Assembly: GCA_028870275.1 (NCBI GenBank)
Contig: JAGWPY010000057.1
Location: 1 to 64,000 of the forward strand
Length of the DNA stretch: 64,000 nt
Source of the DNA: Gammaproteobacteria bacterium
GTDB lineage: Bacteria; Pseudomonadota; Gammaproteobacteria; Steroidobacterales; Steroidobacteraceae
Reading direction: 5' to 3'
The position numbers and the translations under genes are program-made. The notes under the pieces were generated by a model. The model was not told the DNA's origin. It saw only the letters and a program-made list of their open reading frames with translations, and searched no databases. This document shows positions 1 to 64,000 of the stretch, one piece after another. Position 1 is the stretch's first letter. Each line of letters starts with the position of its first letter.

Positions 1-689
1 GCGCCGACGCGGATCACATTGAAGGTGTCGCCGACCTGGGCGGATCCCTTGAACCCGCGCGCGTAGACCGTGTTGCCCTGGGCGAAGGCCACGTGCCCGT
101 CGAGCGCGGCCAGCAGATAGGGCGCGCCATGGATTTGTTCGCGTGTGAGCACGGTCGGCTTCGACATGAAGGACTGCACGGTCTCGTACGGGATCGTGCG
201 GATCGCTTCGGACAACGGCCGGCTGTGCACGCGGGGTTCGAGCCGCACCACGCCGCCGCGCTCGACGTCGGCGGGCAGGCCGCCGCGTTGCAGCACGAGC
301 TGCGGTCGACCGCCGACGTAGACCAGTCGCAGCGTGTCTCCGGGGTAGATCAGATGCGGATTGTGGATCTGCGGATTCGCCTGCCAGATCTCGGGCCAAT
401 GCCAGGGGTCGCGCAGGAACAGCTTGGCGATGTCCCAGAGCGTGTCGCCGCGCTTGACGACGTAGGAACTCGGCGCGTCGGCGGCGAGCGCCGGCCCGGA
501 CGCAGACTCATCAGCGGCGGCTGGCGCGCCGGTCGATCCCGGCGCGGCCGCGGCGGCCGCGTTCGCCGCCGATGGCGCCGGGTCGGTGCTGGCGCCCGAG
601 GCGCTGCCTGCGGCCAGCATGGCCGCGAGCAGCACGAGGCCCGCACGATGGATTGTGACCGATAGAGGCCGGATGGTCTGCGGCTGCAT
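1..689 (-). CDS. LysM-domain exported protein (3' end cut by window edge)
   Basis: This frame is missing from the ORF track because it has no stop inside the window. Translating the minus strand from the ATG at 689 gives an open frame to base 1. It starts with a cleavable-looking signal peptide (hydrophobic run AGLVLLAAMLAAG), followed by an Ala/Pro-rich linker and a LysM domain at about residues 75–124 (YVVKRGDTLWDIAKLFL, then NPQIHNPHLIYPGDTL). An AAGGGAG ribosome-binding site lies 8 bases upstream of the ATG. LysM binds peptidoglycan, so an envelope location is likely. It is divergent from def, an arrangement common in Gammaproteobacteria. The protein continues past the edge with a region conserved in such LysM proteins; no catalytic domain is visible. 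Confidence 0.85.
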   Translation of the reverse strand, partial: MQPQTIRPLSVTIHRAGLVLLAAMLAAGSASGASTDPAPSAANAAAAAAPGSTGAPAAADESASGPALAADAPSSYVVKRGDTLWDIAKLFLRDPWHWPEIWQANPQIHNPHLIYPGDTLRLVYVGGRPQLVLQRGGLPADVERGGVVRLEPRVHSRPLSEAIRTIPYETVQSFMSKPTVLTREQIHGAPYLLAALDGHVAFAQGNTVYARGFKGSAQVGDTFNVIRVG

Positions 690-894
690 TCGCGTTGCTC
701 CCTTGGGTCACCGACGCCGCGGTGATGGGCTGACTGATATACTGCGGGGCGACCGGGCGTGACTTTGACGTGGTGCGCGGTTTTCGGTCTTCGGTTGCAC
801 TGCGTTGGGCCCTGCCGTTCGCATTAAGTTAAGCAGTGGCGGAACTGTAGCAACATTCTTCGGCCAAAAACACGACATCTCTCTCATAACGTCG

Positions 895-1434
895 ATGACA
901 AAGCTCGCGATTCTCGAATATCCGGATCCCCGGCTGCGCACCAAGGCCGCGGCGATCGACCTCGTCGACGATGCCGTACGCCGGCTGGCCGACGACATGC
1001 TGGAGACGATGTACGCCTCCAAGGGCGTCGGTCTCGCCGCGACCCAGGTCGACGTGCACCGCCGGCTGCTGGTCGTCGACGTGAGCGCGGAGCACGATCA
1101 ACCGGTGGTGCTCATCAATCCGGAGATCCTCACGCGCGAGGCGCCGTCGAATTGCGAGGAGGGCTGCCTGTCGCTGCCCGGCATCTACGCCAACGTGGAA
1201 CGAGCGCAGAAGATACGCGTGCGGGCGCTCGGCCGGGATGGCCGGCCGTTCGAGATGCAGGCCGAGGGCCTCGCGGCGGTGTGTATCCAGCACGAAATGG
1301 ACCATCTCGAAGGCCGATTGTTCGTCGACTACCTGTCCGAACTCAAGCGGCAGATGATCCGCCGGCGTCTCGCCAAGGAGCGCAGGCAACGTCCGGCGGG
1401 CCGCGAGGACCGATCCCCGGCGCAGGCGAACTGA
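895..1434 (+). CDS. def: Peptide deformylase
   Basis: Removes the formyl group from the N-terminal methionine of new proteins in the cytosol. All three family motifs are present: GVGLAATQ (about residue 44), EGCLS with metal-ligand Cys91, and HEMDH with His133 and His137. At 179 aa it matches the family (about 170). The track ORF starts at 805, but the ATG at 895 ([15 protein letters not shown]) matches the usual deformylase N-terminus; the extra upstream residues are not family-like. fmt follows within a few bases, forming the classic def–fmt pair. The 205 bp upstream of the ATG, shared with the divergent LysM gene, must hold the promoters of both. Confidence 0.97.
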
Positions 1435-1439
1435 GCGTC

Positions 1440-2405
1440 TTGGGCGCCGGGCAATCGCCGCTGCGGCTGGCGTTCGCGGGGACGCCCCGGTTCGCCGTAC
1501 CCTCGCTCGAGGCGCTGCACGCCGCCGGTCACCGGATCCTCGCGGTCTACACCCAGGCCGACCGGCCCGCGGGGCGGGGCCGGGCGCTGCAGCCGAGCGC
1601 GGTGAAGCTGCGCGCGCTCGCGCTCGGTCTGCGGGTCGAGCAACCCACGGGCTTTCGTGACGAAGAGACGATCGAGGGCCTGCGACGACTCGAGGTCGAC
1701 GCCTTCGTGGTCGTCGCCTATGGCCTGATCCTGCCCGCGGCAGCGCTGGCGATTCCCCGCCTGGGTTGCCTGAACGTCCACGCATCGCTCTTGCCGCGAT
1801 GGCGCGGCGCCGCGCCGATTCAGCGTGCCATCCTCGCCGGCGATCGCCTCACCGGCGTGTCCATCATGCGCATGGAGGCGGGCCTCGACACCGGCCCCGT
1901 GTACGCGCGCGCCGAACGGCCGATCGGCTTCGACGACGCGGGCACGCTCGGCGAGGCGCTCGCGAACCTCGGTGCGGCGAGTCTTTGCGCGACGCTCGGG
2001 GAGATTTCCGCCGGTCGCGCGGTCGCGGTCCCGCAGTCCGCCGAGGGCGTGACCTACGCGGCGAAAGTCGACAAGACCGAGGCCGCGATCGACTGGAGCG
2101 CCGATGCGGCGAGCATCGAGCGGCAGGTGCGCGCGTTCAATCCCTGGCCCGTGGCCGAGACCCGCTGGCGCGGCGAGCAGCTGCGCATCTGGGGCGCCGC
2201 CATTGCGCCCGACGGCGAAGCCGCACGGCCCGAAGATCCCGCGCCCGGTCGCATCCTCGCCGCGGATTCCCGCGGCGTCGAGGTCGCCTGCGGCCGCGGC
2301 CGGTTGCGGCTGTTGCGGGTGCAGCGCCCCGGCCGGCGCATCGTCGACGCCGTGCATCTCGGGCGCGCCGATTCGCTGGTCGGAGAGCGGCTCGGTCCGC
2401 CATGA
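1440..2405 (+). CDS. fmt: Methionyl-tRNA formyltransferase
   Basis: Adds a formyl group from 10-formyl-tetrahydrofolate to initiator Met-tRNA. The N-terminal domain shows LAFAGTPRFAVPSLEAL, NVHASLLPRWRGAAPIQ (the Asn-His-Ser catalytic region) and GVSIMRMEAGLDTGPVY. A C-terminal OB-fold domain with FNPWPVAETRW follows. No ATG is available near the conserved start; the track start at 1152 lies inside def. I chose the TTG at 1440, giving about 321 aa against about 315 for the family. CTG 1431 or CTG 1461 remain possible. The stop overlaps the rsmB ATG (ATGA). Confidence 0.93.
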   Translation: MGAGQSPLRLAFAGTPRFAVPSLEALHAAGHRILAVYTQADRPAGRGRALQPSAVKLRALALGLRVEQPTGFRDEETIEGLRRLEVDAFVVVAYGLILPAAALAIPRLGCLNVHASLLPRWRGAAPIQRAILAGDRLTGVSIMRMEAGLDTGPVYARAERPIGFDDAGTLGEALANLGAASLCATLGEISAGRAVAVPQSAEGVTYAAKVDKTEAAIDWSADAASIERQVRAFNPWPVAETRWRGEQLRIWGAAIAPDGEAARPEDPAPGRILAADSRGVEVACGRGRLRLLRVQRPGRRIVDAVHLGRADSLVGERLGPP

Positions 2406-3724
2406 ACGCGGCGATCGCGGCCCGGTTGCCGGCGGCTCGCGCGGTCGCCGCGCTGCTGGCCGGGCGCGTAAGCCTCGATGCGGCTCTTCGCCAGGCGCTG
2501 GCGGGCGTTCGGGGCGCAGAGGCTTCCTCGGTCAAGTCGCTCAGCTTCGGTGCGGTTCGCGGCTACTACCGCCACGAAAAGCTGATCGCGATGCTCGCGC
2601 AGCAGCCGGGCCGCCGGCTCGATCCGTTCGTGCGCGCGCTGCTCTCGGTCGCGCTGTTCGAACTCGAGGATCGGCGCTCTCCGGAATACGCCGTCGTCGA
2701 CGCCGCGGTCGAGGTCGCCAAGGCGGGTCCGGCGCCGCGCGCCGCGGGTCTGGTCAATGCGCTGTTGCGACGCTACCTGCGTGAGCAGGGCGCGCTCATC
2801 GAGGCACTCGCGCGAGACCGTGCCGCGTTTCACGCATCGCCGGCCTGGCTCGAGGCCCGACTGCGCGAGGACTGGCCGCAGCGCACCGAGGAGGTGCTGG
2901 CCGCCCTCGACACGCAGGCGCCGATGTGGCTGCGCGTGAACGCGCGCCGCGGCGACGCCGCCGCCTACGCGGCCCGGCTGAGAGCCGAGGGAATCGGCTC
3001 GACTCCAGAGCCGCGGGTGCCGGGCGCGTTGCGTCTCGACCAGCCCTGCGAGGTCGATCGCCTGCCGGGCTTCGCCGAGGGTCTCGTGTCGGTGCAGGAC
3101 CTCGGCGCCCAGTGCGCAGGCGCTCTGCTCGCCCTCGCCCCCGGGCTCTCGGTACTCGACGCCTGCGCGGCCCCGGGCGGCAAGACCTCATCGATTGCCG
3201 AGCAGGCGCCCGGCCTCGGTCGTCTGGTCGCGGTCGATCTCGACCCCTTCCGTCTCGAGCGGGTGAGGGAGAATCTCGCCCGCGGCGGCCTCGCCGCCGA
3301 ACTCGTCGCGGCCGATGCGACGGCGCCGGAATCCTGGTGGGACGGGCGGCCGTTCGACCGCATCCTGCTCGATGCGCCCTGCTCCGGTCTCGGCGTGATC
3401 CGTCGCCACCCCGACATCCGCCTGCGCCGCACGCCGGCGGATCTCGAACGCATGCCCCGCCAGCAGGCCCGCCTGTTGCACGCGGCCTGGTCGATGCTCG
3501 CTCCGGGCGGGCGGCTGGTGTATGCGACCTGCAGCTGGGCCCGGGCCGAGAACCGCCACGTCGTCGAGTCGTTCCTCGCCGCGACCGGCGATGCCGAGGT
3601 ACTCGATCCGGCGCACGGGCCCCATTGGCCGGAGCTCGGGACGCCGGACGGTCCGGGCCGGCAGATCCTTCCGGGCGAGGCAGGCGCCGACGGCTTCTAT
3701 TATGCTGTCCTGACCAAGCGATGA
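2402..3724 (+). CDS. rsmB: 16S rRNA (cytosine-967-C5)-methyltransferase
   Basis: S-adenosylmethionine-dependent methylation of C967 of 16S rRNA. An N-terminal NusB-like RNA-binding domain (about residues 1–140) precedes the Rossmann methyltransferase. Visible motifs are DACAAPGGKT (SAM binding), LLDAPCSGLGVIRRHPD (PC motif) and YATCSWARAENRHVV (TC motif with the second Cys). Its 440 aa match the family. The ATG overlaps the fmt stop and the stop overlaps the next ATG, so def–fmt–rsmB–DUF4390 reads as one operon. Confidence 0.96.
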   Translation: MNAAIAARLPAARAVAALLAGRVSLDAALRQALAGVRGAEASSVKSLSFGAVRGYYRHEKLIAMLAQQPGRRLDPFVRALLSVALFELEDRRSPEYAVVDAAVEVAKAGPAPRAAGLVNALLRRYLREQGALIEALARDRAAFHASPAWLEARLREDWPQRTEEVLAALDTQAPMWLRVNARRGDAAAYAARLRAEGIGSTPEPRVPGALRLDQPCEVDRLPGFAEGLVSVQDLGAQCAGALLALAPGLSVLDACAAPGGKTSSIAEQAPGLGRLVAVDLDPFRLERVRENLARGGLAAELVAADATAPESWWDGRPFDRILLDAPCSGLGVIRRHPDIRLRRTPADLERMPRQQARLLHAAWSMLAPGGRLVYATCSWARAENRHVVESFLAATGDAEVLDPAHGPHWPELGTPDGPGRQILPGEAGADGFYYAVLTKR

Positions 3725-4329
3725 ACCCGAATCCTGCACGCCATCCACGCGCCTCGCGAGCGGTCCGCCGAGCCGGAATGCCGCTGGCCGCGTTGCTGTG
3801 CTTGCTGGGGGCCGCGGTGGCGTTCGCCGACGGCCTCGAGGGCGATTTCGTGGTTCGCAGCGCCGACCTCGCGGTGCGAGAGGGCGTCTACCGGCTCGAT
3901 GCGAACTTCGACCTGCCGATCGGCGAGGCGGTGCGGCGGGGTCTCGCGGACGGCGTGCCGCTCACGCTTGAAGTCGATTTCTCGCTGAAGCGCGTGCGGC
4001 GCTTCCTGCCGGACGCCGACGTCGCCGACCTCGCGCAGCGCTATCAGCTGCAGTACAACGCCGTGAGCGCGCATTACGTGCTGCGCAACGACAACAGCGG
4101 ACAACAGGAATCCCTGCCGACGCTCGACGCGGCGATCGCCGAGCTGTCCCGGATCCGCGGCCTTCCCGTGCTCGACAAGTCGCTGGTGCCCGCAGGCCCG
4201 CGTTACGAGGCGAGCGTTCGCGCCAGGATCGACTACGGCGCCGTGCCGCTCACGCTCAGGATCCTGATGTTCTGGGTCAACGAATGGCACCGCGAGAGCG
4301 ACTGGTACACGTGGACGCTACGACCGTAG
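3721..4329 (+). CDS. DUF4390 family exported protein
   Basis: A 202-residue protein with an N-terminal hydrophobic export signal (MPLAALLCLLGAAVAF) and a beta-rich remainder ending in WVNEWHRESDWYTWTL. DUF4390 proteins sit between rsmB and ntrY-like kinases in many Proteobacteria; their role is unknown. The sequence shows no catalytic motif. The ATG overlaps the rsmB stop, and the 3' end overlaps the kinase start. The position suggests a periplasmic partner or sensor accessory for the following kinase, which is inference only. Confidence 0.85.
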   Translation: MNPNPARHPRASRAVRRAGMPLAALLCLLGAAVAFADGLEGDFVVRSADLAVREGVYRLDANFDLPIGEAVRRGLADGVPLTLEVDFSLKRVRRFLPDADVADLAQRYQLQYNAVSAHYVLRNDNSGQQESLPTLDAAIAELSRIRGLPVLDKSLVPAGPRYEASVRARIDYGAVPLTLRILMFWVNEWHRESDWYTWTLRP

Positions 4330-6536
4330 CGCGCCGGTACGGCGCCACCCTGCTCGGCGGCGTGGGCGTCGCCCTCTGGCTCGTCGCACTGCTGCTGCTC
4401 GGATCGGCGGCGCAGAACTCCGAGAAATTCGACCGCTGGTTGCCCTGGATCCTGCTGATCAACATCGCCGGCCTGCTGACCTTGTGTGCGATGCTGGTCG
4501 GCAAACTGCTCGCACTGGTGCGCGAGTACCGTCGTCATGTGCCCGGTTCGCGGCTGAAGGCGCGCACCGTGGCGGTCTTCAGCGCGCTCGCGGTCGGACC
4601 CATTCTGGTGGTGTTCTACTTCGCCCTGCAGTTCATGAACCGCAGCATCGACAGCTGGTTCGAGCTGGAGGTGAGCCAGGGACTGAAGGACACGCGCGAT
4701 CTGTCGCGGGCCGCCCTCGACGCCAGAGTGCGCGATTTCCAGCAGAACACCGCGGCCGTGGCTCATTCGCTCTCGGGGCTGTCCGATCTCGATCTGATCG
4801 CGACGCTCGATCGGGCCCGGCGCGAGAGCACCGCCATGGAGTTCACCGTGGTCGGGCCGAGCCTAAGGATCCTGGCGACGAGTTCCGACCGGCCGCTCGA
4901 TTCGGTGCCGCTGCCGGCGACCCAGGAGATGATGCTGCAGGTGCGCCGCGGGCGCTCCTACGCGAGCCTGGATACCGACTCCTCGGGCAGTTACGTGATC
5001 CGCGCGGCCTCGCCGATCGACACCAACGGAGACCCGGCCTCGCGCGTGCTGATCGCCCTGTATCCGGTGCCGGAGCAGCTCAGCGAGCTCGCCGACACGG
5101 TGCAGAGGTCCTATACGCAATATGCCAACCTCGTGCAGCTGCGGCGGCCGCTGAAGACCACGTTCATGTTGATCCTGAGCTTCGTCGTGCTGCTGTCGCT
5201 GCTGGCCGCGGTCTATGGCGCCTTCTTCGCCGCGCAGAGGCTGGTGCAGCCGGTGCAGGATCTGATCGCCGGGACCCGCGCGGTCGCGCGCGGCAACTAC
5301 GACACGCAGCTGCCCTTGCCCTCACGCGACGAGCTGGGATTCCTCGTGACCTCGTTCAACGAGATGACCAAGCGTCTGGCCCGCGCCCGTCTCGAGACCC
5401 GCCGCAGCCAGCAAGCGGTCGAAGCCGAGCGGGCCGGCCTCGCCGTGATCCTGGCGCGCCTGTCCACCGGCGTCGTGGCGCTCGAGGCCGATCTCGGCGT
5501 GCGCACCGCGAACCAGGCGGCGAGCGCGATCCTCGGGGTCGATCTCGAGGGGGCGACCGGCCGTCCCTTCGACGAAACGATCAGCGATGCGCCGTTCTTC
5601 CGCGCCTTTCTGGGCGCGGTGAAGCGTCGCATCGTCGCCGGGGACCGTGACTGGCGCGAGCAGCTCGAGTTGCCCTCGGACGCCGGCAGGCGGGTGCTCA
5701 TGTGCGCATGCACCCAGTTGCCCAAGGAGATCGGCGATTCCGGGGTGGTGCTGGTGTTCGACGACATCACCACCTTGCTGCAGGCGCAGCGCGACGCGGC
5801 CTGGGGAGAAGTGGCGCGCCGGCTCGCCCACGAGATCAAGAATCCCCTCACTCCGATCCAGCTGTCCGCGGAACGCATGCGGCGCAAGTTTCTCGGCAGC
5901 ATGAACCCGCAGGACGCCCAGGTTCTCGAGCGCGCGACCCACACGATCGTCGCGCAGGTCGATGCGATGAAGCAGATGGTCAACGCGTTCAGCGAATACG
6001 CCCGCGCACCCGATCTGCATTTCGCCCGCTTCGACCTGAATCAGCTGGTGACCGAGGTGGTCGAACTCTACCGGGCCCCGGCCTCCCAGGTCGACCTGCG
6101 CTTGCGGCTCGACCCGCAGCTTCCCGAGATCACCGCCGACCGCATGCGCATTCGCCAGATCCTCAACAATCTGGTCACCAATTCGCTGGAAGCCCTCGAG
6201 GGCCGCGATGCCGGCCGCGTCGAGGTCGAGACCCGGCTCGCGGACGAGGCGGGCAAGGCGGTCGCGGCGATCGTGGTCGCCGACAACGGCCCGGGATTTC
6301 AGCGGGACCTGATCGGCACGGTGTTCGATCCCTACGTGACCAGCAAGCCGAAGGGCACCGGACTCGGACTCGCCATCGTCAAGAAGATCGTCGAGGAACA
6401 CGGCGGTCGCATAGAAGCGGATAATCGGCCCGCGGGCGGAGCCCGGGTCAGGATCATGCTGCCGCTGGGCGAGACCGGCCGCCAGGCCGGTGTGCGTGAA
6501 CAGCGCAGGGGCGAACAGAGGAGAGAGCGCGTATGA
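4284..6536 (+). CDS. ntrY: NtrY-type membrane sensor histidine kinase
   Basis: A 750-residue kinase. Two N-terminal membrane helices (about residues 20–42 and 53–76), a third near 100–120 and a fourth near 293–318 frame a periplasmic sensor region. HAMP follows (RLVQPVQDLIAGTRAVARGNYD), then a PAS-like segment, the HisKA box RRLAHEIKNPLTP with the phospho-acceptor His, and an ATPase domain with N box NNLVTNSLEAL, DNGPGF, and GTGLGLAIVKKI. This is the NtrY architecture, tied in relatives to nitrogen or redox/envelope responses. Start is uncertain: ATG 4284 or GTG 4311, neither with a good ribosome-binding site; both overlap the DUF4390 gene. The stop overlaps ntrX. Confidence 0.9.
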   Translation: MAPRERLVHVDATTVARRYGATLLGGVGVALWLVALLLLGSAAQNSEKFDRWLPWILLINIAGLLTLCAMLVGKLLALVREYRRHVPGSRLKARTVAVFSALAVGPILVVFYFALQFMNRSIDSWFELEVSQGLKDTRDLSRAALDARVRDFQQNTAAVAHSLSGLSDLDLIATLDRARRESTAMEFTVVGPSLRILATSSDRPLDSVPLPATQEMMLQVRRGRSYASLDTDSSGSYVIRAASPIDTNGDPASRVLIALYPVPEQLSELADTVQRSYTQYANLVQLRRPLKTTFMLILSFVVLLSLLAAVYGAFFAAQRLVQPVQDLIAGTRAVARGNYDTQLPLPSRDELGFLVTSFNEMTKRLARARLETRRSQQAVEAERAGLAVILARLSTGVVALEADLGVRTANQAASAILGVDLEGATGRPFDETISDAPFFRAFLGAVKRRIVAGDRDWREQLELPSDAGRRVLMCACTQLPKEIGDSGVVLVFDDITTLLQAQRDAAWGEVARRLAHEIKNPLTPIQLSAERMRRKFLGSMNPQDAQVLERATHTIVAQVDAMKQMVNAFSEYARAPDLHFARFDLNQLVTEVVELYRAPASQVDLRLRLDPQLPEITADRMRIRQILNNLVTNSLEALEGRDAGRVEVETRLADEAGKAVAAIVVADNGPGFQRDLIGTVFDPYVTSKPKGTGLGLAIVKKIVEEHGGRIEADNRPAGGARVRIMLPLGETGRQAGVREQRRGEQRRERV

Positions 6537-7894
6537 CCGCGTCGAGAATCTTGGTGGTCGATGACGAGGCCGACATCCGCGAGTTGTTGCGGGAGATCCT
6601 GACCGAGGAAGGCTATGAGGTCGAGGTCGCCTCCGGGGCCGCACAGGCGCGCGCGGCGCGCGCCGCCGGGGTGCAGGATCTCGTGCTGCTCGACATCTGG
6701 ATGCCGGATACGGATGGTATCTCGTTGCTGCGGGAATGGTCCGAGACCCGCGGCTACGACTGCCCGGTCGTGATGATGTCGGGACACGGCACTGTGGAGA
6801 CCGCGGTCGAGGCCACTCGCCTCGGCGCCTTCGATTTCGTCGAGAAGCCCCTGTCGCTCACCAAGCTGCTGCGCACCGTCGAGCGCGCTCTGGATGCCGG
6901 CCGGCGCAAGCGCATGGCGATGCGCGCCCAGCCTGGCACGCTCGCCGTGCCGATCGGCAAGGGCCGGGCAACCCAGTTGCTGCGCGAGCGCGTCCAGCAG
7001 GTCGCACCCAGCGCCTCGGCGGTGTTGTTCGTCGGCGAAGCGGGTTCCGGCCGCGAAGCCTACGCCCGCTACCTGCACAGCCTCAGCGCGCGCGCGGCGC
7101 GCCCGTTCACGGTCGTGGTCGCGGCGAGCCTCGCCGCCGATCCGGCGGCGGCGCTGTTCGGCACTTCGACCGAGGGTCGCATCGAGCCCGGTGTGCTGGA
7201 ACGCGCCGCGGGCGGCACGCTGTACCTGAACGGCATCGAGGATCTGAATGCCGAGGCGCAACGGCTGCTCATGGGCGCGATCGAGCAGCAGGGATACGTA
7301 CGCGTCGGCGGGGGCGATCGCCTGCCGCTCGATGTGCGCTGGGTGAGTTCGGCGCTGGAGGGGTTCGATCAGCGTCCTGGAGCCGAGCCGTTCCGCCGCG
7401 ACCTGTTCGCGTACCTGGGTGTGATCACCCTCAAGGTGCCGCCGTTGCGCGATTACGCCGAGGACGTGCCCGATCTGCTGCGCTACTACGTCGATCGTCT
7501 GGTCGACGATCAGCATCTGCCGCTGCGTCGCTTCAGCGTCGCCGCACAGAACCGGCTGCGCAACTATCCGTGGCCGGGCAACGTCGGCGAATTGAGAAAT
7601 CTCGTGCAGCGCGTGTTGATCCTCGGGCACGGTGAGGAGATCGGGCTCGAGGAGGTCGAGCGAGAGCTCGCCGAGAGACGCTCGGCGGACGAACCTCTGG
7701 TGAAACAGGACCTGCTCGCGCTTCCGTTGCGCGAGGCGCGCGAACAGTTCGAGCGCGCCTACCTCCAGCAGCAGCTCCTGCTCTGCAACGGCAAAGTGGG
7801 TCAGCTCGCCAAGCGGGTCGGTATGGAGCGTACCCACCTGTACCGGAAGCTCCGTGCGCTCGGCGTGGATTTCCGCCAGCTCGGCGAGGACTGA
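6533..7894 (+). CDS. ntrX: NtrX-like response regulator with degenerate AAA+ domain
   Basis: Partner of the preceding kinase (ATGA overlap, with an AGAGGAGAGAG ribosome-binding stretch). The receiver domain (residues 1–120) is intact: VVDDE, phospho-acceptor Asp54 in LLDIWMPDTDG, and a conserved Lys in VEKP. The sigma-54-activator AAA+ module is eroded. Walker A reads GEAGSGRE with Arg for the catalytic Lys, the GAFTGA loop is absent after ALFGTSTEG, and the Walker B region reads GGTLYLNGIEDL rather than GGTLFLDEI. PWPGNVGELRNL and a C-terminal Fis-type helix-turn-helix (VGQLAKRVGMERTHLYRKL) are kept. It probably binds DNA but cannot activate sigma-54 polymerase by ATP hydrolysis. Confidence 0.9.
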   Translation: MTASRILVVDDEADIRELLREILTEEGYEVEVASGAAQARAARAAGVQDLVLLDIWMPDTDGISLLREWSETRGYDCPVVMMSGHGTVETAVEATRLGAFDFVEKPLSLTKLLRTVERALDAGRRKRMAMRAQPGTLAVPIGKGRATQLLRERVQQVAPSASAVLFVGEAGSGREAYARYLHSLSARAARPFTVVVAASLAADPAAALFGTSTEGRIEPGVLERAAGGTLYLNGIEDLNAEAQRLLMGAIEQQGYVRVGGGDRLPLDVRWVSSALEGFDQRPGAEPFRRDLFAYLGVITLKVPPLRDYAEDVPDLLRYYVDRLVDDQHLPLRRFSVAAQNRLRNYPWPGNVGELRNLVQRVLILGHGEEIGLEEVERELAERRSADEPLVKQDLLALPLREAREQFERAYLQQQLLLCNGKVGQLAKRVGMERTHLYRKLRALGVDFRQLGED

Positions 7895-7911
7895 GCCGCG
7901 GGTCGCGGGCT

Positions 7912-8493
7912 TCAGTCGCCGACCCGGATCACCAGAAAATCGACGTTCTCCCGCCGCAGCACGTCGCGCATGTGGTTCAAGGTCTTCAGGTCGGAGACCG
8001 GCCCGATGCGGATCCGGTGCCAGGTGTCGTCGTCGACCGTGACCTTCTGCACGGTCGATTCGATGCCCTGCAACGCGAGCTGCGCTCGGACCCGGTCCGC
8101 ATCGGCAAACCGCTTGTAGGCGCCGGCCTGCAGGACGTAGGTGCCGGGACGGGTTTCCGGCGCCAGCTTGAGGTCCGGTTTGACCTCGCGGGTCTTGGGC
8201 GGAACGACCACCTCGAAGCTCGGCAGCATCTTGTAGAAATCGTAGGACTGTTTCGGCGCCGCGGTTGCGCTCGCCACCGAGGCGGCGTGTCCGGCCGCGC
8301 CGACTCGGCCGTGCGGCTTGGTACGGGCGCCCGCCGCGGCCGGAGGAGCCGGTGGCGGAGCGCTCGGCCGGCGCTGCACGAAGTGCGCCACGACGGCGAC
8401 CGCGAGACCGACCGCCAGCCCGATCGCGAGTCCCGCTCCTCCGGACAGTCCGCCCTTGCGGTTCGGCCGCCTGGTCTTGTAGTCCCGGGTCAC
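7912..8493 (-). CDS. SPOR-domain membrane protein (FtsN-like)
   Basis: A 193-residue protein, basic at the N-terminus, with one membrane helix (GLAIGLAVGLAVAVVAHF, about residues 20–38), a Pro/Ala-rich periplasmic linker and a C-terminal SPOR domain (TYVLQAGAYKRFADADRVRAQL through IRIGPVSDLKTLNHMRDVL). SPOR domains bind denuded glycan strands at the division septum. The site after argS is the usual location for this FtsN-like gene in Gammaproteobacteria. The start is GTG at 8493, 7 bases after the argS stop. It may be a division protein, but FtsN identity cannot be proved from SPOR alone. Confidence 0.88.
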   Translation of the reverse strand: MTRDYKTRRPNRKGGLSGGAGLAIGLAVGLAVAVVAHFVQRRPSAPPPAPPAAAGARTKPHGRVGAAGHAASVASATAAPKQSYDFYKMLPSFEVVVPPKTREVKPDLKLAPETRPGTYVLQAGAYKRFADADRVRAQLALQGIESTVQKVTVDDDTWHRIRIGPVSDLKTLNHMRDVLRRENVDFLVIRVGD

Positions 8494-8500
8494 GCGGCGC

Positions 8501-10267
8501 CTACATCGTGTCCGGGGCGGAGACGCCGAGCAGTTCGAGGCCGTTGCGGATCACGACCTGTGCGGCGCGCGCGAGCGCGATGCGCGCCTCGCGCAGTTCG
8601 GGATCCTCGACCAGGATCTGATGGGCGCTGTAGTTCGTGTGGAAGTCGTTGGCCAGATCCCTGAGGTAGTGGACCAGCAGATGCGGTGCACGCTGCAACG
8701 CGGCCTGCTCGACCATCTCCGGATAGGCGTTCAGGCGCTTGATCAGCGCCGCCTCCTGGGGTTCGGTCAGGCGGGCGAGGCCCGACAGGGCCCGTGCCTC
8801 GTCGTGTACCAAACCCCGCTCGCGCAACTGGCGCATCAGGCTGGCGACGCGCGCGTGCGCGTACTGGATGTAGTAGACCGGATTGTCGTTGGTGCGCGAG
8901 GTGGCCAGCTGCAGATCGAAGTCGAGGTGCTGGTCATTGCTGCGCATCACGTAGAACAGCCTGGCGGCGTCGTTGCCGACCTCCTTGCGCAGGTCGCGCA
9001 GCGTCACGAATTCCCCGGAACGCGTCGACATCTGCGCCTTCTCGCCGCCGCGATAGAGCGTGACGAACTGCACCAGCCGCACCTCGAAACATTCCGCCGG
9101 GCCGCCGAGAGCGGCGAGCGCCGCGCGCATCCGGGCGATGTAGCCGTGGTGGTCGGCGCCGAGCACGTACAGCAGACGCTGGTAGCCGCGGCCGAGCTTG
9201 TTGAAGATGTAGGCGATGTCGGACGCGAAGTAGGTCTTGATGCCGTTCTCGCGTACGACCACGCGGTCCTTCTCGTCGCCGAACTCCGTGCTGCGCAGCC
9301 ACAGCGCCCCGTCCTTGCGGTAGGCGTGTCCGGACTTCTCCAGCTGGACGAGGGCGCGCTCGATCGAGCCGTCGTCCGCGAGACTGCGCTCCGAGAACCA
9401 GCGGTCGAACCGCACGCCGAACTCGCGCAGGTCCTCCTTGATGTCGCCGAGGATGTCCGCCAGCGCGAAATCGAGCACCTGGCGGAAATGCTCGGCGCCG
9501 ATCAGGGCGCGCGCCCGGGCGATCACGGCGTCGACGTAGACGTCCTTGTCGCCTCCCTGAGCCTCGTCCGGCGGGAGGTCGCGGAACACCTCCGCGGCCG
9601 GCCGCCGCAGCGATTCACCGCGTGATCCGCGCAGCGCCTCGGCGATCGCGCGGATGTAATCGCCGCGGTAGCCGTTCGCGGGAAAGGTGAAACTCTCCCC
9701 GCAGCACTCGAGATACCGCAGCCAGGTGCTGGCGGCGAGGATCTCCATCTGGCGGCCGGCGTCGTTCACGTAATACTCGCGCGCGACCCGGAATCCCACC
9801 GCCTCGAGGAGGTTCGCGAGCGTCGCGCCGTAGGCCGCGTGACGGCCATGGCCCACGTGCAGAGGGCCGGTCGGATTCGCCGAGACGAACTCCACCTGCA
9901 CGGAGAGATTCCCGCCCAGCGTCGACCGGCCGTAGGCGGTGCCTTCGCGCAGGATCCGGGCGATCTCGGCGCGCATGGCCCCCTCGCGCAGGAAGAAATT
10001 GATGAACCCGGCCCCGGCCACTTCGATCTTGGCGATCTGTTCGTGGCCGGGCAGGGCCTCGATCAGCGCGCCGGCCAGCTTGCGCGGGTTCTGCCGGGAA
10101 GCCTTTGCGAGGCGCATCGCCAGATTGCTGGCGAAGTCGCCGTGAGCCGGGTCGCGTGCCCGTTCGACTTCGATCGGTTCGCTGCGCGCCGCCGCCGGCA
10201 CGAGTTCCGGCGGCAATGCCGCGAGCGCCCTTCGCAGCAGATCTTCGATCGTCTTCTTCACGCCCAT
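8501..10267 (-). CDS. argS: Arginyl-tRNA synthetase
   Basis: Class I aminoacyl-tRNA synthetase charging tRNA-Arg. At 588 aa it has the usual length. The N-terminal Arg-tRNA-recognition domain, the HIGH-equivalent [17 protein letters not shown], the [13 protein letters not shown] segment, an MSTRSG segment standing for KMSKS, and a C-terminal anticodon-binding DALR helical domain are all visible. ATG at 10267. priA lies immediately upstream on the same strand with 43 bases between, containing a short inverted repeat (TTCGGG…CCCGAA). Confidence 0.97.
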
Positions 10268-10310
10268 CCGCTCTTGGTTCTTCGGGGTCCGGCAGTTTAC
10301 CCGAAACCGC

Positions 10311-12575
10311 TCAGTCGACCTCCAGCGGATCGACGTCGATCGACCAGCGCAGGCCGGAGGGCGCCTTGGTCGATTCGACCAGCGGCAGCCAGGCGGCGAG
10401 GAACCGTTGCAGGGCGGCCCGGTCGTCGGCCTCGATCAGCAGGTGCGCGCGAAAGCGGTCCGCGCGGCGGGCGACCAGCGCGCTCGCCGGACCGAGTATT
10501 CGCGGGGCCGGGTGGGCGGGCCCTCGAGCCGCCTCGGCACGGCCGCGCTCGGCGATCGCACGAAGGAATCGATCGAGGCTCGCGGTGTCGCGGGATTCGG
10601 CGCGAAGCAGGGCGAGCCGCGAGAACGGCGGCCAGTGAGCTTCGCGCCGCTCGGCGAGCGCGCGCGAGGCGAACGCCTCGTATCCTTCTGCGGTCAGCAA
10701 CGTGAGCAGCGGGTGCTCGGGGTAGTTCGACTGGATCAGCACCTCGCCGGCCCTTTCCGCCCGTCCGGCACGGCCGGCGACCTGCACGATCGTCTGCGCC
10801 AAACGCTCCGCCGCCCGATAGTCGGTCGCGAACAGTCCCTGGTCGGCATCGAGGATCACGACCAGGCTCACGTCCGGGAAATGGTGCCCCTTGGTGAGCA
10901 TCTGCGTGCCGATCAGGATCCGCGCCTCGCCGCTGTGCACCCGCGCGAGCACCGACTCGACGGCGCCGCGCGCCGCGGCCGTATCACGATCGAGTCTCGC
11001 CTGGGTCGCGCCGGGGAAGAGTCTCTCGAGGGTCTCCTCGACCCGCTCCGTGCCTTGTCCGACCGGCCGTAGTGGCTGTGAGCACGACTCGCAGGCGACG
11101 ATCGTGCGCCGCTGCGCTCCGCAGTGATGACAGCGCAGCGCTCCCTCGCGGCGGTGCAGGGTCAGTCGGGCGTCGCAGTGACGGCAGTTCGCAACCCAGC
11201 CGCAGGCCGTGCAGTACAGGCTCGGCGCATAGCCGCGCCGATTCAGGAACACCAGGACCTGGCCGCCCGCGCCGAGGTGGGTCTGCATCGCCGCGAGCGC
11301 GGGCTGCGAGAAGCCCTGCTCGACGCCATGCCGGCGCAGATCGATCACCGTCATGCGCGCCGGCCGGGCCATTCCGGCGCGCTCCGGCAAATCGAGCCGG
11401 TCGTATCGCCCGCGGGCGGCGTTCTCCAGGGACTCGAGCGAAGGCGTCGCCGAACCGAGGACGATGGGCACGCGGGCGCGTTGCGCCCGCAACACCGCCA
11501 GATCGCGCGCCGAATAGCGAAAACCTTCCTGCTGCTTGTACGAGGGATCGTGTTCCTCGTCGACCACGATCATCGCGAGATTGGCGATCGACGCGAACAC
11601 CGCGGAGCGGGTGCCGATGATCACGCGCGCCTCGCCATTGCGGGCGCGTTGCCAGGCGTCGCGGCGCTCGCGGTCGGCGAGTCCGGAATGCAGGATCGCC
11701 GGCTCCGTGTCGAACCGTCGGCGAAAGCGCTCGACCAGCTGTGGCGTCAGCGAGATCTCGGGCACCAGGACCAGCGCCTGGCCGCCACCGGCGATCGCGG
11801 TGGCGATCGCCCGCAGATAGACCTCGGTCTTACCGCTGCCGGTCACGCCGTACAAGAGGAAAGCGCGGTATCGCCCCTCTGCGGCCTGGATCGCGGCGAC
11901 GGCGCGGCCTTGCGCCTCGCCGAGTTCGATCGGCGGGGATCGGACGAGGGGCGCGCTCGGGCCGAGCGGAGCCTCCTGGCCGGACGGCGGCGCCGTGGCG
12001 GCTTCGGTCACGCGAATCCAGCCGCAGTCGCGCACGGCGCGCAGCAAGGACGGTGCGAATTGCGGGGCGAGTTCCGCATCGCTCCGCGGACCGTGCACGG
12101 CCAGATGGGCGAGCAGCGCCCGGCGGCGTGGTCCGCGCCGGTTCGACGGATCCGCGAGCTGCGCCGCACCGGCTTCCGTCAGTGCCCACAGCTGCGCCGC
12201 CGTCGCCGCCGCGGGCCGGCCCTCGCGCAGCCCCGCCGGCAGCGCGGCGGCGAATACCTCGCCGATCGGGTGACGATAGTATTCGGCGGCCCAGCGCAGC
12301 AGTTCGAAGGTGACCGGATCGAAGAGCGGCCGGTCGTCGAGAATCCGCTCCACCGCCTTGAGTTTCGCCGGAGCCAGGGCCGATGTGTCGGCGATGCCGA
12401 CGACGACGCCCACGCGCATGCTGCGGCCGAAAGGGACGCGTACCCGCACTCCGGGTTCGATGCTCGTCGCACGCTCCGCCAAGCCAGGCGCCGGTCCCCG
12501 GTAGTCGAAGGTTCGACGCAGGGGTGTATCGAGAGCGACCTTGAGGATCAGCGCTGAAGGGGATGCGTTTTCCAC
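10311..12575 (-). CDS. priA: Primosomal protein N' (replication restart helicase)
   Basis: 3'-5' DNA helicase that reloads the replisome at collapsed forks. Visible are the N-terminal DNA-binding domain ([19 protein letters not shown]), Walker [19 protein letters not shown] box [15 protein letters not shown], a zinc-binding cysteine array ([23 protein letters not shown]) and the helicase C motif [15 protein letters not shown]. The track start at 12677 adds a non-family extension. GTG at 12575, giving about 754 aa, aligns the N-terminus with relatives. Notably this GTG lies inside a DnaA-box-like sequence. Confidence 0.95.
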
Positions 12576-12590
12576 AATGCCTGTGGATAA
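12568..12590. promoter_or_regulatory. Inverted pair of DnaA-box-like sites at the priA start
   Basis: The plus strand has TTTTCCACA at 12568–12576 and TGTGGATAA at 12582–12590. The latter is the exact complement of the consensus DnaA box TTATCCACA; the former differs at one base. They form an inverted repeat (TCCACA…TGTGGA) with a five-base gap. The priA GTG codon is within the first box, so DnaA binding here could repress priA. The bases are plain in the sequence; the regulatory or replication role is inferred. Confidence 0.6.
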
Positions 12591-12877
12591 GTCTGTTGAG
12601 AAACCGGGACCAAATGACTTAAGTGCCGATCCTGTTTCGAGTCTGGTCGAATTGGCTGAAAAGTGCACGAAAATCATTAAAAATAATAATAATCATATGG
12701 TTACAAGATCCTTCGAAATCTTCGTCGAAATGTCCTTCGGAAGTATTACAGGCGCCGTCATCGGCCGTGTGCGTAATTCGCTGCTTCGGCCGGGAACTCA
12801 CGCGCAGTCAACCCCTCGGCCGGAGTTGCGTTTATAGCGCTGACGGGTTCGATCCGTCGTTGCATTAAGGACGCACG
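12591..12877. other. AT-rich intergenic island between priA and the ECF operon
   Basis: About 290 bases without a credible gene, clearly less GC-rich than the flanks. The core at 12671–12698 is almost pure A/T and includes an AAT trinucleotide run. Downstream are near-repeats of TCGAAAT and CTTCG at 12711–12740. A TTTATAGC hexamer near 12830 could serve as a -10 element for the sigma-factor operon. Both divergent promoters must lie here. Together with the adjacent DnaA-box pair it resembles the parts of a replication origin, but no other origin marker is present. Confidence 0.5.
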
Positions 12878-13492
12878 ATGGCGGGTTTTGGTACGCTCAC
12901 GCTCTCTGCCATGGGCTGGGACGGTCCCGCCAAACCTGGGGAGGCGGCACTGGATCGGACGCGCGAACTCGACAAGTTTCTGGCCGGGATCGAGCGACGC
13001 GCATTCCGCATGGCCGAGGTCGCGTTGCGCGACGCCGACGATGCGCTCGATGTCGTCCAGGATGCGATGCTCAAGCTCGTACGACATTATGCGGCGCGAC
13101 CGGCGGGTGAGTGGCGGCCGCTGTTCTATCGGATCCTCGAGAACGGCATCCGCGACCTGCAGCGGCGACGCACGATCCGTCGTCGGTTCATGGCGTGGCT
13201 GCCGGGGCCGGCGCAGGACCCGGACGCAGAGTGCCCCGATCCGATCGAGGCCGCGGCCGATCCGGGACCGGACGTGCTCACGCGGCTGCAGCGCTCGGAG
13301 GCGATCGAGCGGCTCGACGATTCGCTGAGCGCGCTGCCGGCGCGCCAGCGCCAGGCGTTCATGCTGCGCAATTTCGAGGGCCTGGACGTGGCGGAAACGG
13401 CCCGGGCGATGGGCTGCTCCGAGGGCAGCGTGAAAACCCATTATTCGCGCGCAGTGCACAGCCTGCGCGAGAGTCTCGGCGAGGTCTGGTGA
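12878..13492 (+). CDS. ECF-type RNA polymerase sigma factor
   Basis: A 204-residue sigma-70-family protein with only regions 2 and 4. Region 2 shows RRAFRMAEVALRDADDALDVVQDAMLK and DLQRRRTIRRRF. Region 4 has ALPARQRQAFMLRNFEGLDVAETARAMGCSEGSVKTHYSRA with a clear helix-turn-helix. The ATG at 12878 has AAGGA 6 bases upstream. The stop overlaps the next start. The order sigma – DUF3619 – DUF3106 is a recurring proteobacterial arrangement, with the second protein a plausible membrane anti-sigma factor. What signal it answers is not visible. Confidence 0.92.
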   Translation: MAGFGTLTLSAMGWDGPAKPGEAALDRTRELDKFLAGIERRAFRMAEVALRDADDALDVVQDAMLKLVRHYAARPAGEWRPLFYRILENGIRDLQRRRTIRRRFMAWLPGPAQDPDAECPDPIEAAADPGPDVLTRLQRSEAIERLDDSLSALPARQRQAFMLRNFEGLDVAETARAMGCSEGSVKTHYSRAVHSLRESLGEVW

Positions 13493-13905
13493 TGCAGACG
13501 GATCGTCCCACCGATTTGCAGGAGCGTAGCCGGGCGCTGTTCGAGGACAGTGTCGCGGCGGTCGACATGCGGGTGCGATCGCGCCTGACCCGGGCGCGGC
13601 ACGCGGCGCTCGAGGCCGCGTCCCGGCCGGCCCCGCGACTGCCGATTCCGACCCGTCGGACGCTCGCCGCCGCGGTCACGCTCGCCGGCGCGCTGGCGAT
13701 CGCGGTTTGGCTCGGCTGGCCGGCCGGCTCGCCTGCCCCGGGTCCGCTCGACGGTCGGGCTCCGGTCGAGGATCTCGACCTGGTCGCCTCGTCCGAACCG
13801 GGCAGCGGCGATGCGCTCGACATGATGCGCGAGGACGCCGATTTCTATGCCTGGGCCGCGGCCCAGGCATCGCCTGCGCAACCGACCGCGGATTCCGCCG
13901 GATGA
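13492..13905 (+). CDS. DUF3619-like membrane protein, candidate anti-sigma factor
   Basis: 137 residues. The cytoplasmic N-terminus (about residues 1–50) is charged (DLQERSRALFEDSVAAVDMRVRSRLTRARHAAL), then one membrane helix (LAAAVTLAGALAIAVWLGW, near residues 58–76), then a periplasmic acidic tail ending near ADFYAWAAA. That topology plus the one-base stop/start overlap with the ECF sigma gene suggests it restrains the sigma factor at the membrane. No zinc-binding HxxxCxxC motif is present, so it is not a ZAS-type anti-sigma. The family assignment rests on size, topology and context. Confidence 0.7.
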   Translation: MQTDRPTDLQERSRALFEDSVAAVDMRVRSRLTRARHAALEAASRPAPRLPIPTRRTLAAAVTLAGALAIAVWLGWPAGSPAPGPLDGRAPVEDLDLVASSEPGSGDALDMMREDADFYAWAAAQASPAQPTADSAG

Positions 13906-14186
13906 GGCCCACATGGAGTCGTACCGGCGCCTGGCTCGCGTGGTCTTCGCTCATCGCCTGTGCGGCGGCAGCCGCGGAGCCGCCGCCTGCCGCGACGCAG
14001 GGACCGCCGCCTACGGGTATGGCGCGCCCGACGGCGCCCGCAAAGCAGGACCGTCCGCCGGACGAGGCGCTGATCGAATTCCTGGGTGACGATGATGTAC
14101 CGGATGCGAAGTGGTGGGCCTTCATGAAGCGCGACTCCAAGCCTGCGCAGCAGACTGCTCCGGCCGCAAAGGACCTGACGCCATGA
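13902..14186 (+). CDS. Small exported protein of unknown function in the ECF operon
   Basis: 94 residues starting at ATG 13902 (ATGA overlap with the upstream gene); the track shows it only as part of a longer ORF. A signal-peptide-like hydrophobic stretch (WLAWSSLIACAAAAA) is followed by a Pro/Ala-rich part and an acidic conserved-looking end, EALIEFLGDDDVPDAKWWAF. The cysteine within the hydrophobic stretch is not in a good lipobox. Such small proteins with a LIEFLG segment occur between DUF3619 and DUF3106 genes; the role is unknown. The stop overlaps the next ATG. Confidence 0.75.
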   Translation: MRPTWSRTGAWLAWSSLIACAAAAAEPPPAATQGPPPTGMARPTAPAKQDRPPDEALIEFLGDDDVPDAKWWAFMKRDSKPAQQTAPAAKDLTP

Positions 14187-14764
14187 AGCGAGTGCGCGAA
14201 TTCGACCGGCTCCTGGCCCGCTTACCGGTGCTCGCGCTCGGCGGGCTGCTCGCGATGAATGGAACCGCGGCGGCGCAGAGCGCGTTCGATCCGACGCCCG
14301 CCGCACAGCCGACGCCGCCGGCCGCCGTCAACCCGGCACAGACACGTTCATGGTCATCGCTCTCGCCCGCGCAGCAGCGGTTGCTGCAGGCGTTTCACGG
14401 ACGTTGGGATTCGCTGCCGCCCGCGCGTCAGCGGGCGCTCGCGCAGGGCAGTGCCCGCTGGCTCGGGATGACGCCGGAGCAGCGGGCCCGAGCTGCGCAG
14501 CGATTCCGGCGATGGCGGGCCATGACCCCGCAGCAGCGCGAGCGGATCCGCGAGCGCTGGCGCAACTTCCGCAGCCTGCCGCCGCAACAGCAGCAGCGCA
14601 TCCGCGAGGCCTACCGGAGATTCCGCCAGATGTCCCCGCAGCAACGGCGCGCGTTGCGGCGTCAGTGGCGGCAGATGACTCCGGCCGAACGGCGCAATGC
14701 CCTGCGTTCGTTCCGGCCGATGCGCCCCATGAGGCCGATGCGTCCCATGCGCCCGCGCCGCTGA
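14183..14764 (+). CDS. DUF3106-like repeat protein
   Basis: 193 residues from ATG 14183 (ATGA overlap). An export signal (LPVLALGGLLAMNGTAAAQS) is followed by five or six degenerate repeats of about 20 residues on the pattern W..L.P.QR..L..F..RW (for example FRRWRAMTPQQRERIRERW). The end is a strongly basic run of Met-Arg-Pro repeats. The whole mature protein is rich in Arg and Gln and probably helical. DUF3106 proteins of this kind close the ECF/DUF3619 operon; repeated W/R/Q helices recall periplasmic CpxP/Spy-like or metal-resistance helical proteins only loosely. Function unknown. Confidence 0.8.
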   Translation: MKRVREFDRLLARLPVLALGGLLAMNGTAAAQSAFDPTPAAQPTPPAAVNPAQTRSWSSLSPAQQRLLQAFHGRWDSLPPARQRALAQGSARWLGMTPEQRARAAQRFRRWRAMTPQQRERIRERWRNFRSLPPQQQQRIREAYRRFRQMSPQQRRALRRQWRQMTPAERRNALRSFRPMRPMRPMRPMRPRR

Positions 14765-14799
14765 ACCGGCGGCTTGCGCGGGGCGCCCGTCGGCGCGGA

Positions 14800-16197
14800 T
14801 CAGCCCGCGGCCTTGACCGCCTGGATCAGCTGGCCGGCCGCGCCCTGCGCATCGCCGTAGAGCATGCGGGTCTGATCGAGCACGAACAGGGCATTGTCGA
14901 TACCCGAGAATCCCTGTCCCTGGCCGCGCTTGATCACCACCACGTTCTTCGCCTTGTCGGCGTTCAGGATCGGCATCCCGTAGATCGGGCTCTGGCGGTT
15001 GTTGCGTGCGTCGGGGTTGACCACGTCGTTCGCGCCGATGATCAGCGCGACGTCGGCCGTTTCGAACTCCGCGTTGATCTCGTCGAGATCTGCGATCAGT
15101 TCGTAGGGAACTCCCGCCTCGGCGAGCAGCACGTTCATGTGCCCCGGCATGCGGCCGGCCACGGGGTGGATCGCGAAGCGGACCTGCACGCCGTGCTCGA
15201 TCAACAGCTGACAGAGTTCCCAGACCTTGTGCTGGGCCTGCGCGACCGCCATGCCGTAGCCCGGCACGACGATCACTTTCTGCGAGAAGGCGAGCATGAC
15301 GCCGGCATCCGCGGCTTCGATCGCCTTCTGCGTGCCGGTCACGCCCCCCGTGCCGGAAGAGCCGCTTTCGCCGAAGTTGGCGAACAGCACGTTTCCAAGC
15401 GAGCGGTTCATCGCCTTCGCCATGAGCTGGGTGAGCAGGGTGCCCGCCGCGCCGACGACGGTACCGGCGATGATCATCGCGGCGTTGTCGAGAACGAATC
15501 CCTCGAATCCGACCGCGAGACCGGTCAGGGCGTTGTACAGGGAAATGACCACGGGCATGTCGGCCCCGCCGATCGGCAGGGTCATGGCGATGCCGAGCAA
15601 CAGCGCCATCACGAAGAACGCGGACACCATCTGCAGCGAATCGTGGGCGGCGACCACGATCGAGGCGCCGAGGACCAGCGTCGCGATCAGGATCGCGAGG
15701 TTCACCACCTTCTGGCCCCCGAAGCGCACCGACCGGGTGATCAGCCCCTGGAGCTTGCCGAATGCGATCAGGCTGCCGCTGAAGGAGACGGAACCAATGA
15801 AGCCACCGATCAGCGCGATGGTCAGGTGGGTCGCGTTGGGCGCATCGCCGCGGTAGAGTTCGACGGCGGCGATCGCCGCCGCGGCGCCGCCGCCCATGCC
15901 GTTGTAGAGGGCGATCATCTGCGGCATGTTGGTCATCGCGACCCGCTTGCCGCTCACCCAGGCGAGCGCACCGCCGACCACCACGGCGCCGATCACCAGC
16001 GCGAGGTTCTCGGGCGACGCGCCCATGAACGCGAGCGTCACGACGGTTGCGAGCAACATGCCGACGCCGGCCCAGCGGACCCCGCTCACCGCGGTCAGCG
16101 GCGAACTCATGCGCTTCAGGCCGACGATGAACAGCGCCGCCGCGACCAGGTAGCTCAGCTGCAGCAGCGTCTGGGTAGAGAACGTCGCGCCGCTCAT
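14800..16197 (-). CDS. pntB: Proton-translocating NAD(P) transhydrogenase, beta subunit
   Basis: 465 residues. About eight or nine membrane helices in the first 260 residues form the proton channel half. The C-terminal NADP-binding domain III shows VIVVPGYGMAVAQAQHKVWEL, HPVAGRMPGHMNVLLAEA and GANDVVNPDAR. With the two genes upstream it couples hydride transfer from NADH to NADP+ with inward proton flow across the inner membrane. The ATG overlaps the pntAB stop. Confidence 0.96.
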   Translation of the reverse strand: MSGATFSTQTLLQLSYLVAAALFIVGLKRMSSPLTAVSGVRWAGVGMLLATVVTLAFMGASPENLALVIGAVVVGGALAWVSGKRVAMTNMPQMIALYNGMGGGAAAAIAAVELYRGDAPNATHLTIALIGGFIGSVSFSGSLIAFGKLQGLITRSVRFGGQKVVNLAILIATLVLGASIVVAAHDSLQMVSAFFVMALLLGIAMTLPIGGADMPVVISLYNALTGLAVGFEGFVLDNAAMIIAGTVVGAAGTLLTQLMAKAMNRSLGNVLFANFGESGSSGTGGVTGTQKAIEAADAGVMLAFSQKVIVVPGYGMAVAQAQHKVWELCQLLIEHGVQVRFAIHPVAGRMPGHMNVLLAEAGVPYELIADLDEINAEFETADVALIIGANDVVNPDARNNRQSPIYGMPILNADKAKNVVVIKRGQGQGFSGIDNALFVLDQTRMLYGDAQGAAGQLIQAVKAAG

Positions 16198-16496
16198 GCG
16201 CTTTCGCTCTTGCGGCGGCCGGCCTTGACGAACATCTGCAGCATCCTCTCGGTCACCACGTAGCCGCCGACCGCGTTGCCTGCCGCGAGGAACACGCCGG
16301 CGACGCCGATCACCCGAGCGAGCGTCGAGTCGGCGCTCGCCAGCGCCACCATCGCGCCGACCAGTACGATGCCGTGGACGAAGTTCGACCCCGACATGAG
16401 CGGTGTGTGAAGGATCACCGGCACGCGCGAGATGACCTCGTAACCGGTGAACGCCGCCAGCATGAATATGTAGAGCGCGATGACGCCGTCGATCAT
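16194..16496 (-). CDS. pntAB: NAD(P) transhydrogenase, alpha subunit membrane part
   Basis: 100 residues with three membrane helices (start MIDGVIALYIFMLAAFTGYEV; HGIVLVGAMVAL; IGVAGVFLAAGNAVGGY) and the conserved VPVILHTPLMSGSNFVHGIV segment. It is the separate C-terminal half of the alpha subunit, as in Rhodospirillum-type three-gene transhydrogenases. It starts 3 bases after pntAA and overlaps pntB. Confidence 0.95.
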   Translation of the reverse strand: MIDGVIALYIFMLAAFTGYEVISRVPVILHTPLMSGSNFVHGIVLVGAMVALASADSTLARVIGVAGVFLAAGNAVGGYVVTERMLQMFVKAGRRKSESA

Positions 16497-16499
16497 GGC

Positions 16500-17624
16500 C
16501 TATTGTCCCTCTACGAGCTTGCGGGTGGCTTCGTGCTTGATCTGTCCGTCGTGGGTGAGAACCGCGCCGGCGAACACCTCGTCGGTCCAGTCGATCTTCA
16601 GTTCGCCGTTCGCGAGCGCGGGCTTGAGCAGGTTGAGGAGATTGCGCGAATACATCTCGCTCGCGTGGAAAGGCAGGGTGGCGGGCAGGTTCACCGGACC
16701 GACGATCTTCACACCACCGTGTACGACGGTCTCGCCAGCGCGGGTCAGCGCGCAGTTGCCGCCCTGTTCGGCGGCGATGTCGACGATCACCGAGCCAGGC
16801 TTCATGCGCGCGACCGCGGCTTCGCCGACGATGCGCGGCGCGGCGCGTCCGGGCACGGCCGCGGTCGTGATGACCACGTCGCTGGCGGCGATCCGGGCGT
16901 CGAGCACCGCCTGCTGCCTCGCCTTCTCCTCTTCGGTGAGTTCTCTGGCATAACCGCCCGCGCCGTCGGCCGATACGCCGGTGTCGACGAACTTCGCGCC
17001 GAGAGACTTGACCTGGTCGCGGGTGGCGCTGCGCACGTCGTAGGCTTCGACCACCGCGCCGAGCCGCTTCGCAGTCGCGATCGCCTGTAGTCCCGCAACG
17101 CCCGCTCCGATCACCAGTACGGTCGCCGGCCTGATGGTTCCGGCCGCGGTGGTGAGCATGGGCATGAACTTCTCGAGCGTGCTGGCGGCGATCAGCACCG
17201 CCTTGTAACCCGCGACCGCCGCCTGGGACGAGAGCGCGTCCATGGACTGGGCTCGCGAAATGCGCGGGATCAATTCCATCGAGAAACTGGTGAGCCGCCG
17301 GTCGCGCAGCGCCCGGACCAGATCGGCGCGCGCGTACGCCTGCATGTAGCCGACCACGACGGCGCCGGCGCGCAGCGCCGCGACTTCGTCGAGCGTCGGC
17401 GGCTGGACCTTGAGGAGCACGTCGGAGCGCGCGAGGATGTCCGCCGGCTGGGCGAACTCGACGTCCTTGTAGGCGGAGTCGGGGAAGTGTGCCGAAACCC
17501 CGGCGCCACTCTGCATGACCAGCGTGGCGCCCTGGCTCTTCAGCCTCGATGCCACTTCCGGAATCAGCGCGACCCGGGTCTCCCCCGGGGCGGTCTCGGC
17601 GAGAACGCCGATGGTTACGCTCAT
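16500..17624 (-). CDS. pntAA: NAD(P) transhydrogenase, soluble alpha subunit (NAD-binding)
   Basis: 374 residues forming domain I, which binds NAD(H) in the cytosol. It begins MSVTIGVLAETAPGETRVALIPE, resembling alanine dehydrogenase, and carries the Rossmann motif VLVIGAGVAGLQAIATAKRLGA and the RSATRDQVKSLGAKF segment. The track start at 17906 lies in shadow sequence; the ATG at 17624 has a GGGAGAAGAG ribosome-binding site. It is the first gene of the pntAA–pntAB–pntB operon, divergent from the HNH gene across 59 bases. Confidence 0.96.
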   Translation of the reverse strand: MSVTIGVLAETAPGETRVALIPEVASRLKSQGATLVMQSGAGVSAHFPDSAYKDVEFAQPADILARSDVLLKVQPPTLDEVAALRAGAVVVGYMQAYARADLVRALRDRRLTSFSMELIPRISRAQSMDALSSQAAVAGYKAVLIAASTLEKFMPMLTTAAGTIRPATVLVIGAGVAGLQAIATAKRLGAVVEAYDVRSATRDQVKSLGAKFVDTGVSADGAGGYARELTEEEKARQQAVLDARIAASDVVITTAAVPGRAAPRIVGEAAVARMKPGSVIVDIAAEQGGNCALTRAGETVVHGGVKIVGPVNLPATLPFHASEMYSRNLLNLLKPALANGELKIDWTDEVFAGAVLTHDGQIKHEATRKLVEGQ

Positions 17625-17683
17625 CTGCTCTTCTCCCTGTGGTGTTGGATTATTGCACAGGACTCGACTATCTTTACCAGTGT

Positions 17684-18355
17684 ATGGAGCCTGCGACAAA
17701 AGAGTTGATCGGGCTGGACCACATGCGTGGGGTCGCGCGCCTCGCGGATCCGCATCCCCTGTCGCAACAGATCCTGCGAACCGACGTCTCGGGCATGCCG
17801 CTCGAATGGGTCGACTATCGCGAGGCCGCCCGGCTCTACCACACGGGGCAGGTCGCCTATACCTGCGGTACTCCTCTCTACAGCCTCTACGGCGGCACCT
17901 CGGCACGCACGGGATTGCGCACGGTGGTGCAGGTGAATTCGATCATCGCGACGCTCGGCCATACCGGCAATCCGGGTAATCTGCGCGGTGCCGCGTACAC
18001 GCCGCCGCTCAACAATCAGACGCTGTTCCGGCGCGATGCCCATCTGTGCCTGTATTGCGGCCAGCGGTTCGCCTATCAGCTGCTTTCCCGGGATCATGTG
18101 ACTCCCTTCAGCCGGGGCGGCCGCGACGTCTGGTCGAACGTGGTCACCGCCTGTCGCCGCTGCAACAACGCCAAGGCTTCGCGTACGCCGGAGCAGGCGG
18201 GCATGCAACTGTTGGCGGTGCCGTTCACGCCCACCTATGCGGAATACATCTACTTGAAGGGTCGACGCGTGCTCGCCGACCAGATGGAGTACCTGCTCGC
18301 GCATTTCCCGCGGTCGAGTCCGCTGCACGAACGCATCCAGCGATTTCCAGCGTGA
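17684..18355 (+). CDS. HNH endonuclease family protein
   Basis: About 223 residues. The C-terminal half has an HNH nuclease core: CLYCGQRF (first Cys pair), LSRDHVTPFSRGGRDVWSNVV (DH catalytic pair and Asn) and CRRCNNAKASRTPEQAGM (second Cys pair and closing residues). The N-terminal 110 residues (WVDYREAARLYHTGQVAYT…) match nothing I can name beyond the usual HNH_5-type N-terminus. The ATG at 17684 lacks a clear ribosome-binding site; a later ATG at 17724 is possible. The stop overlaps a GTG start for a 5'-3' exonuclease, so the two nucleases are probably co-translated. Confidence 0.9.
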   Translation: MEPATKELIGLDHMRGVARLADPHPLSQQILRTDVSGMPLEWVDYREAARLYHTGQVAYTCGTPLYSLYGGTSARTGLRTVVQVNSIIATLGHTGNPGNLRGAAYTPPLNNQTLFRRDAHLCLYCGQRFAYQLLSRDHVTPFSRGGRDVWSNVVTACRRCNNAKASRTPEQAGMQLLAVPFTPTYAEYIYLKGRRVLADQMEYLLAHFPRSSPLHERIQRFPA

Positions 18356-19278
18356 GCCCGGCCGGCAAGGCCGGCGTCGTCCATCTCGTCGACGCGAGCT
18401 ACTTCGTCTTCCGCGCGTACCATTCCCTGCCCGCGCACCTGGCCGACGCCGACGGCGAGCCGACGCATGCGCTGTTCGGCTTCGCGTTGTTCCTGCTCGA
18501 CCTGCTGGATGGCGTGCGTCCCGAGCGCATCGCGGTCGCATTCGACGAGAGTCTCGGCGGCGAGGCCTCCTACCGCAATTCGATCTACCCGGCCTACAAG
18601 GCGAACCGCGAGGCCGCGCCTCCCGGCCTTGCGCAGCAGTTCGCCCACTGCCGTGAATTGTGTCGCGTACTCGGGCTCGCCGAATGCGCGAGCGCGCGTT
18701 ACGAGGCGGACGACCTGATCGGCACGCTCGCCGCCGCGGCCCGCGCGGCGGGCCTGAAGAGCGTGCTGGTGACGCGCGACAAGGATCTCGCCCAACTGGT
18801 GCGCGAAGGCGACGTGTTCTGGGATCCGGCGGCGCGCGCCCGCTACGGATACGAGGAGATTGCCGCGCGCTTCGGCGCACTTCCCGAGCGGATGGCCGAC
18901 TATCTTGCGCTCACCGGCGACCCGGTCGACAACGTTCCGGGGGTTCCGGGCGTCGGGCCGAAGTCCGCCGCGCGCCTGTTCGCCGAGTTCGCCTCGCTCG
19001 AGGATCTCTACGGGAACCTGGGCCGGGTCGCGCGGCTGCCCATCCGCGGCGCGGCCCGCCTCGCCCGTTCGCTCGCCGCCCACGAGACGGACGCCTATCT
19101 GGCACGCAGCCTGACCTCGATCGTCTGCGACCTGCCCGGCGTCCCGAGCCTCGACGAATTACGGCCGCGCGCGGTGGATCCGGCCATCGGCGCCTTCCTC
19201 GAGGAGCGAGGCCTATCGGCCATGCTGCGCGCGCGGGTAGAACGCGTCGCGATGCGCAGGCTCGGCGACTGCGCGTAG
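18352..19278 (+). CDS. 5'-3' exonuclease / flap-endonuclease-like protein (PIN plus H3TH)
   Basis: 308 residues from GTG 18352 (GTGA overlap with the HNH gene). It matches the stand-alone 5'-3' exonuclease family related to the Pol I N-terminal domain and to E. coli Xni. Metal-binding acidic residues occur in [24 protein letters not shown] and [11 protein letters not shown]; the helix-hairpin region reads [27 protein letters not shown]. It should remove 5' ends or flaps from DNA or RNA-DNA primers. The track start at 18046 lies inside the HNH gene and is rejected. Whether it works with the HNH enzyme is inference from the overlap. Confidence 0.9.
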
Positions 19279-19324
19279 AATCGGCTTCGGCGAAGGTCGG
19301 CGCGTACGAGGCATTCCGGGAGTC

Positions 19325-21610
19325 ATGGCCGTGTCACAGAAGAGCATTCAATCCGTCCTGCAGGAAGACCGGGTGTTCCCGCCGTCCGCGGAATTCCGTC
19401 GGGCCGCCGCCGTCGACGCGGCCGCGCTCGAGGAGATGCACCGCCGCGCCGCCGATGATTACGTGGGATTCTGGGCGGAGCTCGCCAACCGCGAGATCTC
19501 CTGGCGCACGCCGTTCTCGGTGCCGCTCGACGATTCCGCCGCGCCGAATTTCCGCTGGTTCACCGACGGCAGCCTGAACGTCTCCTACAACTGCCTGGAC
19601 GTGCATCTGGTCGAGCGTCCGGACAAGGTCGCGATCGTCTTCGAGGGCGAACCCGGCGACGTGCGCAAGCTCACCTACCGGGAACTGCACGCCGAGGTCT
19701 GCCGGTTCGCCAACGCGCTGAAGCTTCATGGCATCGGCAAGGGCGACCGGGTCGTGATCTACATGCCACTGATTCCCGAGGCGGTGATCGCCATGCAGGC
19801 CTGCGCCCGCATCGGCGCGCTGCATTCGGTGGTGTTCGGCGGGTTTTCCGCGAATGCGGTCAAGGATCGCATCGAGGACGCGGGCGCGAAGATGGTGATC
19901 ACGGCGGACGGCGGCTGGCGCGGCGGTCACCGCGTGGAGTTGAAGCGCGCGGTCGACAAGGCGCTCGCGGAAGGCTGCGAGAGCGTGCAGAGCGTGATCG
20001 TCTATGCGCGCATCGGCGGGGAGTGCGAGATGCGTGGCGGGCGGGATCACTGGTGGCACGACGTGCTCGCCGGGCAGGGAACGCATTGCGAGCCCGAGTG
20101 GGTCGAGTCCGAGCACCCGCTCTTTCTGTTGTACACCTCGGGCTCCACGGGTCGTCCCAAGGGCATACAGCACGCAAGCGCCGGCTACCTGCTCGGTGCC
20201 AAGTACACCTCGCGAATCGTGTTCGATCTGAAGGACAGCGACGTCTTCTGGTGCACGGCCGACGTCGGCTGGGTCACGGGCCACACCTACGTCGCCTATG
20301 GTCCTCTCGCCTGCGGTGCGACCGTCGTGATGTACGAGGGCGCGCCGGTGTTCCCCGACGGTGGCCGCTTCTGGAGCATCTGCGAAACGCACGGAGTGAC
20401 CATCTTCTATACGGCGCCGACCGCGATCCGCGCGCTGATGAAGCTGGGCGAGGAGATTCCGCGACGCTACGATCTGTCGAAGCTGCGGCTCTTGGGCAGC
20501 GTCGGCGAGCCGATCAATCCCGAGGCCTGGATCTGGTTCCACCGCAACATCGGCCGGGGGCGCTGCCCCATCGTCGACACCTGGTGGCAGACGGAAACGG
20601 GCGCGACCATGATGACCCCGGTGCCCGGCGCGATGTCGGCCAAACCGGGTTCCTGCGCGCGGCCCCTGCCGGGGATCTTCGCCGACATCGTCGACGACGA
20701 GGGCCGGTCGGTGCGCCGCGCCGACGCGGGTGGCTATCTGGTGATCCGGCGCCCCTGGCCGTCGATGCTGCGCACGATCTGGGGGGACAACGAGCGGTAT
20801 CTGCGCACCTACTGGGAGAAGTTCCAGGATCGCTTCTACGTGGCCGGAGACTCGGCGCATCGCGATGCGGACGGATATTTCTGGATCATGGGACGGATCG
20901 ACGACGTGCTGAACGTCGCCGGCCATCGTCTCGGCACGATGGAGATCGAGTCGGCTCTGGTCGCGCATCCCCGGGTTGCCGAGGCCGCAGTGGTCGGGCG
21001 TCAGCATGAGATCAAGGGCGAATCGGTGTTCGCGTTCGTCGTGACCAACGGCCCCAAGCCGAGCGGCGCGGCCGCTCAGGCGCTGGTCGACGAGTTGCGC
21101 GCCTGGGTCGCGGATCAGTTGAGCCCCATCGCCAAGCCCGACGAGATTCGCCTGACCGAGAACCTGCCGAAGACCCGATCGGGCAAGATCATGCGGCGGC
21201 TGTTGCGCTCGATCGCACGCGGCGAGGAGATCACCCAGGACGTCTCGACGCTCGAGAATCCCGCGATCCTCGACCAGCTGCGCGGTGAACCCGAACTCGG
21301 CGCCGGCCGGCCGCGGCGTGCAGGAGCCGCACCCAGCGGCAGCGCCCGCAAGGGGAGGCCTGCCGCGAAGAAGCGGCCGGCCGCAACGAAGCGCGCCGCG
21401 ACGAAGCGCGCCGCAACGAAGCGCGCCGCAACGAAGCGCGCCGCGAGCAAACGGCCGAAGGCGGCGAAGCGCGGCACGAGGAAGTCCGCCGCGAAGAATC
21501 GCTCGGCCGTGGCGAAGCGGCGCAAGATGGCATCACGCAAACCGGCCGCCAAGGCGGTCTCCAGACGCAAGCCGGGACGCGCCGCGCGGCGGCCGCGATC
21601 GCGGCGATGA
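19325..21610 (+). CDS. acs: Acetyl-CoA synthetase with a histone-H1-like C-terminal tail
   Basis: AMP-forming acetate activation to acetyl-CoA. The first ~650 residues carry the family motifs: [14 protein letters not shown] (P-loop-like), [30 protein letters not shown] and [11 protein letters not shown], whose Lys is the acetylation-controlled catalytic residue. Family members stop about here, but this protein runs to 761 residues. The extra ~105 residues are almost only Lys, Arg, Ala and Ser/Thr, with AATKR repeats, like bacterial H1-like proteins. The tail is in the same frame with no stop, so it is encoded as a fusion. It could bind nucleic acid. A propionate substrate cannot be excluded. 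Confidence 0.93.
21381..21455 (+). repeat. 15-bp tandem repeat inside the acs tail
   Basis: Four clear copies of CCGCAACGAAGCGCG (21381–21395, 21396–21410, 21411–21425, 21426–21440), the second with one A-to-G change, and a decayed fifth copy. The unit is a multiple of three and encodes the AATKR pentapeptide repeat, so copy-number change by slippage would lengthen or shorten the basic tail without a frameshift. Confidence 0.9.
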
Positions 21611-21620
21611 GGGCACGGCT

Positions 21621-22193
21621 ATGTACACCTTGATCATCGGCTTGTGTCTGTTCCTCGGCACGCACTCGATCGCGATCGTGGCGCCCGGCCTGCGCGAGCG
21701 GCTGGTGGCGCGCCTCGGCGCAGGGGTCTGGAAGGGTCTCTATGGGATCGTGTCGCTGATCGGCTTCGTGCTGCTGGTGCGTGGTTTCGCGGCCGCCCGC
21801 CTCGAGCCCTACGTGGTCTACGTGCCCCCGTCCTGGATGAGGCACCTGACCTTCCTGTTCATGCTGCCGGTGTTCCCGTTGTTGCTGGCCGCGTATCTGC
21901 CGGGGCGCATTCGTACGGCGACTCGCCACCCCATGCTGGCGGCCGTCAAGTCCTGGGCGTTCGCGCACCTGTTGATGAACGGCCGGCTCGCAGACCTCCT
22001 GCTGTTCGGCGGATTCCTGGTGTGGGCCGTCGCCGACCGGATCTCGCTGAAGCGCCGGCGTCAGGCCGCGGTGCCGAGCGCGCCGCCGGGCCGCTGGAAC
22101 GATGCGATCGCGGTCGTCGCGGGCCTGGCGCTCTACGCCTTGTTCGTCGGTTGGGCGCACCAGCGGCTGTTCGGCGTGTCGCCGCTCGGCTGA
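21621..22193 (+). CDS. NnrU family membrane protein
   Basis: 190 residues from ATG 21621, 10 bases after acs; the track start at 21285 is inside acs. Four to five membrane helices are visible (YTLIIGLCLFLGTHSIAI, GLYGIVSLIGFVLLVRGF, LTFLFMLPVFPLLLAAYL, IAVVAGLALYALFVGWA). The segments GTHS, RHPMLAAVKSWAFAHLLMNG and FGGFLVWAVADR are typical of NnrU, which in denitrifiers is linked to nitric-oxide metabolism. Related proteins occur in non-denitrifiers, and no denitrification gene is nearby, so the role here is open. Confidence 0.88.
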   Translation: MYTLIIGLCLFLGTHSIAIVAPGLRERLVARLGAGVWKGLYGIVSLIGFVLLVRGFAAARLEPYVVYVPPSWMRHLTFLFMLPVFPLLLAAYLPGRIRTATRHPMLAAVKSWAFAHLLMNGRLADLLLFGGFLVWAVADRISLKRRRQAAVPSAPPGRWNDAIAVVAGLALYALFVGWAHQRLFGVSPLG

Positions 22194-22233
22194 AGCGCCG
22201 ACGGGCCGCGCTCTCCGGGACCGATCCGGCCGC

Positions 22234-23859
22234 TCAATTGCGCCTCAGGCGCCCCTTGCGGAAATCCGCGATGATCTCGCGGGCGGCGTTGTGGCCGGGG
22301 GCGCCGGTCACGCCGCCGCCGGGGTGAGTTCCCGAACCGCACATGTACAGACCGGCGACGGGGGCACGGTAATCCGCGTGGCCGAGCATGGGGCGCGCGG
22401 AGAACAACTGGTCGAGGCTCAGGGCGCCGTGGAAGATGTCGCCACCGACGAGACCGAAGGTGCGCTCGAGGTCGAGCGGACTCAAGATCTGCCGGCCGAG
22501 CACCGAGGCCTTGAAGTTCGGAGCGTGCGAGTCGACCAGATCGATCATCAGATCGGCGACCTTTTCGCGATGATCGTCCCAGGAGGAGCCGTCGGGCAGG
22601 GTCGGGGCGACGTGCTGGCAGAACAGGCTGGCAACGTGTCGGCCGGGAGGCGCCAGGCTGTCGTCCAGCGTCGAAGGAATCAGCATCTCGACGATCGGTC
22701 GCTTCGACCAGCCCTGTTCCCGGGCGTCGAGGTAGGCCCGGTCCATATAGGCGAGCGACGGCGCCATGATGATTCCGGCCGTGTGATGCTCGGCCCGGTT
22801 GCGCCCGGGCAGGACCGAAAAGTCGGGGAGTTCGGCGAGCGCGACGTTCATGCGGAACGTACCCGAGCCGCAGCGCCAGCGGTCGATGCGCGCGGCAAAA
22901 TCCGCATCCAGGGCCGAGCGCGGCACCAACGAGCCGAACAGCAGCTTCGGATTCAGGTTCGACACGACGCAGCGCGCACGGATCTCCTCGCCGCGGCCGG
23001 TGACCACGCCGACCGCGCGCCCGCCGCGGACCAGCACCTCGCGTACCGTCTCGCCCGTGCGGATCTCAACGCCGCGCCGCTCGGCCGCCCGGGCGATCGC
23101 CTGGGTGATCGAACCCATGCCGCCGATGGCGTGACCCCAGGCGCCCTTCCTGCCGTTGACCTCGCCGAACACGTGGTGCAGGAGCACGTATGCCGATCCG
23201 GCCGCATAGGGACTCGCGTAGTTGCCGACGATGCCGTCGAAACCGAAGGCCGCCTTGATCGGTGCACTCTCGAACCAGCCGTCGAGGTAATCGCCGGCGG
23301 ACTTTGCGAACAGATCGAGCAGTTCGCGCCGCAGCGGCAGGTCGAGTTGGCCGATCCTACGGCCGAGGCGCGCCCCGCGCAGCACCTGCGGCAGGGCTGC
23401 GAGCCACCCCGTATCGGTCACGTTCGGGGGCGTCTGCAACACCAGATCGCGCAGCACGTCCGCGATCGCATCGAGTCTCTGGCCGTAGGCGTCGAGCCGC
23501 TCCGCGTCACGGCGGGAGAACTTCGCGACCTCGCCGGCGGTGCGTCCGGCGCCGACCTTCAGATACCCGTCGTCCGCGAGCGGCAGGAAGTTGGAGATCT
23601 CGCGTTCGACCACGCGCAGTCCGTGACCGGCGAGGTCCAGATCGCGGATCACCTTCGGATTGAGCAGGGAGACGGTGTAGGAGGCGACCGAGTTACGAAA
23701 GCCCGGATGGAACTCCTCGGTCACGGCCGCGCCGCCGACGACGTCGCGGCGCTCCAACACCAGCACGTCGAGGCCGGCTCCGGCCAGGTACGCCGCGCAG
23801 ACCAGGCCGTTGTGGCCGCCGCCGACGACGATCGCGTCGAAACGCCTCGGATCATTCAT
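22234..23859 (-). CDS. PYROXD2-like / phytoene-desaturase-fold FAD oxidoreductase
   Basis: 541 residues starting MNDPRRFDAIVVGGGHNGLVCAAYLA, a Rossmann FAD-binding site, followed by VLERRDVVGGAAVTEE. The C-terminus has GLYMCGSGTHPGGGVTGAPGHNAA, the second FAD-contact motif of carotenoid-desaturase-like enzymes. The overall sequence resembles the PYROXD2 branch rather than carotenoid enzymes, and no carotenoid genes are nearby. The start overlaps the TetR stop (ATGA), so it is the last gene of the TMADH-like / TetR / oxidoreductase operon. Substrate unknown. Confidence 0.88.
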   Translation of the reverse strand: MNDPRRFDAIVVGGGHNGLVCAAYLAGAGLDVLVLERRDVVGGAAVTEEFHPGFRNSVASYTVSLLNPKVIRDLDLAGHGLRVVEREISNFLPLADDGYLKVGAGRTAGEVAKFSRRDAERLDAYGQRLDAIADVLRDLVLQTPPNVTDTGWLAALPQVLRGARLGRRIGQLDLPLRRELLDLFAKSAGDYLDGWFESAPIKAAFGFDGIVGNYASPYAAGSAYVLLHHVFGEVNGRKGAWGHAIGGMGSITQAIARAAERRGVEIRTGETVREVLVRGGRAVGVVTGRGEEIRARCVVSNLNPKLLFGSLVPRSALDADFAARIDRWRCGSGTFRMNVALAELPDFSVLPGRNRAEHHTAGIIMAPSLAYMDRAYLDAREQGWSKRPIVEMLIPSTLDDSLAPPGRHVASLFCQHVAPTLPDGSSWDDHREKVADLMIDLVDSHAPNFKASVLGRQILSPLDLERTFGLVGGDIFHGALSLDQLFSARPMLGHADYRAPVAGLYMCGSGTHPGGGVTGAPGHNAAREIIADFRKGRLRRN

Positions 23860-24542
23860 GTATGGTTTCTCGGTTGGGATCGGACGGTGCGGGGTTTGTC
23901 GTTCAACAGGTGCACGAACGCGCCGGCGCACAGCGCATCGACCCAATCCTCGCAGATGGCGATCGCCTCTTCGGGCCGGAAGGTGCCGGGGCTCAGCGAC
24001 AGCTCGATCCACAGGCCGTCGAGCAGCGCGGAGAGCGCGATCGCCGCCGGCCTCAGCCGGAATCGGCGTGCCTCGCCGGATTCGTCGAGCGCCCCGAGCA
24101 GGTTCTCCAGAATCGCCCGATAGCGCCGGTAGGTGCGATCGTGCACCGCACGCATCTGCGGGGAATGCAGGATCATGCTCCAGAACACCAGCCAGACGTT
24201 GAACACCGATGGAGCGAGCAGATCCGGCCCGAAGGACGCGTTCAGGAACCGGCTGATGCGCTCGCGCGGCGGCGTGTCGCGATCCGCGGCGGCGCGCAGC
24301 CGCAGGGTCCGCTGCAGACCGAGCGCCAGCGACTCGTAAGCCGCGGCGATCAGCTCGGACTTCGTACGGAAGTGGTGGTTGATGAGCCCGATCGATACGC
24401 CGGCGACCGCGCTGATCCGTCGAATCGAGGCTCCCTCGTGCCCATATCGCTCGAGGCTGCGCAAGGTCGCGGCGATCAGCGCGCCACGCCGTACCGCGGC
24501 GGTTTCGCGGTGGAACTTCGGAACGCCGTTGCGGCTCGCCAC
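23856..24542 (-). CDS. TetR family regulator, BetI-like
   Basis: The helix-turn-helix (RRGALIAATLRSLERYGHEGASIRRISAVAGVSIGLINHHF, quoted here only by its key ends) and the long helical ligand domain (FNVWLVFWSMILHSPQMRAVHDRTYRRYRAILE-type segment) match the BetI branch, which senses choline-like amines in relatives. The track start at 24680 includes a basic non-family extension. I chose GTG 24542, giving about 228 aa; no good ATG exists near the domain edge. It sits between the TMADH-like gene (22 bases upstream) and the FAD enzyme (ATGA overlap), so it probably regulates its own operon. Confidence 0.82.
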   Translation of the reverse strand: MASRNGVPKFHRETAAVRRGALIAATLRSLERYGHEGASIRRISAVAGVSIGLINHHFRTKSELIAAAYESLALGLQRTLRLRAAADRDTPPRERISRFLNASFGPDLLAPSVFNVWLVFWSMILHSPQMRAVHDRTYRRYRAILENLLGALDESGEARRFRLRPAAIALSALLDGLWIELSLSPGTFRPEEAIAICEDWVDALCAGAFVHLLNDKPRTVRSQPRNHT

Positions 24543-24564
24543 GCAGTGCGCCCGCGCCGTGGAC

Positions 24565-26625
24565 TCAGACCTGGAAGTCGCGCCGGTACGGTTCCGGCCG
24601 CGATTCGGACTCGAACTCGCGCGCGAACCGGTGGCCGGAGTGGACGGCGTGCACGATCGCTCCGGGCGCAAGCGCATCACCGATCCGCGTGACCGAGTGG
24701 ATGCCGGCGCGCCGCAGATCGGCGTCGCGCTCGATCAGCTGGCGATACAGCGCGTCGTCGGGCGTGCGGACCCCGACCACGACCAGCGAGCGGCAGGGCT
24801 GCGTGCGCTTGGCCCCCGTGAACACGTCGGCGATCTCCACTTCGCGGCCATCGAAGCCGCTCACCCTCTGCAGAAGATGAATCCTCACGCCCGCCTTGCC
24901 GAGCGCCCGATGCACGAGCGGCAATTCGTTGGTCATGAACGTCCAGGCGGAGGCGCTGCCGGCGGTGGTCGCGTAGTCGACCTGGCAGCCGAGCCGGGCC
25001 AGGTGTTCGGCGATCGCACCGCCGAGGTAGTAGTTGTCGAAGTCGAACACCAGCACCGGCCCTTCGGGGATCAGGCCCGCGGCGATGTCGTCCGGGGTGT
25101 ACACGTCGGGTGCCAGGAATTCTTCGGTCGGGAATTCGGTGCTCGCGTAGAGCATCCGGCTCCAGCGCGAGCCGGTCGCGATCACGATGTGAGGATGGTC
25201 CGAGGCGAGCAGGTCCTCGATCCCCATTGCGCTGCCGGGATACAGGCTCACGTTGTCGCGGCTGCGCAGTTGGCCGAGCCGCCAGTCGACCACCCGTCCC
25301 CAGGTCGCAAGGCCGGGCAGCCTGGTCTCGAAGCGCAGGCGGCCGCCGAATTCGGCGGCGGCGTCCGCCACGGTCACGCGATAACCGCGTCTCGCGAGCG
25401 TCACCGCGCACTCGAGCCCGGCCGGGCCGCCGCCGACGATCAGCACGGAGGCGTCGCTCGCCGCGGGCTCGAAGCGCTCGGGGTGCCAGCCTCTGCGCCA
25501 TTCCTCACCGATGGTCGGGTTCTGGGTGCAGCGCACCGGCACCCCGTCGTGCCAGCTGGAGATGCAGATGTTGCAGCCGATGCACTCGCGGATCTCGTTC
25601 TCCCGGCCCTCGTCGATCTTCCTGGGCAGGAAAGGATCGGCGATCGATGGCCGCGCGCCGCCAATCAGGTCCAGCACCCCGCGGCGGATCTGCGAGACCA
25701 TGAAATCCGGGGACGTGAACCGTCCAACCCCGACCACCGGTTTGGAGGTGACTTTCTTCACGAACTCGACGATCGGTTCGTGGCTGCCCTCGGGCGCGAA
25801 GCGGGACGGCGCGCAGTCGGTCGGGCTCGAATCCATCTTGACGTCGAACAGATCGGTCCAGTCGGAGAGCAGCGCGATCGCCTCGTGCGCCTCGGACTCG
25901 GCGTGTTTGCCCGGCTTCGCGCGCAACTCCTCGAGACTGATGCGCAAGGCGACGGCGCAGCGGTCGCCGACCGCGTCGCGGGTCACCGCGAGCATCTCGC
26001 GCACCAGGCGCGTGCGGTTCTCGATCGTGCCTCCGTATTCATCGTGCCGGCGGTTGTATTCCGGCAGCAGGAATTCGTAGGGTAGATAGCCCATGCCGGC
26101 ATAGACGTAGACGATGTCGAAGCCCGCCTCGCGGGCCCGGCGCGCACCAGCCGCCTGCCAGTCGAGCAGGGCGCGGATGTCGGCCCGGTCCATGACGCGG
26201 GGCCGCTGGTTGCCCATGAATCCGAGATGCGTCGACATCCAGGGAAGCCCGGAAGGCGACAGGGGCGGCAGGCGGCTGGTGCGGTTCATGGTGATCGCGC
26301 CGCCGTGCCAGAGTTCGACGCCCGCGAGCGACCCGTGGCGATGCACGGCATCGGTCATCAGCGCATGCGCGCGCACGTCGCTCGCGTCCCACAGAGAGGC
26401 GAACGGCAGCGGCGAATCGTCCGAGCTCGGATGGATCGATACCGCGCCCGTGCACACGACACCCCAGCCTCCTTCGGCCTTGGTCTCGCGAAAACTCGCT
26501 CGCACATGCGGCAGGTCGTTGGTCATGCCGCTCGCGTGTGGCACCTGATAGAAGCGGTTCGGTGCGGTGACCGGGCCGATGCGGATCGGCTCGAAGAGCA
26601 CGTCGAAGCGCGGATTGCGCGCCAT
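24565..26625 (-). CDS. Trimethylamine-dehydrogenase-like FMN/FeS/FAD flavoprotein
   Basis: 686 residues with the complete TMADH layout. An N-terminal old-yellow-enzyme barrel (FEPIRIGPVTAPNRFYQVPH, GGARPSIADPFLP) is followed by a 4Fe-4S cluster site (ECIGCNICISSWHDGVPVRCTQN) and GEEWRRGWHPERF. A C-terminal FAD/ADP-binding half carries VLIVGGGPAGLECAV and VIATGSRW. By my alignment from memory, several TMADH residues are changed: the FMN-linking Cys30 is Ala (PHASG), the substrate-bowl Tyr60 is Ala, His172 is Met and Trp264 is Ser. Substrates other than trimethylamine are likely; dimethylglycine-like or ring compounds are possible. It heads an operon with a BetI-like regulator. Confidence 0.88.
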   Translation of the reverse strand: MARNPRFDVLFEPIRIGPVTAPNRFYQVPHASGMTNDLPHVRASFRETKAEGGWGVVCTGAVSIHPSSDDSPLPFASLWDASDVRAHALMTDAVHRHGSLAGVELWHGGAITMNRTSRLPPLSPSGLPWMSTHLGFMGNQRPRVMDRADIRALLDWQAAGARRAREAGFDIVYVYAGMGYLPYEFLLPEYNRRHDEYGGTIENRTRLVREMLAVTRDAVGDRCAVALRISLEELRAKPGKHAESEAHEAIALLSDWTDLFDVKMDSSPTDCAPSRFAPEGSHEPIVEFVKKVTSKPVVGVGRFTSPDFMVSQIRRGVLDLIGGARPSIADPFLPRKIDEGRENEIRECIGCNICISSWHDGVPVRCTQNPTIGEEWRRGWHPERFEPAASDASVLIVGGGPAGLECAVTLARRGYRVTVADAAAEFGGRLRFETRLPGLATWGRVVDWRLGQLRSRDNVSLYPGSAMGIEDLLASDHPHIVIATGSRWSRMLYASTEFPTEEFLAPDVYTPDDIAAGLIPEGPVLVFDFDNYYLGGAIAEHLARLGCQVDYATTAGSASAWTFMTNELPLVHRALGKAGVRIHLLQRVSGFDGREVEIADVFTGAKRTQPCRSLVVVGVRTPDDALYRQLIERDADLRRAGIHSVTRIGDALAPGAIVHAVHSGHRFAREFESESRPEPYRRDFQV

Positions 26626-26646
26626 GTGGACCTCGCGGCGTCAGTT

Positions 26647-26685
26647 CTTCGGCGGCCGACACCCGGCCGGCCGCTGCCGCCGAAG
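26647..26685. promoter_or_regulatory. 10-bp perfect inverted repeat upstream of the TMADH-like gene
   Basis: CTTCGGCGGC at 26647–26656 pairs exactly with GCCGCCGAAG at 26676–26685, with GC-rich inner sequence that can extend the fold. It lies 22 bases upstream of the TMADH-like start and downstream of the hydrolase stop on the same strand. Without a T-tract on the minus strand it is not a standard terminator. It could separate the two transcription units or serve in regulation. The palindrome GATCGATC at 26693–26700 lies beside it and is a second possible operator. Confidence 0.4.
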
Positions 26686-26723
26686 CGTAATTGATCGATC
26701 GTACAGGAGCAAGGCGGCCGGGT

Positions 26724-27335
26724 TCAGAGCAGTGCGGCGCGCAGTACCGCGCCGATCCTCGCAAGTTCGGCGCCCATGCGCAGCGGTTCGCTGAGCTCGA
26801 CCTGCACGCCCATGCCGGTCGCGCCCCGGTTACAGACGTTGTCCGCCCTGGCAGCCGGAAACCGATGACCGTCGGTGCGCGCCGGGAATCCGCGGATGCG
26901 CAGGATCCTGGCGAAGCGATCGCGCAGCCGGCGATCGCGGCCGCCGAGATAGACTTGCGGGTCCGTGCCGGCGCAGCCGTGTATCGCGACGACCGTGCTG
27001 CAGCCGGCAATGAGCTGCAGGCATCGCGGCTCGTCGAACAGGTGGCTGGTCAGGTGCAGGGCGTGATAGTTGTGCCGCGGCCGGAGTCCCTCGAGCAGAT
27101 AGAGGTTCAGGTCCTCGCCTGCGACCGCGCGCGCGATCTCCGAGGTGCCGTTTTCGATGCCTCCGCCGTGCGGGGCGATCACCGCGATCCTGCACCCCGT
27201 CCGCTGCCGGACGTGGATCCGGAAGTCGACGCCCAATCTCTGGGCACGCGCGAGGTCCGCGTACCCGCGATACGAGCGTGCGTCCGGCAGGTCGCGTGCG
27301 ATCCGGCTCCGTATAATCCCCGTCAATGTGCCCAT
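26724..27335 (-). CDS. Poly-gamma-glutamate hydrolase family protein
   Basis: About 203 residues. The sequence fits the phage-type gamma-PGA hydrolase / DUF867 family (Gamma_PGA_hydro). IAVIAPHGGGIENGTSEIA supplies the His/Glu metal ligands, LHLTSHLFDEPRCL follows, VVAIHGCAG supplies the second His, and the end reads NVCNRGATGMGVQVELSEPLR. Known members are zinc amidohydrolases that cleave gamma-linked polyglutamate. I chose ATG 27335 over 27377 because the longer form overlaps the divergent MFS start. No capsule or PGA-synthesis gene is in the window, so the substrate is unclear. Confidence 0.85.
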   Translation of the reverse strand: MGTLTGIIRSRIARDLPDARSYRGYADLARAQRLGVDFRIHVRQRTGCRIAVIAPHGGGIENGTSEIARAVAGEDLNLYLLEGLRPRHNYHALHLTSHLFDEPRCLQLIAGCSTVVAIHGCAGTDPQVYLGGRDRRLRDRFARILRIRGFPARTDGHRFPAARADNVCNRGATGMGVQVELSEPLRMGAELARIGAVLRAALL

Positions 27336-27351
27336 TGCGCCCTCGAACTCC

Positions 27352-28677
27352 GTGAAGACTGCCACGAAACCGCGCATCGAAGCGAACCCGGCGAGGTCGA
27401 CTCAGTTCGCCTGGCGTCTCGTGCCGCCGCTCCTCAGCACCGGGTCGATCATGCTCGGCGCCGGGTTGCTCGGCTCCCTGCTGCCGCTGCGCTACTCGGC
27501 GATGGGCCTGTCGGCCGGTACGATCGGACTGCTCGCGACGGCCGAGGCGCTCGGCTTCGTCTGCGGATGCGTGTATGCGCACCGGGTCATCGCGCCGGTC
27601 GGGCTGGAGCGCGCCTATGCGACCTTCGCGAGCCTCAAATGCGTGGCGATCCTCGGGCTCTATTTCGCCGAATCCGCGCCAAGCATCGCCGCACTCAGGT
27701 TCGTGATCGGAGCGAACGCCGCCGGACTCGCCGTCGTAGTCGAGAGCTGGCTGAACGCGCTGGCCCCCAACGAACAGCGGGGTCGGGTATTGACCGCGTA
27801 CGTCTTCGTCTACGGACTGTTCTTCGGCGCAGGTCAGCTGCTCGGCCGCAACCTCGACGTGCGCGGGCCGAGTTTCCTGTTCGTCGCCGGCATCGTGACG
27901 ACTCTGGCGCTCGTGCCCATGGTCGCGATCGACGTGCGCGCCCCGGAACTGCCGCAGCGCATGCGGCTGCAGATCGGCAAGGCGCTCCGCACTTCCCCGG
28001 TCAGTGTGTGCGCCTGTGTGCTCAATGGTCTGATCCTGACGGCGTTCACGACCGTAGGTCCGCTGTTCGGCCAGAGGATCGGCTTCGACCAGCGCCACAT
28101 CGTCGTGCTGCTCGCCTGCGTGTCGTTCGGCAGCCTGTTCCTGCAGTGGCCGATCGGGCACCTGTCGGACCGGATCGACCGCCTCTACGCCCTGATCGGC
28201 ATCGGGGCCGCCGTGCTCGCCGTGGCCCTGGCCCTGGTCGGGGTGACCCGGCAAACGCCGTTCCTGCTGCTCGCGGCACTGTTCGCAATCTTCGGCGGGC
28301 TGGCCGAGAGTCTCTACGCGGTCGGGGTGGCGCACGCCAATGATCGGGCGCCGTCGAGCGATTACGTCGCTCTGTCTTCGACGCTGCTGTTCCTGTGGGC
28401 GATCGGCGCCGCAATCGGGCCGACGACCGGCACACTGGCGATCCAGCTGACACGGCCAGGGGCCTTCTTCGTCTACGTCGCCTTGTTGACCGGCGTGTTC
28501 ACCTCGTTCGCGCTCTGGCGCCTGACGCGCCGCCGGCGCGAACCGGTGGTCGAGAGCCGCGAGGAATTCCTCACGTATCCGCAGACTTCGCCGGAGATCT
28601 ACGCCTGGATTCCGTATCACCGCGAGGAGACTGGCGGGAAGCACTCAGCCGGTGCAGAGCAGGAACCCCCGGCCTGA
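27352..28677 (+). CDS. MFS transporter (YcaD-like)
   Basis: About 441 residues with around twelve membrane helices and the YcaD-type start FAWRLVPPLLSTGSIMLGAGLLGSLLP. Conserved cytoplasmic loop segments include GHLSDRIDRLYALIG after helix 8. The C-terminus (PEIYAWIPYHRE…) is a soluble tail. The track ORF begins at 27145 within the antisense of the hydrolase; real start candidates are GTG 27352 and GTG 27328, neither with a ribosome-binding site. A TATAAT at 27312–27317 lies just upstream of GTG 27328, so a leaderless transcript is possible. Substrate cannot be inferred. Confidence 0.85.
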   Translation: MKTATKPRIEANPARSTQFAWRLVPPLLSTGSIMLGAGLLGSLLPLRYSAMGLSAGTIGLLATAEALGFVCGCVYAHRVIAPVGLERAYATFASLKCVAILGLYFAESAPSIAALRFVIGANAAGLAVVVESWLNALAPNEQRGRVLTAYVFVYGLFFGAGQLLGRNLDVRGPSFLFVAGIVTTLALVPMVAIDVRAPELPQRMRLQIGKALRTSPVSVCACVLNGLILTAFTTVGPLFGQRIGFDQRHIVVLLACVSFGSLFLQWPIGHLSDRIDRLYALIGIGAAVLAVALALVGVTRQTPFLLLAALFAIFGGLAESLYAVGVAHANDRAPSSDYVALSSTLLFLWAIGAAIGPTTGTLAIQLTRPGAFFVYVALLTGVFTSFALWRLTRRRREPVVESREEFLTYPQTSPEIYAWIPYHREETGGKHSAGAEQEPPA

Positions 28678-28678
28678 T

Positions 28679-28708
28679 GGGGCGGGGGCGTACGCTGGCC
28701 CCCGCCCC
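28679..28708. terminator. Perfect 11-bp GC hairpin between convergent genes
   Basis: GGGGCGGGGGC at 28679–28689 and GCCCCCGCCCC at 28698–28708 pair without a mismatch around an eight-base loop. It starts just after the MFS stop and ends before the ald stop, which face each other. There is no T-tract, so it may slow polymerase or protect both 3' ends rather than act as a standard intrinsic terminator. Confidence 0.55.
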
Positions 28709-28725
28709 TGCGATGCGCGGATCCG

Positions 28726-29835
28726 TCAGGCGGCGGCGAGCGGCCGGTAGTCGAGCGCCAGGGCGCGCGCGACCGCCTCGTGGGTGATCCGGCCGGCGTG
28801 CACGTTCAGACCCATGGCGAGGCCCCGATCGCGCGCGAGCGCGTCGCGCCAGCCCGCATCCGCGAGCGCCTTCACGTAGGGCAGGGTCGCGTTGGTGAGT
28901 GCGAACGTCGAGGTTCTCGGCACGGCGCCCGGCATGTTCGTGACGCAGTAGTGGATCACACCGTGTTCCACGAACGTAGGCTCGGCGTGCGTGGTCGGCC
29001 GGCTCGTCTCGAAGCACCCGCCCTGGTCGATCGCGATGTCGACCATCACGGCGCCGGGCTTCATCGACTTGACCATCGCCCGGCTGACGAGCTTGGGTGC
29101 CGCGGCTCCGGCGATCAGAACCGCGCCGATCACCAGGTCGGCGTCCTTGACGAGTTCCTCGATGGCGTGAGCGGTCGAGTAGGCGGTCTTCAGCTGATTG
29201 CCGAAAGTCGTCGACAGCTCGCGCAGCCGCTTGACCGAACGGTCGACGACGGTCACGTCGGCGCGCAGACCCACGGCCATCTCGGCCGCATGGGTTCCTG
29301 AGACGCCGCCGCCGAGGATCACTACCTTGGCCGGAGCGACCCCCGGGACGCCGCCGAGCAGCACGCCGAAGCCGCCATTGGCCTTCTGCAGGCAGGTCGC
29401 GCCGACCTGCACCGACATGCGTCCGGCTACCTCGCTCATCGGTGTGAGCAGGGGGAGCGATCCGTCGCTTGCGGTCACGGTCTCGTAGGCGATCGCGGTG
29501 GCACCGGATTTCATCAGCGCGAGCGCCTGTTCGCGATCGGCCGCGAGGTGAAGATAGGTGAACAGCGTCTGGCCCTCGCGCAGCATTGCGCACTCCGGCA
29601 ACTGCGGCTCCTTCACCTTGACCACCAGCTCGGCGAAAGAGAACACCTGGGCCGCGTCGGCCGCGATGCGGGCGCCCGCCGCGAGGTACTGCGCGTCATC
29701 GACCCCGATGCCGGTGCCGGCGCCGGTCTGGACCAGCACCTCGTGGCCGGCGCGCACCAGCTCTGCGACGCCTGCGGGTACGAGGCCGACCCGGTATTCG
29801 TGAACCTTGATCTCTTTCGGTACGCCGATCTTCAT
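28726..29835 (-). CDS. ald: Alanine dehydrogenase
   Basis: NAD-dependent interconversion of L-alanine with pyruvate and ammonia. The sequence runs MKIGVPKEIKVHEYRVGLVP, KVKEPQ, FTYLHLAAD, the Rossmann motif VVILGGGVSGTHAAEMA, and VMVDIAIDQGGCFETSRPTTH, all characteristic. 369 aa is normal. ATG 29835 is preferred over 29859 because it matches the family N-terminus. It is divergent from an Lrp-type regulator gene, the typical arrangement for alanine-induced control. Confidence 0.96.
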   Translation of the reverse strand: MKIGVPKEIKVHEYRVGLVPAGVAELVRAGHEVLVQTGAGTGIGVDDAQYLAAGARIAADAAQVFSFAELVVKVKEPQLPECAMLREGQTLFTYLHLAADREQALALMKSGATAIAYETVTASDGSLPLLTPMSEVAGRMSVQVGATCLQKANGGFGVLLGGVPGVAPAKVVILGGGVSGTHAAEMAVGLRADVTVVDRSVKRLRELSTTFGNQLKTAYSTAHAIEELVKDADLVIGAVLIAGAAAPKLVSRAMVKSMKPGAVMVDIAIDQGGCFETSRPTTHAEPTFVEHGVIHYCVTNMPGAVPRTSTFALTNATLPYVKALADAGWRDALARDRGLAMGLNVHAGRITHEAVARALALDYRPLAAA

Positions 29836-30010
29836 GATTGCCTGCACTCCCCGGGGCATGGAAAAAAATGGCCGGTTGTTGCGACCAATTTAAAGACGGG
29901 CAACGGCGGAAGTGCCGCGATTCGCGCACATTTTCGTCCTCGTTCGGCATAATATGTCGCGCAATGACGAATTCGAGACATTTTCTGTCGTCACCGGGGC
30001 CTGCCCGCCG
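29836..30010. promoter_or_regulatory. Divergent ald / Lrp promoter region
   Basis: 175 bases, more AT-rich than the neighbours. It contains GGCATAATATGTCGC (a -10-like CATAAT at 29948) and CGAATTCG, a palindrome at about 29969, near GACATTTTCTGTC. The spacing and the convergent control of ald by Lrp-like proteins suggest Lrp-family binding sites here; no exact consensus was matched. Confidence 0.45.
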
Positions 30011-30472
30011 ATGAAGCTCGACCGCTACGACCGCGCGATCGTCCACGCGCTCCAGCTCGATGGACGGATCACCAACAGCCGGCTCGCCGAGGCGGTCAAT
30101 CTGTCCGAGTCCGCGTGTCTGCGCCGCGTGCGGGCCCTCGAGGATGCGGGCCTCATCGAAGGGTATGCGGCGGTGCTCAACCAGCAGCGGGCGGGCTGCC
30201 CGGTCAACGTCTTCGTGGCGATCACGCTCGAGCGCCAGGAACAGGCGCACCTGCATGCTTTCGAGGAGGCGGTGCGCCGCGTGCCCGAGGTGATGGAGTG
30301 CTATCTGATGTCGGGGGAATATGACTATCTGCTGCGCGTCGTGCTCGCCGACACCGCCGATTTCGAACGTCTGCACAGCCAGCACCTGACGCGGCTGCCG
30401 AACGTGGCCCGCGTGCATTCCTCGTTCGCCCTGCGCACGGTGCAGAAGTCGCGCGAACTGCCGGTGCGGTGA
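30011..30472 (+). CDS. Lrp/AsnC family transcriptional regulator
   Basis: 153 residues from ATG 30011 (MKLDRYDRAIVHALQLDG); the track start at 29912 gives a non-family extension. An N-terminal helix-turn-helix (TNSRLAEAVNLSESACLRRVRALEDAGLI) is followed by the RAM ligand domain (NVFVAITLERQ, VMECYLMSGEYDYLLRVVLAD). Divergent from ald, so it most likely senses alanine or a related amino acid and controls ald. Confidence 0.92.
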   Translation: MKLDRYDRAIVHALQLDGRITNSRLAEAVNLSESACLRRVRALEDAGLIEGYAAVLNQQRAGCPVNVFVAITLERQEQAHLHAFEEAVRRVPEVMECYLMSGEYDYLLRVVLADTADFERLHSQHLTRLPNVARVHSSFALRTVQKSRELPVR

Positions 30473-30533
30473 TCGCCGGCGAAGTCGCGGTCGCCGCCCA
30501 GGACGAGACCGCGTGCGCCGATCCTCTGCGCGC

Positions 30534-32708
30534 TCAGTCGCGCAGCCGTTCGCGCAACTCTCTGGCGATCAGGCGGCGCCACATCCGCTGCTGCCGGTCG
30601 GTCGGCTCCCCGAGACCGAGGCGTTCGAGGTAAGGCTCGAAGCGCGCGGGTACGCGCCCCGAGGCCACCGCGGCGACGGCAGCCGCGATCCTGCCGCGAA
30701 GGGTGCCGGAGCGCCGCGCGAGCGCCTCGAGCGCGCCCGACAGGACGATTTCCTCGCGCGTCAGATCGGTGCCGAACGGGAAGTCCGAGAACAGTCCGCG
30801 GGCCCTCGACAGCGCGAACTGTTGCTCGAGCGCCCGAGGCGTGTTGCCGCGGTGCCGGTCGGGTATGCGATAGTCCCGGGGAATCTTGCCGGCGGCGCGC
30901 GCCTCGCGCAGCAGCGCGTCCTGAAAACGCGAATCGGCGATGTTCAGCATCGCGGCGACGACCTCCTGGTCGGACAGTCCACGCAGGTCCGCGACCCCAT
31001 ACTCGGTGACCACCAGATCGCGCAGATGCCGTGGGATGGTCGTATGTCCGTAGTTCCAGAGGATGTTCGAGCTGACCTCGCCGCGGTGCTCGCGGGTGCT
31101 GCGCACCGCGATGATCGACCGGGCTCCGGGTAGCGCGTGGGCCATCGCGACGAAGTTGTATTGGCCGCCGACGCCGCTCACGACGCGGCCATCCGCCAGT
31201 CCGTCGGAGACGACCGCGCCGAGGAGCGTGGCCATCATGCCGGTATTGATGAAGCGTCCGTGCGTGCGCTGGGCGATTCGCAGCGCGCGGTCCTCGCCTT
31301 CCAGCTGATTGGTGAATCCCACTCCGCACATGCAGAAATCCCGGCGCTCGGTCTCCGGCAGGTCGCGTAGCGCCGCGTAGAACGCCCGCGATCCCAGGAA
31401 GAACCCGGCATGCAGCAATCGTCCGCCGCGCAGGCGTCGGCCGGTACAGGAGGCGAGCATCATCTCGGTGCAGCGTGCGTCGTCGAGCCGGGCCGCGATC
31501 GCCCGGCCGTCGACGCCGATCACATGACCGTCGGCGTAGCGCACCTCGCTGCGGAACACGCCGACGCGCTGCAGAGCGGAGAACTGATCCGCCGTCAGCG
31601 GGCTGGAGAGGCCGGTGGTCGAGAGCGCGCGCAGGAAGCGCCCATCGATCGTCTCGTCGAGCGCGCCGGCGGCGAGCAGCGACTGGATGTGCGGCTCGTC
31701 GTAGACGCGGCGCCTCAGGATTCCCGATCGGTACAGCTCCAGGAAGCCCTCGACGAACATCTCGGTACAGGCGTACAGGCCTTTTTCGAAGGGAGCGTCC
31801 CCGCCGATCTCCGCGGGCGTCCCTGCGAAGCGCTGGGGCGAGCGCAACAGCCGGTGGATCTCGCGAAATTCCCCGTTCTGCTGATGGCGCAGCTGCAGGG
31901 CGTAGACGATCGCGTCGCCGATCCCGCCGATGCCGAGCTGCAGGGTGCCGCCGTCGCGGACCAGCCTCGCCGCGTGCAGCCCAATGGAGAATTCGGCGGT
32001 CGTGAGCCGCGGATTCGGCGGCGAATAAAGATCGCTCTCCCAGCGGGGATGATCGATCACGAAGTCGAAGGTCTCGGCCGGCACGGCGGCTGGGCCGAAC
32101 ATGAAGGGCATCTGCCGGCTCACCTGACCGACGACGACCACGTCGCGGCCGGCGCGACGCGCCCCTTCCAGTCCCGAGAGCAGATCGAGCGTGACGTCCG
32201 GATTCGAGCCCAGGCTGTATTCGCTCGCGCCCGCCACGGCACGCTTCGCGATCAGCTGACCGATCACGTTGACGCCGCGCTCGGCGAGGTCACGGGCGAC
32301 GTGGGTGTAGTTGCTGCTGACGTAGTGCCTCTGTGCATGGGTCGAATCGAGGAAGGCACCGGGATCGAGGAAGAATTCGACGATTTGCACGTTCGGCGGA
32401 ACGCACCCGGCGTGCAGATCGGCGACGTAGTCGAGCGGCAGGAAATCGCCGAACACCCGCTCAACCAGCGGCTTTAGGAAACGGCGCTCGAGTTCTCCGC
32501 GCGGACGGGGCGTCGACAGGGACAGCGCCGTGAAGATGGTCAGTCGAATCGCCGGATCGCGGCGGGCGCGGCGATAGAGTTCGTTCGTCAGCGCGTGGGG
32601 CTTGCCTATGCCGAGCGGCAAGGCGACGGTGACCTGCGGCCCGACGCGACCCAGGATCGCCTCGACGCATTCGGCGACGTCGTCGAACGGTCGCGGCGGA
32701 CGGTCCAT
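30534..32708 (-). CDS. Acetyl-CoA hydrolase/CoA-transferase family protein
   Basis: 724 residues, the long form of the family. The C-terminal part contains GVGGQYNFVAMAHALPGARSI and VVTEYGVADLRGLSDQE, with the Glu that forms the acyl-glutamyl-CoA intermediate in relatives. It would move CoA between acetate or propionate/succinate and other acids, or hydrolyse acyl-CoA. It begins 1 base after the yceI stop, so it is the third gene of a cytochrome b561 – yceI – CoA-transferase operon. Substrate unknown. Confidence 0.85.
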   Translation of the reverse strand: MDRPPRPFDDVAECVEAILGRVGPQVTVALPLGIGKPHALTNELYRRARRDPAIRLTIFTALSLSTPRPRGELERRFLKPLVERVFGDFLPLDYVADLHAGCVPPNVQIVEFFLDPGAFLDSTHAQRHYVSSNYTHVARDLAERGVNVIGQLIAKRAVAGASEYSLGSNPDVTLDLLSGLEGARRAGRDVVVVGQVSRQMPFMFGPAAVPAETFDFVIDHPRWESDLYSPPNPRLTTAEFSIGLHAARLVRDGGTLQLGIGGIGDAIVYALQLRHQQNGEFREIHRLLRSPQRFAGTPAEIGGDAPFEKGLYACTEMFVEGFLELYRSGILRRRVYDEPHIQSLLAAGALDETIDGRFLRALSTTGLSSPLTADQFSALQRVGVFRSEVRYADGHVIGVDGRAIAARLDDARCTEMMLASCTGRRLRGGRLLHAGFFLGSRAFYAALRDLPETERRDFCMCGVGFTNQLEGEDRALRIAQRTHGRFINTGMMATLLGAVVSDGLADGRVVSGVGGQYNFVAMAHALPGARSIIAVRSTREHRGEVSSNILWNYGHTTIPRHLRDLVVTEYGVADLRGLSDQEVVAAMLNIADSRFQDALLREARAAGKIPRDYRIPDRHRGNTPRALEQQFALSRARGLFSDFPFGTDLTREEIVLSGALEALARRSGTLRGRIAAAVAAVASGRVPARFEPYLERLGLGEPTDRQQRMWRRLIARELRERLRD

Positions 32709-32709
32709 C

Positions 32710-33285
32710 TCAATGCTGCGGCACGAGCACCAGGGAGAAATCGATTCGCACGTCGTTGCCCACCCATTCGGTGCTCTTCCAGTCCCCCTGGCCGACGCCG
32801 AAATCCAGGCGCTCGAGCTTCGCCGAGCCGGTCAGCGTCGCACCGCCCTGCGTGGTGAGAAACCGGAACGTGATCGGCACGGGGCGCGAGACGCCTCGCA
32901 GGGTGAGCATGCCGGTCGCCGCGAAACCGCCGGCCGTCCGGGTGAAGCCGCTCGTGACATAGTGAGCCGTGGGCCAGCGGGCGACGTCGAACAGGTCGGA
33001 TCCGCGGATCGTCGTATCGCGGTCGTGGTCCTTGGAGTCGACCGAGGCGAGATCGATCACCACGTCGAAGCGGGAGTGCGGCAGATCGTCGGGCGAAAAG
33101 ACGATTGCGGCCCGAAATCGGCGGAATTCGGCCGTGAATGGCGCGCCTGCCTGCGTGCCGGTGAAATCCAGGTGGCTGTCCGCCGCGACCGCGCTGAATT
33201 GACGCGCGGGCGCCGCCATGCAGGGCGCCAACGCGGTCGCAAACGCGACGAGCGTCGCGGCGAGGGGCGATTTCCAGGTCGTCAT
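32710..33285 (-). CDS. YceI family periplasmic protein
   Basis: 191 residues with a signal peptide (PLAATLVAFATALAPCMA) and a YceI beta-barrel: DSHLDFTGTQAGAPFTAEF, DLASVDSKDHDRDTTIRGSDLFDVARWPTA, FTRTAGGFAATGMLTLRGVSRPV and KLERLDFGVGQGDWKSTEWVG. The fold binds isoprenoid lipids such as ubiquinone-8 in known members. ATG 33285 overlaps the cytochrome b561 stop. Pairing with cytochrome b561 is a recurring arrangement. Confidence 0.94.
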   Translation of the reverse strand: MTTWKSPLAATLVAFATALAPCMAAPARQFSAVAADSHLDFTGTQAGAPFTAEFRRFRAAIVFSPDDLPHSRFDVVIDLASVDSKDHDRDTTIRGSDLFDVARWPTAHYVTSGFTRTAGGFAATGMLTLRGVSRPVPITFRFLTTQGGATLTGSAKLERLDFGVGQGDWKSTEWVGNDVRIDFSLVLVPQH

Positions 33286-33845
33286 CGCGGGCTCCTTGGC
33301 TTGACGCGCGGCAGCATGCGCAGCAATACGTCGTCCTTGTCCAGAAAGTGGTGCTTCAGCGCCGCGAGCACGTGCAGCACGGCGAGAATCAGCAAGGCGG
33401 TGCCGAGTCCGTGGTGGATCCGGCGCAGCGCGCCGAACGCGGACTCGTTCGGGCCGATCAGATTCGGCCAGGTGAACAGACCGAACCAGCTCACCGAGTA
33501 GTTCTTCGCGGACGACATCAGCCAGCCGCTCAGCGGCATCGCGAACAACAGCGCGTAGAGGCTGGCGTGCATCGCCCGCGCGGCGCCGCGCACGGTCCTG
33601 CCGGCGGTCGCCGGCAGGGGCGGGGCCGGGTGGAATACCCGCCATCCGAGGCGCAAGACGGCGAGCGCGAGGATGGTCATGCCGAAGCTCTTGTGCCGCG
33701 CGAGCAGTCCGAGCTTCTCCATTCCGAGAGGTAGTCGGGCGGCCCATTTGGCGAGCACGAACTGCAGCACGATCAGAGCAGCGATGGTCCAGTGCAGCAG
33801 CTGTGCGACCGCTCCGTAACGACGCGCCGCGTTCGCAGTTGGCAT
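33282..33845 (-). CDS. Cytochrome b561 family protein
   Basis: 187 residues with four membrane helices and haem-ligand histidines in QLLHWTIAALIV, ARHKSFGMTI, HASLYALLFAMPLSGWLM and IHHGLGTALLILAVLHVLAALKHH. Members move electrons between quinone and periplasmic acceptors. First gene of the operon; the stop overlaps the yceI ATG. Confidence 0.94.
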   Translation of the reverse strand: MPTANAARRYGAVAQLLHWTIAALIVLQFVLAKWAARLPLGMEKLGLLARHKSFGMTILALAVLRLGWRVFHPAPPLPATAGRTVRGAARAMHASLYALLFAMPLSGWLMSSAKNYSVSWFGLFTWPNLIGPNESAFGALRRIHHGLGTALLILAVLHVLAALKHHFLDKDDVLLRMLPRVKPRSPR

Positions 33846-33906
33846 AAGACTCCTTCACGCGCCAAACTGGCGCGCCCCTGACGCAAGTCTAGCAAGTTGG
33901 TGAACC

Positions 33907-34647
33907 ATGCTGCGCCCGAAGGCTGGTGTGATCGCCGCGCTCGCGGCGTGCCTGATCGCGTGCTACCCGCAGGCGCGCCCTGGCCGGGCGCGGATCCCGA
34001 TCCGGGTGAAACAACCGCTCGGCTCGCATCATGCGGGGAGCCGGATCGTCGGGTACCGGATCGATCCAGCTCGCTCGTGGCTGCGGGTGCTCGTCTACCG
34101 GGCCGGGCCGCTGGCGAACCTCGGTCACGACCACGTGGTGAGCAACCGCGCCCTGCGCGGCTGGCTGCGTCTCGGCGAGTCCTGGACGCAATCGAGCTTC
34201 GTGATCGAAGTTCCGGTCGGGGACTTCGTGGTCGACGACGAGGCGGAGCGGCAGGCGCTGGGGGGGGTGTTCGCGGCTGCGGTCGCGCCGGCGGACAGGC
34301 GAGGAACGCGTGCCCACATGCTGGGGCCGTTCCAGCTCGATGCCGCCCATCATCCGCTGATCCGCCTACGGTCACTGGCGATCTTCGCGCCATCGCCACG
34401 GCCGGCCGCGCGTGTCGAGGTGCGGGTCGCCGGACACCGCGCCGTGCTCGATCTACCGTTCACGGCGAGCGCCTTCGCGTTCTCGAACCCGCCGGCCGGC
34501 ATCGTTGCGAGGACCGCCTTCGAGCTGCGCCAGACGCGACTCGGGATCACGCCCTATCAGGTGATGCTCGGTGCCCTGCGGGTACGGGATCGAGTCGAAG
34601 TGCAGATGAGTCTCTACGCGGTACGTTCAGGCTCCGCCGAGAACTAG
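33907..34647 (+). CDS. YceI-like lipoprotein
   Basis: 246 residues. The N-terminus ALAACLIAC reads as a lipoprotein signal with lipobox LIAC. The body resembles a distant YceI domain: YRIDPARSWLRVLVYRAGPLANLGHDHVV, FVIEVPVGDFVVDDEAER, then a strand-rich tail. It is divergent from the cytochrome b561–yceI operon, so a second lipid or quinone-binding protein linked to the same electron system is plausible. The 3' end overlaps the converging VOC gene by 21 bases. Confidence 0.75.
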   Translation: MLRPKAGVIAALAACLIACYPQARPGRARIPIRVKQPLGSHHAGSRIVGYRIDPARSWLRVLVYRAGPLANLGHDHVVSNRALRGWLRLGESWTQSSFVIEVPVGDFVVDDEAERQALGGVFAAAVAPADRRGTRAHMLGPFQLDAAHHPLIRLRSLAIFAPSPRPAARVEVRVAGHRAVLDLPFTASAFAFSNPPAGIVARTAFELRQTRLGITPYQVMLGALRVRDRVEVQMSLYAVRSGSAEN

Positions 34648-35316
34648 GATCGGCGTGCCCTCCGGGGCCGTGAAGCTCAGACATTCGGCCGCGCCGCCGG
34701 CCCTGCGGGCGACGCCGCGGATGCCCGCCGCGGTCAGTGCAGACCCGGTCGCCGCGAGGTCGTCGACCTCGAACAGCAGAGTCGGCCGCGCGAGTTCCGC
34801 TTCGCTGTACAGACCGAGGTCGAGCGTGTCGCTGGTACAGCCGACGTGTCGACCCAGTCCCCCCTCCTCGTCGAGTCCGACGAAACCGATCGCTTCCCAG
34901 TGGGACTTGGATTGCGCCGCGTCGGCGGCCGGCAGGGCCACTTCGCGGAAATCGCCGCAGAGCGAGCGGTTCGTCCGCGTTCCGGTCGAGGGCGAGAACG
35001 TGCGTGCCTCGACGAATCGCAGTGAGTTGCCACCCGGATCCCGCCAGCGCAGCTCGTTGAACACGTCCGGCCCGAGGCGCCGAACGTCGAAGGAGGCAAC
35101 CAGTCGTTCGAGTCCCTCGAGATGGCGCAGCAGGTCGGGCCGCACGAAGGTCAGCGTCGGCTCGAGGTCTGCGCACTGATGCAGGCCGATGCTGATGCGC
35201 CCGTCGGTCGCGACCGCATACGGGTGAGGCCAGGCCTCGCCCACCTCGGCGAACGAGAAGCCGAGTTTCCGATAGAACGCCAGCGACTCACGCACGTCGC
35301 TGGTCGGCAGCGACAT
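34627..35316 (-). CDS. VOC family protein with two glyoxalase-like domains
   Basis: 229 residues from ATG 35316. Two betaalphabeta modules are visible: MSLPTSDVRESLAFYRKLGFSF and FREVALPAADAAQSKSHWEAIGFVG, each the start of a vicinal-oxygen-chelate half. Metal ligands are incomplete (His in ISIGLHQC and Glu in SLRFVEA in the first half), so the enzyme class is uncertain. The upstream in-frame residues (WGRFLE) may belong to the first strand; a CTG at 35385 overlapping the gabD stop (CTGA) is an alternative start. It follows gabD on the same strand. Confidence 0.78.
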   Translation of the reverse strand: MSLPTSDVRESLAFYRKLGFSFAEVGEAWPHPYAVATDGRISIGLHQCADLEPTLTFVRPDLLRHLEGLERLVASFDVRRLGPDVFNELRWRDPGGNSLRFVEARTFSPSTGTRTNRSLCGDFREVALPAADAAQSKSHWEAIGFVGLDEEGGLGRHVGCTSDTLDLGLYSEAELARPTLLFEVDDLAATGSALTAAGIRGVARRAGGAAECLSFTAPEGTPILVLGGA

Positions 35317-35381
35317 CTCCAGGAACCGGCCCCACGTGGTGGGGCCGGTGCTCGAGGGCAGGGATTCGGGTGACCGCGGGA

Positions 35382-36839
35382 TCAGCTGATCCCGCCGACA
35401 CAGACGTACTTGATCTCGGTGAAGTCGAGGATGCCGTACTTGGAGCCTTCCCTGCCGGTACCGGATTCCTTCACACCACCGAACGGCGCGACCTCGGTCG
35501 AGATCAAGCCCGTGTTCAGTCCGACGATACCGTACTCGAGGGCCTCTGAGACCCGCCAGCTGCGGGCCAGGTCCCGCGTGAACATGTAGGCCGCGAGACC
35601 GAACTCGGTGTCGTTCGCCATCGCGACGGCCTCGGCCTCGGTGCGGAACCGGAACAGCGGCGCGACCGGTCCGAAGGTCTCCTCGCGGGCGACCGCCATC
35701 GCCGGCGTCACGTCGGCGAGAATGGTGGGCTCGTAGAACGTTCCGCCCAGGGAATGGCGCCGGCCACCCGCGACGACGCGCGCGCCCTTGGCGACGGCAT
35801 CGGCGACGTGCTCCTCCACTTTGGCCAGGGCCTTCGCGTCGATCAAGGGGCCCTGATCGGTCGCTCCGGCGAGTCCGTCGCCGACCTTGAGGGTGCCGAC
35901 CGCGGCAGCGAGCCGCCTCGCGAACTCCTCGTAGACCCCGTCCTGGACCAGCAGCCGATTCGCGCACACGCAGGTCTGGCCGGTGTTTCGGTACTTGCTG
36001 GTGATCGCCCCCTGCACGGCGGCGTCGAGGTCCGCGTCGTCGAACACGATGAAAGGCGCGTTGCCGCCGAGTTCCATGGAGACTTTTTTCAGCGTACCGG
36101 CGCACTGCGCCACCAGTTTCTTGCCGATTTCCGTGGAACCGGTGAAGGTGAGCTTGCGGACCAGCGGGTTGCTGGTCATTTCAGCGCCGATCCGGGTCGC
36201 CGATCCGGTCACGACGCTGAATACGCCCGCGGGAATGCCGGCCCGGTCGGCGAGCTCCGCCAGCGCGAGCGCGGAGAACGGCGTTTGCGTGGCCGGCTTG
36301 CATACGAAGGTGCAGCCCGCCGCGAGTGCGGGCCCCGCCTTGCGCGTGATCATGGCGGCGGGGAAGTTCCACGGCGTGATCGCCGCGACCACGCCGACCG
36401 GCTGGCGCAGCACCAGGATCCTCTTGTCCGGCTGATGCGTCGGGATCACGTCCCCGTAGACGCGCTTGCCTTCCTCGGCGAACCATTCGATGAACGAGGC
36501 CGCATAGGCGATCTCGCCCTTCGCCTCGGCGAGTGGCTTGCCCTGTTCCGCGGTCATCAGCACCGCGAGATCTTCCTGATGAGCGAGGATCAGCTCGAAC
36601 CAGCGACGCAGCAGCGAGGCGCGGTCCTTGGCCGTGCGCGCCGACCAGGGGCGGAAGGCCTTCGATGCCGCCTCGATCGCCCGGCGCGTCTCGTCCGTGC
36701 CGAGATCAGGCACTGCGCCCAAGGTCTCGCCGGTCGCCGGATTGCGCACCGGCAGCTGGCCACCCCCGTCGGCGGTTATCCAGCGGCCATCGACGTAACA
36801 GGCTTGGCGAAGCAGGTTCTGGTCTCGAAGCTTGATCAT
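35382..36839 (-). CDS. gabD: Succinate-semialdehyde dehydrogenase (NAD(P)+)
   Basis: 485 residues, very close to GabD along its whole length. The N-terminus is IKLRDQNLLRQ, the NAD-binding region ITPWNFPAAMITRKAGPALAAGC, the catalytic Glu in ELGGNAPFIVFDDADLD, the catalytic Cys in NTGQTCVCANRL, and the terminus KYGILDFTEIKYVC. It oxidises succinate semialdehyde to succinate. I chose ATG 36839 rather than 36851 or the track start 36932. No gabT lies beside it, so it may serve another pathway. Confidence 0.93.
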   Translation of the reverse strand: MIKLRDQNLLRQACYVDGRWITADGGGQLPVRNPATGETLGAVPDLGTDETRRAIEAASKAFRPWSARTAKDRASLLRRWFELILAHQEDLAVLMTAEQGKPLAEAKGEIAYAASFIEWFAEEGKRVYGDVIPTHQPDKRILVLRQPVGVVAAITPWNFPAAMITRKAGPALAAGCTFVCKPATQTPFSALALAELADRAGIPAGVFSVVTGSATRIGAEMTSNPLVRKLTFTGSTEIGKKLVAQCAGTLKKVSMELGGNAPFIVFDDADLDAAVQGAITSKYRNTGQTCVCANRLLVQDGVYEEFARRLAAAVGTLKVGDGLAGATDQGPLIDAKALAKVEEHVADAVAKGARVVAGGRRHSLGGTFYEPTILADVTPAMAVAREETFGPVAPLFRFRTEAEAVAMANDTEFGLAAYMFTRDLARSWRVSEALEYGIVGLNTGLISTEVAPFGGVKESGTGREGSKYGILDFTEIKYVCVGGIS

Positions 36840-36864
36840 CACAGGTCCCATCCTCGAAATTGTT

Positions 36865-37524
36865 TCAGCCGACGTGCTCGTGCAGGAACTCGAGACTGCG
36901 CGACAGCGCGAGCTCGGCGCTCGCCGGTTCATAGCTGGATCGATCGGTGCAGTTGAAGCCGTGGTCCGCCTTGTACAGGTGGAATATGCCGGCCGGATTC
37001 GCCGCCTTGACCTGTTCGACCTGCGCCATCGGAATGTGCGCGTCCAGTTCGCCGTAGTGGAACATCACGGGGCAATGCGGTCTTTCGCCGAGATGCTGGG
37101 CATTGCCGCCACCGTAATAGGACACCGCCGCCGCGACCGGCAGCCGCGCGGCGGCGAGGTAGGCCATCGTGCCGCCCCAGCAGAAGCCGACCACTGCGAC
37201 CTTGCCGGCCGAGGCGACCCGCTCCACCGCGGCGCGCAGATCCAGCATGACCAGTTCGTTCTGGGTCTTCTGCATGTAACCGAAGCCCTTCTGGACATCG
37301 GTGTAGGGCACGTCCACGCCGCGCTCGATGCGATCGAACAGCGCCGGCGCGATGGCCAGGAACCCGGCCGCGGCATATTGATCGGCCACCGCGCGGATGT
37401 GGCGTGTGACGCCGAAGATCTCCTGGATCACGACGATCCCCCCGCGCGGCTTGCCCTTGGGCTCCTGCAGATACGCGGACAGTCGGTGTCCGTCGCTTGC
37501 GGTAATTTCGATCGCGCTTCCCAT
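36865..37524 (-). CDS. Dienelactone hydrolase family protein
   Basis: 219 residues, alpha/beta-hydrolase fold. The nucleophile is Cys115 in GFCWGG, with the Glu in VIQEIFG, an Asp in GELDAHI and a His in ADHGFNC completing the triad. Dienelactone hydrolases open lactone rings in aromatic degradation; many relatives act on other esters. Same strand and 25 bases from gabD. Confidence 0.92.
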   Translation of the reverse strand: MGSAIEITASDGHRLSAYLQEPKGKPRGGIVVIQEIFGVTRHIRAVADQYAAAGFLAIAPALFDRIERGVDVPYTDVQKGFGYMQKTQNELVMLDLRAAVERVASAGKVAVVGFCWGGTMAYLAAARLPVAAAVSYYGGGNAQHLGERPHCPVMFHYGELDAHIPMAQVEQVKAANPAGIFHLYKADHGFNCTDRSSYEPASAELALSRSLEFLHEHVG

Positions 37525-37598
37525 GATTTACCCTGCTGCGGAAGTGGGGCGGCAGAGGATACCGCGTTCGTCGAGCGGCCCTCAAGGCGGATGCCGGC

Positions 37599-38885
37599 TC
37601 AGCGCTCGAGGATCGCGGTGACGCCCATTCCCCCCGCCGTGCAGATCGAGATCAGGCCTCGTCGGGCGCCCGAGGTGTCGAGGAGCTTGGCGAGCGTGGC
37701 GAGAATTCTCGCGCCGGTCGCGGCGAACGGGTGCCCGATCGCGATGCTGCCGCCCTTGACGTTCAACCTGCCGGGATCGATGGATCCGAGGATTCCGTCG
37801 AGTCCGAGACGCTCCCTGCAGAACGTCGGGTCGGACCACGCCCGCAGCGTGCACAGCACCTGGGCGGCGAAGGCCTCGTGTATCTCGTAGTAATCGAAGT
37901 CCCGCAGGGTGAGACCGGCATCCGCGAGCATGCGCGGGACGGCATAGGCCGGCGCCATGAGCAAGCCCTCGCGCCGATCGACGAAATCGACCGCGGCCAC
38001 CTTGGCGTAGGTCAGATGCGCGAGCACCGGCAGTCCACGTTGTCGCGCCCAGTCCTCCGAGGCGAGCAGCACGGCCGATGCGCCGTCAGTCATCGGCGTG
38101 GAATTCCCGGCGGTGAGCGTGCCCGCGCCGCTGCGGTCGAACGCGCAGGGGAGCCGCGCGAGCTTCTCGAGGCTGGTATCGGCCCGAATATTGTCGTCCG
38201 CCGCGAGTCCCTGAAACGGGTGCACCAGGTCGCCGTAGAAGCCGTCCCGATAAGCGGCGAGCGCATTGCGGTGGCTGGCGAGCGCGAGCCGGTCCTGCTC
38301 CTCCCGGGTCACGCCCCAGGTCCTCGCCATCAGCTCGGTGCTTTGTCCCATCGACAGACCGGTGCGCGGCTCGCTGACCGCCGGCAACACCGGTTTGAAG
38401 TGCCGCGGGCGCAGGCCGAACCACGGCGCGATGCGCGCCGCGACGCTCTTCGCGCGGTAGCTGCGCATGAGCAACTGCCGGAATTCGCCGGGGAAGGTCA
38501 CCGGTGGATCGCTCACGGTGTCGACGCCCGCAGCGATGCCCGCCTCGATCTGGCCGAGCGCGATGCGGTTGCCGATCTGGATGGCGGCCTCGAGGCTGGT
38601 GCCGCAGGCGCGTTGCAGATCCACGGCCGGCGTTTCCCGGGAAAGTCCGCAGCCCAGGGTCGATTCGCGTGCGAGATTCCATTGGCTCGAGTGCTTCGTG
38701 ACCGCACCGGCGGCGACTTCGCCGAGACGTTCACCCGTCAGCGCGAACCGCTCGACCAGCGCGCGAAGCACGGCGGTGAGCATCTCCTGGTTGCCGAGTT
38801 CGGCGTATGCGCCGTGGCCACGCGCGAACGGGATCCGCAGGCCGCCGACCACAGCCACCCTGCGGACTCTTTCACCGACCAGCAT
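37599..38885 (-). CDS. Acetyl-CoA C-acyltransferase (thiolase, FadI-like)
   Basis: 428 residues. Thiolase catalytic residues: Cys94 in QRACGTSLEA, His in EIHEAFAAQ, and the end block GGSIAIGHPFAATGAR with CTAGGMG. The length and the SSQWNLARE segment fit the long-chain FadI-type of beta-oxidation thiolases. It cleaves 3-ketoacyl-CoA with CoA. It has no adjacent FadJ partner in the window. Confidence 0.92.
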   Translation of the reverse strand: MLVGERVRRVAVVGGLRIPFARGHGAYAELGNQEMLTAVLRALVERFALTGERLGEVAAGAVTKHSSQWNLARESTLGCGLSRETPAVDLQRACGTSLEAAIQIGNRIALGQIEAGIAAGVDTVSDPPVTFPGEFRQLLMRSYRAKSVAARIAPWFGLRPRHFKPVLPAVSEPRTGLSMGQSTELMARTWGVTREEQDRLALASHRNALAAYRDGFYGDLVHPFQGLAADDNIRADTSLEKLARLPCAFDRSGAGTLTAGNSTPMTDGASAVLLASEDWARQRGLPVLAHLTYAKVAAVDFVDRREGLLMAPAYAVPRMLADAGLTLRDFDYYEIHEAFAAQVLCTLRAWSDPTFCRERLGLDGILGSIDPGRLNVKGGSIAIGHPFAATGARILATLAKLLDTSGARRGLISICTAGGMGVTAILER

Positions 38886-38994
38886 GCGCGATTCTCCCGG
38901 CGGACAATTTCCCGGATTATGAACCTTCCGTCGCCTTGCGGCGCGAGCGCGCGCTGCGGCGAACTCGCCGGCTCATCCAGGGTCTGAAACGCGC

Positions 38995-39603
38995 ATGCAA
39001 CCTCGCCGCGGCATCCTCGGTCTCCTCGTTCTGGCGCTCGCTTGCGCGATCGGCCCGGCTCGCGCCTCGCCCGCCGGGCCGGCGCCGTCGCTCGCCGTGG
39101 AGGCGATCGATGCGGGGCGCGGCGCCGCCGTCAGCGCCGCGATCCGCGTGCGGGCACCGCCCGATGCGCTCTGGCGCGTGCTGACGAGCTGCGCCGAGGC
39201 CCTGCGCGTCGTGCCGCGCCTGCGGGCCTGCGTGGTGCAACGCTCGGCTGCGGATGGCTCGTGGCAGCAGATTCGCGAGGTCGTGGGTTGGTCTTGGTAC
39301 CTGCCGCAGGTAAGCTACGTGGTACGGGCCGATTATCGCGCACACACGAGCATCGAGTTCGCGCAGATCTCCGGCGACCTCGCCCTGTTGAGGGGCCGGT
39401 GGCTTTTGCAGCGCGACGGCAGCGAGACGGTCGCGCATTATTCGTTCGAGGTGGTTCCACGGTTCTGGGTTCCCGGGTGGTTGCTCCGTCTGGAGCTGCG
39501 CCGGGATCTGCCGCGAATGCTGCAGGCGCTGCGCGAGCGGGCCGAATCGGCATCCTCCGGCGAGGGCGAGGAGCGAGGCGCCGCGGCCGGCCGGGGACGG
39601 TGA
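38995..39603 (+). CDS. SRPBCC/START-like exported protein
   Basis: 202 residues. An export signal (GILGLLVLALACAIG) and a helix-grip (polyketide cyclase / START-like) body: AIRVRAPPDALWRVLTSCAEALRVVPRLRAC, VVGWSWYLPQVSYVV, RGRWLLQRDGSETVAHYSF and a long C-terminal helix region (LLRLELRRDLPRMLQALRERAES). Such folds bind hydrophobic ligands; nothing identifies this one. gshA starts 48 bases after its stop. Confidence 0.8.
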   Translation: MQPRRGILGLLVLALACAIGPARASPAGPAPSLAVEAIDAGRGAAVSAAIRVRAPPDALWRVLTSCAEALRVVPRLRACVVQRSAADGSWQQIREVVGWSWYLPQVSYVVRADYRAHTSIEFAQISGDLALLRGRWLLQRDGSETVAHYSFEVVPRFWVPGWLLRLELRRDLPRMLQALRERAESASSGEGEERGAAAGRGR

Positions 39604-39651
39604 TCCGTGCCGGCGCCTCCTGGCGGGCGAGCCAAGGACAACGAAGAGGGG

Positions 39652-41232
39652 ATGGACAACGTGGTCGACAGGCAGTACGAGCGAAGAATCGCCGGGTTGA
39701 TCAACTCCGGTGCACGCGGCGTATTGCGGGGCGGGCGCAAGGGCGTCGAGAAGGAGTCGCTGCGCGTGACGCCCGAGGGCCGGCTGGTGCAGACGCCACA
39801 TCCCGCCGGTCTCGGCGCGGCTCTGACCAGCCCCAATATCACCACCGATTTCTCCGAGGCCCTGATCGAACTGGTCACCCCGCCGTTCGCGCAGACCTGG
39901 GAGTTGCTGCAGTACCTCTGCGACCTGCATCAGTTCGTCTATCGCCATCTCGGTGAGGAGATGCTCTGGGCGACCAGCATGCCGTGCGCGATCGGCTCGG
40001 ACGAGGAGATACCGCTTGCCCGCTACGGTTCCTCGAACATCGGTCGTCTGAAGACGATCTATCGTCACGGGCTGGGACTTCGATACGGCCGCATGATGCA
40101 GGCGATCTCCGGGGTGCACTTCAATTACTCGTTCCCGGAGCCGCTCTGGGAGGTGCTCGCCGCGGTCGAACGATCGACCGCGGCAAAACGCGCCTTCACC
40201 TCCGAACGGTATTTCACGGTGCTGCGAAATTACCGACGCTTCGGCTGGCTGGTGTTGTACCTGTTCGGCACCTCGCCGGCCGTGCCCGAGGGGTTCCTGG
40301 CGGGCCGCGAGCACGATCTGCAGCGCTTCGACGCCGACACGCTCTACGATCCGTTCGCGACCTCGCTGCGCATGAGCGATATCGGCTACCGAAACAAGAA
40401 TCAGGCGGGCGTCAACGTCTCGGTGAACTCTCTCCAGGAGTACGTGCGGGATCTGAACCGGGCGATCGAAACGCCGTTTCCGCCCTACGAGAAGCTCGGC
40501 GTGAAGGTCGACGGCGAATACCGTCAGCTGAGCGCGAACATCCTGCAGGTCGGCAACGAATACTACAGTTTCATCAGGCCCAAGCGCGTGGCGCGCTCGG
40601 GCGAGCGCCCCACCCGCGCGCTCGAGCGCGGCGGAGTCGAGTACCTCGAGGTGCGGGCGCTCGACGTGAGCGCCTTCGATCCCGTGGGCGTCAATCAGGT
40701 GAAATTGCGTTTCCTCGAGGCTTTCCTCGCGCTCTGCCTGCTGCGCGAGAGCCCGCCGATCGGCCGCGACGAGCAGCAGGCCTTCGATCGCAACCACGTG
40801 ACGGTCGCGCGCCGGGGCCGCAGCCCCGGACTGCGTCTGTATTGCGACGGCCGCGATCGGCCGATGTCCGAGTGGGCACGGGAACTGCTCGAGGACATGC
40901 AGGCGGTGTGCGAGTTGCTCGACGAGGGCGAGCCTTCGCGCCCCTATGGATCGGCCCTCGAGCGCCAGCGCGAGAAGGTGGAGGACCCCGCGCTCACGCC
41001 ATCCGCGCGGATGATCGCTGAGATGCGTGAGGCCGGTGAGGGCTATTTCTCGCTCGCGCGGCGTATGTCGCAGGTCCACAAGGACTATTTTCTCGGGCTC
41101 TACCCGCCGAACGAGAGTCGTCTCGGCGAGTTCGCCGCCGAGGCCGAGGAGTCGCGCCGCGAGCAGGGGCGGATCGAGGCGGCCGACCGGGAGGATTTCG
41201 ACACGTTCCTCGCACGCTATCTCAAGGGATAG
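39652..41232 (+). CDS. gshA: Glutamate–cysteine ligase
   Basis: First step of glutathione synthesis, ATP-dependent. 526 residues of the proteobacterial type: GVEKESLRV, SPNITTDFSEALIELVTPP, QAISGVHFNYSF, DIGYRNKNQAGVNVSVNSLQEY and EYLEVRALDVSAFDPVGV. ATG 39652 gives the expected length (518 in E. coli) and a clean N-terminus; the track begins at GTG 39607. Confidence 0.96.
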   Translation: MDNVVDRQYERRIAGLINSGARGVLRGGRKGVEKESLRVTPEGRLVQTPHPAGLGAALTSPNITTDFSEALIELVTPPFAQTWELLQYLCDLHQFVYRHLGEEMLWATSMPCAIGSDEEIPLARYGSSNIGRLKTIYRHGLGLRYGRMMQAISGVHFNYSFPEPLWEVLAAVERSTAAKRAFTSERYFTVLRNYRRFGWLVLYLFGTSPAVPEGFLAGREHDLQRFDADTLYDPFATSLRMSDIGYRNKNQAGVNVSVNSLQEYVRDLNRAIETPFPPYEKLGVKVDGEYRQLSANILQVGNEYYSFIRPKRVARSGERPTRALERGGVEYLEVRALDVSAFDPVGVNQVKLRFLEAFLALCLLRESPPIGRDEQQAFDRNHVTVARRGRSPGLRLYCDGRDRPMSEWARELLEDMQAVCELLDEGEPSRPYGSALERQREKVEDPALTPSARMIAEMREAGEGYFSLARRMSQVHKDYFLGLYPPNESRLGEFAAEAEESRREQGRIEAADREDFDTFLARYLKG

Positions 41233-41390
41233 CCGGCCTCGCGGCCGCCGACCGGACACGCTCCCGCGCGGCGCGGGTGCCCCGGCAACCGTGCCGCAGT
41301 TCACGTTTTCGGCGCCTGGTGCGCCGGATCGTCGGAAACGTGCGGTCGATTCCCTGGAGGAGGAGCGCGCGGGCGCCGTAGATTGCGCTC

Positions 41391-42620
41391 ATGAACGTCC
41401 CGACCGCTCCATCGGAGGATCTGCCGGATCTGCCGCACGCCCGGCAGTTGAAGGTCGGCTTCGACTGGCTGTCCTTCGATCCCGTGCTGGAGAGCGAGTT
41501 CCGACGTACGCGCCTGGAGGAGTCGCTCGGCTACATCCGCGCGAATCTGCTGCTCGGCGTCGTCATCACGCTCGCGTTCGCCGCGATGGATGCGATCGTG
41601 CTCGGCCATACGCTCGACCGGATCCCGGCGCGCATCGAGATCCTGGTATCCGAGCCGCTGCTGCTGTGCGTGCTCGCCGCGACCTTTGCGCAGAACCGCC
41701 AGCGCTTCTACCCGCCGGTCGCGATGGCGGCACTCGGGTTGTGCGGCCTCAGTCAGGCGGCGCTCCAGGTGATCGCCTCGCTGAGCGGCACGGCGCTGCA
41801 GTTCCCCAGCATGATCTGGACGGCGATGTTCGCCTATTTCATGGCCGGCCTGGTCTTCTATCAGGCGCTCGCGGTCAATCTCCTCGTGTTGGTCGCGTAT
41901 CTCGCCGCCGGGACGGCCACGCAGCTCGGCGCGGTCGCCTTCAGTTACGAGGCCCTTGCGCTGGTCACGGTCAACCTGATCGGCGCCTCGGTCGTCTACA
42001 TGCACGAGAAGACCAGCCGTACCCGGTTCCTGGAGGCCGGTCTGCTGCGCGAGATGGTGGCCCGCGACGGGCTCACCGGCATCCAGAACCGGCGGATGTT
42101 CGACCAGCACATACGGCGCGTCTGGAACCAGGCCACGCGCGACGCGCAACGGATCGCGGTGCTGCTCGTGGACATCGACTGCTTCAAGGACTACAACGAC
42201 CGCTACGGCCATCAGGCAGGCGACGAGTGCCTGCGCGCCGTGGCCTCCACCCTGAGCCGCTCGGCGCGCCGGCCACTCGATTTCACGGCTCGTTATGGCG
42301 GCGAGGAATTTGCGATCGTGCTCTACGAGGCGAGCCGTGAATACGTCGCGGAGGTGCTCACGCGGATCCAGCGCTCGATCGCCGATCTGAACATCGCGCA
42401 CGAGGCCTCGACCGTGACGAGCCGCCTGACGGTGAGCATCGGCGCCGCGTTCATCCTGCCGACCACGAACCGCACTCCCGAAGGCCTGATCCAGCTCGCC
42501 GACGAGGCGCTCTACTCGGCCAAGGGACAGGGGCGTAACCGCGTGGTCGTCATGGAAGCCGAGTATCACAACCTGCAGACGGGCCGATTCGAGAAGCGAC
42601 GCAACCAGCGCGCCGGCTGA
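41391..42620 (+). CDS. Membrane diguanylate cyclase (GGDEF)
   Basis: 409 residues. Five or six membrane helices in the N-terminal 210 residues (ANLLLGVVITLAFAAMDAIVL to LVTVNLIGASVVYMHE) are followed by a GGDEF domain (from about residue 228). It has DGLTGIQNRRMFD, DIDCFKDYNDRYGHQAGD, the active signature GGEEF and an inhibitory I-site RPLD five residues before it. So c-di-GMP synthesis with product feedback is expected, making a membrane-linked lifestyle switch likely. Confidence 0.95.
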   Translation: MNVPTAPSEDLPDLPHARQLKVGFDWLSFDPVLESEFRRTRLEESLGYIRANLLLGVVITLAFAAMDAIVLGHTLDRIPARIEILVSEPLLLCVLAATFAQNRQRFYPPVAMAALGLCGLSQAALQVIASLSGTALQFPSMIWTAMFAYFMAGLVFYQALAVNLLVLVAYLAAGTATQLGAVAFSYEALALVTVNLIGASVVYMHEKTSRTRFLEAGLLREMVARDGLTGIQNRRMFDQHIRRVWNQATRDAQRIAVLLVDIDCFKDYNDRYGHQAGDECLRAVASTLSRSARRPLDFTARYGGEEFAIVLYEASREYVAEVLTRIQRSIADLNIAHEASTVTSRLTVSIGAAFILPTTNRTPEGLIQLADEALYSAKGQGRNRVVVMEAEYHNLQTGRFEKRRNQRAG

Positions 42621-42641
42621 ACGTCCTCGTCCCCGGGTCGT

Positions 42642-43556
42642 TCAGCGGTAGATGGCGATCTGCGGATCCCCGCCCGCGACCACGGAGCCGCGGAACATCC
42701 CCTCGGAAGTGAATGCCGTGACGACGCGGCCGCCGCGGTCGATGGCGATCACGCCGCCTTCGGCCCGCATACCGCCGAGCTCGACCGTGACGACCCCGTG
42801 GACCGCATCATCGAGGCTCTGGCCGGCCAGGCGCATGCGCGCGCCGATCTCGTGGGCGACCGCCGCGCGGATGAAGGACTCGCCATGGCCGGTCGCCGAG
42901 ACCGCGCAGGAACGATCGTCGGCGTAGGTGCCCGCGCCGATGATCGGCGAGTCGCCGATGCGTCCCCAGCGCTTGCCGGTCATGCCGCCCGTCGAGGTCG
43001 CCGCGGCCAGATGTCCGGCCGAATCGAGCGCCACCGCGCCCACCGTGCCCACGTGCGAGATCGTGAGCGGCGAGACTCGCGGATCGCCAGCGCGGATCCG
43101 CTCGAGTTGCCGCCAGCGTTCCTCGGTCCGGAAATGCTCGTTGGGCACCAGGGCGATGCCCTGGACGAGCGCGAATTCCTCGGCGCCTTCGCCGCTCAGC
43201 ATCACGTAGTCGGAGTGCTCCATCACGGTGCGCGCCAGGACGACGGGGTTGCGCACGTGGCGCACGCCGCAAACCGCGCCGGCACGCCGGCCGGCACCCT
43301 CCATGATCGCCGCGTCGAGTTCGTTGCGGCCCTCCCAGGTGAACACGGCGCCGCGGCCGGCGTTGAACAGCGGATCCTCCTCGAGGAGCACGACCGCACG
43401 CTCCACCGCGTCGAGACTCGAGCCACCGCCGGCGAGGATCGCCCGGCCGGCTTCGAGCGCGGCGGCGAGCCCGGCGCGATAGCTCCGCTCCCGCCCGGCA
43501 TCGAGCTCGGCGCGCGGCAAGGTGCCTGCGCCTCCATGGATCGCAATGCCGAACAT
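42642..43556 (-). CDS. Isoaspartyl peptidase / L-asparaginase (Ntn-type)
   Basis: 304 residues from ATG 43556 (MFGIAIHGGAGTL). An autoproteolytic Ntn hydrolase with the nucleophile Thr171 in SHVGTVGAVALD, preceded by GRGAVFTWEGRNELDAAIM. The second chain has GDSPIIGAGTYADDRSCAVSATGHGE. Such enzymes cleave isoaspartyl dipeptides and asparagine. The track ORF to 44420 includes shadow sequence. Confidence 0.93.
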   Translation of the reverse strand: MFGIAIHGGAGTLPRAELDAGRERSYRAGLAAALEAGRAILAGGGSSLDAVERAVVLLEEDPLFNAGRGAVFTWEGRNELDAAIMEGAGRRAGAVCGVRHVRNPVVLARTVMEHSDYVMLSGEGAEEFALVQGIALVPNEHFRTEERWRQLERIRAGDPRVSPLTISHVGTVGAVALDSAGHLAAATSTGGMTGKRWGRIGDSPIIGAGTYADDRSCAVSATGHGESFIRAAVAHEIGARMRLAGQSLDDAVHGVVTVELGGMRAEGGVIAIDRGGRVVTAFTSEGMFRGSVVAGGDPQIAIYR

Positions 43557-43615
43557 GTGGCCTCCCGTGCGCGCCGGTCGGAATACGGCGCGGTTAAGGC
43601 TATCATCATCCCGAC

Positions 43616-46600
43616 ATGAACTCCCCGACGCCGCTTCGTCCGATACGCAGCCTCCTGATCGCCAACCGCGGAGAGATCGCCATTCGCGTGATGCGGGCGG
43701 CCTCGGAGCTCGGCATCCGCACGATCGCGATCTACTCGCAGGAGGACCGATTCTCGCTGCATCGGACCAAGGCCGATGAGAGCTATCTGGTCGGCGAAGG
43801 CAAGGGTCCCGTCGAGGCGTACCTCGACGTCGAGGACATCGTGCGCATCGCCCGCGAAGCGGACGCCGACGCGGTGCATCCGGGATACGGATTCCTGTCG
43901 GAGAGTCCGGAATTCGCCGAAGCCTGCGAAGCCGCGGGCCTGATCTTCGTCGGACCTCAGCCACAGACCATGCGCCGCCTGGGCAACAAGGTCGAGGCGC
44001 GCCTGCTCGCCGAGAGCGCCGGCGTTCCCGTGATGCCGGCCACGCCACCGCTGCCGGCCGACGAGGCCGAGGTGCTGAGGCTCGCGCGTGAGGTCGGTTT
44101 CCCGGTGATGCTGAAGGCGAGCTGGGGCGGCGGCGGTCGCGGCATGCGGGTGGTCGAGTCGGAAGAAGTGCTGCTCCAGGCCGTGGCCGCGGCGCGGCGT
44201 GAAGCGAAAGCCGCGTTCGGCAAGGACGAGGTCTACCTCGAGAAGCTGGTCCGCCACGCACGGCACGTCGAGGTGCAGATCCTCGGCGATCACCATGGAA
44301 ATCTGGTGCACCTCTTCGAGCGCGATTGCACGGTCCAGCGGCGCAATCAGAAGGTCGTGGAACGCGCCCCGGCCGCGTTCCTGTCCGAGGCGCAGCGCCG
44401 TTCGCTCTGCGAGGCGGCACTCGCCATCGGCCGCGCGGTCGCGTACCGAGCCGCCGGTACGGTCGAATTCCTGCAGGACGCCGACACGGGACGCTTCTAT
44501 TTCATCGAGGTGAACCCCCGCATCCAGGTCGAGCACACGGTCACCGAATGCGTCACCGGCATCGATCTGGTCAAGGCGCAGATCCGCGTCTCGGCCGGCG
44601 CCGTGATCGGCACGCCGGAGAGCGGCGTGCCGCCCCAGGCCGACATTCGCGTGAACGCGCACGCGCTGCAGTGCCGGGTCACGACCGAGGACGCGGAAAA
44701 CAACTTCGTTCCCGACTATGGCCGGATCACGGCCTATCGCAGCCCCGCCGGATTCGGCATCCGGCTCGACGCGGGTACGGCCTATTCCGGCGCGATCATC
44801 ACGCGCTACTACGACTCGCTGCTCGTGAAGGTGACGGCCTGGGCGCCCACGCCTGAGGAGACGATTGCGCGCATGCACCGCGCGCTCTGGGAATTCCGCA
44901 TTCGCGGCGTGGTGACCAACCTGCGCTTCCTCGACCAGTTGATCACCCATGCGAACTTCGCGAAGGCCGAATACACCACCCGGTTCATCGACGAGACGCC
45001 AGAATTGCTGCGCATTCCGCGCAAGCGTGACCGGGCGACCCGGCTGCTCGGTTTCATCGGCGACGTGATCGTCAACGGCAACCCGGAAGTCAAGGGCCGC
45101 GCAGCGCCGCGCCAGGCGGTGGTTGCGAAGCTGCCGCGTTCGGCCCCGCCGGAGCCCTTGCCGGGCACCAAGCAGAAACTCGATCAACTCGGCCCGTCCG
45201 GATTCGCCCGGTGGATGCTCGCCGAGAAGCGGGTCCTGCTCACGGACACGAGCATGCGCGATGCCCACCAGTCGTTGCTCGCGACCCGGCTGCGCACCCG
45301 CGACATGACCGCCATCGCACCGTGGTACGCGGGTCTCCTACCCGGCCTCTTTTCGATGGAGTGCTGGGGCGGAGCGACCTTCGACGTCTCGATGCGCTTC
45401 CTGCGCGAGGACCCCTGGGCGCGGCTGCGCACGCTGCGCGAACGCATGCCCAACCTGCTGCTGCAGATGCTGCTGCGTTCGGCGAACGCGGTCGGGTACA
45501 CGAACTATCCCGACAACGTCGTGCGCTATTTCGTCGAGCGGGCGGCCGCGGCCGGAATCGACCTGTTCCGGGTGTTCGACTGTCTCAACTGGACGGCGAA
45601 CATGCGGGTGGCGATCGAGGCGGTGCTGGCGACCGGGCGGCTGTGCGAGGGAGCGATCTGTTACACCGGCAACCTGTCGAATCCCAGGCAGACGAAGTAC
45701 GACCTGCGCTATTACCTCGGGCTCGCCCGCGACCTGAAAGACATGGGCGCCCACATCATCGGCATCAAGGACATGGCGGGCCTGTGCCAGCCGCACGCGG
45801 CCACGGTCCTGGTACGCGCTCTCAAGGAGGAGATCGGGCTGCCGGTGCACTTCCATACGCACGACACCAGCGGCATCGCCGCGGCGAGCGTGCTCGCGGC
45901 GATCGACGCGGGCGCGGACGCGGTCGACGGAGCGATCGATTCGCTCTCCGGTCTGACGTCGCAACCGAACCTCGGATCGATCGTCGAAGCTCTGCGCTAC
46001 GGGCCTCGCGACACGGGTCTCGATCCCGACCGGCTGCGGGTCATTTCCGGGTATTGGGAGCAGGTCCGTCGCGGCTACGTGGCGTTCGAAAGCGACGTGC
46101 GCGCCGGAGCGTCCGAGGTCTACGTCCACGGCATGCCCGGCGGGCAGTACACGAACCTGCGCGAACAGGCGCGCTCGCTCGGCATCGAAGACCACCGCTG
46201 GCACGAGGTGGCGCACGCCTACGCAGAGGTCAACGATCTGTTCGGCGACATCGTCAAGGTGACGCCCACCTCGAAGGTCGTCGGCGACATGGCGATCATG
46301 ATGGTGTCGAGCGGCCTGGATCGCGCCGCAATTCTCGATCCGGCGACCGAAGTCGCCTTCCCCGAGTCCGTCGTGCAGCTGTTTCGCGGCGATCTCGGTC
46401 AGCCCATCGGCGGGTTTCCGCCGCAGTTGCAGCGCAAGGTGTTGCAGGGCGCCGAACCCTTGCGCGGGCGGCCGGGCGAGTTCCTGCCGAGCGCCGACCT
46501 CGGTGCCGAGCGTGCCGCCGCGCAGCAGAAGGTCGGCCGAGCGATCGACGACGACGAATTCGCGTCCTATCTGATGTACCCGAAGGTGTTCATCGACTAC

Positions 46601-47077
46601 GCCGCGGATCTCGCCCGCTTCGGCGACGTCAGCGCGCTTCCGACCGCGGTGTTCTTCTACGGCATGCAGAGCGGCGAGGAGATCAGCGTCGATCTCGAGC
46701 GCGGCAAGACCCTGATCGTGCGCTACGTGACCACCAGCGATCCGCACGAAGACGGAACCCGGACGGTGTTCTTCGAATTGAACGGTCAACCTCGGCCGGT
46801 GCGCGTCGCGGACCGCAGCCAGGTCGCGATCCGCCCGCCCCAGCGCAAGGCGAACGCGGACGATCCGGCACAGGTGGGGGCGCCGATGCCCGGTACCGTG
46901 TCGACGGTCGCGGTGCGGGTCGGCCAGGCGATTCGTCGCGGCGACGTGCTGGTGACGCTCGAGGCGATGAAGATGGAGGCGGCGGTCCGTGCCGAGCGCG
47001 ACGGCACCGTCGCGGAAGTGCTCGTGCGTCCCGGTCAGGCCGTCGATACCAAGGACCTGCTGGTCGTGTTCGGCTGA
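43616..47077 (+). CDS. pyc: Pyruvate carboxylase, single chain
   Basis: 1153 residues, making oxaloacetate from pyruvate and bicarbonate. A biotin carboxylase (SLLIANRGEIAIRVMRAASELGI; ASWGGGGRGMRVV; FIEVNPRIQVEHTVTE) is followed by a carboxyltransferase (LLTDTSMRDAHQSLLATRLRTRDM; CWGGATFDVSMRFLREDPW; the Lys of IIGIKDMAGLCQ) and a biotin carrier with EAMKMEA near the C-terminus. It is complete and full length, serving anaplerosis. Confidence 0.97.
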   Translation: MNSPTPLRPIRSLLIANRGEIAIRVMRAASELGIRTIAIYSQEDRFSLHRTKADESYLVGEGKGPVEAYLDVEDIVRIAREADADAVHPGYGFLSESPEFAEACEAAGLIFVGPQPQTMRRLGNKVEARLLAESAGVPVMPATPPLPADEAEVLRLAREVGFPVMLKASWGGGGRGMRVVESEEVLLQAVAAARREAKAAFGKDEVYLEKLVRHARHVEVQILGDHHGNLVHLFERDCTVQRRNQKVVERAPAAFLSEAQRRSLCEAALAIGRAVAYRAAGTVEFLQDADTGRFYFIEVNPRIQVEHTVTECVTGIDLVKAQIRVSAGAVIGTPESGVPPQADIRVNAHALQCRVTTEDAENNFVPDYGRITAYRSPAGFGIRLDAGTAYSGAIITRYYDSLLVKVTAWAPTPEETIARMHRALWEFRIRGVVTNLRFLDQLITHANFAKAEYTTRFIDETPELLRIPRKRDRATRLLGFIGDVIVNGNPEVKGRAAPRQAVVAKLPRSAPPEPLPGTKQKLDQLGPSGFARWMLAEKRVLLTDTSMRDAHQSLLATRLRTRDMTAIAPWYAGLLPGLFSMECWGGATFDVSMRFLREDPWARLRTLRERMPNLLLQMLLRSANAVGYTNYPDNVVRYFVERAAAAGIDLFRVFDCLNWTANMRVAIEAVLATGRLCEGAICYTGNLSNPRQTKYDLRYYLGLARDLKDMGAHIIGIKDMAGLCQPHAATVLVRALKEEIGLPVHFHTHDTSGIAAASVLAAIDAGADAVDGAIDSLSGLTSQPNLGSIVEALRYGPRDTGLDPDRLRVISGYWEQVRRGYVAFESDVRAGASEVYVHGMPGGQYTNLREQARSLGIEDHRWHEVAHAYAEVNDLFGDIVKVTPTSKVVGDMAIMMVSSGLDRAAILDPATEVAFPESVVQLFRGDLGQPIGGFPPQLQRKVLQGAEPLRGRPGEFLPSADLGAERAAAQQKVGRAIDDDEFASYLMYPKVFIDYAADLARFGDVSALPTAVFFYGMQSGEEISVDLERGKTLIVRYVTTSDPHEDGTRTVFFELNGQPRPVRVADRSQVAIRPPQRKANADDPAQVGAPMPGTVSTVAVRVGQAIRRGDVLVTLEAMKMEAAVRAERDGTVAEVLVRPGQAVDTKDLLVVFG

Positions 47078-47084
47078 ACCGTAC

Positions 47085-48302
47085 CTAGGCGAGGCAGTCC
47101 TTGAGTTCGCGATGGCGATCCTGGGCCCGCGCCGGATCGATCCGCGCCCGTGAGGCGATCAGTTTGCGGGCGGCCATGTAATCCTTCGAGTCGTCCACGG
47201 ACTCGAGCACGATCAGTTCTCGGTCCCTGAGGTAGAGCACGCTGAACGCGCCGGAGTCCGGTTCGCCGCGCACGACCACCCGGTCGTGTCCCGCGGAGAG
47301 GCCCACGATCAGCAGCTTGTGCTGGTACTGGTCCGACCAGAACCAGGGGACGCGGTCGTGGATGACGTCCTTGCCGACCATGTTCGATGCCGCCACCTTG
47401 GCCTGTTCGAAGGCATTGTCGACCGATTCGAGGCGCAGCCGTCGCCCGTAGTGCGGCGACGGGTGGTTGGTGCAGTCGCCGGCGGCGAACACCGAAGGAT
47501 CGGAGGTCCGGCAACGTTCATCGACCAGTATTCCGTCTTCGACCGCGAGTCCCGAGGCGAGCGCGAGGTCGACCACCGGCGTCGCGCCGATGCCGACGAT
47601 CACGATATCGGCATCGTGCCGGCTGCCGTCGGCGCAGATCACGCGCTCGACGCGATCACGGCCCTCGATGGCCGCCACGCGGGCGCCGCAGTCGATGCGC
47701 ACGCCGTGCGCGCGGTGCGCACGTTCGAAGTACGCCGACACCGCTGGAGCGACCACCCGGTTCATGACCCGGTCGGCCATCTCCAGTACGGTGGCCGAAA
47801 GGCCGAGATGCCTGCAGGTCGCCGCGGTCTCGAGGCCGATATACCCACCGCCGACGATCACCACGCGGGCGTCCGGTGAGAAGCGCGCGCGGATCGCGGC
47901 GGCATCGGCGGCGGACCGGAGCACGTGCACCCCGGGGAGCTGGGCTCCCGGGCAGGCGAGCCGGCGCGGGGCGGCGCCGAGCGCGAGGAGAGCGCGGTCG
48001 TAGCGTATTCGCTCGCCGCCATCGAGTTCGGCGACCCGCGCCGCGCAGTCGAGCCGCAGTACGCGCGTGCCGAGCCGCAGGTCGACCCGATGTTCCTCGT
48101 AGAATGCGCGGTGACGGAAGGGTAGCCGGTCGTCGCTCATTTCCCCGGCGAGATATTTCTTCGACAGCGGCGGACGCTGGTAGGGCAGCTCCTGCTCTTC
48201 GCCGACGAGTACCAGGCGCCCGTCGAAGCCCTCGCGCCGCAAGCTGTCGACCGCCTGAGAGCCGGATTGCCCGCCGCCGATGATCAGAAAAGTCTCGTTC
48301 AT
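47085..48302 (-). CDS. Ferredoxin reductase-like FAD/NAD oxidoreductase
   Basis: 405 residues of the oxygenase-coupled type (putidaredoxin/rhodocoxin reductase). The FAD site is FLIIGGGQSGSQAVDSLR, then YQRPPLSKKYL, the NAD site VVIVGGGYIGLETAATCRHLG, and the second FAD motif VFAAGDCTNH. It should pass electrons from NADH to a ferredoxin. No ferredoxin or monooxygenase gene adjoins it, so the partner is elsewhere. Start ATG 48302; the track extension to 48368 is possible but lacks a good site. Confidence 0.88.
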   Translation of the reverse strand: MNETFLIIGGGQSGSQAVDSLRREGFDGRLVLVGEEQELPYQRPPLSKKYLAGEMSDDRLPFRHRAFYEEHRVDLRLGTRVLRLDCAARVAELDGGERIRYDRALLALGAAPRRLACPGAQLPGVHVLRSAADAAAIRARFSPDARVVIVGGGYIGLETAATCRHLGLSATVLEMADRVMNRVVAPAVSAYFERAHRAHGVRIDCGARVAAIEGRDRVERVICADGSRHDADIVIVGIGATPVVDLALASGLAVEDGILVDERCRTSDPSVFAAGDCTNHPSPHYGRRLRLESVDNAFEQAKVAASNMVGKDVIHDRVPWFWSDQYQHKLLIVGLSAGHDRVVVRGEPDSGAFSVLYLRDRELIVLESVDDSKDYMAARKLIASRARIDPARAQDRHRELKDCLA

Positions 48303-48413
48303 GGATTCGACCACGTTGCGACCGGAGGAAACCCTCGAGACCCGTCGTTGAGGGCCGTCGTGCACCAAGCCGGGGCGTGGCCGGCCAGTGCCCCGGTCGC
48401 GAAATCATAATAG

Positions 48414-48791
<378 letters not shown>

Positions 48792-48795
48792 GCAT

Positions 48796-48816
48796 GACGC
48801 GCCCGATCGGCGCGTC
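48796..48816. terminator. Perfect 8-bp hairpin after the PII gene
   Basis: GACGCGCC at 48796–48803 and GGCGCGTC at 48809–48816 pair around a 5-base loop just after the stop. There is no T-tract, so it may be an RNA-stabilising or weak terminating hairpin. Confidence 0.45.
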
Positions 48817-48852
48817 GTCGGCCGGCCAATCCCGCGTGACCGTGGCGGCTGC

Positions 48853-50523
48853 ATGAAAATCTCGTCTGGCCTGCGCTGCCTCGTTCTCTGCGTGATCGCC
48901 GGATGGCCGCCGGTCGCCGCGCAGGCGGCGAGTTTCACCGATCAGCAGAAGACCAGCATCGCCGAGCCACGCCCGCCGGGGTTGCCGAGCGACGCCGAAC
49001 TGGAGGCGGCCGGCGCGGTCGTCGGCCGCATCGAGATCGAGACGCACAACATCTTCGATCTGTCCGATCCGCGTGAGGACGTGCCGCTGTTCCGTCTGGC
49101 GAACCGGCTGCACATGCGTACCCGCAAATCGGCGATCGCCGCGCAACTGCTGTTCTCCACGGGGCAGAAGTACGATGCGCGTCTGCTCGCCGAGACCGAG
49201 CGCAACCTGCGCGGGCTCGCCTATGTCTACGACGCCCATGTCGTGCCGGTCCGCTATCACGACGGCAAGGTCGACGTGCGGGTGATCACCAAGGACGTCT
49301 GGACGCTCGATCCCGGCGTCTCCTACAGCCGAACCGGGGGCGCCAACAACTCGAGTTTCGAGATCTCCGATTCGAACTTCCTCGGCCGCGGAAAGGCGAT
49401 CGAGTTCTCCCATGGGCGCGACGTGGATCGAACCAGCAATACGGTCGACTGGGCCGATCCGAACGTGATGGGCTCGCGCTGGACGGATGCGTTCGCCTAC
49501 GCCGATTCGAGCGACGGGCGACGGCGTGCGGCGCAGTTCGTCCGACCGTTCTACTCGCTGGAGAGCCGCTGGAGCGCGACGATGAGCGCGCAGACCTATC
49601 AACGCGTGGTGTCGCGCTACGCCTACGGCAAGATTGCCGACCAGTTCGAGGACTCCGAGCACAGCTACGAGCTGAGCGGAGGCCTGTCTTCGGGACTTCG
49701 CGATGGATGGACCCGCCGCTGGCTGGCGGGCCTGCGCTACGACCGCAGTCTGTTCCTCGCCGATCCGGGCAGCTCGCTGCCGGCGGCGCAACTGCCCGCG
49801 AGCCGCAGGCTCGCCTACCCGTTCGTCGGGTTCGATTTCCTGCAGGACGACTACCGCAAGACGGCCGACCTCAATCAGATCGGTCGCACCGAGGATCTCA
49901 ACTTCGGCACCGAGGTGGCGGCGGAGGCCGGCTACTCGGGCGGCGCGACGCCGCGCGCCATCCTGGTCGACGGCCGCGTGAGCACGGGCTTGCGGTTCGA
50001 CGAGCACCAGGCGATGTTCCTCGCCGGAGACTTCGCTTCGCGCATCGAGCGGGGCAGTGCGCGCAACCTGATCGCGGACGCCAGCGCCCGCTACTACTGG
50101 CGCTGGCGTCGCGACTGGGTGCTTTATTCCAGCCTGTCGGGCACCGCCACGCACGCGCTCGATGCCGATGCGCAGTTGACGATCGGCGGAGACAACGGCA
50201 TGCGGGGCTATCCGCTGCGCTACGAGGCGGGCAGCGCCATCGGCCTGTGGACGCTCGAGCAGCGCTTCTATACCAACTGGTATCCGTTCCGGCTGGTGCG
50301 GGTCGGCGGCGCGGTGTTCGCCGACGTCGGCCGTGCCTGGGGAAGCGCGGTGGTCGGCGGCGAGCGGCCGGGCACGCTGGAGGACGTGGGCTTCGGGCTA
50401 CGCCTGGGCAACACCCGCTCCGGACTCGGCAACGTCCTGCACGTCGATCTCGCCTTCCCGCTGAACGCTCCGACGGGGGTCAGCCGCGTGCAGATCCTGG
50501 TGCAGACGATGCAGAGCTTCTGA
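48853..50523 (+). CDS. Omp85-like outer-membrane barrel with POTRA region
   Basis: 556 residues. An export signal (LRCLVLCVIAGWPPVAAQA) precedes a POTRA-like region (about residues 52–145; FSTGQKYDARLLAETERNLRGLAYVYDAHVVPV and VDVRVITKDVWTLDPGVSY). A barrel follows with strand-alternating Tyr/aromatic residues, the RGYPLRYEAG turn (equivalent to the VRGY motif) and a Phe C-terminus (QTMQSF). Larger Omp85 proteins fold other barrel proteins or secrete proteins; this smaller one is of unknown cargo. It starts 62 bases after the PII gene. Confidence 0.88.
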   Translation: MKISSGLRCLVLCVIAGWPPVAAQAASFTDQQKTSIAEPRPPGLPSDAELEAAGAVVGRIEIETHNIFDLSDPREDVPLFRLANRLHMRTRKSAIAAQLLFSTGQKYDARLLAETERNLRGLAYVYDAHVVPVRYHDGKVDVRVITKDVWTLDPGVSYSRTGGANNSSFEISDSNFLGRGKAIEFSHGRDVDRTSNTVDWADPNVMGSRWTDAFAYADSSDGRRRAAQFVRPFYSLESRWSATMSAQTYQRVVSRYAYGKIADQFEDSEHSYELSGGLSSGLRDGWTRRWLAGLRYDRSLFLADPGSSLPAAQLPASRRLAYPFVGFDFLQDDYRKTADLNQIGRTEDLNFGTEVAAEAGYSGGATPRAILVDGRVSTGLRFDEHQAMFLAGDFASRIERGSARNLIADASARYYWRWRRDWVLYSSLSGTATHALDADAQLTIGGDNGMRGYPLRYEAGSAIGLWTLEQRFYTNWYPFRLVRVGGAVFADVGRAWGSAVVGGERPGTLEDVGFGLRLGNTRSGLGNVLHVDLAFPLNAPTGVSRVQILVQTMQSF

Positions 50524-50545
50524 CCGCAAAGGGCCGCACCGCGTT

Positions 50546-51061
50546 TCAGTCTCCGCCGTGCTTTCGGCGTCGGGCGATCAGCCATAGAAAGCCGAAACCG
50601 ACCGAGAAGTTGAGCACCCACCAGCCGAATTGGCGCACGCCGCCGTTGTTCTCAGCGCCGCTCGCGGCTTGCGGGCGACGCATGATGCCATCGAGCCTCT
50701 CGCTCCGGCCCGCCACCGTGACCTCGAACGCGATCGCGGTCGGCCCCGGCAGGGCGAGCTCCGGGGAGTCGAGCCGATAGCCGCCGTCGACGCTCGCGAT
50801 GGCGCTCATCGTACGACCCCGGAAGGTGGCGCCGACCACCGCATCCGCCACGGGCGCGTTGTCGAGCCGCCGGCTCAGATGCAGATCGAGGACTTCCCCG
50901 TTCAATACTCCGACCAGACGATAGGTCGCCGAGCGCGCTTCGATGCGCGCCTCGGGAGGGCTGGGGGATCCCGCCGCGAATGCCATCAGCCGGGGCAGAA
51001 CGCTCGCGAGGAGCGCCGCCGCCGCGAGTCGGCGCCGGCGCCGGGCGGCAGGTCCGCTCAT
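50546..51061 (-). CDS. Exported protein with C-terminal membrane helix, unknown
   Basis: 171 residues. An Arg-rich start with export signal (LAAAALLASVLPRLMAF), a beta-rich domain of about 90 residues (VLNGEVLDLHLSRRLDNAPVADAVVGATFRG), then a membrane helix (FGWWVLNFSVGFGFLWLIA) and a basic tail. The topology resembles a periplasmic domain anchored at its C-terminus, and I do not recognise the family. The start overlaps the ilvH stop (ATGA), so it follows ilvH in one operon. Confidence 0.7.
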   Translation of the reverse strand: MSGPAARRRRRLAAAALLASVLPRLMAFAAGSPSPPEARIEARSATYRLVGVLNGEVLDLHLSRRLDNAPVADAVVGATFRGRTMSAIASVDGGYRLDSPELALPGPTAIAFEVTVAGRSERLDGIMRRPQAASGAENNGGVRQFGWWVLNFSVGFGFLWLIARRRKHGGD

Positions 51062-51558
51062 CTCACCACGTGCATGCGCGGGTTGGTTCGCGAAATTCCC
51101 AGCGCGCCGCTGCGCACGACTTCGACGACTTCGCCGAATGCGGCCAGGGTCGCGATGAACTCGCCGATCTCGTCTCCGGTGCCGGCGAGTTCGGCCACGA
51201 AGCTGGAGGGATCGACGGTCAGCACCTTGCCGCCGCTGCGCCGCACGGTTTCGGCGACCGATTCAGCCTGGCTCGCCGGGAGCAGCAGCTTGATCAGCAC
51301 GAGTTCGCGCGCGAGATGGTCGCCGCTCGTCATGTCCTCGACCGTGACCACGTCGACCAGCTTCTGCAGCTGGGCGTTGATCTGCGCGATCACGGAGTCG
51401 GATCCGGTGGTGACGAGGGTCAGGCGCGACACGGTCGGGTCGTTGGTCGGCGCGACCGACAGCGATTCGATGTTGTAGCCGCGGCTCGAAATCAGACCCG
51501 TGACGCGGGTGAGGGCACCGGCTTCGTTTTGCAGGTGGATGGCGATCAGGTGGCGCAT
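51058..51558 (-). CDS. ilvH: Acetolactate synthase small (regulatory) subunit
   Basis: 166 residues from ATG 51558. The ACT domain (LIAIHLQNEAGALTRVTGLISSRGYNIESLSVAPT) and the C-terminal domain (LVLIKLLLPASQAESVAETVRRSGGKVLTVDPSSF) confer valine feedback on the large subunit. The ORF track merges it into a longer ORF to 53613, which is a shadow of ilvB. It points away from ilvB rather than following it. Confidence 0.95.
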   Translation of the reverse strand: MRHLIAIHLQNEAGALTRVTGLISSRGYNIESLSVAPTNDPTVSRLTLVTTGSDSVIAQINAQLQKLVDVVTVEDMTSGDHLARELVLIKLLLPASQAESVAETVRRSGGKVLTVDPSSFVAELAGTGDEIGEFIATLAAFGEVVEVVRSGALGISRTNPRMHVVR

Positions 51559-51624
51559 GTCGCCGGTTAGGATAAAGGAGGCGAGCACTTGGGCGCCAGG
51601 GCGATAGCTGCTAGGCTCTGAAGG

Positions 51625-53460
51625 GTGAAAGAACGTCACGAATTGCAGGCGGCTGCGCCGCATCCGCGGGCCGGCGAGACGATGACCGGGGCCGAGATGA
51701 TCGTCCAGGTGCTCGTCGACGAGGGTGTCGATACCGTCTTCGGGTACAGCGGCGGCGCGATCCTGCCGATCTACGATGCGGTTTTCCTCCACAACGAGGC
51801 GAGCGGCGGCTCGATGCCGCTGATCGTTCCGGCGAACGAGCAGGGCGCCGGATTCATGGCCGCGGGCTATGCACGCGCGAGCGGCCGCGTGGGCGTCGCG
51901 CTGGTGACCTCGGGCCCGGGTGCGACCAATACCGTCACGCCGGTGCGCGACTCGATGGCCGATAGCGTGCCGATCGTCGTGATCTGCGGCCAGGTGCCGA
52001 CCAGTGCGATCGGCACCGACGCATTCCAGGAGGCGCCTGTGCCGAGCATCATGGGCGCGGTCGCGAAACACGTCTTCCTGGTCACCGATCCGACGCGCCT
52101 CGAGGCGACGGTGCGGACCGCCTTCGAGATCGCCCGCACCGGGCGTCCCGGACCGGTCGTGCTGGATATCCCCAAGGACGTGCAGAACTGGCGGGGCACC
52201 TTCAACGGGTCTGGTCGATTGCCGGTTCCCGGCTACCGGCAACGGATGCACCGGATCGGCGCGAATCATCTGGGCGAGAGTGCCTGCGACCGATTGCTCG
52301 CCGCGCTCGCCGCCGCCGAACGGCCGCTGATCTACGCGGGCGGCGGAGTGATCAACGGTGAAGCGTCCGAGGCGCTGCGCGCGCTGGTGCGAGAACTGGG
52401 CATTCCGGTGGTGACCACACTGATGGGCATCGGCGCCGTCGATACCCAGGACACCCTGTCGATGCGCATGCTGGGCATGCACGGCGCGGCGTTCGCGAAC
52501 TATGCGGTCGAGGATTGCGACCTGTTGATCGCAATCGGTGCGCGCTTCGACGATCGAGTCGCGGGCCATCCGGCCAGGTTCGCCGGCAACGCGAAGTTCA
52601 TTGCGCATTTCGACATCGATGCCTCCGAGATCAACAAGGTCAAACCCGTCGACTGGAGTCACGTGGGGCTGCTCGCCGACGCGCTCACGACCGTGCTCGA
52701 ACGGGCCCGCAGCCGCGGTTTCAGCAAGGACTGGCAGTCCTGGCGCCGTCATTGCGAAGAGCTGCGGACGAAACATGCCATGAACTACGATCGCTCCAGC
52801 GAGCTCATCCAGCCGCATTACGTGATCGAGGAGATCAACCGCCTGACCCGCGGCGAGGCGGTGATCTGCACCGGGGTCGGACAGCACCAGATGTGGGCCG
52901 CGCAGTATTTCGATTTTCGCAGTCCGCGCCTCTGGCTCACCTCCGGCAGCATGGGCACGATGGGATTCGGGCTGCCCGCCGCGATCGGCGCGCAATTCGC
53001 CGAGCCCGGCCGGCTGGTGATCGATCTCGACGGCGATGCGAGCATCCGCATGAACATCGGCGAACTCGAGACCGTCACCACCTATGACCTGCCGATCAAG
53101 GTCGTCGTCCTGAACAACTGCGGCGACGGCATGGTGAAACAGTGGCAGAAACTGTTCCACAAGGGACGGCTCAGCGCGAGCGACAAGAGCCTGCACAAGA
53201 AAGACTTCGTGAAGGCCGCGCTCGCCGACGGCTTCGGCTATGCGGCGCGGCTGGACCGCAAGGCCGATGCGCCGCGGGTGATCGGAGAATTCATCGCATT
53301 CCGCGGCCCGGCGTTCCTCGAGGTCATGATCGATCCCGATGCGGGGGTCTATCCCATGGTCGGCCCAGGGCAGCCTTACGACGAAATGATCACCGGCGAT
53401 CACATCCCCTCGCGCAAGCGCGTCGACATTACCCCGCCCGGCGAATCCGAGATGTTCTGA
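51625..53460 (+). CDS. ilvB: Acetolactate synthase large (catalytic) subunit
   Basis: 611 residues. Thiamine-diphosphate enzyme joining two pyruvates (or pyruvate and 2-oxobutyrate) for branched-chain amino acids. The activating Glu is in PANEQGAGFMA, GYSGGAILPIYDA opens the PYR domain, and GDASIRMNIGELETVTTYDLPIKVVVLNN is the TPP motif. The catalytic lid LFHKGRLSASDKSLHKKD follows. Divergent from ilvH, 66 bases apart. Start GTG 51625 or ATG 51682 (TGAEM start); the latter matches the family N-terminus better. Confidence 0.95.
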   Translation: MKERHELQAAAPHPRAGETMTGAEMIVQVLVDEGVDTVFGYSGGAILPIYDAVFLHNEASGGSMPLIVPANEQGAGFMAAGYARASGRVGVALVTSGPGATNTVTPVRDSMADSVPIVVICGQVPTSAIGTDAFQEAPVPSIMGAVAKHVFLVTDPTRLEATVRTAFEIARTGRPGPVVLDIPKDVQNWRGTFNGSGRLPVPGYRQRMHRIGANHLGESACDRLLAALAAAERPLIYAGGGVINGEASEALRALVRELGIPVVTTLMGIGAVDTQDTLSMRMLGMHGAAFANYAVEDCDLLIAIGARFDDRVAGHPARFAGNAKFIAHFDIDASEINKVKPVDWSHVGLLADALTTVLERARSRGFSKDWQSWRRHCEELRTKHAMNYDRSSELIQPHYVIEEINRLTRGEAVICTGVGQHQMWAAQYFDFRSPRLWLTSGSMGTMGFGLPAAIGAQFAEPGRLVIDLDGDASIRMNIGELETVTTYDLPIKVVVLNNCGDGMVKQWQKLFHKGRLSASDKSLHKKDFVKAALADGFGYAARLDRKADAPRVIGEFIAFRGPAFLEVMIDPDAGVYPMVGPGQPYDEMITGDHIPSRKRVDITPPGESEMF

Positions 53461-53494
53461 AGGCCGGCGGCGGCGCCGCGGCGGCCGGTAGCCG

Positions 53495-53920
53495 CTACCA
53501 GGCGCCCGTGTTGGCCATCGACGCCCACGGTTCGGCCGGCGCTCGCGCACCGCCCTGTTGCAACAGTTCGATGGAAATCCCGTCCGGGGAGCGGACGAAG
53601 GCCATGCGCCCATCGCGTGGCGGGCGGTTGATCGTGACGCCGTGATCCAGAAGTCGCTGACAGACCGCGTAGATGTCGTCGACCTCGTAGGCGAGATGGC
53701 CGAAATTGCGGCCCCCCGAATAGACCTCCGGATCCCAGTTATGGGTCAGTTCCACCTGCGCCTCCGGATTGCCCGGAGCGGCGAGGAACACGAGGGTATA
53801 GCGTCCCTGCGGGTAGTCGCGGCGCGACTGCAGCACCAGCCCGAGCGCGTCCCGGTAGAAGCGCAGGGACTGTTCGATGTCGGTGACGCGCACCATCGTA
53901 TGCAGATATTTCATGGCCAT
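53495..53920 (-). CDS. gloA: Lactoylglutathione lyase (glyoxalase I)
   Basis: 141 residues from ATG 53920. It converts the methylglyoxal–glutathione hemithioacetal. Metal ligands match E. coli GloA: His in LHTMVRV, Glu in AQVELTHNW, His in FGHLAYEV and Glu in SIELLQQ. The track ORF to 54532 includes upstream shadow sequence; ATG 53914 is possible but shorter. gshA elsewhere in the window supplies its glutathione. The C-terminal ~15 residues (PAEPWASMANTGAW) are extra. Confidence 0.93.
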   Translation of the reverse strand: MAMKYLHTMVRVTDIEQSLRFYRDALGLVLQSRRDYPQGRYTLVFLAAPGNPEAQVELTHNWDPEVYSGGRNFGHLAYEVDDIYAVCQRLLDHGVTINRPPRDGRMAFVRSPDGISIELLQQGGARAPAEPWASMANTGAW

Positions 53921-54286
53921 CGATCTTCGATCCTCAACATTGGGCGGGAACTGCCGATTCAATGGGGAAGGGTAGCGCATTGTGCCCGGGCTTTGCGGAG
54001 CAGAGGCCCTCGGCGTGCTTGGCTCCACCCGACTGTCACTATTTGGCGACAGATGCCGAAATCTCGAATTCGCTTGTGTCTCTAGCTTTAAGCCATGAAA
54101 AGTATTGGATTTCTGCTCAAGTCGTGATAGCGTCTCGGTCAGGTCGTTCGTTTTGGTTTCAGCTGGCGTCACTTGCGCGCAACAAGTGGCCCGAAAGTAA
54201 GAAGGTCGAGCGTGGTCCACTTTTGTGCCGCGCATCTTCCGCCGATGGACGTGCCGGTATGTACCCGGCACCTGTTCCACTAGAAT
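53921..54286. other. Gene-free region with candidate small RNA or leader
   Basis: About 370 bases with no credible gene and lower GC than the flanks (for example CTCTAGCTTTAAGCCATGAAAAG). Two folds can be drawn near the right end: AAGTGG / CCACTT at about 54184–54229, and GTGCCGG / CCGGCAC at 54251–54271. They lead into the terminator at 54287. So this can be the 3' part of a plus-strand small RNA, or the attenuating leader of the SDR gene. No named RNA family was recognised. Confidence 0.45.
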
Positions 54287-54311
54287 CCCCGGCTCGACCG
54301 GGGTTTTTTTT
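54287..54311 (+). terminator. Intrinsic terminator between gloA and the SDR gene
   Basis: CCCCGG, loop CTCGA, then CCGGGG followed by eight T. This is a textbook Rho-independent terminator for the plus strand, although no plus-strand gene ends nearby (ilvB ended 830 bases earlier). It sits 60 bases before the SDR start, so it either ends an unannotated RNA or attenuates the SDR transcript. Confidence 0.85.
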
Positions 54312-54371
54312 GCGCGGCCGGCCCGCGCCCGCTCCGGTGCCACCCTGCACCACCTGTCGAGGAGAACGATC

Positions 54372-55055
54372 ATTCCCACCGCACTGATCACCGGCGCCGG
54401 CCGAGGCCTGGGGCTCGAATTCGTCCGGCAATACACAGCCGATGGCTGGCGGGTGCATGCCTGCGCCCGCCAGCCGTCGGCCGCGCTCGGCGAAATCGAG
54501 CGGACCGCATCCGGACTCGTCAGGACGCACACGCTCGACGTGACCGATCACGCGGCCATCGACGCTCTCGCCGAGCAACTGCGCGGGGAGCCGATCGATC
54601 TGCTGCTGAACGTCGCGGGGGTGCTAGTGACCACCGGCTTCGGCAAGACGAACTACGAGACCTGGATGCGGTCGGTGCGCATCAATCTGTTCGCGCCGTT
54701 GAAAATCGCCGAGGCGTTCGTCGATCACGTCGCCGCCGGCGAGGGCCGCCGGATCGTGACCCTGTCGAGCGTCCTGGGTTCGATCGGCGGCAACGCCGCC
54801 GGCGGGATGTACGATTATCGATCGACCAAGGCGGGCGTGAACGCCGTCATGAAGTCGATGAGCCTCGACCTCGCCCGCCGCGGCATCATCGCGGCACCGA
54901 TTCATCCCGGCTGGGTGCGTACCGACATGGGCGGCCCGCGCGCGGAAATCGATCCGCAGACGAGCGTCGCGGGCATGCGGCGCGTGATCGCCGGCCTCAC
55001 CAGCGCCGATACCGGCCGGTTCTTCAACTACCAGGGCGAAGAATTGCCCTGGTAG
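54372..55055 (+). CDS. Short-chain dehydrogenase/reductase
   Basis: 227 residues. NAD(P) site TALITGAGRGLGLEF, NVAGV, catalytic Ser in TLSSVLGS, and YDYRSTKAG supplying the YxxxK pair. The sequence resembles C-factor-like SDRs whose substrates are unknown. No ATG, GTG or TTG is available near the conserved start. A GAGGAGA ribosome-binding site at 54359 has ATT 54372 at ideal distance (MPTALITG…), so I annotate an ATT start; ATC 54369 is the alternative. The track start at 54225 crosses the terminator and is rejected. Confidence 0.85.
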   Translation: MPTALITGAGRGLGLEFVRQYTADGWRVHACARQPSAALGEIERTASGLVRTHTLDVTDHAAIDALAEQLRGEPIDLLLNVAGVLVTTGFGKTNYETWMRSVRINLFAPLKIAEAFVDHVAAGEGRRIVTLSSVLGSIGGNAAGGMYDYRSTKAGVNAVMKSMSLDLARRGIIAAPIHPGWVRTDMGGPRAEIDPQTSVAGMRRVIAGLTSADTGRFFNYQGEELPW

Positions 55056-55068
55056 CGCCAGACGGCGC

Positions 55069-56139
55069 TCAGGCGGCGGCGGAATCCGATGACGGATCGA
55101 CGCCGAGCCGGCGGTGCATGACCGGACTCGTGGTCGTGTACTGCAAATGCACCTTCTCGCCGGGCGAGAGGTGCGCCTTCGCGGCGAAGGCGGCCAGCGC
55201 GGCCTCGTGAAACCCCGAGAGGATCAATTTCTTCTTGCCGGGATAGGTGTTGATGTCGCCGACCGCGAAGATCCCGGGAATCGAGGTCTCGAAGCGCGCC
55301 GTGTCCACTTTCAGCGCCTTGCGTTCGATGTCGAGGCCCCATTCGGCGATCGGTCCCAGTTTTGGGTGGAGTCCGAAGAACACCAGCACCTGATCGGCCG
55401 CGATGCGCCGGGTCAAGCCGTCGCCACTTTGCACGCGCACGCCGCTCAACCGGCCGTCCTGCCGGTCGAGGGCCTGCACCGTGCCTGTGAGAATGTCGGC
55501 GCGGCCATCCTCCTGCAGCCGGCGCAACTTTTCGACGGTCGCGGTCGCCGCGCGGAATTCGGGCCGGCGATGCACCAGCACGAGGCTGCGCGCCGCCGGT
55601 GCAAGCTCGACCGCCCAGTCGAGCGCCGAATCGCCGCCGCCGCAGACGACCAGATCCCGGTCGGCGAATGCGGCCGGATCGCCGACCCGATAGTGAAGCG
55701 CGCTGCCCTCCAGCTCCGCGGCCCCATCGACCTCCAGACGGCGTGGCTGAAACGAGCCGACGCCGGCGGCGATCACCACCACGCCCGCGTCGAACACGGT
55801 ACCCGCCGAGGTGCCGACCAGGAATCGCCCATCGGCGCGGCGTTCGACCCGGGTCACCTCCTGGCCGTAATGCAGGCCGGGTTTGAACGGCGCGATCTGC
55901 TCGAGAAGGCGGGCGGTCAGCTCCTCGCCCGTGCAGACCGGCACGGCCGGAATGTCGTAGATCGGCTTGTCGGGGTAGAGCTCGGTGCACTGTCCGCCGG
56001 GCTGACGCAGCGAATCGACGACCTCGGCCTTGAGGCCGAGCAGGCCGAGTTCGAACACCTGGAACAGGCCGACGGGGCCTGCGCCAACGATCAACGCGTC
56101 GGTGGTCACCGGCGTCTGTTCAGGGAATCGGGCGATCAT
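55069..56139 (-). CDS. Ferredoxin–NADP reductase, thioredoxin-reductase-like type
   Basis: 356 residues. FAD site LIVGAGPVGLFQVFELGLLGL, VVDSLRQPGGQCTELYPDKPIYDIPA, NADP site LVVCGGGDSALDWAVEL and IFAVGDINTYPGKKKLILSGFHEA. There is no CxxC disulfide, so it belongs to the thioredoxin-reductase-like ferredoxin/flavodoxin reductases. It follows cysG by 24 bases, so it probably supplies reduced ferredoxin for sulfite reduction. That link is inferred from position. Confidence 0.9.
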   Translation of the reverse strand: MIARFPEQTPVTTDALIVGAGPVGLFQVFELGLLGLKAEVVDSLRQPGGQCTELYPDKPIYDIPAVPVCTGEELTARLLEQIAPFKPGLHYGQEVTRVERRADGRFLVGTSAGTVFDAGVVVIAAGVGSFQPRRLEVDGAAELEGSALHYRVGDPAAFADRDLVVCGGGDSALDWAVELAPAARSLVLVHRRPEFRAATATVEKLRRLQEDGRADILTGTVQALDRQDGRLSGVRVQSGDGLTRRIAADQVLVFFGLHPKLGPIAEWGLDIERKALKVDTARFETSIPGIFAVGDINTYPGKKKLILSGFHEAALAAFAAKAHLSPGEKVHLQYTTTSPVMHRRLGVDPSSDSAAA

Positions 56140-56163
56140 CGGGATGACATCCTGTACTGGCGC

Positions 56164-57579
56164 TCAGGCGATTGCGGCCAATTCCCGCGCGAGCACCGTC
56201 TGGGTCGTTTCGAGCCGCTGGTGAAGGGACACGACTTCGCCGACCACGAGCAGCGCCGGTGAGACGGCTCCGCCCGCGCGCATGGCGCGATCGTGAATGT
56301 CGTGCAGGGAGCCGGTCACGATCCGCTGCGAATCGCGGGTCGCCGCGGCGATCAGCGCGACGGGTCGCGTCGCGGGCGCGCCGTGGGCCACGAGCATCGC
56401 GGCGATGTGCGCGATCCGCGCGGTTCCCATGTAGAAGACCACGGTGCGACCGGCCGCGGCGAGCGCCCGCCAATCCGGCTCGCAGGACGCATCGCCCGAC
56501 TGAGCGGTCACGAAGCTCACTTCATGGGCGCAGTCGCGGTGAGTCAGCGGGATCGCCGCGGCTGCCGCGGCGCCCAGGGCTGCGGTGATGCCCGGAATCA
56601 CCCGTGTACGGATGCCCGCTCCGGCGAGGGCTTCCAGTTCCTCTCCGCCGCGGCCGAATACGAACGGGTCGCCGCCCTTGAGCCTCACCACCCGGCGCCC
56701 GAGCCTTGCGTGCTCGATGAGCAGCGCATTGATCGCCTCCTGCGAGGTCGAGCGACCGCCGCCGGTCTTGCCGACCGGTATCCGCAGCGCGTCCCGCCGC
56801 GCCAACTCGAGCACCTCGTCCGAGACCAGTCGATCGTGCAGGATGACGTCGGCGTCCTGCAGGGCGCGCAATGCCTTCAGGGTGAGCAGTTCCGGGTCTC
56901 CGGGTCCCGCACCCACGAGCAGTACCTCGCCCATGGGAGGGGGCCCTCCTGCGTCGTCGGCGAGCGCGCGGGCGGCCAGCCGATCGGCACCCCGCCGATC
57001 GCCCTGGAGCAGTCGGCGCGCCGCCGGTCCGTCGATCAGGGCTTCGTAGAATCGCCGCCGCGCGGAACCGTCGCGCAGCCTGCGCGCGGCCCGACGCAGA
57101 CTTGCGAGCCAGAGCGCGAGACGGCCGAGTTCCACCGGCAGCGCCGCCTCCAGACGTTCGCGCAGCCGGCGGGCGAGCACCGGCGAGGCGCCGCCGGTCG
57201 ACACCGCCACCAGCACCGGGTCGCGGTCGACGATGGCCGGGACGATGAATCGCGAGGCGGCGGCGTCGTCGACCACGTTGACCGGGACGCCCCGCGCGTC
57301 GCAGAGCTTGGCGATCCAGCGGTTCAATGCGCGGCGCGGGGTCGCGACGACCACGATCGTCGCCCCGTCGAGATCCTCGGCGCGGAATTCGCGCGACCAG
57401 TGGATCAGGCGACCCGCGGCAGCGGCCTCCAGAATCGGCGCCTCGGCCTGCGGTGCCACGACCGTGATCAGCGCGCCGCTGCGCTCGAGCAGGACGATCT
57501 TGCGGGCGGCGACCGAACCGGCGCCGACCACCAGTGCTCGCCGACCATGCAGGTCGATGAACGCGGGGAAGTGGCGCAT
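56164..57579 (-). CDS. cysG: Siroheme synthase (CysG)
   Basis: 471 residues joining precorrin-2 dehydrogenase/ferrochelatase and uroporphyrinogen methyltransferase activities. N-terminal NAD site ALVVGAGSVAARKIVLLERSGA and VVVATPRRALNRWI; C-terminal SUMT motifs VLLVGAGPGDPELLTLKALRAL, RLKGGDPFVFGRGGEELEAL and GITAALGAAAAAAIPLTHRD. Makes siroheme for sulfite reductase. Starts 3 bases after cysH. Confidence 0.96.
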   Translation of the reverse strand: MRHFPAFIDLHGRRALVVGAGSVAARKIVLLERSGALITVVAPQAEAPILEAAAAGRLIHWSREFRAEDLDGATIVVVATPRRALNRWIAKLCDARGVPVNVVDDAAASRFIVPAIVDRDPVLVAVSTGGASPVLARRLRERLEAALPVELGRLALWLASLRRAARRLRDGSARRRFYEALIDGPAARRLLQGDRRGADRLAARALADDAGGPPPMGEVLLVGAGPGDPELLTLKALRALQDADVILHDRLVSDEVLELARRDALRIPVGKTGGGRSTSQEAINALLIEHARLGRRVVRLKGGDPFVFGRGGEELEALAGAGIRTRVIPGITAALGAAAAAAIPLTHRDCAHEVSFVTAQSGDASCEPDWRALAAAGRTVVFYMGTARIAHIAAMLVAHGAPATRPVALIAAATRDSQRIVTGSLHDIHDRAMRAGGAVSPALLVVGEVVSLHQRLETTQTVLARELAAIA

Positions 57580-57582
57580 GGT

Positions 57583-58296
57583 TCAACCGCTCACGAGTGC
57601 GGGAAGGCGCGGATGCAGGCCGCATTCGCGCGACTCTTCGCGTTCCCACCACCAGCGGCCGGATCGCGGATCCTCGCCCGCGGCGACCGCGCGCGTGCAG
57701 GGCGCGCAACCGATGCTCGGGAAGCCGAGATCGTGCAGGGTGTTGTAGGGCAGTTCCCGGGCGCGGATGTAGCTCCAGACCTGCTCCTCGCTCCAGGCGA
57801 GCAGGGGGCTCACCTTGTAGAGCCCGTGGTCCGGGTCCCAGGCGAGCGGTTGGGCCCGCGCACGCTGCACCGATTGCCCGGACCGGATGCCTGTCACCCA
57901 GGCATCGTAGCCGGCGATCGCGCGCCGGAACGGCTCGATCTTGCGCACCTGGCAGCAGGATCGTCGCTGGTCCGTGCCGCTGCGAAAGCCGTCGATACCG
58001 TGGCGCGCGACCCAGGACTCGACTGCGGCCGCGTCGGGAGAGTAGATTTTCAGCCGGCGCCCGTAATGGCGCTGGATCCGCTCGATCAGATCCCGCGTTT
58101 GCGGAAAGAGACGCCCCGTATCGATGGTGAACACCTCGATCTGCGGCAGCTCGGACCAGAGCAAGTCCGTGAGGACGACGGATTCGGCGCCCAGGCTGCT
58201 CGCATAGCAGATGCGCGGGTGGTTCGCGAGCGCCTGGCGTAGCAGGCCCAGGCTTGCATCGGCGAGATCGCGGACGTCGGCGGGGATTCGGGACAC
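57583..58296 (-). CDS. cysH: Adenylylsulfate reductase (assimilatory, 4Fe-4S type)
   Basis: 237 residues. PAPS-reductase fold (YASSLGAESVVLTDLLW) with two Cys pairs, SCCQVRK and GCAPCTR, which hold a 4Fe-4S cluster, and a C-terminal redox Cys in ECGLH. Cluster-bearing members prefer APS over PAPS and use thioredoxin. GTG start 58296. It is the first gene of the cysH–cysG–ferredoxin reductase operon and divergent from cysB. Confidence 0.93.
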   Translation of the reverse strand: MSRIPADVRDLADASLGLLRQALANHPRICYASSLGAESVVLTDLLWSELPQIEVFTIDTGRLFPQTRDLIERIQRHYGRRLKIYSPDAAAVESWVARHGIDGFRSGTDQRRSCCQVRKIEPFRRAIAGYDAWVTGIRSGQSVQRARAQPLAWDPDHGLYKVSPLLAWSEEQVWSYIRARELPYNTLHDLGFPSIGCAPCTRAVAAGEDPRSGRWWWEREESRECGLHPRLPALVSG

Positions 58297-58326
58297 GGAG
58301 CCTCGGGCGTTGACCGCTCGTTCACA

Positions 58327-58379
58327 AAGGGATCAAGACTATATGTCGGTCGGAATGGTCGGGATACGAACAATCCCTT
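58327..58379. promoter_or_regulatory. Divergent cysH/cysB promoter region with inverted repeat
   Basis: AAGGGAT at 58327–58333 and ATCCCTT at 58373–58379 form an exact 7-bp inverted repeat with a 39-base gap inside the 114-base intergenic region. On the minus strand TATAGT at 58343–58338 looks like the cysH -10. LysR regulators bind such divergent regions, so CysB sites here are likely, though no consensus match is claimed. Confidence 0.5.
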
Positions 58380-58410
58380 ATGAGCACCTGCGCTCCGGTC
58401 ATGAGGACGC

Positions 58411-59394
58411 ATGAAACTGCAGCAACTGCGCTATCTCGTTGCGGTGCATGAAAACGGCCTCAACATCACGGCGGCGGCCAGGCAGCTGCACACGTCGCAG
58501 CCCGGCGTGAGCCGGCAGATCAAGATGCTCGAGGAGGAACTCGGCTTCCGCCTGTTCGAGCGCGAAGGTCGGGCGTTGACGCGCACCACCCACGCCGGCG
58601 AGGAGATCGTCGCTCGCGCCAACAACATCCTGCGGGAGATGCACAACATCCGGCGAACTTCGCAGGACCTGCGCAAGGCGGAGGGTGGCACGCTGTCGAT
58701 CGCGACCACGCATACCCAGGCGCGCTATGTGCTGCCGCCGGTCATCGGCGAATTCCGGCGGCGCTATCCGAAGGTTCGACTGCATCTGCACCAGGGCACC
58801 TCGGAACAGATCGCCGAACTGGTCGCGCGCGATCGCGTGGACTTCGCGATCGCGACCGGATCGGACGATCTTTTCCCGCATCTCGTCAGGTTGCCGCTGT
58901 ACCGCTGGCATCGCAGCGTCGTCGTGCCCCGCTCGCATCCACTCGCCTCCGGCGGCAAGCTCACGCTGCGCAAGCTCGCCGAGCACCCGATCGTCACTTA
59001 CGTGTTCAGTTTCTCGGGGCGCTCCTCGCTGCCCGCGCTGTTCGATGCGGCGGGACTGTCGCTCGACGTCGCGCTGACCGCTCAGGATGCCGACGTGATC
59101 AAGACCTACGTGCGCATCGGCCTCGGCGTCGGCATCGTGGCGAGCATCGCCGTCGATCCGGTGGCCGATTCGGACCTCGCCGTGCTCGATGCGCGGCACC
59201 TGTTCGACCGCCACACGACCTGGATCGGCTTTCGTCGCGGCGCACTCTTGCGAACCTACATGTATGAGTTCATCGAGCGCCTCGCGCCGCACTTGCCGCG
59301 CCGCCTGGTCCGTGAGGCCGAGCGTTCGGAGACCCAGGACGAGATCGATCGTGTCTGTGGCGGTCTCGCGATCCCGGTCCGCGAGGGGGGGTGA
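58411..59394 (+). CDS. cysB: CysB-type LysR regulator of sulfur assimilation
   Basis: 327 residues. Helix-turn-helix with LNITAAARQLHTSQPGVSRQIKMLEEELG and effector domain with TTHTQARYVLPPVIGEFRRRYPKVRLHLHQG and FAIATGSDDLFP. This is a close CysB/Cbl match. CysB senses N-acetylserine and sulfur status. It is divergent from cysH, which it probably controls. Confidence 0.95.
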   Translation: MKLQQLRYLVAVHENGLNITAAARQLHTSQPGVSRQIKMLEEELGFRLFEREGRALTRTTHAGEEIVARANNILREMHNIRRTSQDLRKAEGGTLSIATTHTQARYVLPPVIGEFRRRYPKVRLHLHQGTSEQIAELVARDRVDFAIATGSDDLFPHLVRLPLYRWHRSVVVPRSHPLASGGKLTLRKLAEHPIVTYVFSFSGRSSLPALFDAAGLSLDVALTAQDADVIKTYVRIGLGVGIVASIAVDPVADSDLAVLDARHLFDRHTTWIGFRRGALLRTYMYEFIERLAPHLPRRLVREAERSETQDEIDRVCGGLAIPVREGG

Positions 59395-59510
59395 CGGGGC
59401 GATTCGTGGCATATGCCGCCCCGGGTCTCGCAAAACCGTGAATCTCTCGGCGGTGCCGCGCGATGTCAGCGGGCAGGATGCTCGCTGCCCTTCCACCTGC
59501 TGGCGGGATC

Positions 59511-60008
59511 ATGCGAGCGGAACTGAGCGAAATCGAAGTCGATGCCGACGATTTCCGGCTGACGGGCGCGGGAACACGCCTGACTGCATCGCTCGAGGAG
59601 GCCCTGGCGCTGTGCCTAGGCGACGAACGTCGCGGGCTCGGCGGATTGCTGCATCTGCGTTGTCATCATCCGGGGGGGCGTCCGCCCGAATTGACCGACA
59701 ACACCCTGAGTGCGGTCCTGGTCGCTCTCGGTCGATTCAAGCGAGCGGTGCTGGGCGCCGCGCCCCGCCGCGAGGGGGTGACCGCCCACCTCGTCGTACA
59801 GACCCGCGCCCCCGAAGGCTCCGCTTGCAGCGCTTCGCTGGCCGATCTGGTCCGGGCCGATCTCGCCGACGAAGGCATCGATTGTTCGCTGCACGTCTTG
59901 CGGCGCAATGCCACGGTGTGCGTGCGGTTCGATCCGGCGGCCGGGCGCTTATGGGTGGCCGGAGCCGACGAGGCGCGCAGCCCGTCGGCACAGCGCCAGC
60001 GCTTGTAG
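59511..60008 (+). CDS. CheD-like protein, catalytic Cys not apparent
   Basis: 165 residues from ATG 59511, with GGCGGGATC upstream; the track starts at 59463. The pattern EALALCLGDERRGLGGLLHLRCHH and the C-terminal ADLADEGIDCSLHVLRRNATVCVRFDPAAGRLWV resemble CheD, a receptor deamidase. The CheD catalytic Cys position appears to be Ala while the His of GGLLHL is present. The identity is a weak fold-level match from memory, and no chemotaxis gene is nearby. Confidence 0.45.
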   Translation: MRAELSEIEVDADDFRLTGAGTRLTASLEEALALCLGDERRGLGGLLHLRCHHPGGRPPELTDNTLSAVLVALGRFKRAVLGAAPRREGVTAHLVVQTRAPEGSACSASLADLVRADLADEGIDCSLHVLRRNATVCVRFDPAAGRLWVAGADEARSPSAQRQRL

Positions 60009-60074
60009 AGCCGCATTCCAGGCACTATAAAGTCCCGCTCGGAAACCGGAACCCTGATTCCTAGGAGGTGGCTG

Positions 60075-60692
60075 ATGCGCTCGGCTTGGTTGATCGCGTT
60101 GTTGCTGCTCGGGGGTTGTGCGGACGATCGGCTGGCGGTGGCACCGCCCGCCGGCGTGGACCTCTCCGGGCACTGGCGGCTCGATCAGTCCGAGAGCGAC
60201 AGCCCGCGTCAGGTGTTCGCCATGCTGGCGGGCTTCGCCAAGGCGGGCGATTCGCACACTTCCCCGGATCGGTCCGGCGACCGGGGTGATCGAGGCGAAT
60301 CGGAGGGCGGGCGCCCCGAGGAGCGCGAACCGCAGGGACTCGGCGCAGCGGACGGCCTCGGCGCGTTGACGGACGCGATGCGCTGGCCGGGAAAGAACCT
60401 GGTGATTCGTCAGGTGGGCGGGGTGGTCGCGTTCACTTCCGCCGGCGAGAGCCGCGTCTATCAACCCTCGGCCGCTCCCGTGCGGGGCCCGGCGGCGCGC
60501 GAGCGCGGGGCCCAGACGCCTTGCGGTTGGTCGGGCGATGCCCTGCTGATCGCGATGAGGCCGGACGACGATGGTGCGATCGTCGAGATGCGCTACCGCA
60601 TTTCCGAAGACCGCCGTCGTCTGGTCGAACGGATCGCCCGCGCGGGCGCCGGTGGAGTCGCATTGACCCGGGTCTGGGATCGCGTGCCGTGA
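60075..60692 (+). CDS. Lipoprotein of unknown function
   Basis: 205 residues with a strong AGGAGGTG ribosome-binding site. A lipobox LLGGC near residue 15 marks a lipoprotein. The body begins DLSGHWRLDQSESDSPRQVF, a lipocalin-like strand start, followed by a charged low-complexity linker and another strand-rich block (WPGKNLVIRQVGGVVAFTS). This recalls lipoproteins whose GHW start occurs in several families. Function unknown. Confidence 0.8.
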   Translation: MRSAWLIALLLLGGCADDRLAVAPPAGVDLSGHWRLDQSESDSPRQVFAMLAGFAKAGDSHTSPDRSGDRGDRGESEGGRPEEREPQGLGAADGLGALTDAMRWPGKNLVIRQVGGVVAFTSAGESRVYQPSAAPVRGPAARERGAQTPCGWSGDALLIAMRPDDDGAIVEMRYRISEDRRRLVERIARAGAGGVALTRVWDRVP

Positions 60693-60712
60693 TGGGCCAG
60701 CGGTGCACTCAG

Positions 60713-60735
60713 AAAAAAGCCGGGCAGTGCCCGGC
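60713..60735 (-). terminator. Minus-strand intrinsic terminator
   Basis: GCCGGGCA and TGCCCGGC form an 8-bp stem, flanked on the left (plus strand) by six A, which becomes a T-tract on the minus strand. It is therefore a terminator for minus-strand transcription. No minus-strand gene ends here; the nearest lie beyond 62 kb. On the plus strand it may help end the lipoprotein transcript. Confidence 0.75.
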
Positions 60736-60895
60736 TTCGCTAATCCCCATGCCTCTTGCGGTCGGCGCCGTCTGGGGCGGCGCTATGCGCGTGGTCGATC
60801 TGCCTCTCTCAAGAAAATCATGATTGCGCTCCTGCAACACTGTAGCTGCGCCCTTGCGTCTGCGCCAGCGTTATTTCATCCAGATCCGGAACAAT

Positions 60896-61468
60896 ATGTT
60901 GCGTAACAACAACAATGATTCGAAGCGCTCCACCCGGAAGTTCCCGAACGGCGACGCGATCCGTACCCGCCGGACTTATTTCGACGTGCACAGCGGTCAA
61001 TTGCATGTGCGCACCGCTTTCCCGGCGACCGGAGGGTTCGACGAACAGCCGCCCCTGATTTGCGTGCATGCCAGCGGGGAGTCGAGTCGCGTCTTCGGGC
61101 AGTTCCTGCCGGCGATCGCCGCCCTGCGGTCGGTCTACGCCCCGGATCTGCCGGGCAGCGGCGAATCCGACCCACCGCCTGCCGGTGCGGCCGCAGCCGG
61201 AGCGGGCGCGCTGCGCGATCTGGCCAGGGATCTGCGATTGCGCGAAGTGGATCTGATCACGGTGGGCGACGGCGCGGCGATCGCCGCTGATCTGCTCGCC
61301 GTCGCGCCCGCGCTGGTGCGCCGCCTGGTCCTCCTGGATCCTCCGGGCACGGAGCGCTTTCACGGGATCGCGCAGCCCCTGCTCGTGATCGGCCCGATGG
61401 CTGCTGCGGGCGAGCGAGTCCCTCCGGCGCTTGCGCAGCGGGTTGCGGAGTTCCTCGATCGACGCTGA
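60896..61468 (+). CDS. Alpha/beta-hydrolase-like protein, short and degenerate
   Basis: 190 residues from ATG 60896; the track starts at 60824. Strands and loops of the fold are visible: FDVHSGQLHVRTAFP, PLICVHASGESSRVF, YAPDLPGSGESDPP and LRRLVLLDPPG. The nucleophile elbow reads VGDGAA with Asp rather than Ser, and the cap and C-terminal parts are missing (relatives have about 270 residues). No catalytic His block is visible. It is probably not an ordinary esterase; it may be inactive or a pseudogene-like remnant. Confidence 0.7.
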   Translation: MLRNNNNDSKRSTRKFPNGDAIRTRRTYFDVHSGQLHVRTAFPATGGFDEQPPLICVHASGESSRVFGQFLPAIAALRSVYAPDLPGSGESDPPPAGAAAAGAGALRDLARDLRLREVDLITVGDGAAIAADLLAVAPALVRRLVLLDPPGTERFHGIAQPLLVIGPMAAAGERVPPALAQRVAEFLDRR

Positions 61469-61499
61469 GGTTCGAGGGCGCAAAGGAGCGGCCGGACGA

Positions 61500-62336
61500 G
61501 TGCGAATCAACAAATTCATCAGCGAGACCGGCGTTTGTTCCCGTCGCGAGGCCGATCAGTGGATCACCGCCGGTCGAGTGTCCTGCAACGGCGCCCCCGC
61601 GACCCTCGGCACGCGGGTCGCCGCGGGCGACGTGGTCCTGGTCGACGGGCAGCCGCTGCGCGAGCGGCGCGTACCGGTCTACCTCGCGTTGAACAAACCG
61701 GTCGGCATCGTGTCGACCAGCGAGCCCGAGGTCGTCGACAACATCGTCGATTTCGTCGGCTACCCGGAGCGGATCTTCCCGGTCGGCCGGCTCGACAAGG
61801 ACTCCGAAGGGCTGATTCTTCTCACGAACGATGGGGACATCGTCAATCGGATCCTGCGCGCGGAAAACAACCACGAAAAGGAGTACCTGGTGAGCGTCGA
61901 CCGACCGCTCACCGAGATGACGCTGGCGATCATGCGAAGTGGCGTGCGCATCATGGGAGAGATGACCAGACCCTGCCGCGTCGATCGCATCGACGAGCGC
62001 AGTTTCAGGATCGTGCTCACACAGGGGCTCAATCGCCAGATCCGCCGCATGTGTTCGGCGCTCGGCTACAAAGTGCGGCGCCTGCGCCGCGTGCGCATCG
62101 GCGAGGTGCATCTGGGAACGCTTGCGCCTGGGCGCTGGCGCCATCTGTCGGCGCAGGAGGTCGCCGCGTTCCTGCCCGGTGACCCGGCTCAGTCCGACCG
62201 TAAGCCTGCGGACTCGCGGAGCGCCTCGGCGCTCACGCCCTCGGTCCAGGCGCGACCGACCGCTGCGCGCCAATCCGGATCTTCGGCCTTGCGGGCGAGC
62301 CATCGGAAGAAATCCGGCCCCTGGCCCGCCCAATAA
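61500..62336 (+). CDS. rluF: 23S rRNA pseudouridine synthase RluF
   Basis: 278 residues from GTG 61500 (RINKFISETGVCSRREAD, an S4 domain) with AAAGGAG upstream. The catalytic Asp is in GRLDKDSEGLI; EKEYLVSVDRPLTE, QGLNRQIRRMCSALGYKVRRLRRVRI and the WRHLS end fit RluF, which modifies U2604 of 23S rRNA. The last ~50 residues (QSDRKPADSRSASALTP…) are read antisense to the next gene and resemble unfolded basic tails. Confidence 0.93.
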   Translation: MRINKFISETGVCSRREADQWITAGRVSCNGAPATLGTRVAAGDVVLVDGQPLRERRVPVYLALNKPVGIVSTSEPEVVDNIVDFVGYPERIFPVGRLDKDSEGLILLTNDGDIVNRILRAENNHEKEYLVSVDRPLTEMTLAIMRSGVRIMGEMTRPCRVDRIDERSFRIVLTQGLNRQIRRMCSALGYKVRRLRRVRIGEVHLGTLAPGRWRHLSAQEVAAFLPGDPAQSDRKPADSRSASALTPSVQARPTAARQSGSSALRASHRKKSGPWPAQ

Positions 62337-62662
62337 GCCTGGGAGAACAGCACGCCTCCGGTGCTCGACTCGACGACGAATCGACGGCGCAGTCCGGCAC
62401 TCAGCCAGTCGGCCGGACAGCGGATCCGCGGCGAATTCTCGGTCAAGGCGAACGGCCGGTCACCGATCTGCAGCCGCAGTCGGCCGCCCTGAGCGTACAG
62501 GCAGATGTTCGGAGGCACTCCGCGTATCAGCGCGATGCCGTGGACCAACGGCGCCGGCGTTTCGCACGGCACCCAGGTGCCGCTCGGGATGTCCCAGTTG
62601 AGCACCATGCGGCGCCGCCGGAAGTCGGCCACCGGCAGGCTCGCGCCCGGGTCGCGGCTCAT
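62189..62662 (-). CDS. Hypothetical protein downstream of the DsbD-type gene
   Basis: 157 residues starting at ATG 62662, which overlaps the stop of the upstream dsbD-type gene (ATGA). Strand-rich: RMVLNWDIPSGTWVPCETPAPLVHGIALIRG, LRLQIGDRPFALTENSPRIRCP, RRFVVESSTGGVLFSQAYW. No family recognised. Its last 148 bases are antisense to the rluF tail. The extra ORF to 62953 is a shadow of the DsbD-type gene. Confidence 0.65.
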   Translation of the reverse strand: MSRDPGASLPVADFRRRRMVLNWDIPSGTWVPCETPAPLVHGIALIRGVPPNICLYAQGGRLRLQIGDRPFALTENSPRIRCPADWLSAGLRRRFVVESSTGGVLFSQAYWAGQGPDFFRWLARKAEDPDWRAAVGRAWTEGVSAEALRESAGLRSD

Positions 62663-64000
62663 CGGCCGGCGAGCCCGCCCGGCCGATCCGGCAGGGCAGA
62701 GAAGGCGCGCTCGATGGCCCCCGCGGTGAGCAGCTGCGGCAGTATCACCGCGTGGCTCGAGCCCGGAGCCGCGTTGAACAGCAGATACAGGGGCACGCCG
62801 GCGCGACCATAATGGGCGAGCACCCGTGTGATTCGCGGATCGCCGTTGGTCCAGTCGCCGCGGACCAGGGTCACGCCCTTGTCGCGAAAGATCGCCCTGA
62901 CCGCCGGATCGGCGAGCGCGGTGCGCTCGTTCACCAGGCAGGTCAGGCACCAACTGGCCGTGAAATCCACGAGCACGGGCTTGCCCGCGGCGCGCAGCGC
63001 CGCGAGCCGCGCCGGATCATAAGGCTCCCAGCGGCTCGAAGCGGCCCCCGGTGGTCCTGCGGCCGGGGCGGGCGCCCCTTGAAGCTCGATCGGCAATCCG
63101 ATCGCGAGCGCCAGCGATGCGGCCGCGGCCGCGGCCGCGACTGTCCTGTGGCGCCGCGACCGGCCGTGCGACTTGCGGTACAGCCACGCCGCCAGCGCGA
63201 CCAGGACCAATCCGGCGAGCGCTGCCGCCAGGCCCAGCGAGGCCGTCTGTTGGGTGAGCACCCAGACCAGCCACGCGGCCGAGGCGTACATGGGAAAGGC
63301 GAGCGCCTGCTTGAGCGTATCCATCCACGCGCCGGGCTTGGGCAGCGCCCGACGCAGCCAGGGGGCGAACGAGAGCAACACCAGCGGCAGACTGAGTCCG
63401 ACGCCCAGGGAAGCGAAGATCGACAGCGCGACCACCGGGGGCTCGGAGAGCGCCGCACCGACGGCCGCCGCCATGAACGGCGCCGTGCAGGGCGTCGCCA
63501 CGAGGGTGGTCAGCACACCCGTGAAGAAGGCCGCACTGCGCGTCTCGCCGCGCGTCAGTCCTTCGCCGAGCCCTGAGAGACCGCTGCCGACCTCGAACAC
63601 TCCGGAGAGGTTCAGGCCGATCGCGAACAGCAGATAGGCCATCAGCGTGACGAACAATGGCGACTGCAGCTGAAATCCCCAGCCGATCTGGGCGCCGGCC
63701 GCGCGCAGCGCCAGTAGCAGCGCCGACAATGCGAGCATCGAGACGATCACGCCCGCCGCGAACGCGAGACCCTTCAGACGCACTTCGCGGGGGTGTTTCT
63801 TGGCCTGTTCGGCAAGCCCGATCGCCTTGATCGAGAGCACCGGGAGCACGCAGGGCATCAGGTTCAGCACCATGCCGCCCAGCAAGGCGAGGCCGACCCA
63901 GGCCGCGAAGGCGCCCAAGCCACCCTCCGCCGGACGCCGCTCGCTCCCGCCCGAGGCGGCTCCGGCGAGGGCAGCCGCCTCTGGCGCCGCGGTCGCGGTG
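62659..64000 (-). CDS. DsbD/ScsB-type thiol:disulfide reductase (5' end beyond window)
   Basis: The frame stays open past the track start at 63918 to the window edge (…SERRPAEGGLGAF), so the N-terminus lies outside. The membrane domain has the redox Cys pair sites in LMPCVLP and ATPCTAP within about seven or eight helices. The C-terminal thioredoxin-like domain has ASWCLTC. Such proteins carry electrons across the inner membrane to periplasmic disulfides or copper-handling proteins. DsbD and ScsB cannot be separated without the N-terminal domain. Confidence 0.9.
   Translation of the reverse strand, partial: TATAAPEAAALAGAASGGSERRPAEGGLGAFAAWVGLALLGGMVLNLMPCVLPVLSIKAIGLAEQAKKHPREVRLKGLAFAAGVIVSMLALSALLLALRAAGAQIGWGFQLQSPLFVTLMAYLLFAIGLNLSGVFEVGSGLSGLGEGLTRGETRSAAFFTGVLTTLVATPCTAPFMAAAVGAALSEPPVVALSIFASLGVGLSLPLVLLSFAPWLRRALPKPGAWMDTLKQALAFPMYASAAWLVWVLTQQTASLGLAAALAGLVLVALAAWLYRKSHGRSRRHRTVAAAAAAASLALAIGLPIELQGAPAPAAGPPGAASSRWEPYDPARLAALRAAGKPVLVDFTASWCLTCLVNERTALADPAVRAIFRDKGVTLVRGDWTNGDPRITRVLAHYGRAGVPLYLLFNAAPGSSHAVILPQLLTAGAIERAFSALPDRPGGLAGR

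Follow-up and report, generated by a model that had tools for sequence, protein, structure and literature searches.

What does an inverted pair of DnaA boxes do at the start codon of priA, the gene for the replication restart helicase, in a genome of the Steroidobacteraceae? The pair lies in a 64-kb stretch of DNA, here called the window, and an earlier note on its sequence had described the two boxes, the 5-base gap between them, the priA GTG inside one of them and a nearby A/T run, reading these as the ingredients of an origin or of a DnaA-regulated promoter. All four elements were found where it had placed them, and DnaA binding, the theme of its proposal, is well supported as a prediction from sequence. 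For reasons set out below, we think that the window probably carries one of the genome’s two sites of the DARS2 type (DARS2, DnaA-reactivating sequence 2), at which ADP-DnaA would be reloaded with ATP; DnaA reactivation, by analogy with DARS2, is the most likely function of the module. Beyond the elements already described, we identified a third core box, an IHF-like site, a Fis-like site, a distal DnaA box and a second copy elsewhere in the genome. The parts of the window copy and its flanking genes are:

12568 to 12576, plus strand: DnaA box I, TTTTCCACA, inverted relative to boxes II and III and overlapping the priA GTG
12582 to 12590, minus strand: DnaA box II, exact consensus TTATCCACA (plus-strand letters TGTGGATAA)
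12594 to 12602, minus strand: DnaA box III, TTCTCAACA, two mismatches, strongly conserved within the genus
12654 to 12668, minus strand: predicted Fis-type site at −78 from box II, GTGCACTTTTCAGCC, with one mismatch
about 12670 to 12698, no strand: A/T run between the IHF and Fis sites, interrupted only by two C
12691 to 12703, plus strand: predicted IHF-type site at −113 from box II, AATCATATGGTTA, which departs from WATCARNNNNTTR at one base
12768 to 12776, minus strand: distal DnaA box, TTACGCACA, one mismatch, 186 bp upstream of box II and oriented like it
10311 to 12575, minus strand: priA, replication restart helicase, flanking gene
12878 to 13492, plus strand: ECF-type sigma factor gene, divergent flanking gene

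Read toward priA, the order is distal box, IHF-type site, Fis-type site, box III, 3 bp, box II, 5 bp (ATGCC on the plus strand) and inverted box I. The module is intergenic, in the priA–ECF gap, with box I overlapping the priA start codon (GTG at 12575–12573, minus strand, codon 35 of the longest open reading frame). Box I has one mismatch to TTATCCACA, yet fits TTWTNCACA in full. The IHF-type site has the same orientation as in related modules and in E. coli DARS2, and the Fis-type site occupies the place where relatives repeat the exact Fis consensus. The A/T run, 80 bp away from the box I/II pair, we take for an A/T-rich arm belonging to the IHF site, in preference to an unwinding element. 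The ECF sigma factor gene is followed by short open reading frames, one with arginine, methionine and proline repeats (14111–14764), and this block (12878–14764) stands beside priA and pntB throughout the genus. No viral relatives of priA were found.

Boxes I and II were the sole two matches to TTWTNCACA in the window. Shuffled windows held 0.34 matches on average and reached two in 7 of 100 shuffles, so the single boxes alone are unremarkable. The genome-wide count that the earlier note had proposed as a check gave 13 matches across the 2.91-Mb assembly, and these formed two inverted pairs in total: the priA copy and one other, on contig C167. Base composition predicts 3.8e-6 exact pairs per genome, or 2.7e-4 allowing one mismatch. 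The second copy is fully intergenic, in the hemW–rpmE gap, and reads TTATCCACA-GGATT-TGTGGAAAA; read toward its gene, the priA copy is TTATCCACA-GGCAT-TGTGGAAAA, and the two core pairs differ in the spacer only. The IHF, Fis and distal sites of the rpmE copy are all exact, and the window copy is the weaker of the two (two mismatches in box III and one in each of the three other sites). The source genome also encodes the partner proteins DnaA, Hda, IHF (judged on IHF-alpha) and a Fis homologue with 56% identity to E. coli Fis across 73 residues.

The pair, with at most one mismatch, was present in 88 of 98 genomes (the source genome and its relatives), and a reversed control pattern gave 0. Most same-genus genomes had exactly two pairs; at one mismatch none was found in G016 (99% complete), G011 or G017. 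Within the genus the layout is hemW–[module]–rpmE and ECF sigma–[module]–priA, with both copies oriented alike relative to the gene. The conservation of boxes I and II within the genus owes something to the selection of loci. The modules also carried a third, weaker box at −12 from box II. Almost every rpmE copy had its distal box at 187–194 bp; one had it at 202, and in three it did not turn up at one mismatch. In the priA copies of the genus it stood at 186–187 bp (180–181 or 193 in the order’s other families). In one further Steroidobacteraceae locus, L256, the module again lies between the ECF gene and priA, and its distal box is likewise TTACGCACA. The rpmE copies of the genus also share a conserved inverted motif, ACCTAC...TAGGTCA (1695–1732 in locus L014; −155 to −118), between the distal box and the IHF site; it is absent from the priA copies and is possibly another binding site.

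Further afield, the core was found in 264 of 363 good genomes of the class Gammaproteobacteria, where the reversed control again gave 0, and in 31 of 68 sampled genomes from other classes of the phylum. Scanning public genomes for the distal box together with the core returned at least 118 stretches, among them 112 from Pseudomonadota; the named taxa included 88 Gammaproteobacteria and 13 Betaproteobacteria. A few of the matches listed by the scan fall in Bacillota and Thermodesulfobacteriota. Five genomes of family f186, which belongs to another class (G494, G497, G475, G481 and G527), had four to eight DARS-like cores each, which is unusually many. Two full modules stood in tandem, within about 0.4–1.4 kb, at four loci (L182, L183, L237 and L246), upstream of priA in the last three; L183 and L237 are from Betaproteobacteria.

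The spacing inside the module was constrained in wider sets too, and it is there that box III, the distal box, IHF and Fis are tested more cleanly. Among the 123 matches listed by the public scan, the distal distance peaked at 189–191 bp (66 of 123); a secondary mode at 177–178 bp abuts the lower distance bound of the scan and was not used as proof of helical phasing. These 123 modules had not been selected for spacer content such as IHF, and among them the IHF consensus was found exactly, in one orientation, at −112 to −108 in 56, against 2.8 expected; with at most one mismatch, 90 IHF hits among the matches listed fell within one 5-bp bin. The Fis consensus recurred at −78 from box II in the listed modules. 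An independent set of 27 loci, picked on the core alone, gave the same positions: the distal box lay at −174 to −191 in 13 and elsewhere within 600 bp once only, IHF at −108 to −115 in minus orientation in about 15, and an exact Fis site at −80 to −76 in 9.

We compared the module with the E. coli DARS sequences, taken from NC_000913. DARS1 and DARS2 both have the core III-3-II-5-I, identical in spacing and orientation to that of the module; equal spacing with a reversed box I is a feature that both DARS sites share (PMC5742627), and DnaA ChIP-seq signal has been reported on these double boxes (PMC11317965). In DARS2 (rppH–mutH region), IHF lies on the box III side at −99, oriented as in the module (about −110), an agreement within about one helical turn. 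A consensus DnaA box stands at −197 in DARS2 but is reversed, whereas the module’s distal box, near −190, faces like box II. The flanking genes differ from those of DARS2, and the module lies near the origin. DARS1 (bioD–uvrB region) has a consensus box II and the same core but, unlike the module, lacks an IHF match near −110 as well as a strict distal box. The DARS2 subtype is marked by an IHF site on the box III side at a set distance, which the module has, and by Fis sites (FBS2–3) beyond IHF, which it lacks: the exact Fis match of DARS2 lies beyond IHF at −137, while the conserved Fis-type site of the module lies between IHF and the core, and we therefore claim a DARS-type site, not the strict E. 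coli DARS2 subtype. Kasho et al. showed DARS2 activity to be sensitive both to the IHF and Fis sites and to where they lie, with a 10-bp shift of Fis, or of IHF outward, doing less harm than a 5-bp shift (PMC4245941); the one-turn variation in position between the module and DARS2 fits these effects.

On this comparison, boxes III, II and I would make up a DARS core, with DnaA molecules facing each other head to head on II and I. IHF would introduce a bend about 110 bp upstream of box II, Fis would bind between the bend and the core, and the bend could return the distal DnaA box, about 186 bp off, toward the core. By analogy with E. coli, we infer that ADP-DnaA assembled on the module would lose its ADP, be released and reload ATP; the reloaded DnaA could then fire oriC, and the site would raise ATP-DnaA ahead of initiation.

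The module combines consensus DnaA boxes with an IHF-type site and an A/T run, as does an oriC of the dnaA–dnaN type, and could on that ground be a main or secondary replication origin with the A/T run as its unwinding element. We give this reading almost no credence. The source assembly is too fragmented to place a skew minimum, and in a complete relative (G086, 3.105 Mb) the cumulative GC-skew minimum was at 2,697,404 and dnaA at 2,686,141; the modules, at 2,595,972 (rpmE) and 2,789,347 (priA), flank both and lie about 90–110 kb away from them, so the GC-skew check suggested for an origin went against it. The window itself has no skew flip, and module flanks in other long contigs mostly have no clear flip (G073 and G001:C75 are ambiguous). 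In the source genome, the dnaA–dnaN gap holds a near-consensus, oriC-like box cluster with an A/T stretch, whereas the module has few, strictly spaced boxes and no array. An oriC identity was ruled out by the skew and by this cluster, and with it the origin half of the earlier proposal. Eight of nine other single-contig genomes of the class had one core 0.07–0.3 Mb from dnaA and another further out, and in the ninth (G165) both cores were about 1 Mb away; the close symmetry around the origin seen in G086 is therefore not general. Nearness to the origin of one copy, which is frequent, recalls E. coli datA, which lies fairly near the origin (PMC4585315). A datA-type site would act in the opposite sense, with ATP-DnaA gathering on the IHF-bent module, its ATP being hydrolysed and DnaA being switched off after initiation. 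E. coli datA is IHF-dependent, with two forward boxes 162 bp apart and a forward-plus-inverted pair, and the module resembles it in its distal forward box, IHF site and forward-plus-inverted pair. The datA pair has a gap of 3 bp and no third box at −12, whereas the modules have 5 bp and the third box, as DARS sites do. The pair gap and the absent third core box rule out datA itself, and we regard a datA-type activity as unlikely.

That box I covers the priA GTG suggests another role, in which DnaA sitting on the start codon would repress or tune priA, and likewise rpmE, in step with the replication cycle. In the genus and in several other families the module lies upstream of priA or rpmE in a single orientation, and the region between the Fis-type site and box III (12603–12652; −62 to −13, with CGAAAC..., GGCACTT and TCCCGG) is well conserved in the priA copies of the genus, more so than in the rpmE copies, and may be the priA promoter. 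A scan for sigma-70 promoters and terminators gave no match, although it may miss promoters of the host organism. The spacing between module and gene start ranges from about −8 to +107 bp for priA and from 95 to 246 bp for rpmE, while the internal geometry stays fixed. Neighbouring genes also vary by lineage, and the module is found beside many unrelated genes with its geometry kept; a role mainly as a priA promoter is therefore improbable, and, of the regulatory half of the earlier proposal, a side effect on priA expression stands as possible because box I covers the start codon. Still less probable is passive titration, in which strong boxes near the origin soak up DnaA and leave its nucleotide unchanged. 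The module does contain high-affinity boxes, and DARS and datA serve as titration loci in E. coli (PMC12371093), but titration requires a number of boxes and not fixed positions of IHF, Fis and a distal box. We also considered whether the two modules arose when an inversion split an ancestral priA–rpmE intergenic region, since in E. coli priA and rpmE lie side by side and diverge. The idea is made doubtful by the two copies, which have the same orientation to their genes, and by the E. coli priA–rpmE gap, which has no such module.

DARS sites have been described for E. coli and close species (PMC4245941, PMC8682772, PMC5742627), and one review places DARS2 conservation in beta- or gamma-proteobacteria near E. 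coli. Our claim of novelty is limited accordingly: the literature consulted, the founding paper (Fujimitsu 2009) aside, reports DARS2 conservation only near E. coli. If the modules work as DnaA-reactivating sites, recharging of DnaA at dedicated sites would be general in Gammaproteobacteria and reach Betaproteobacteria. With its boxes, IHF and Fis in fixed places, the module is a defined target on which the mechanism can be tested in bacteria other than enterics, and models that make initiation timing depend on where such sites lie could be tested with the copies that flank the origin. More tentatively, and with considerable doubt, the module may represent an ancestral, class-wide form of box–IHF–Fis–core control of the DnaA nucleotide in Gammaproteobacteria, often with two copies per chromosome, from which the E. 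coli DARS pair would be a derived and rearranged version. With its different order of parts, the module could even be a two-way switch, reactivating or inactivating DnaA according to IHF and Fis.

Near several of the hemW–rpmE modules (less than 20 kb away; L070, L075, L081 and L084) we observed a gene for a second protein with 28–34% identity to part of PriA (130–180 residues), which is probably another helicase.
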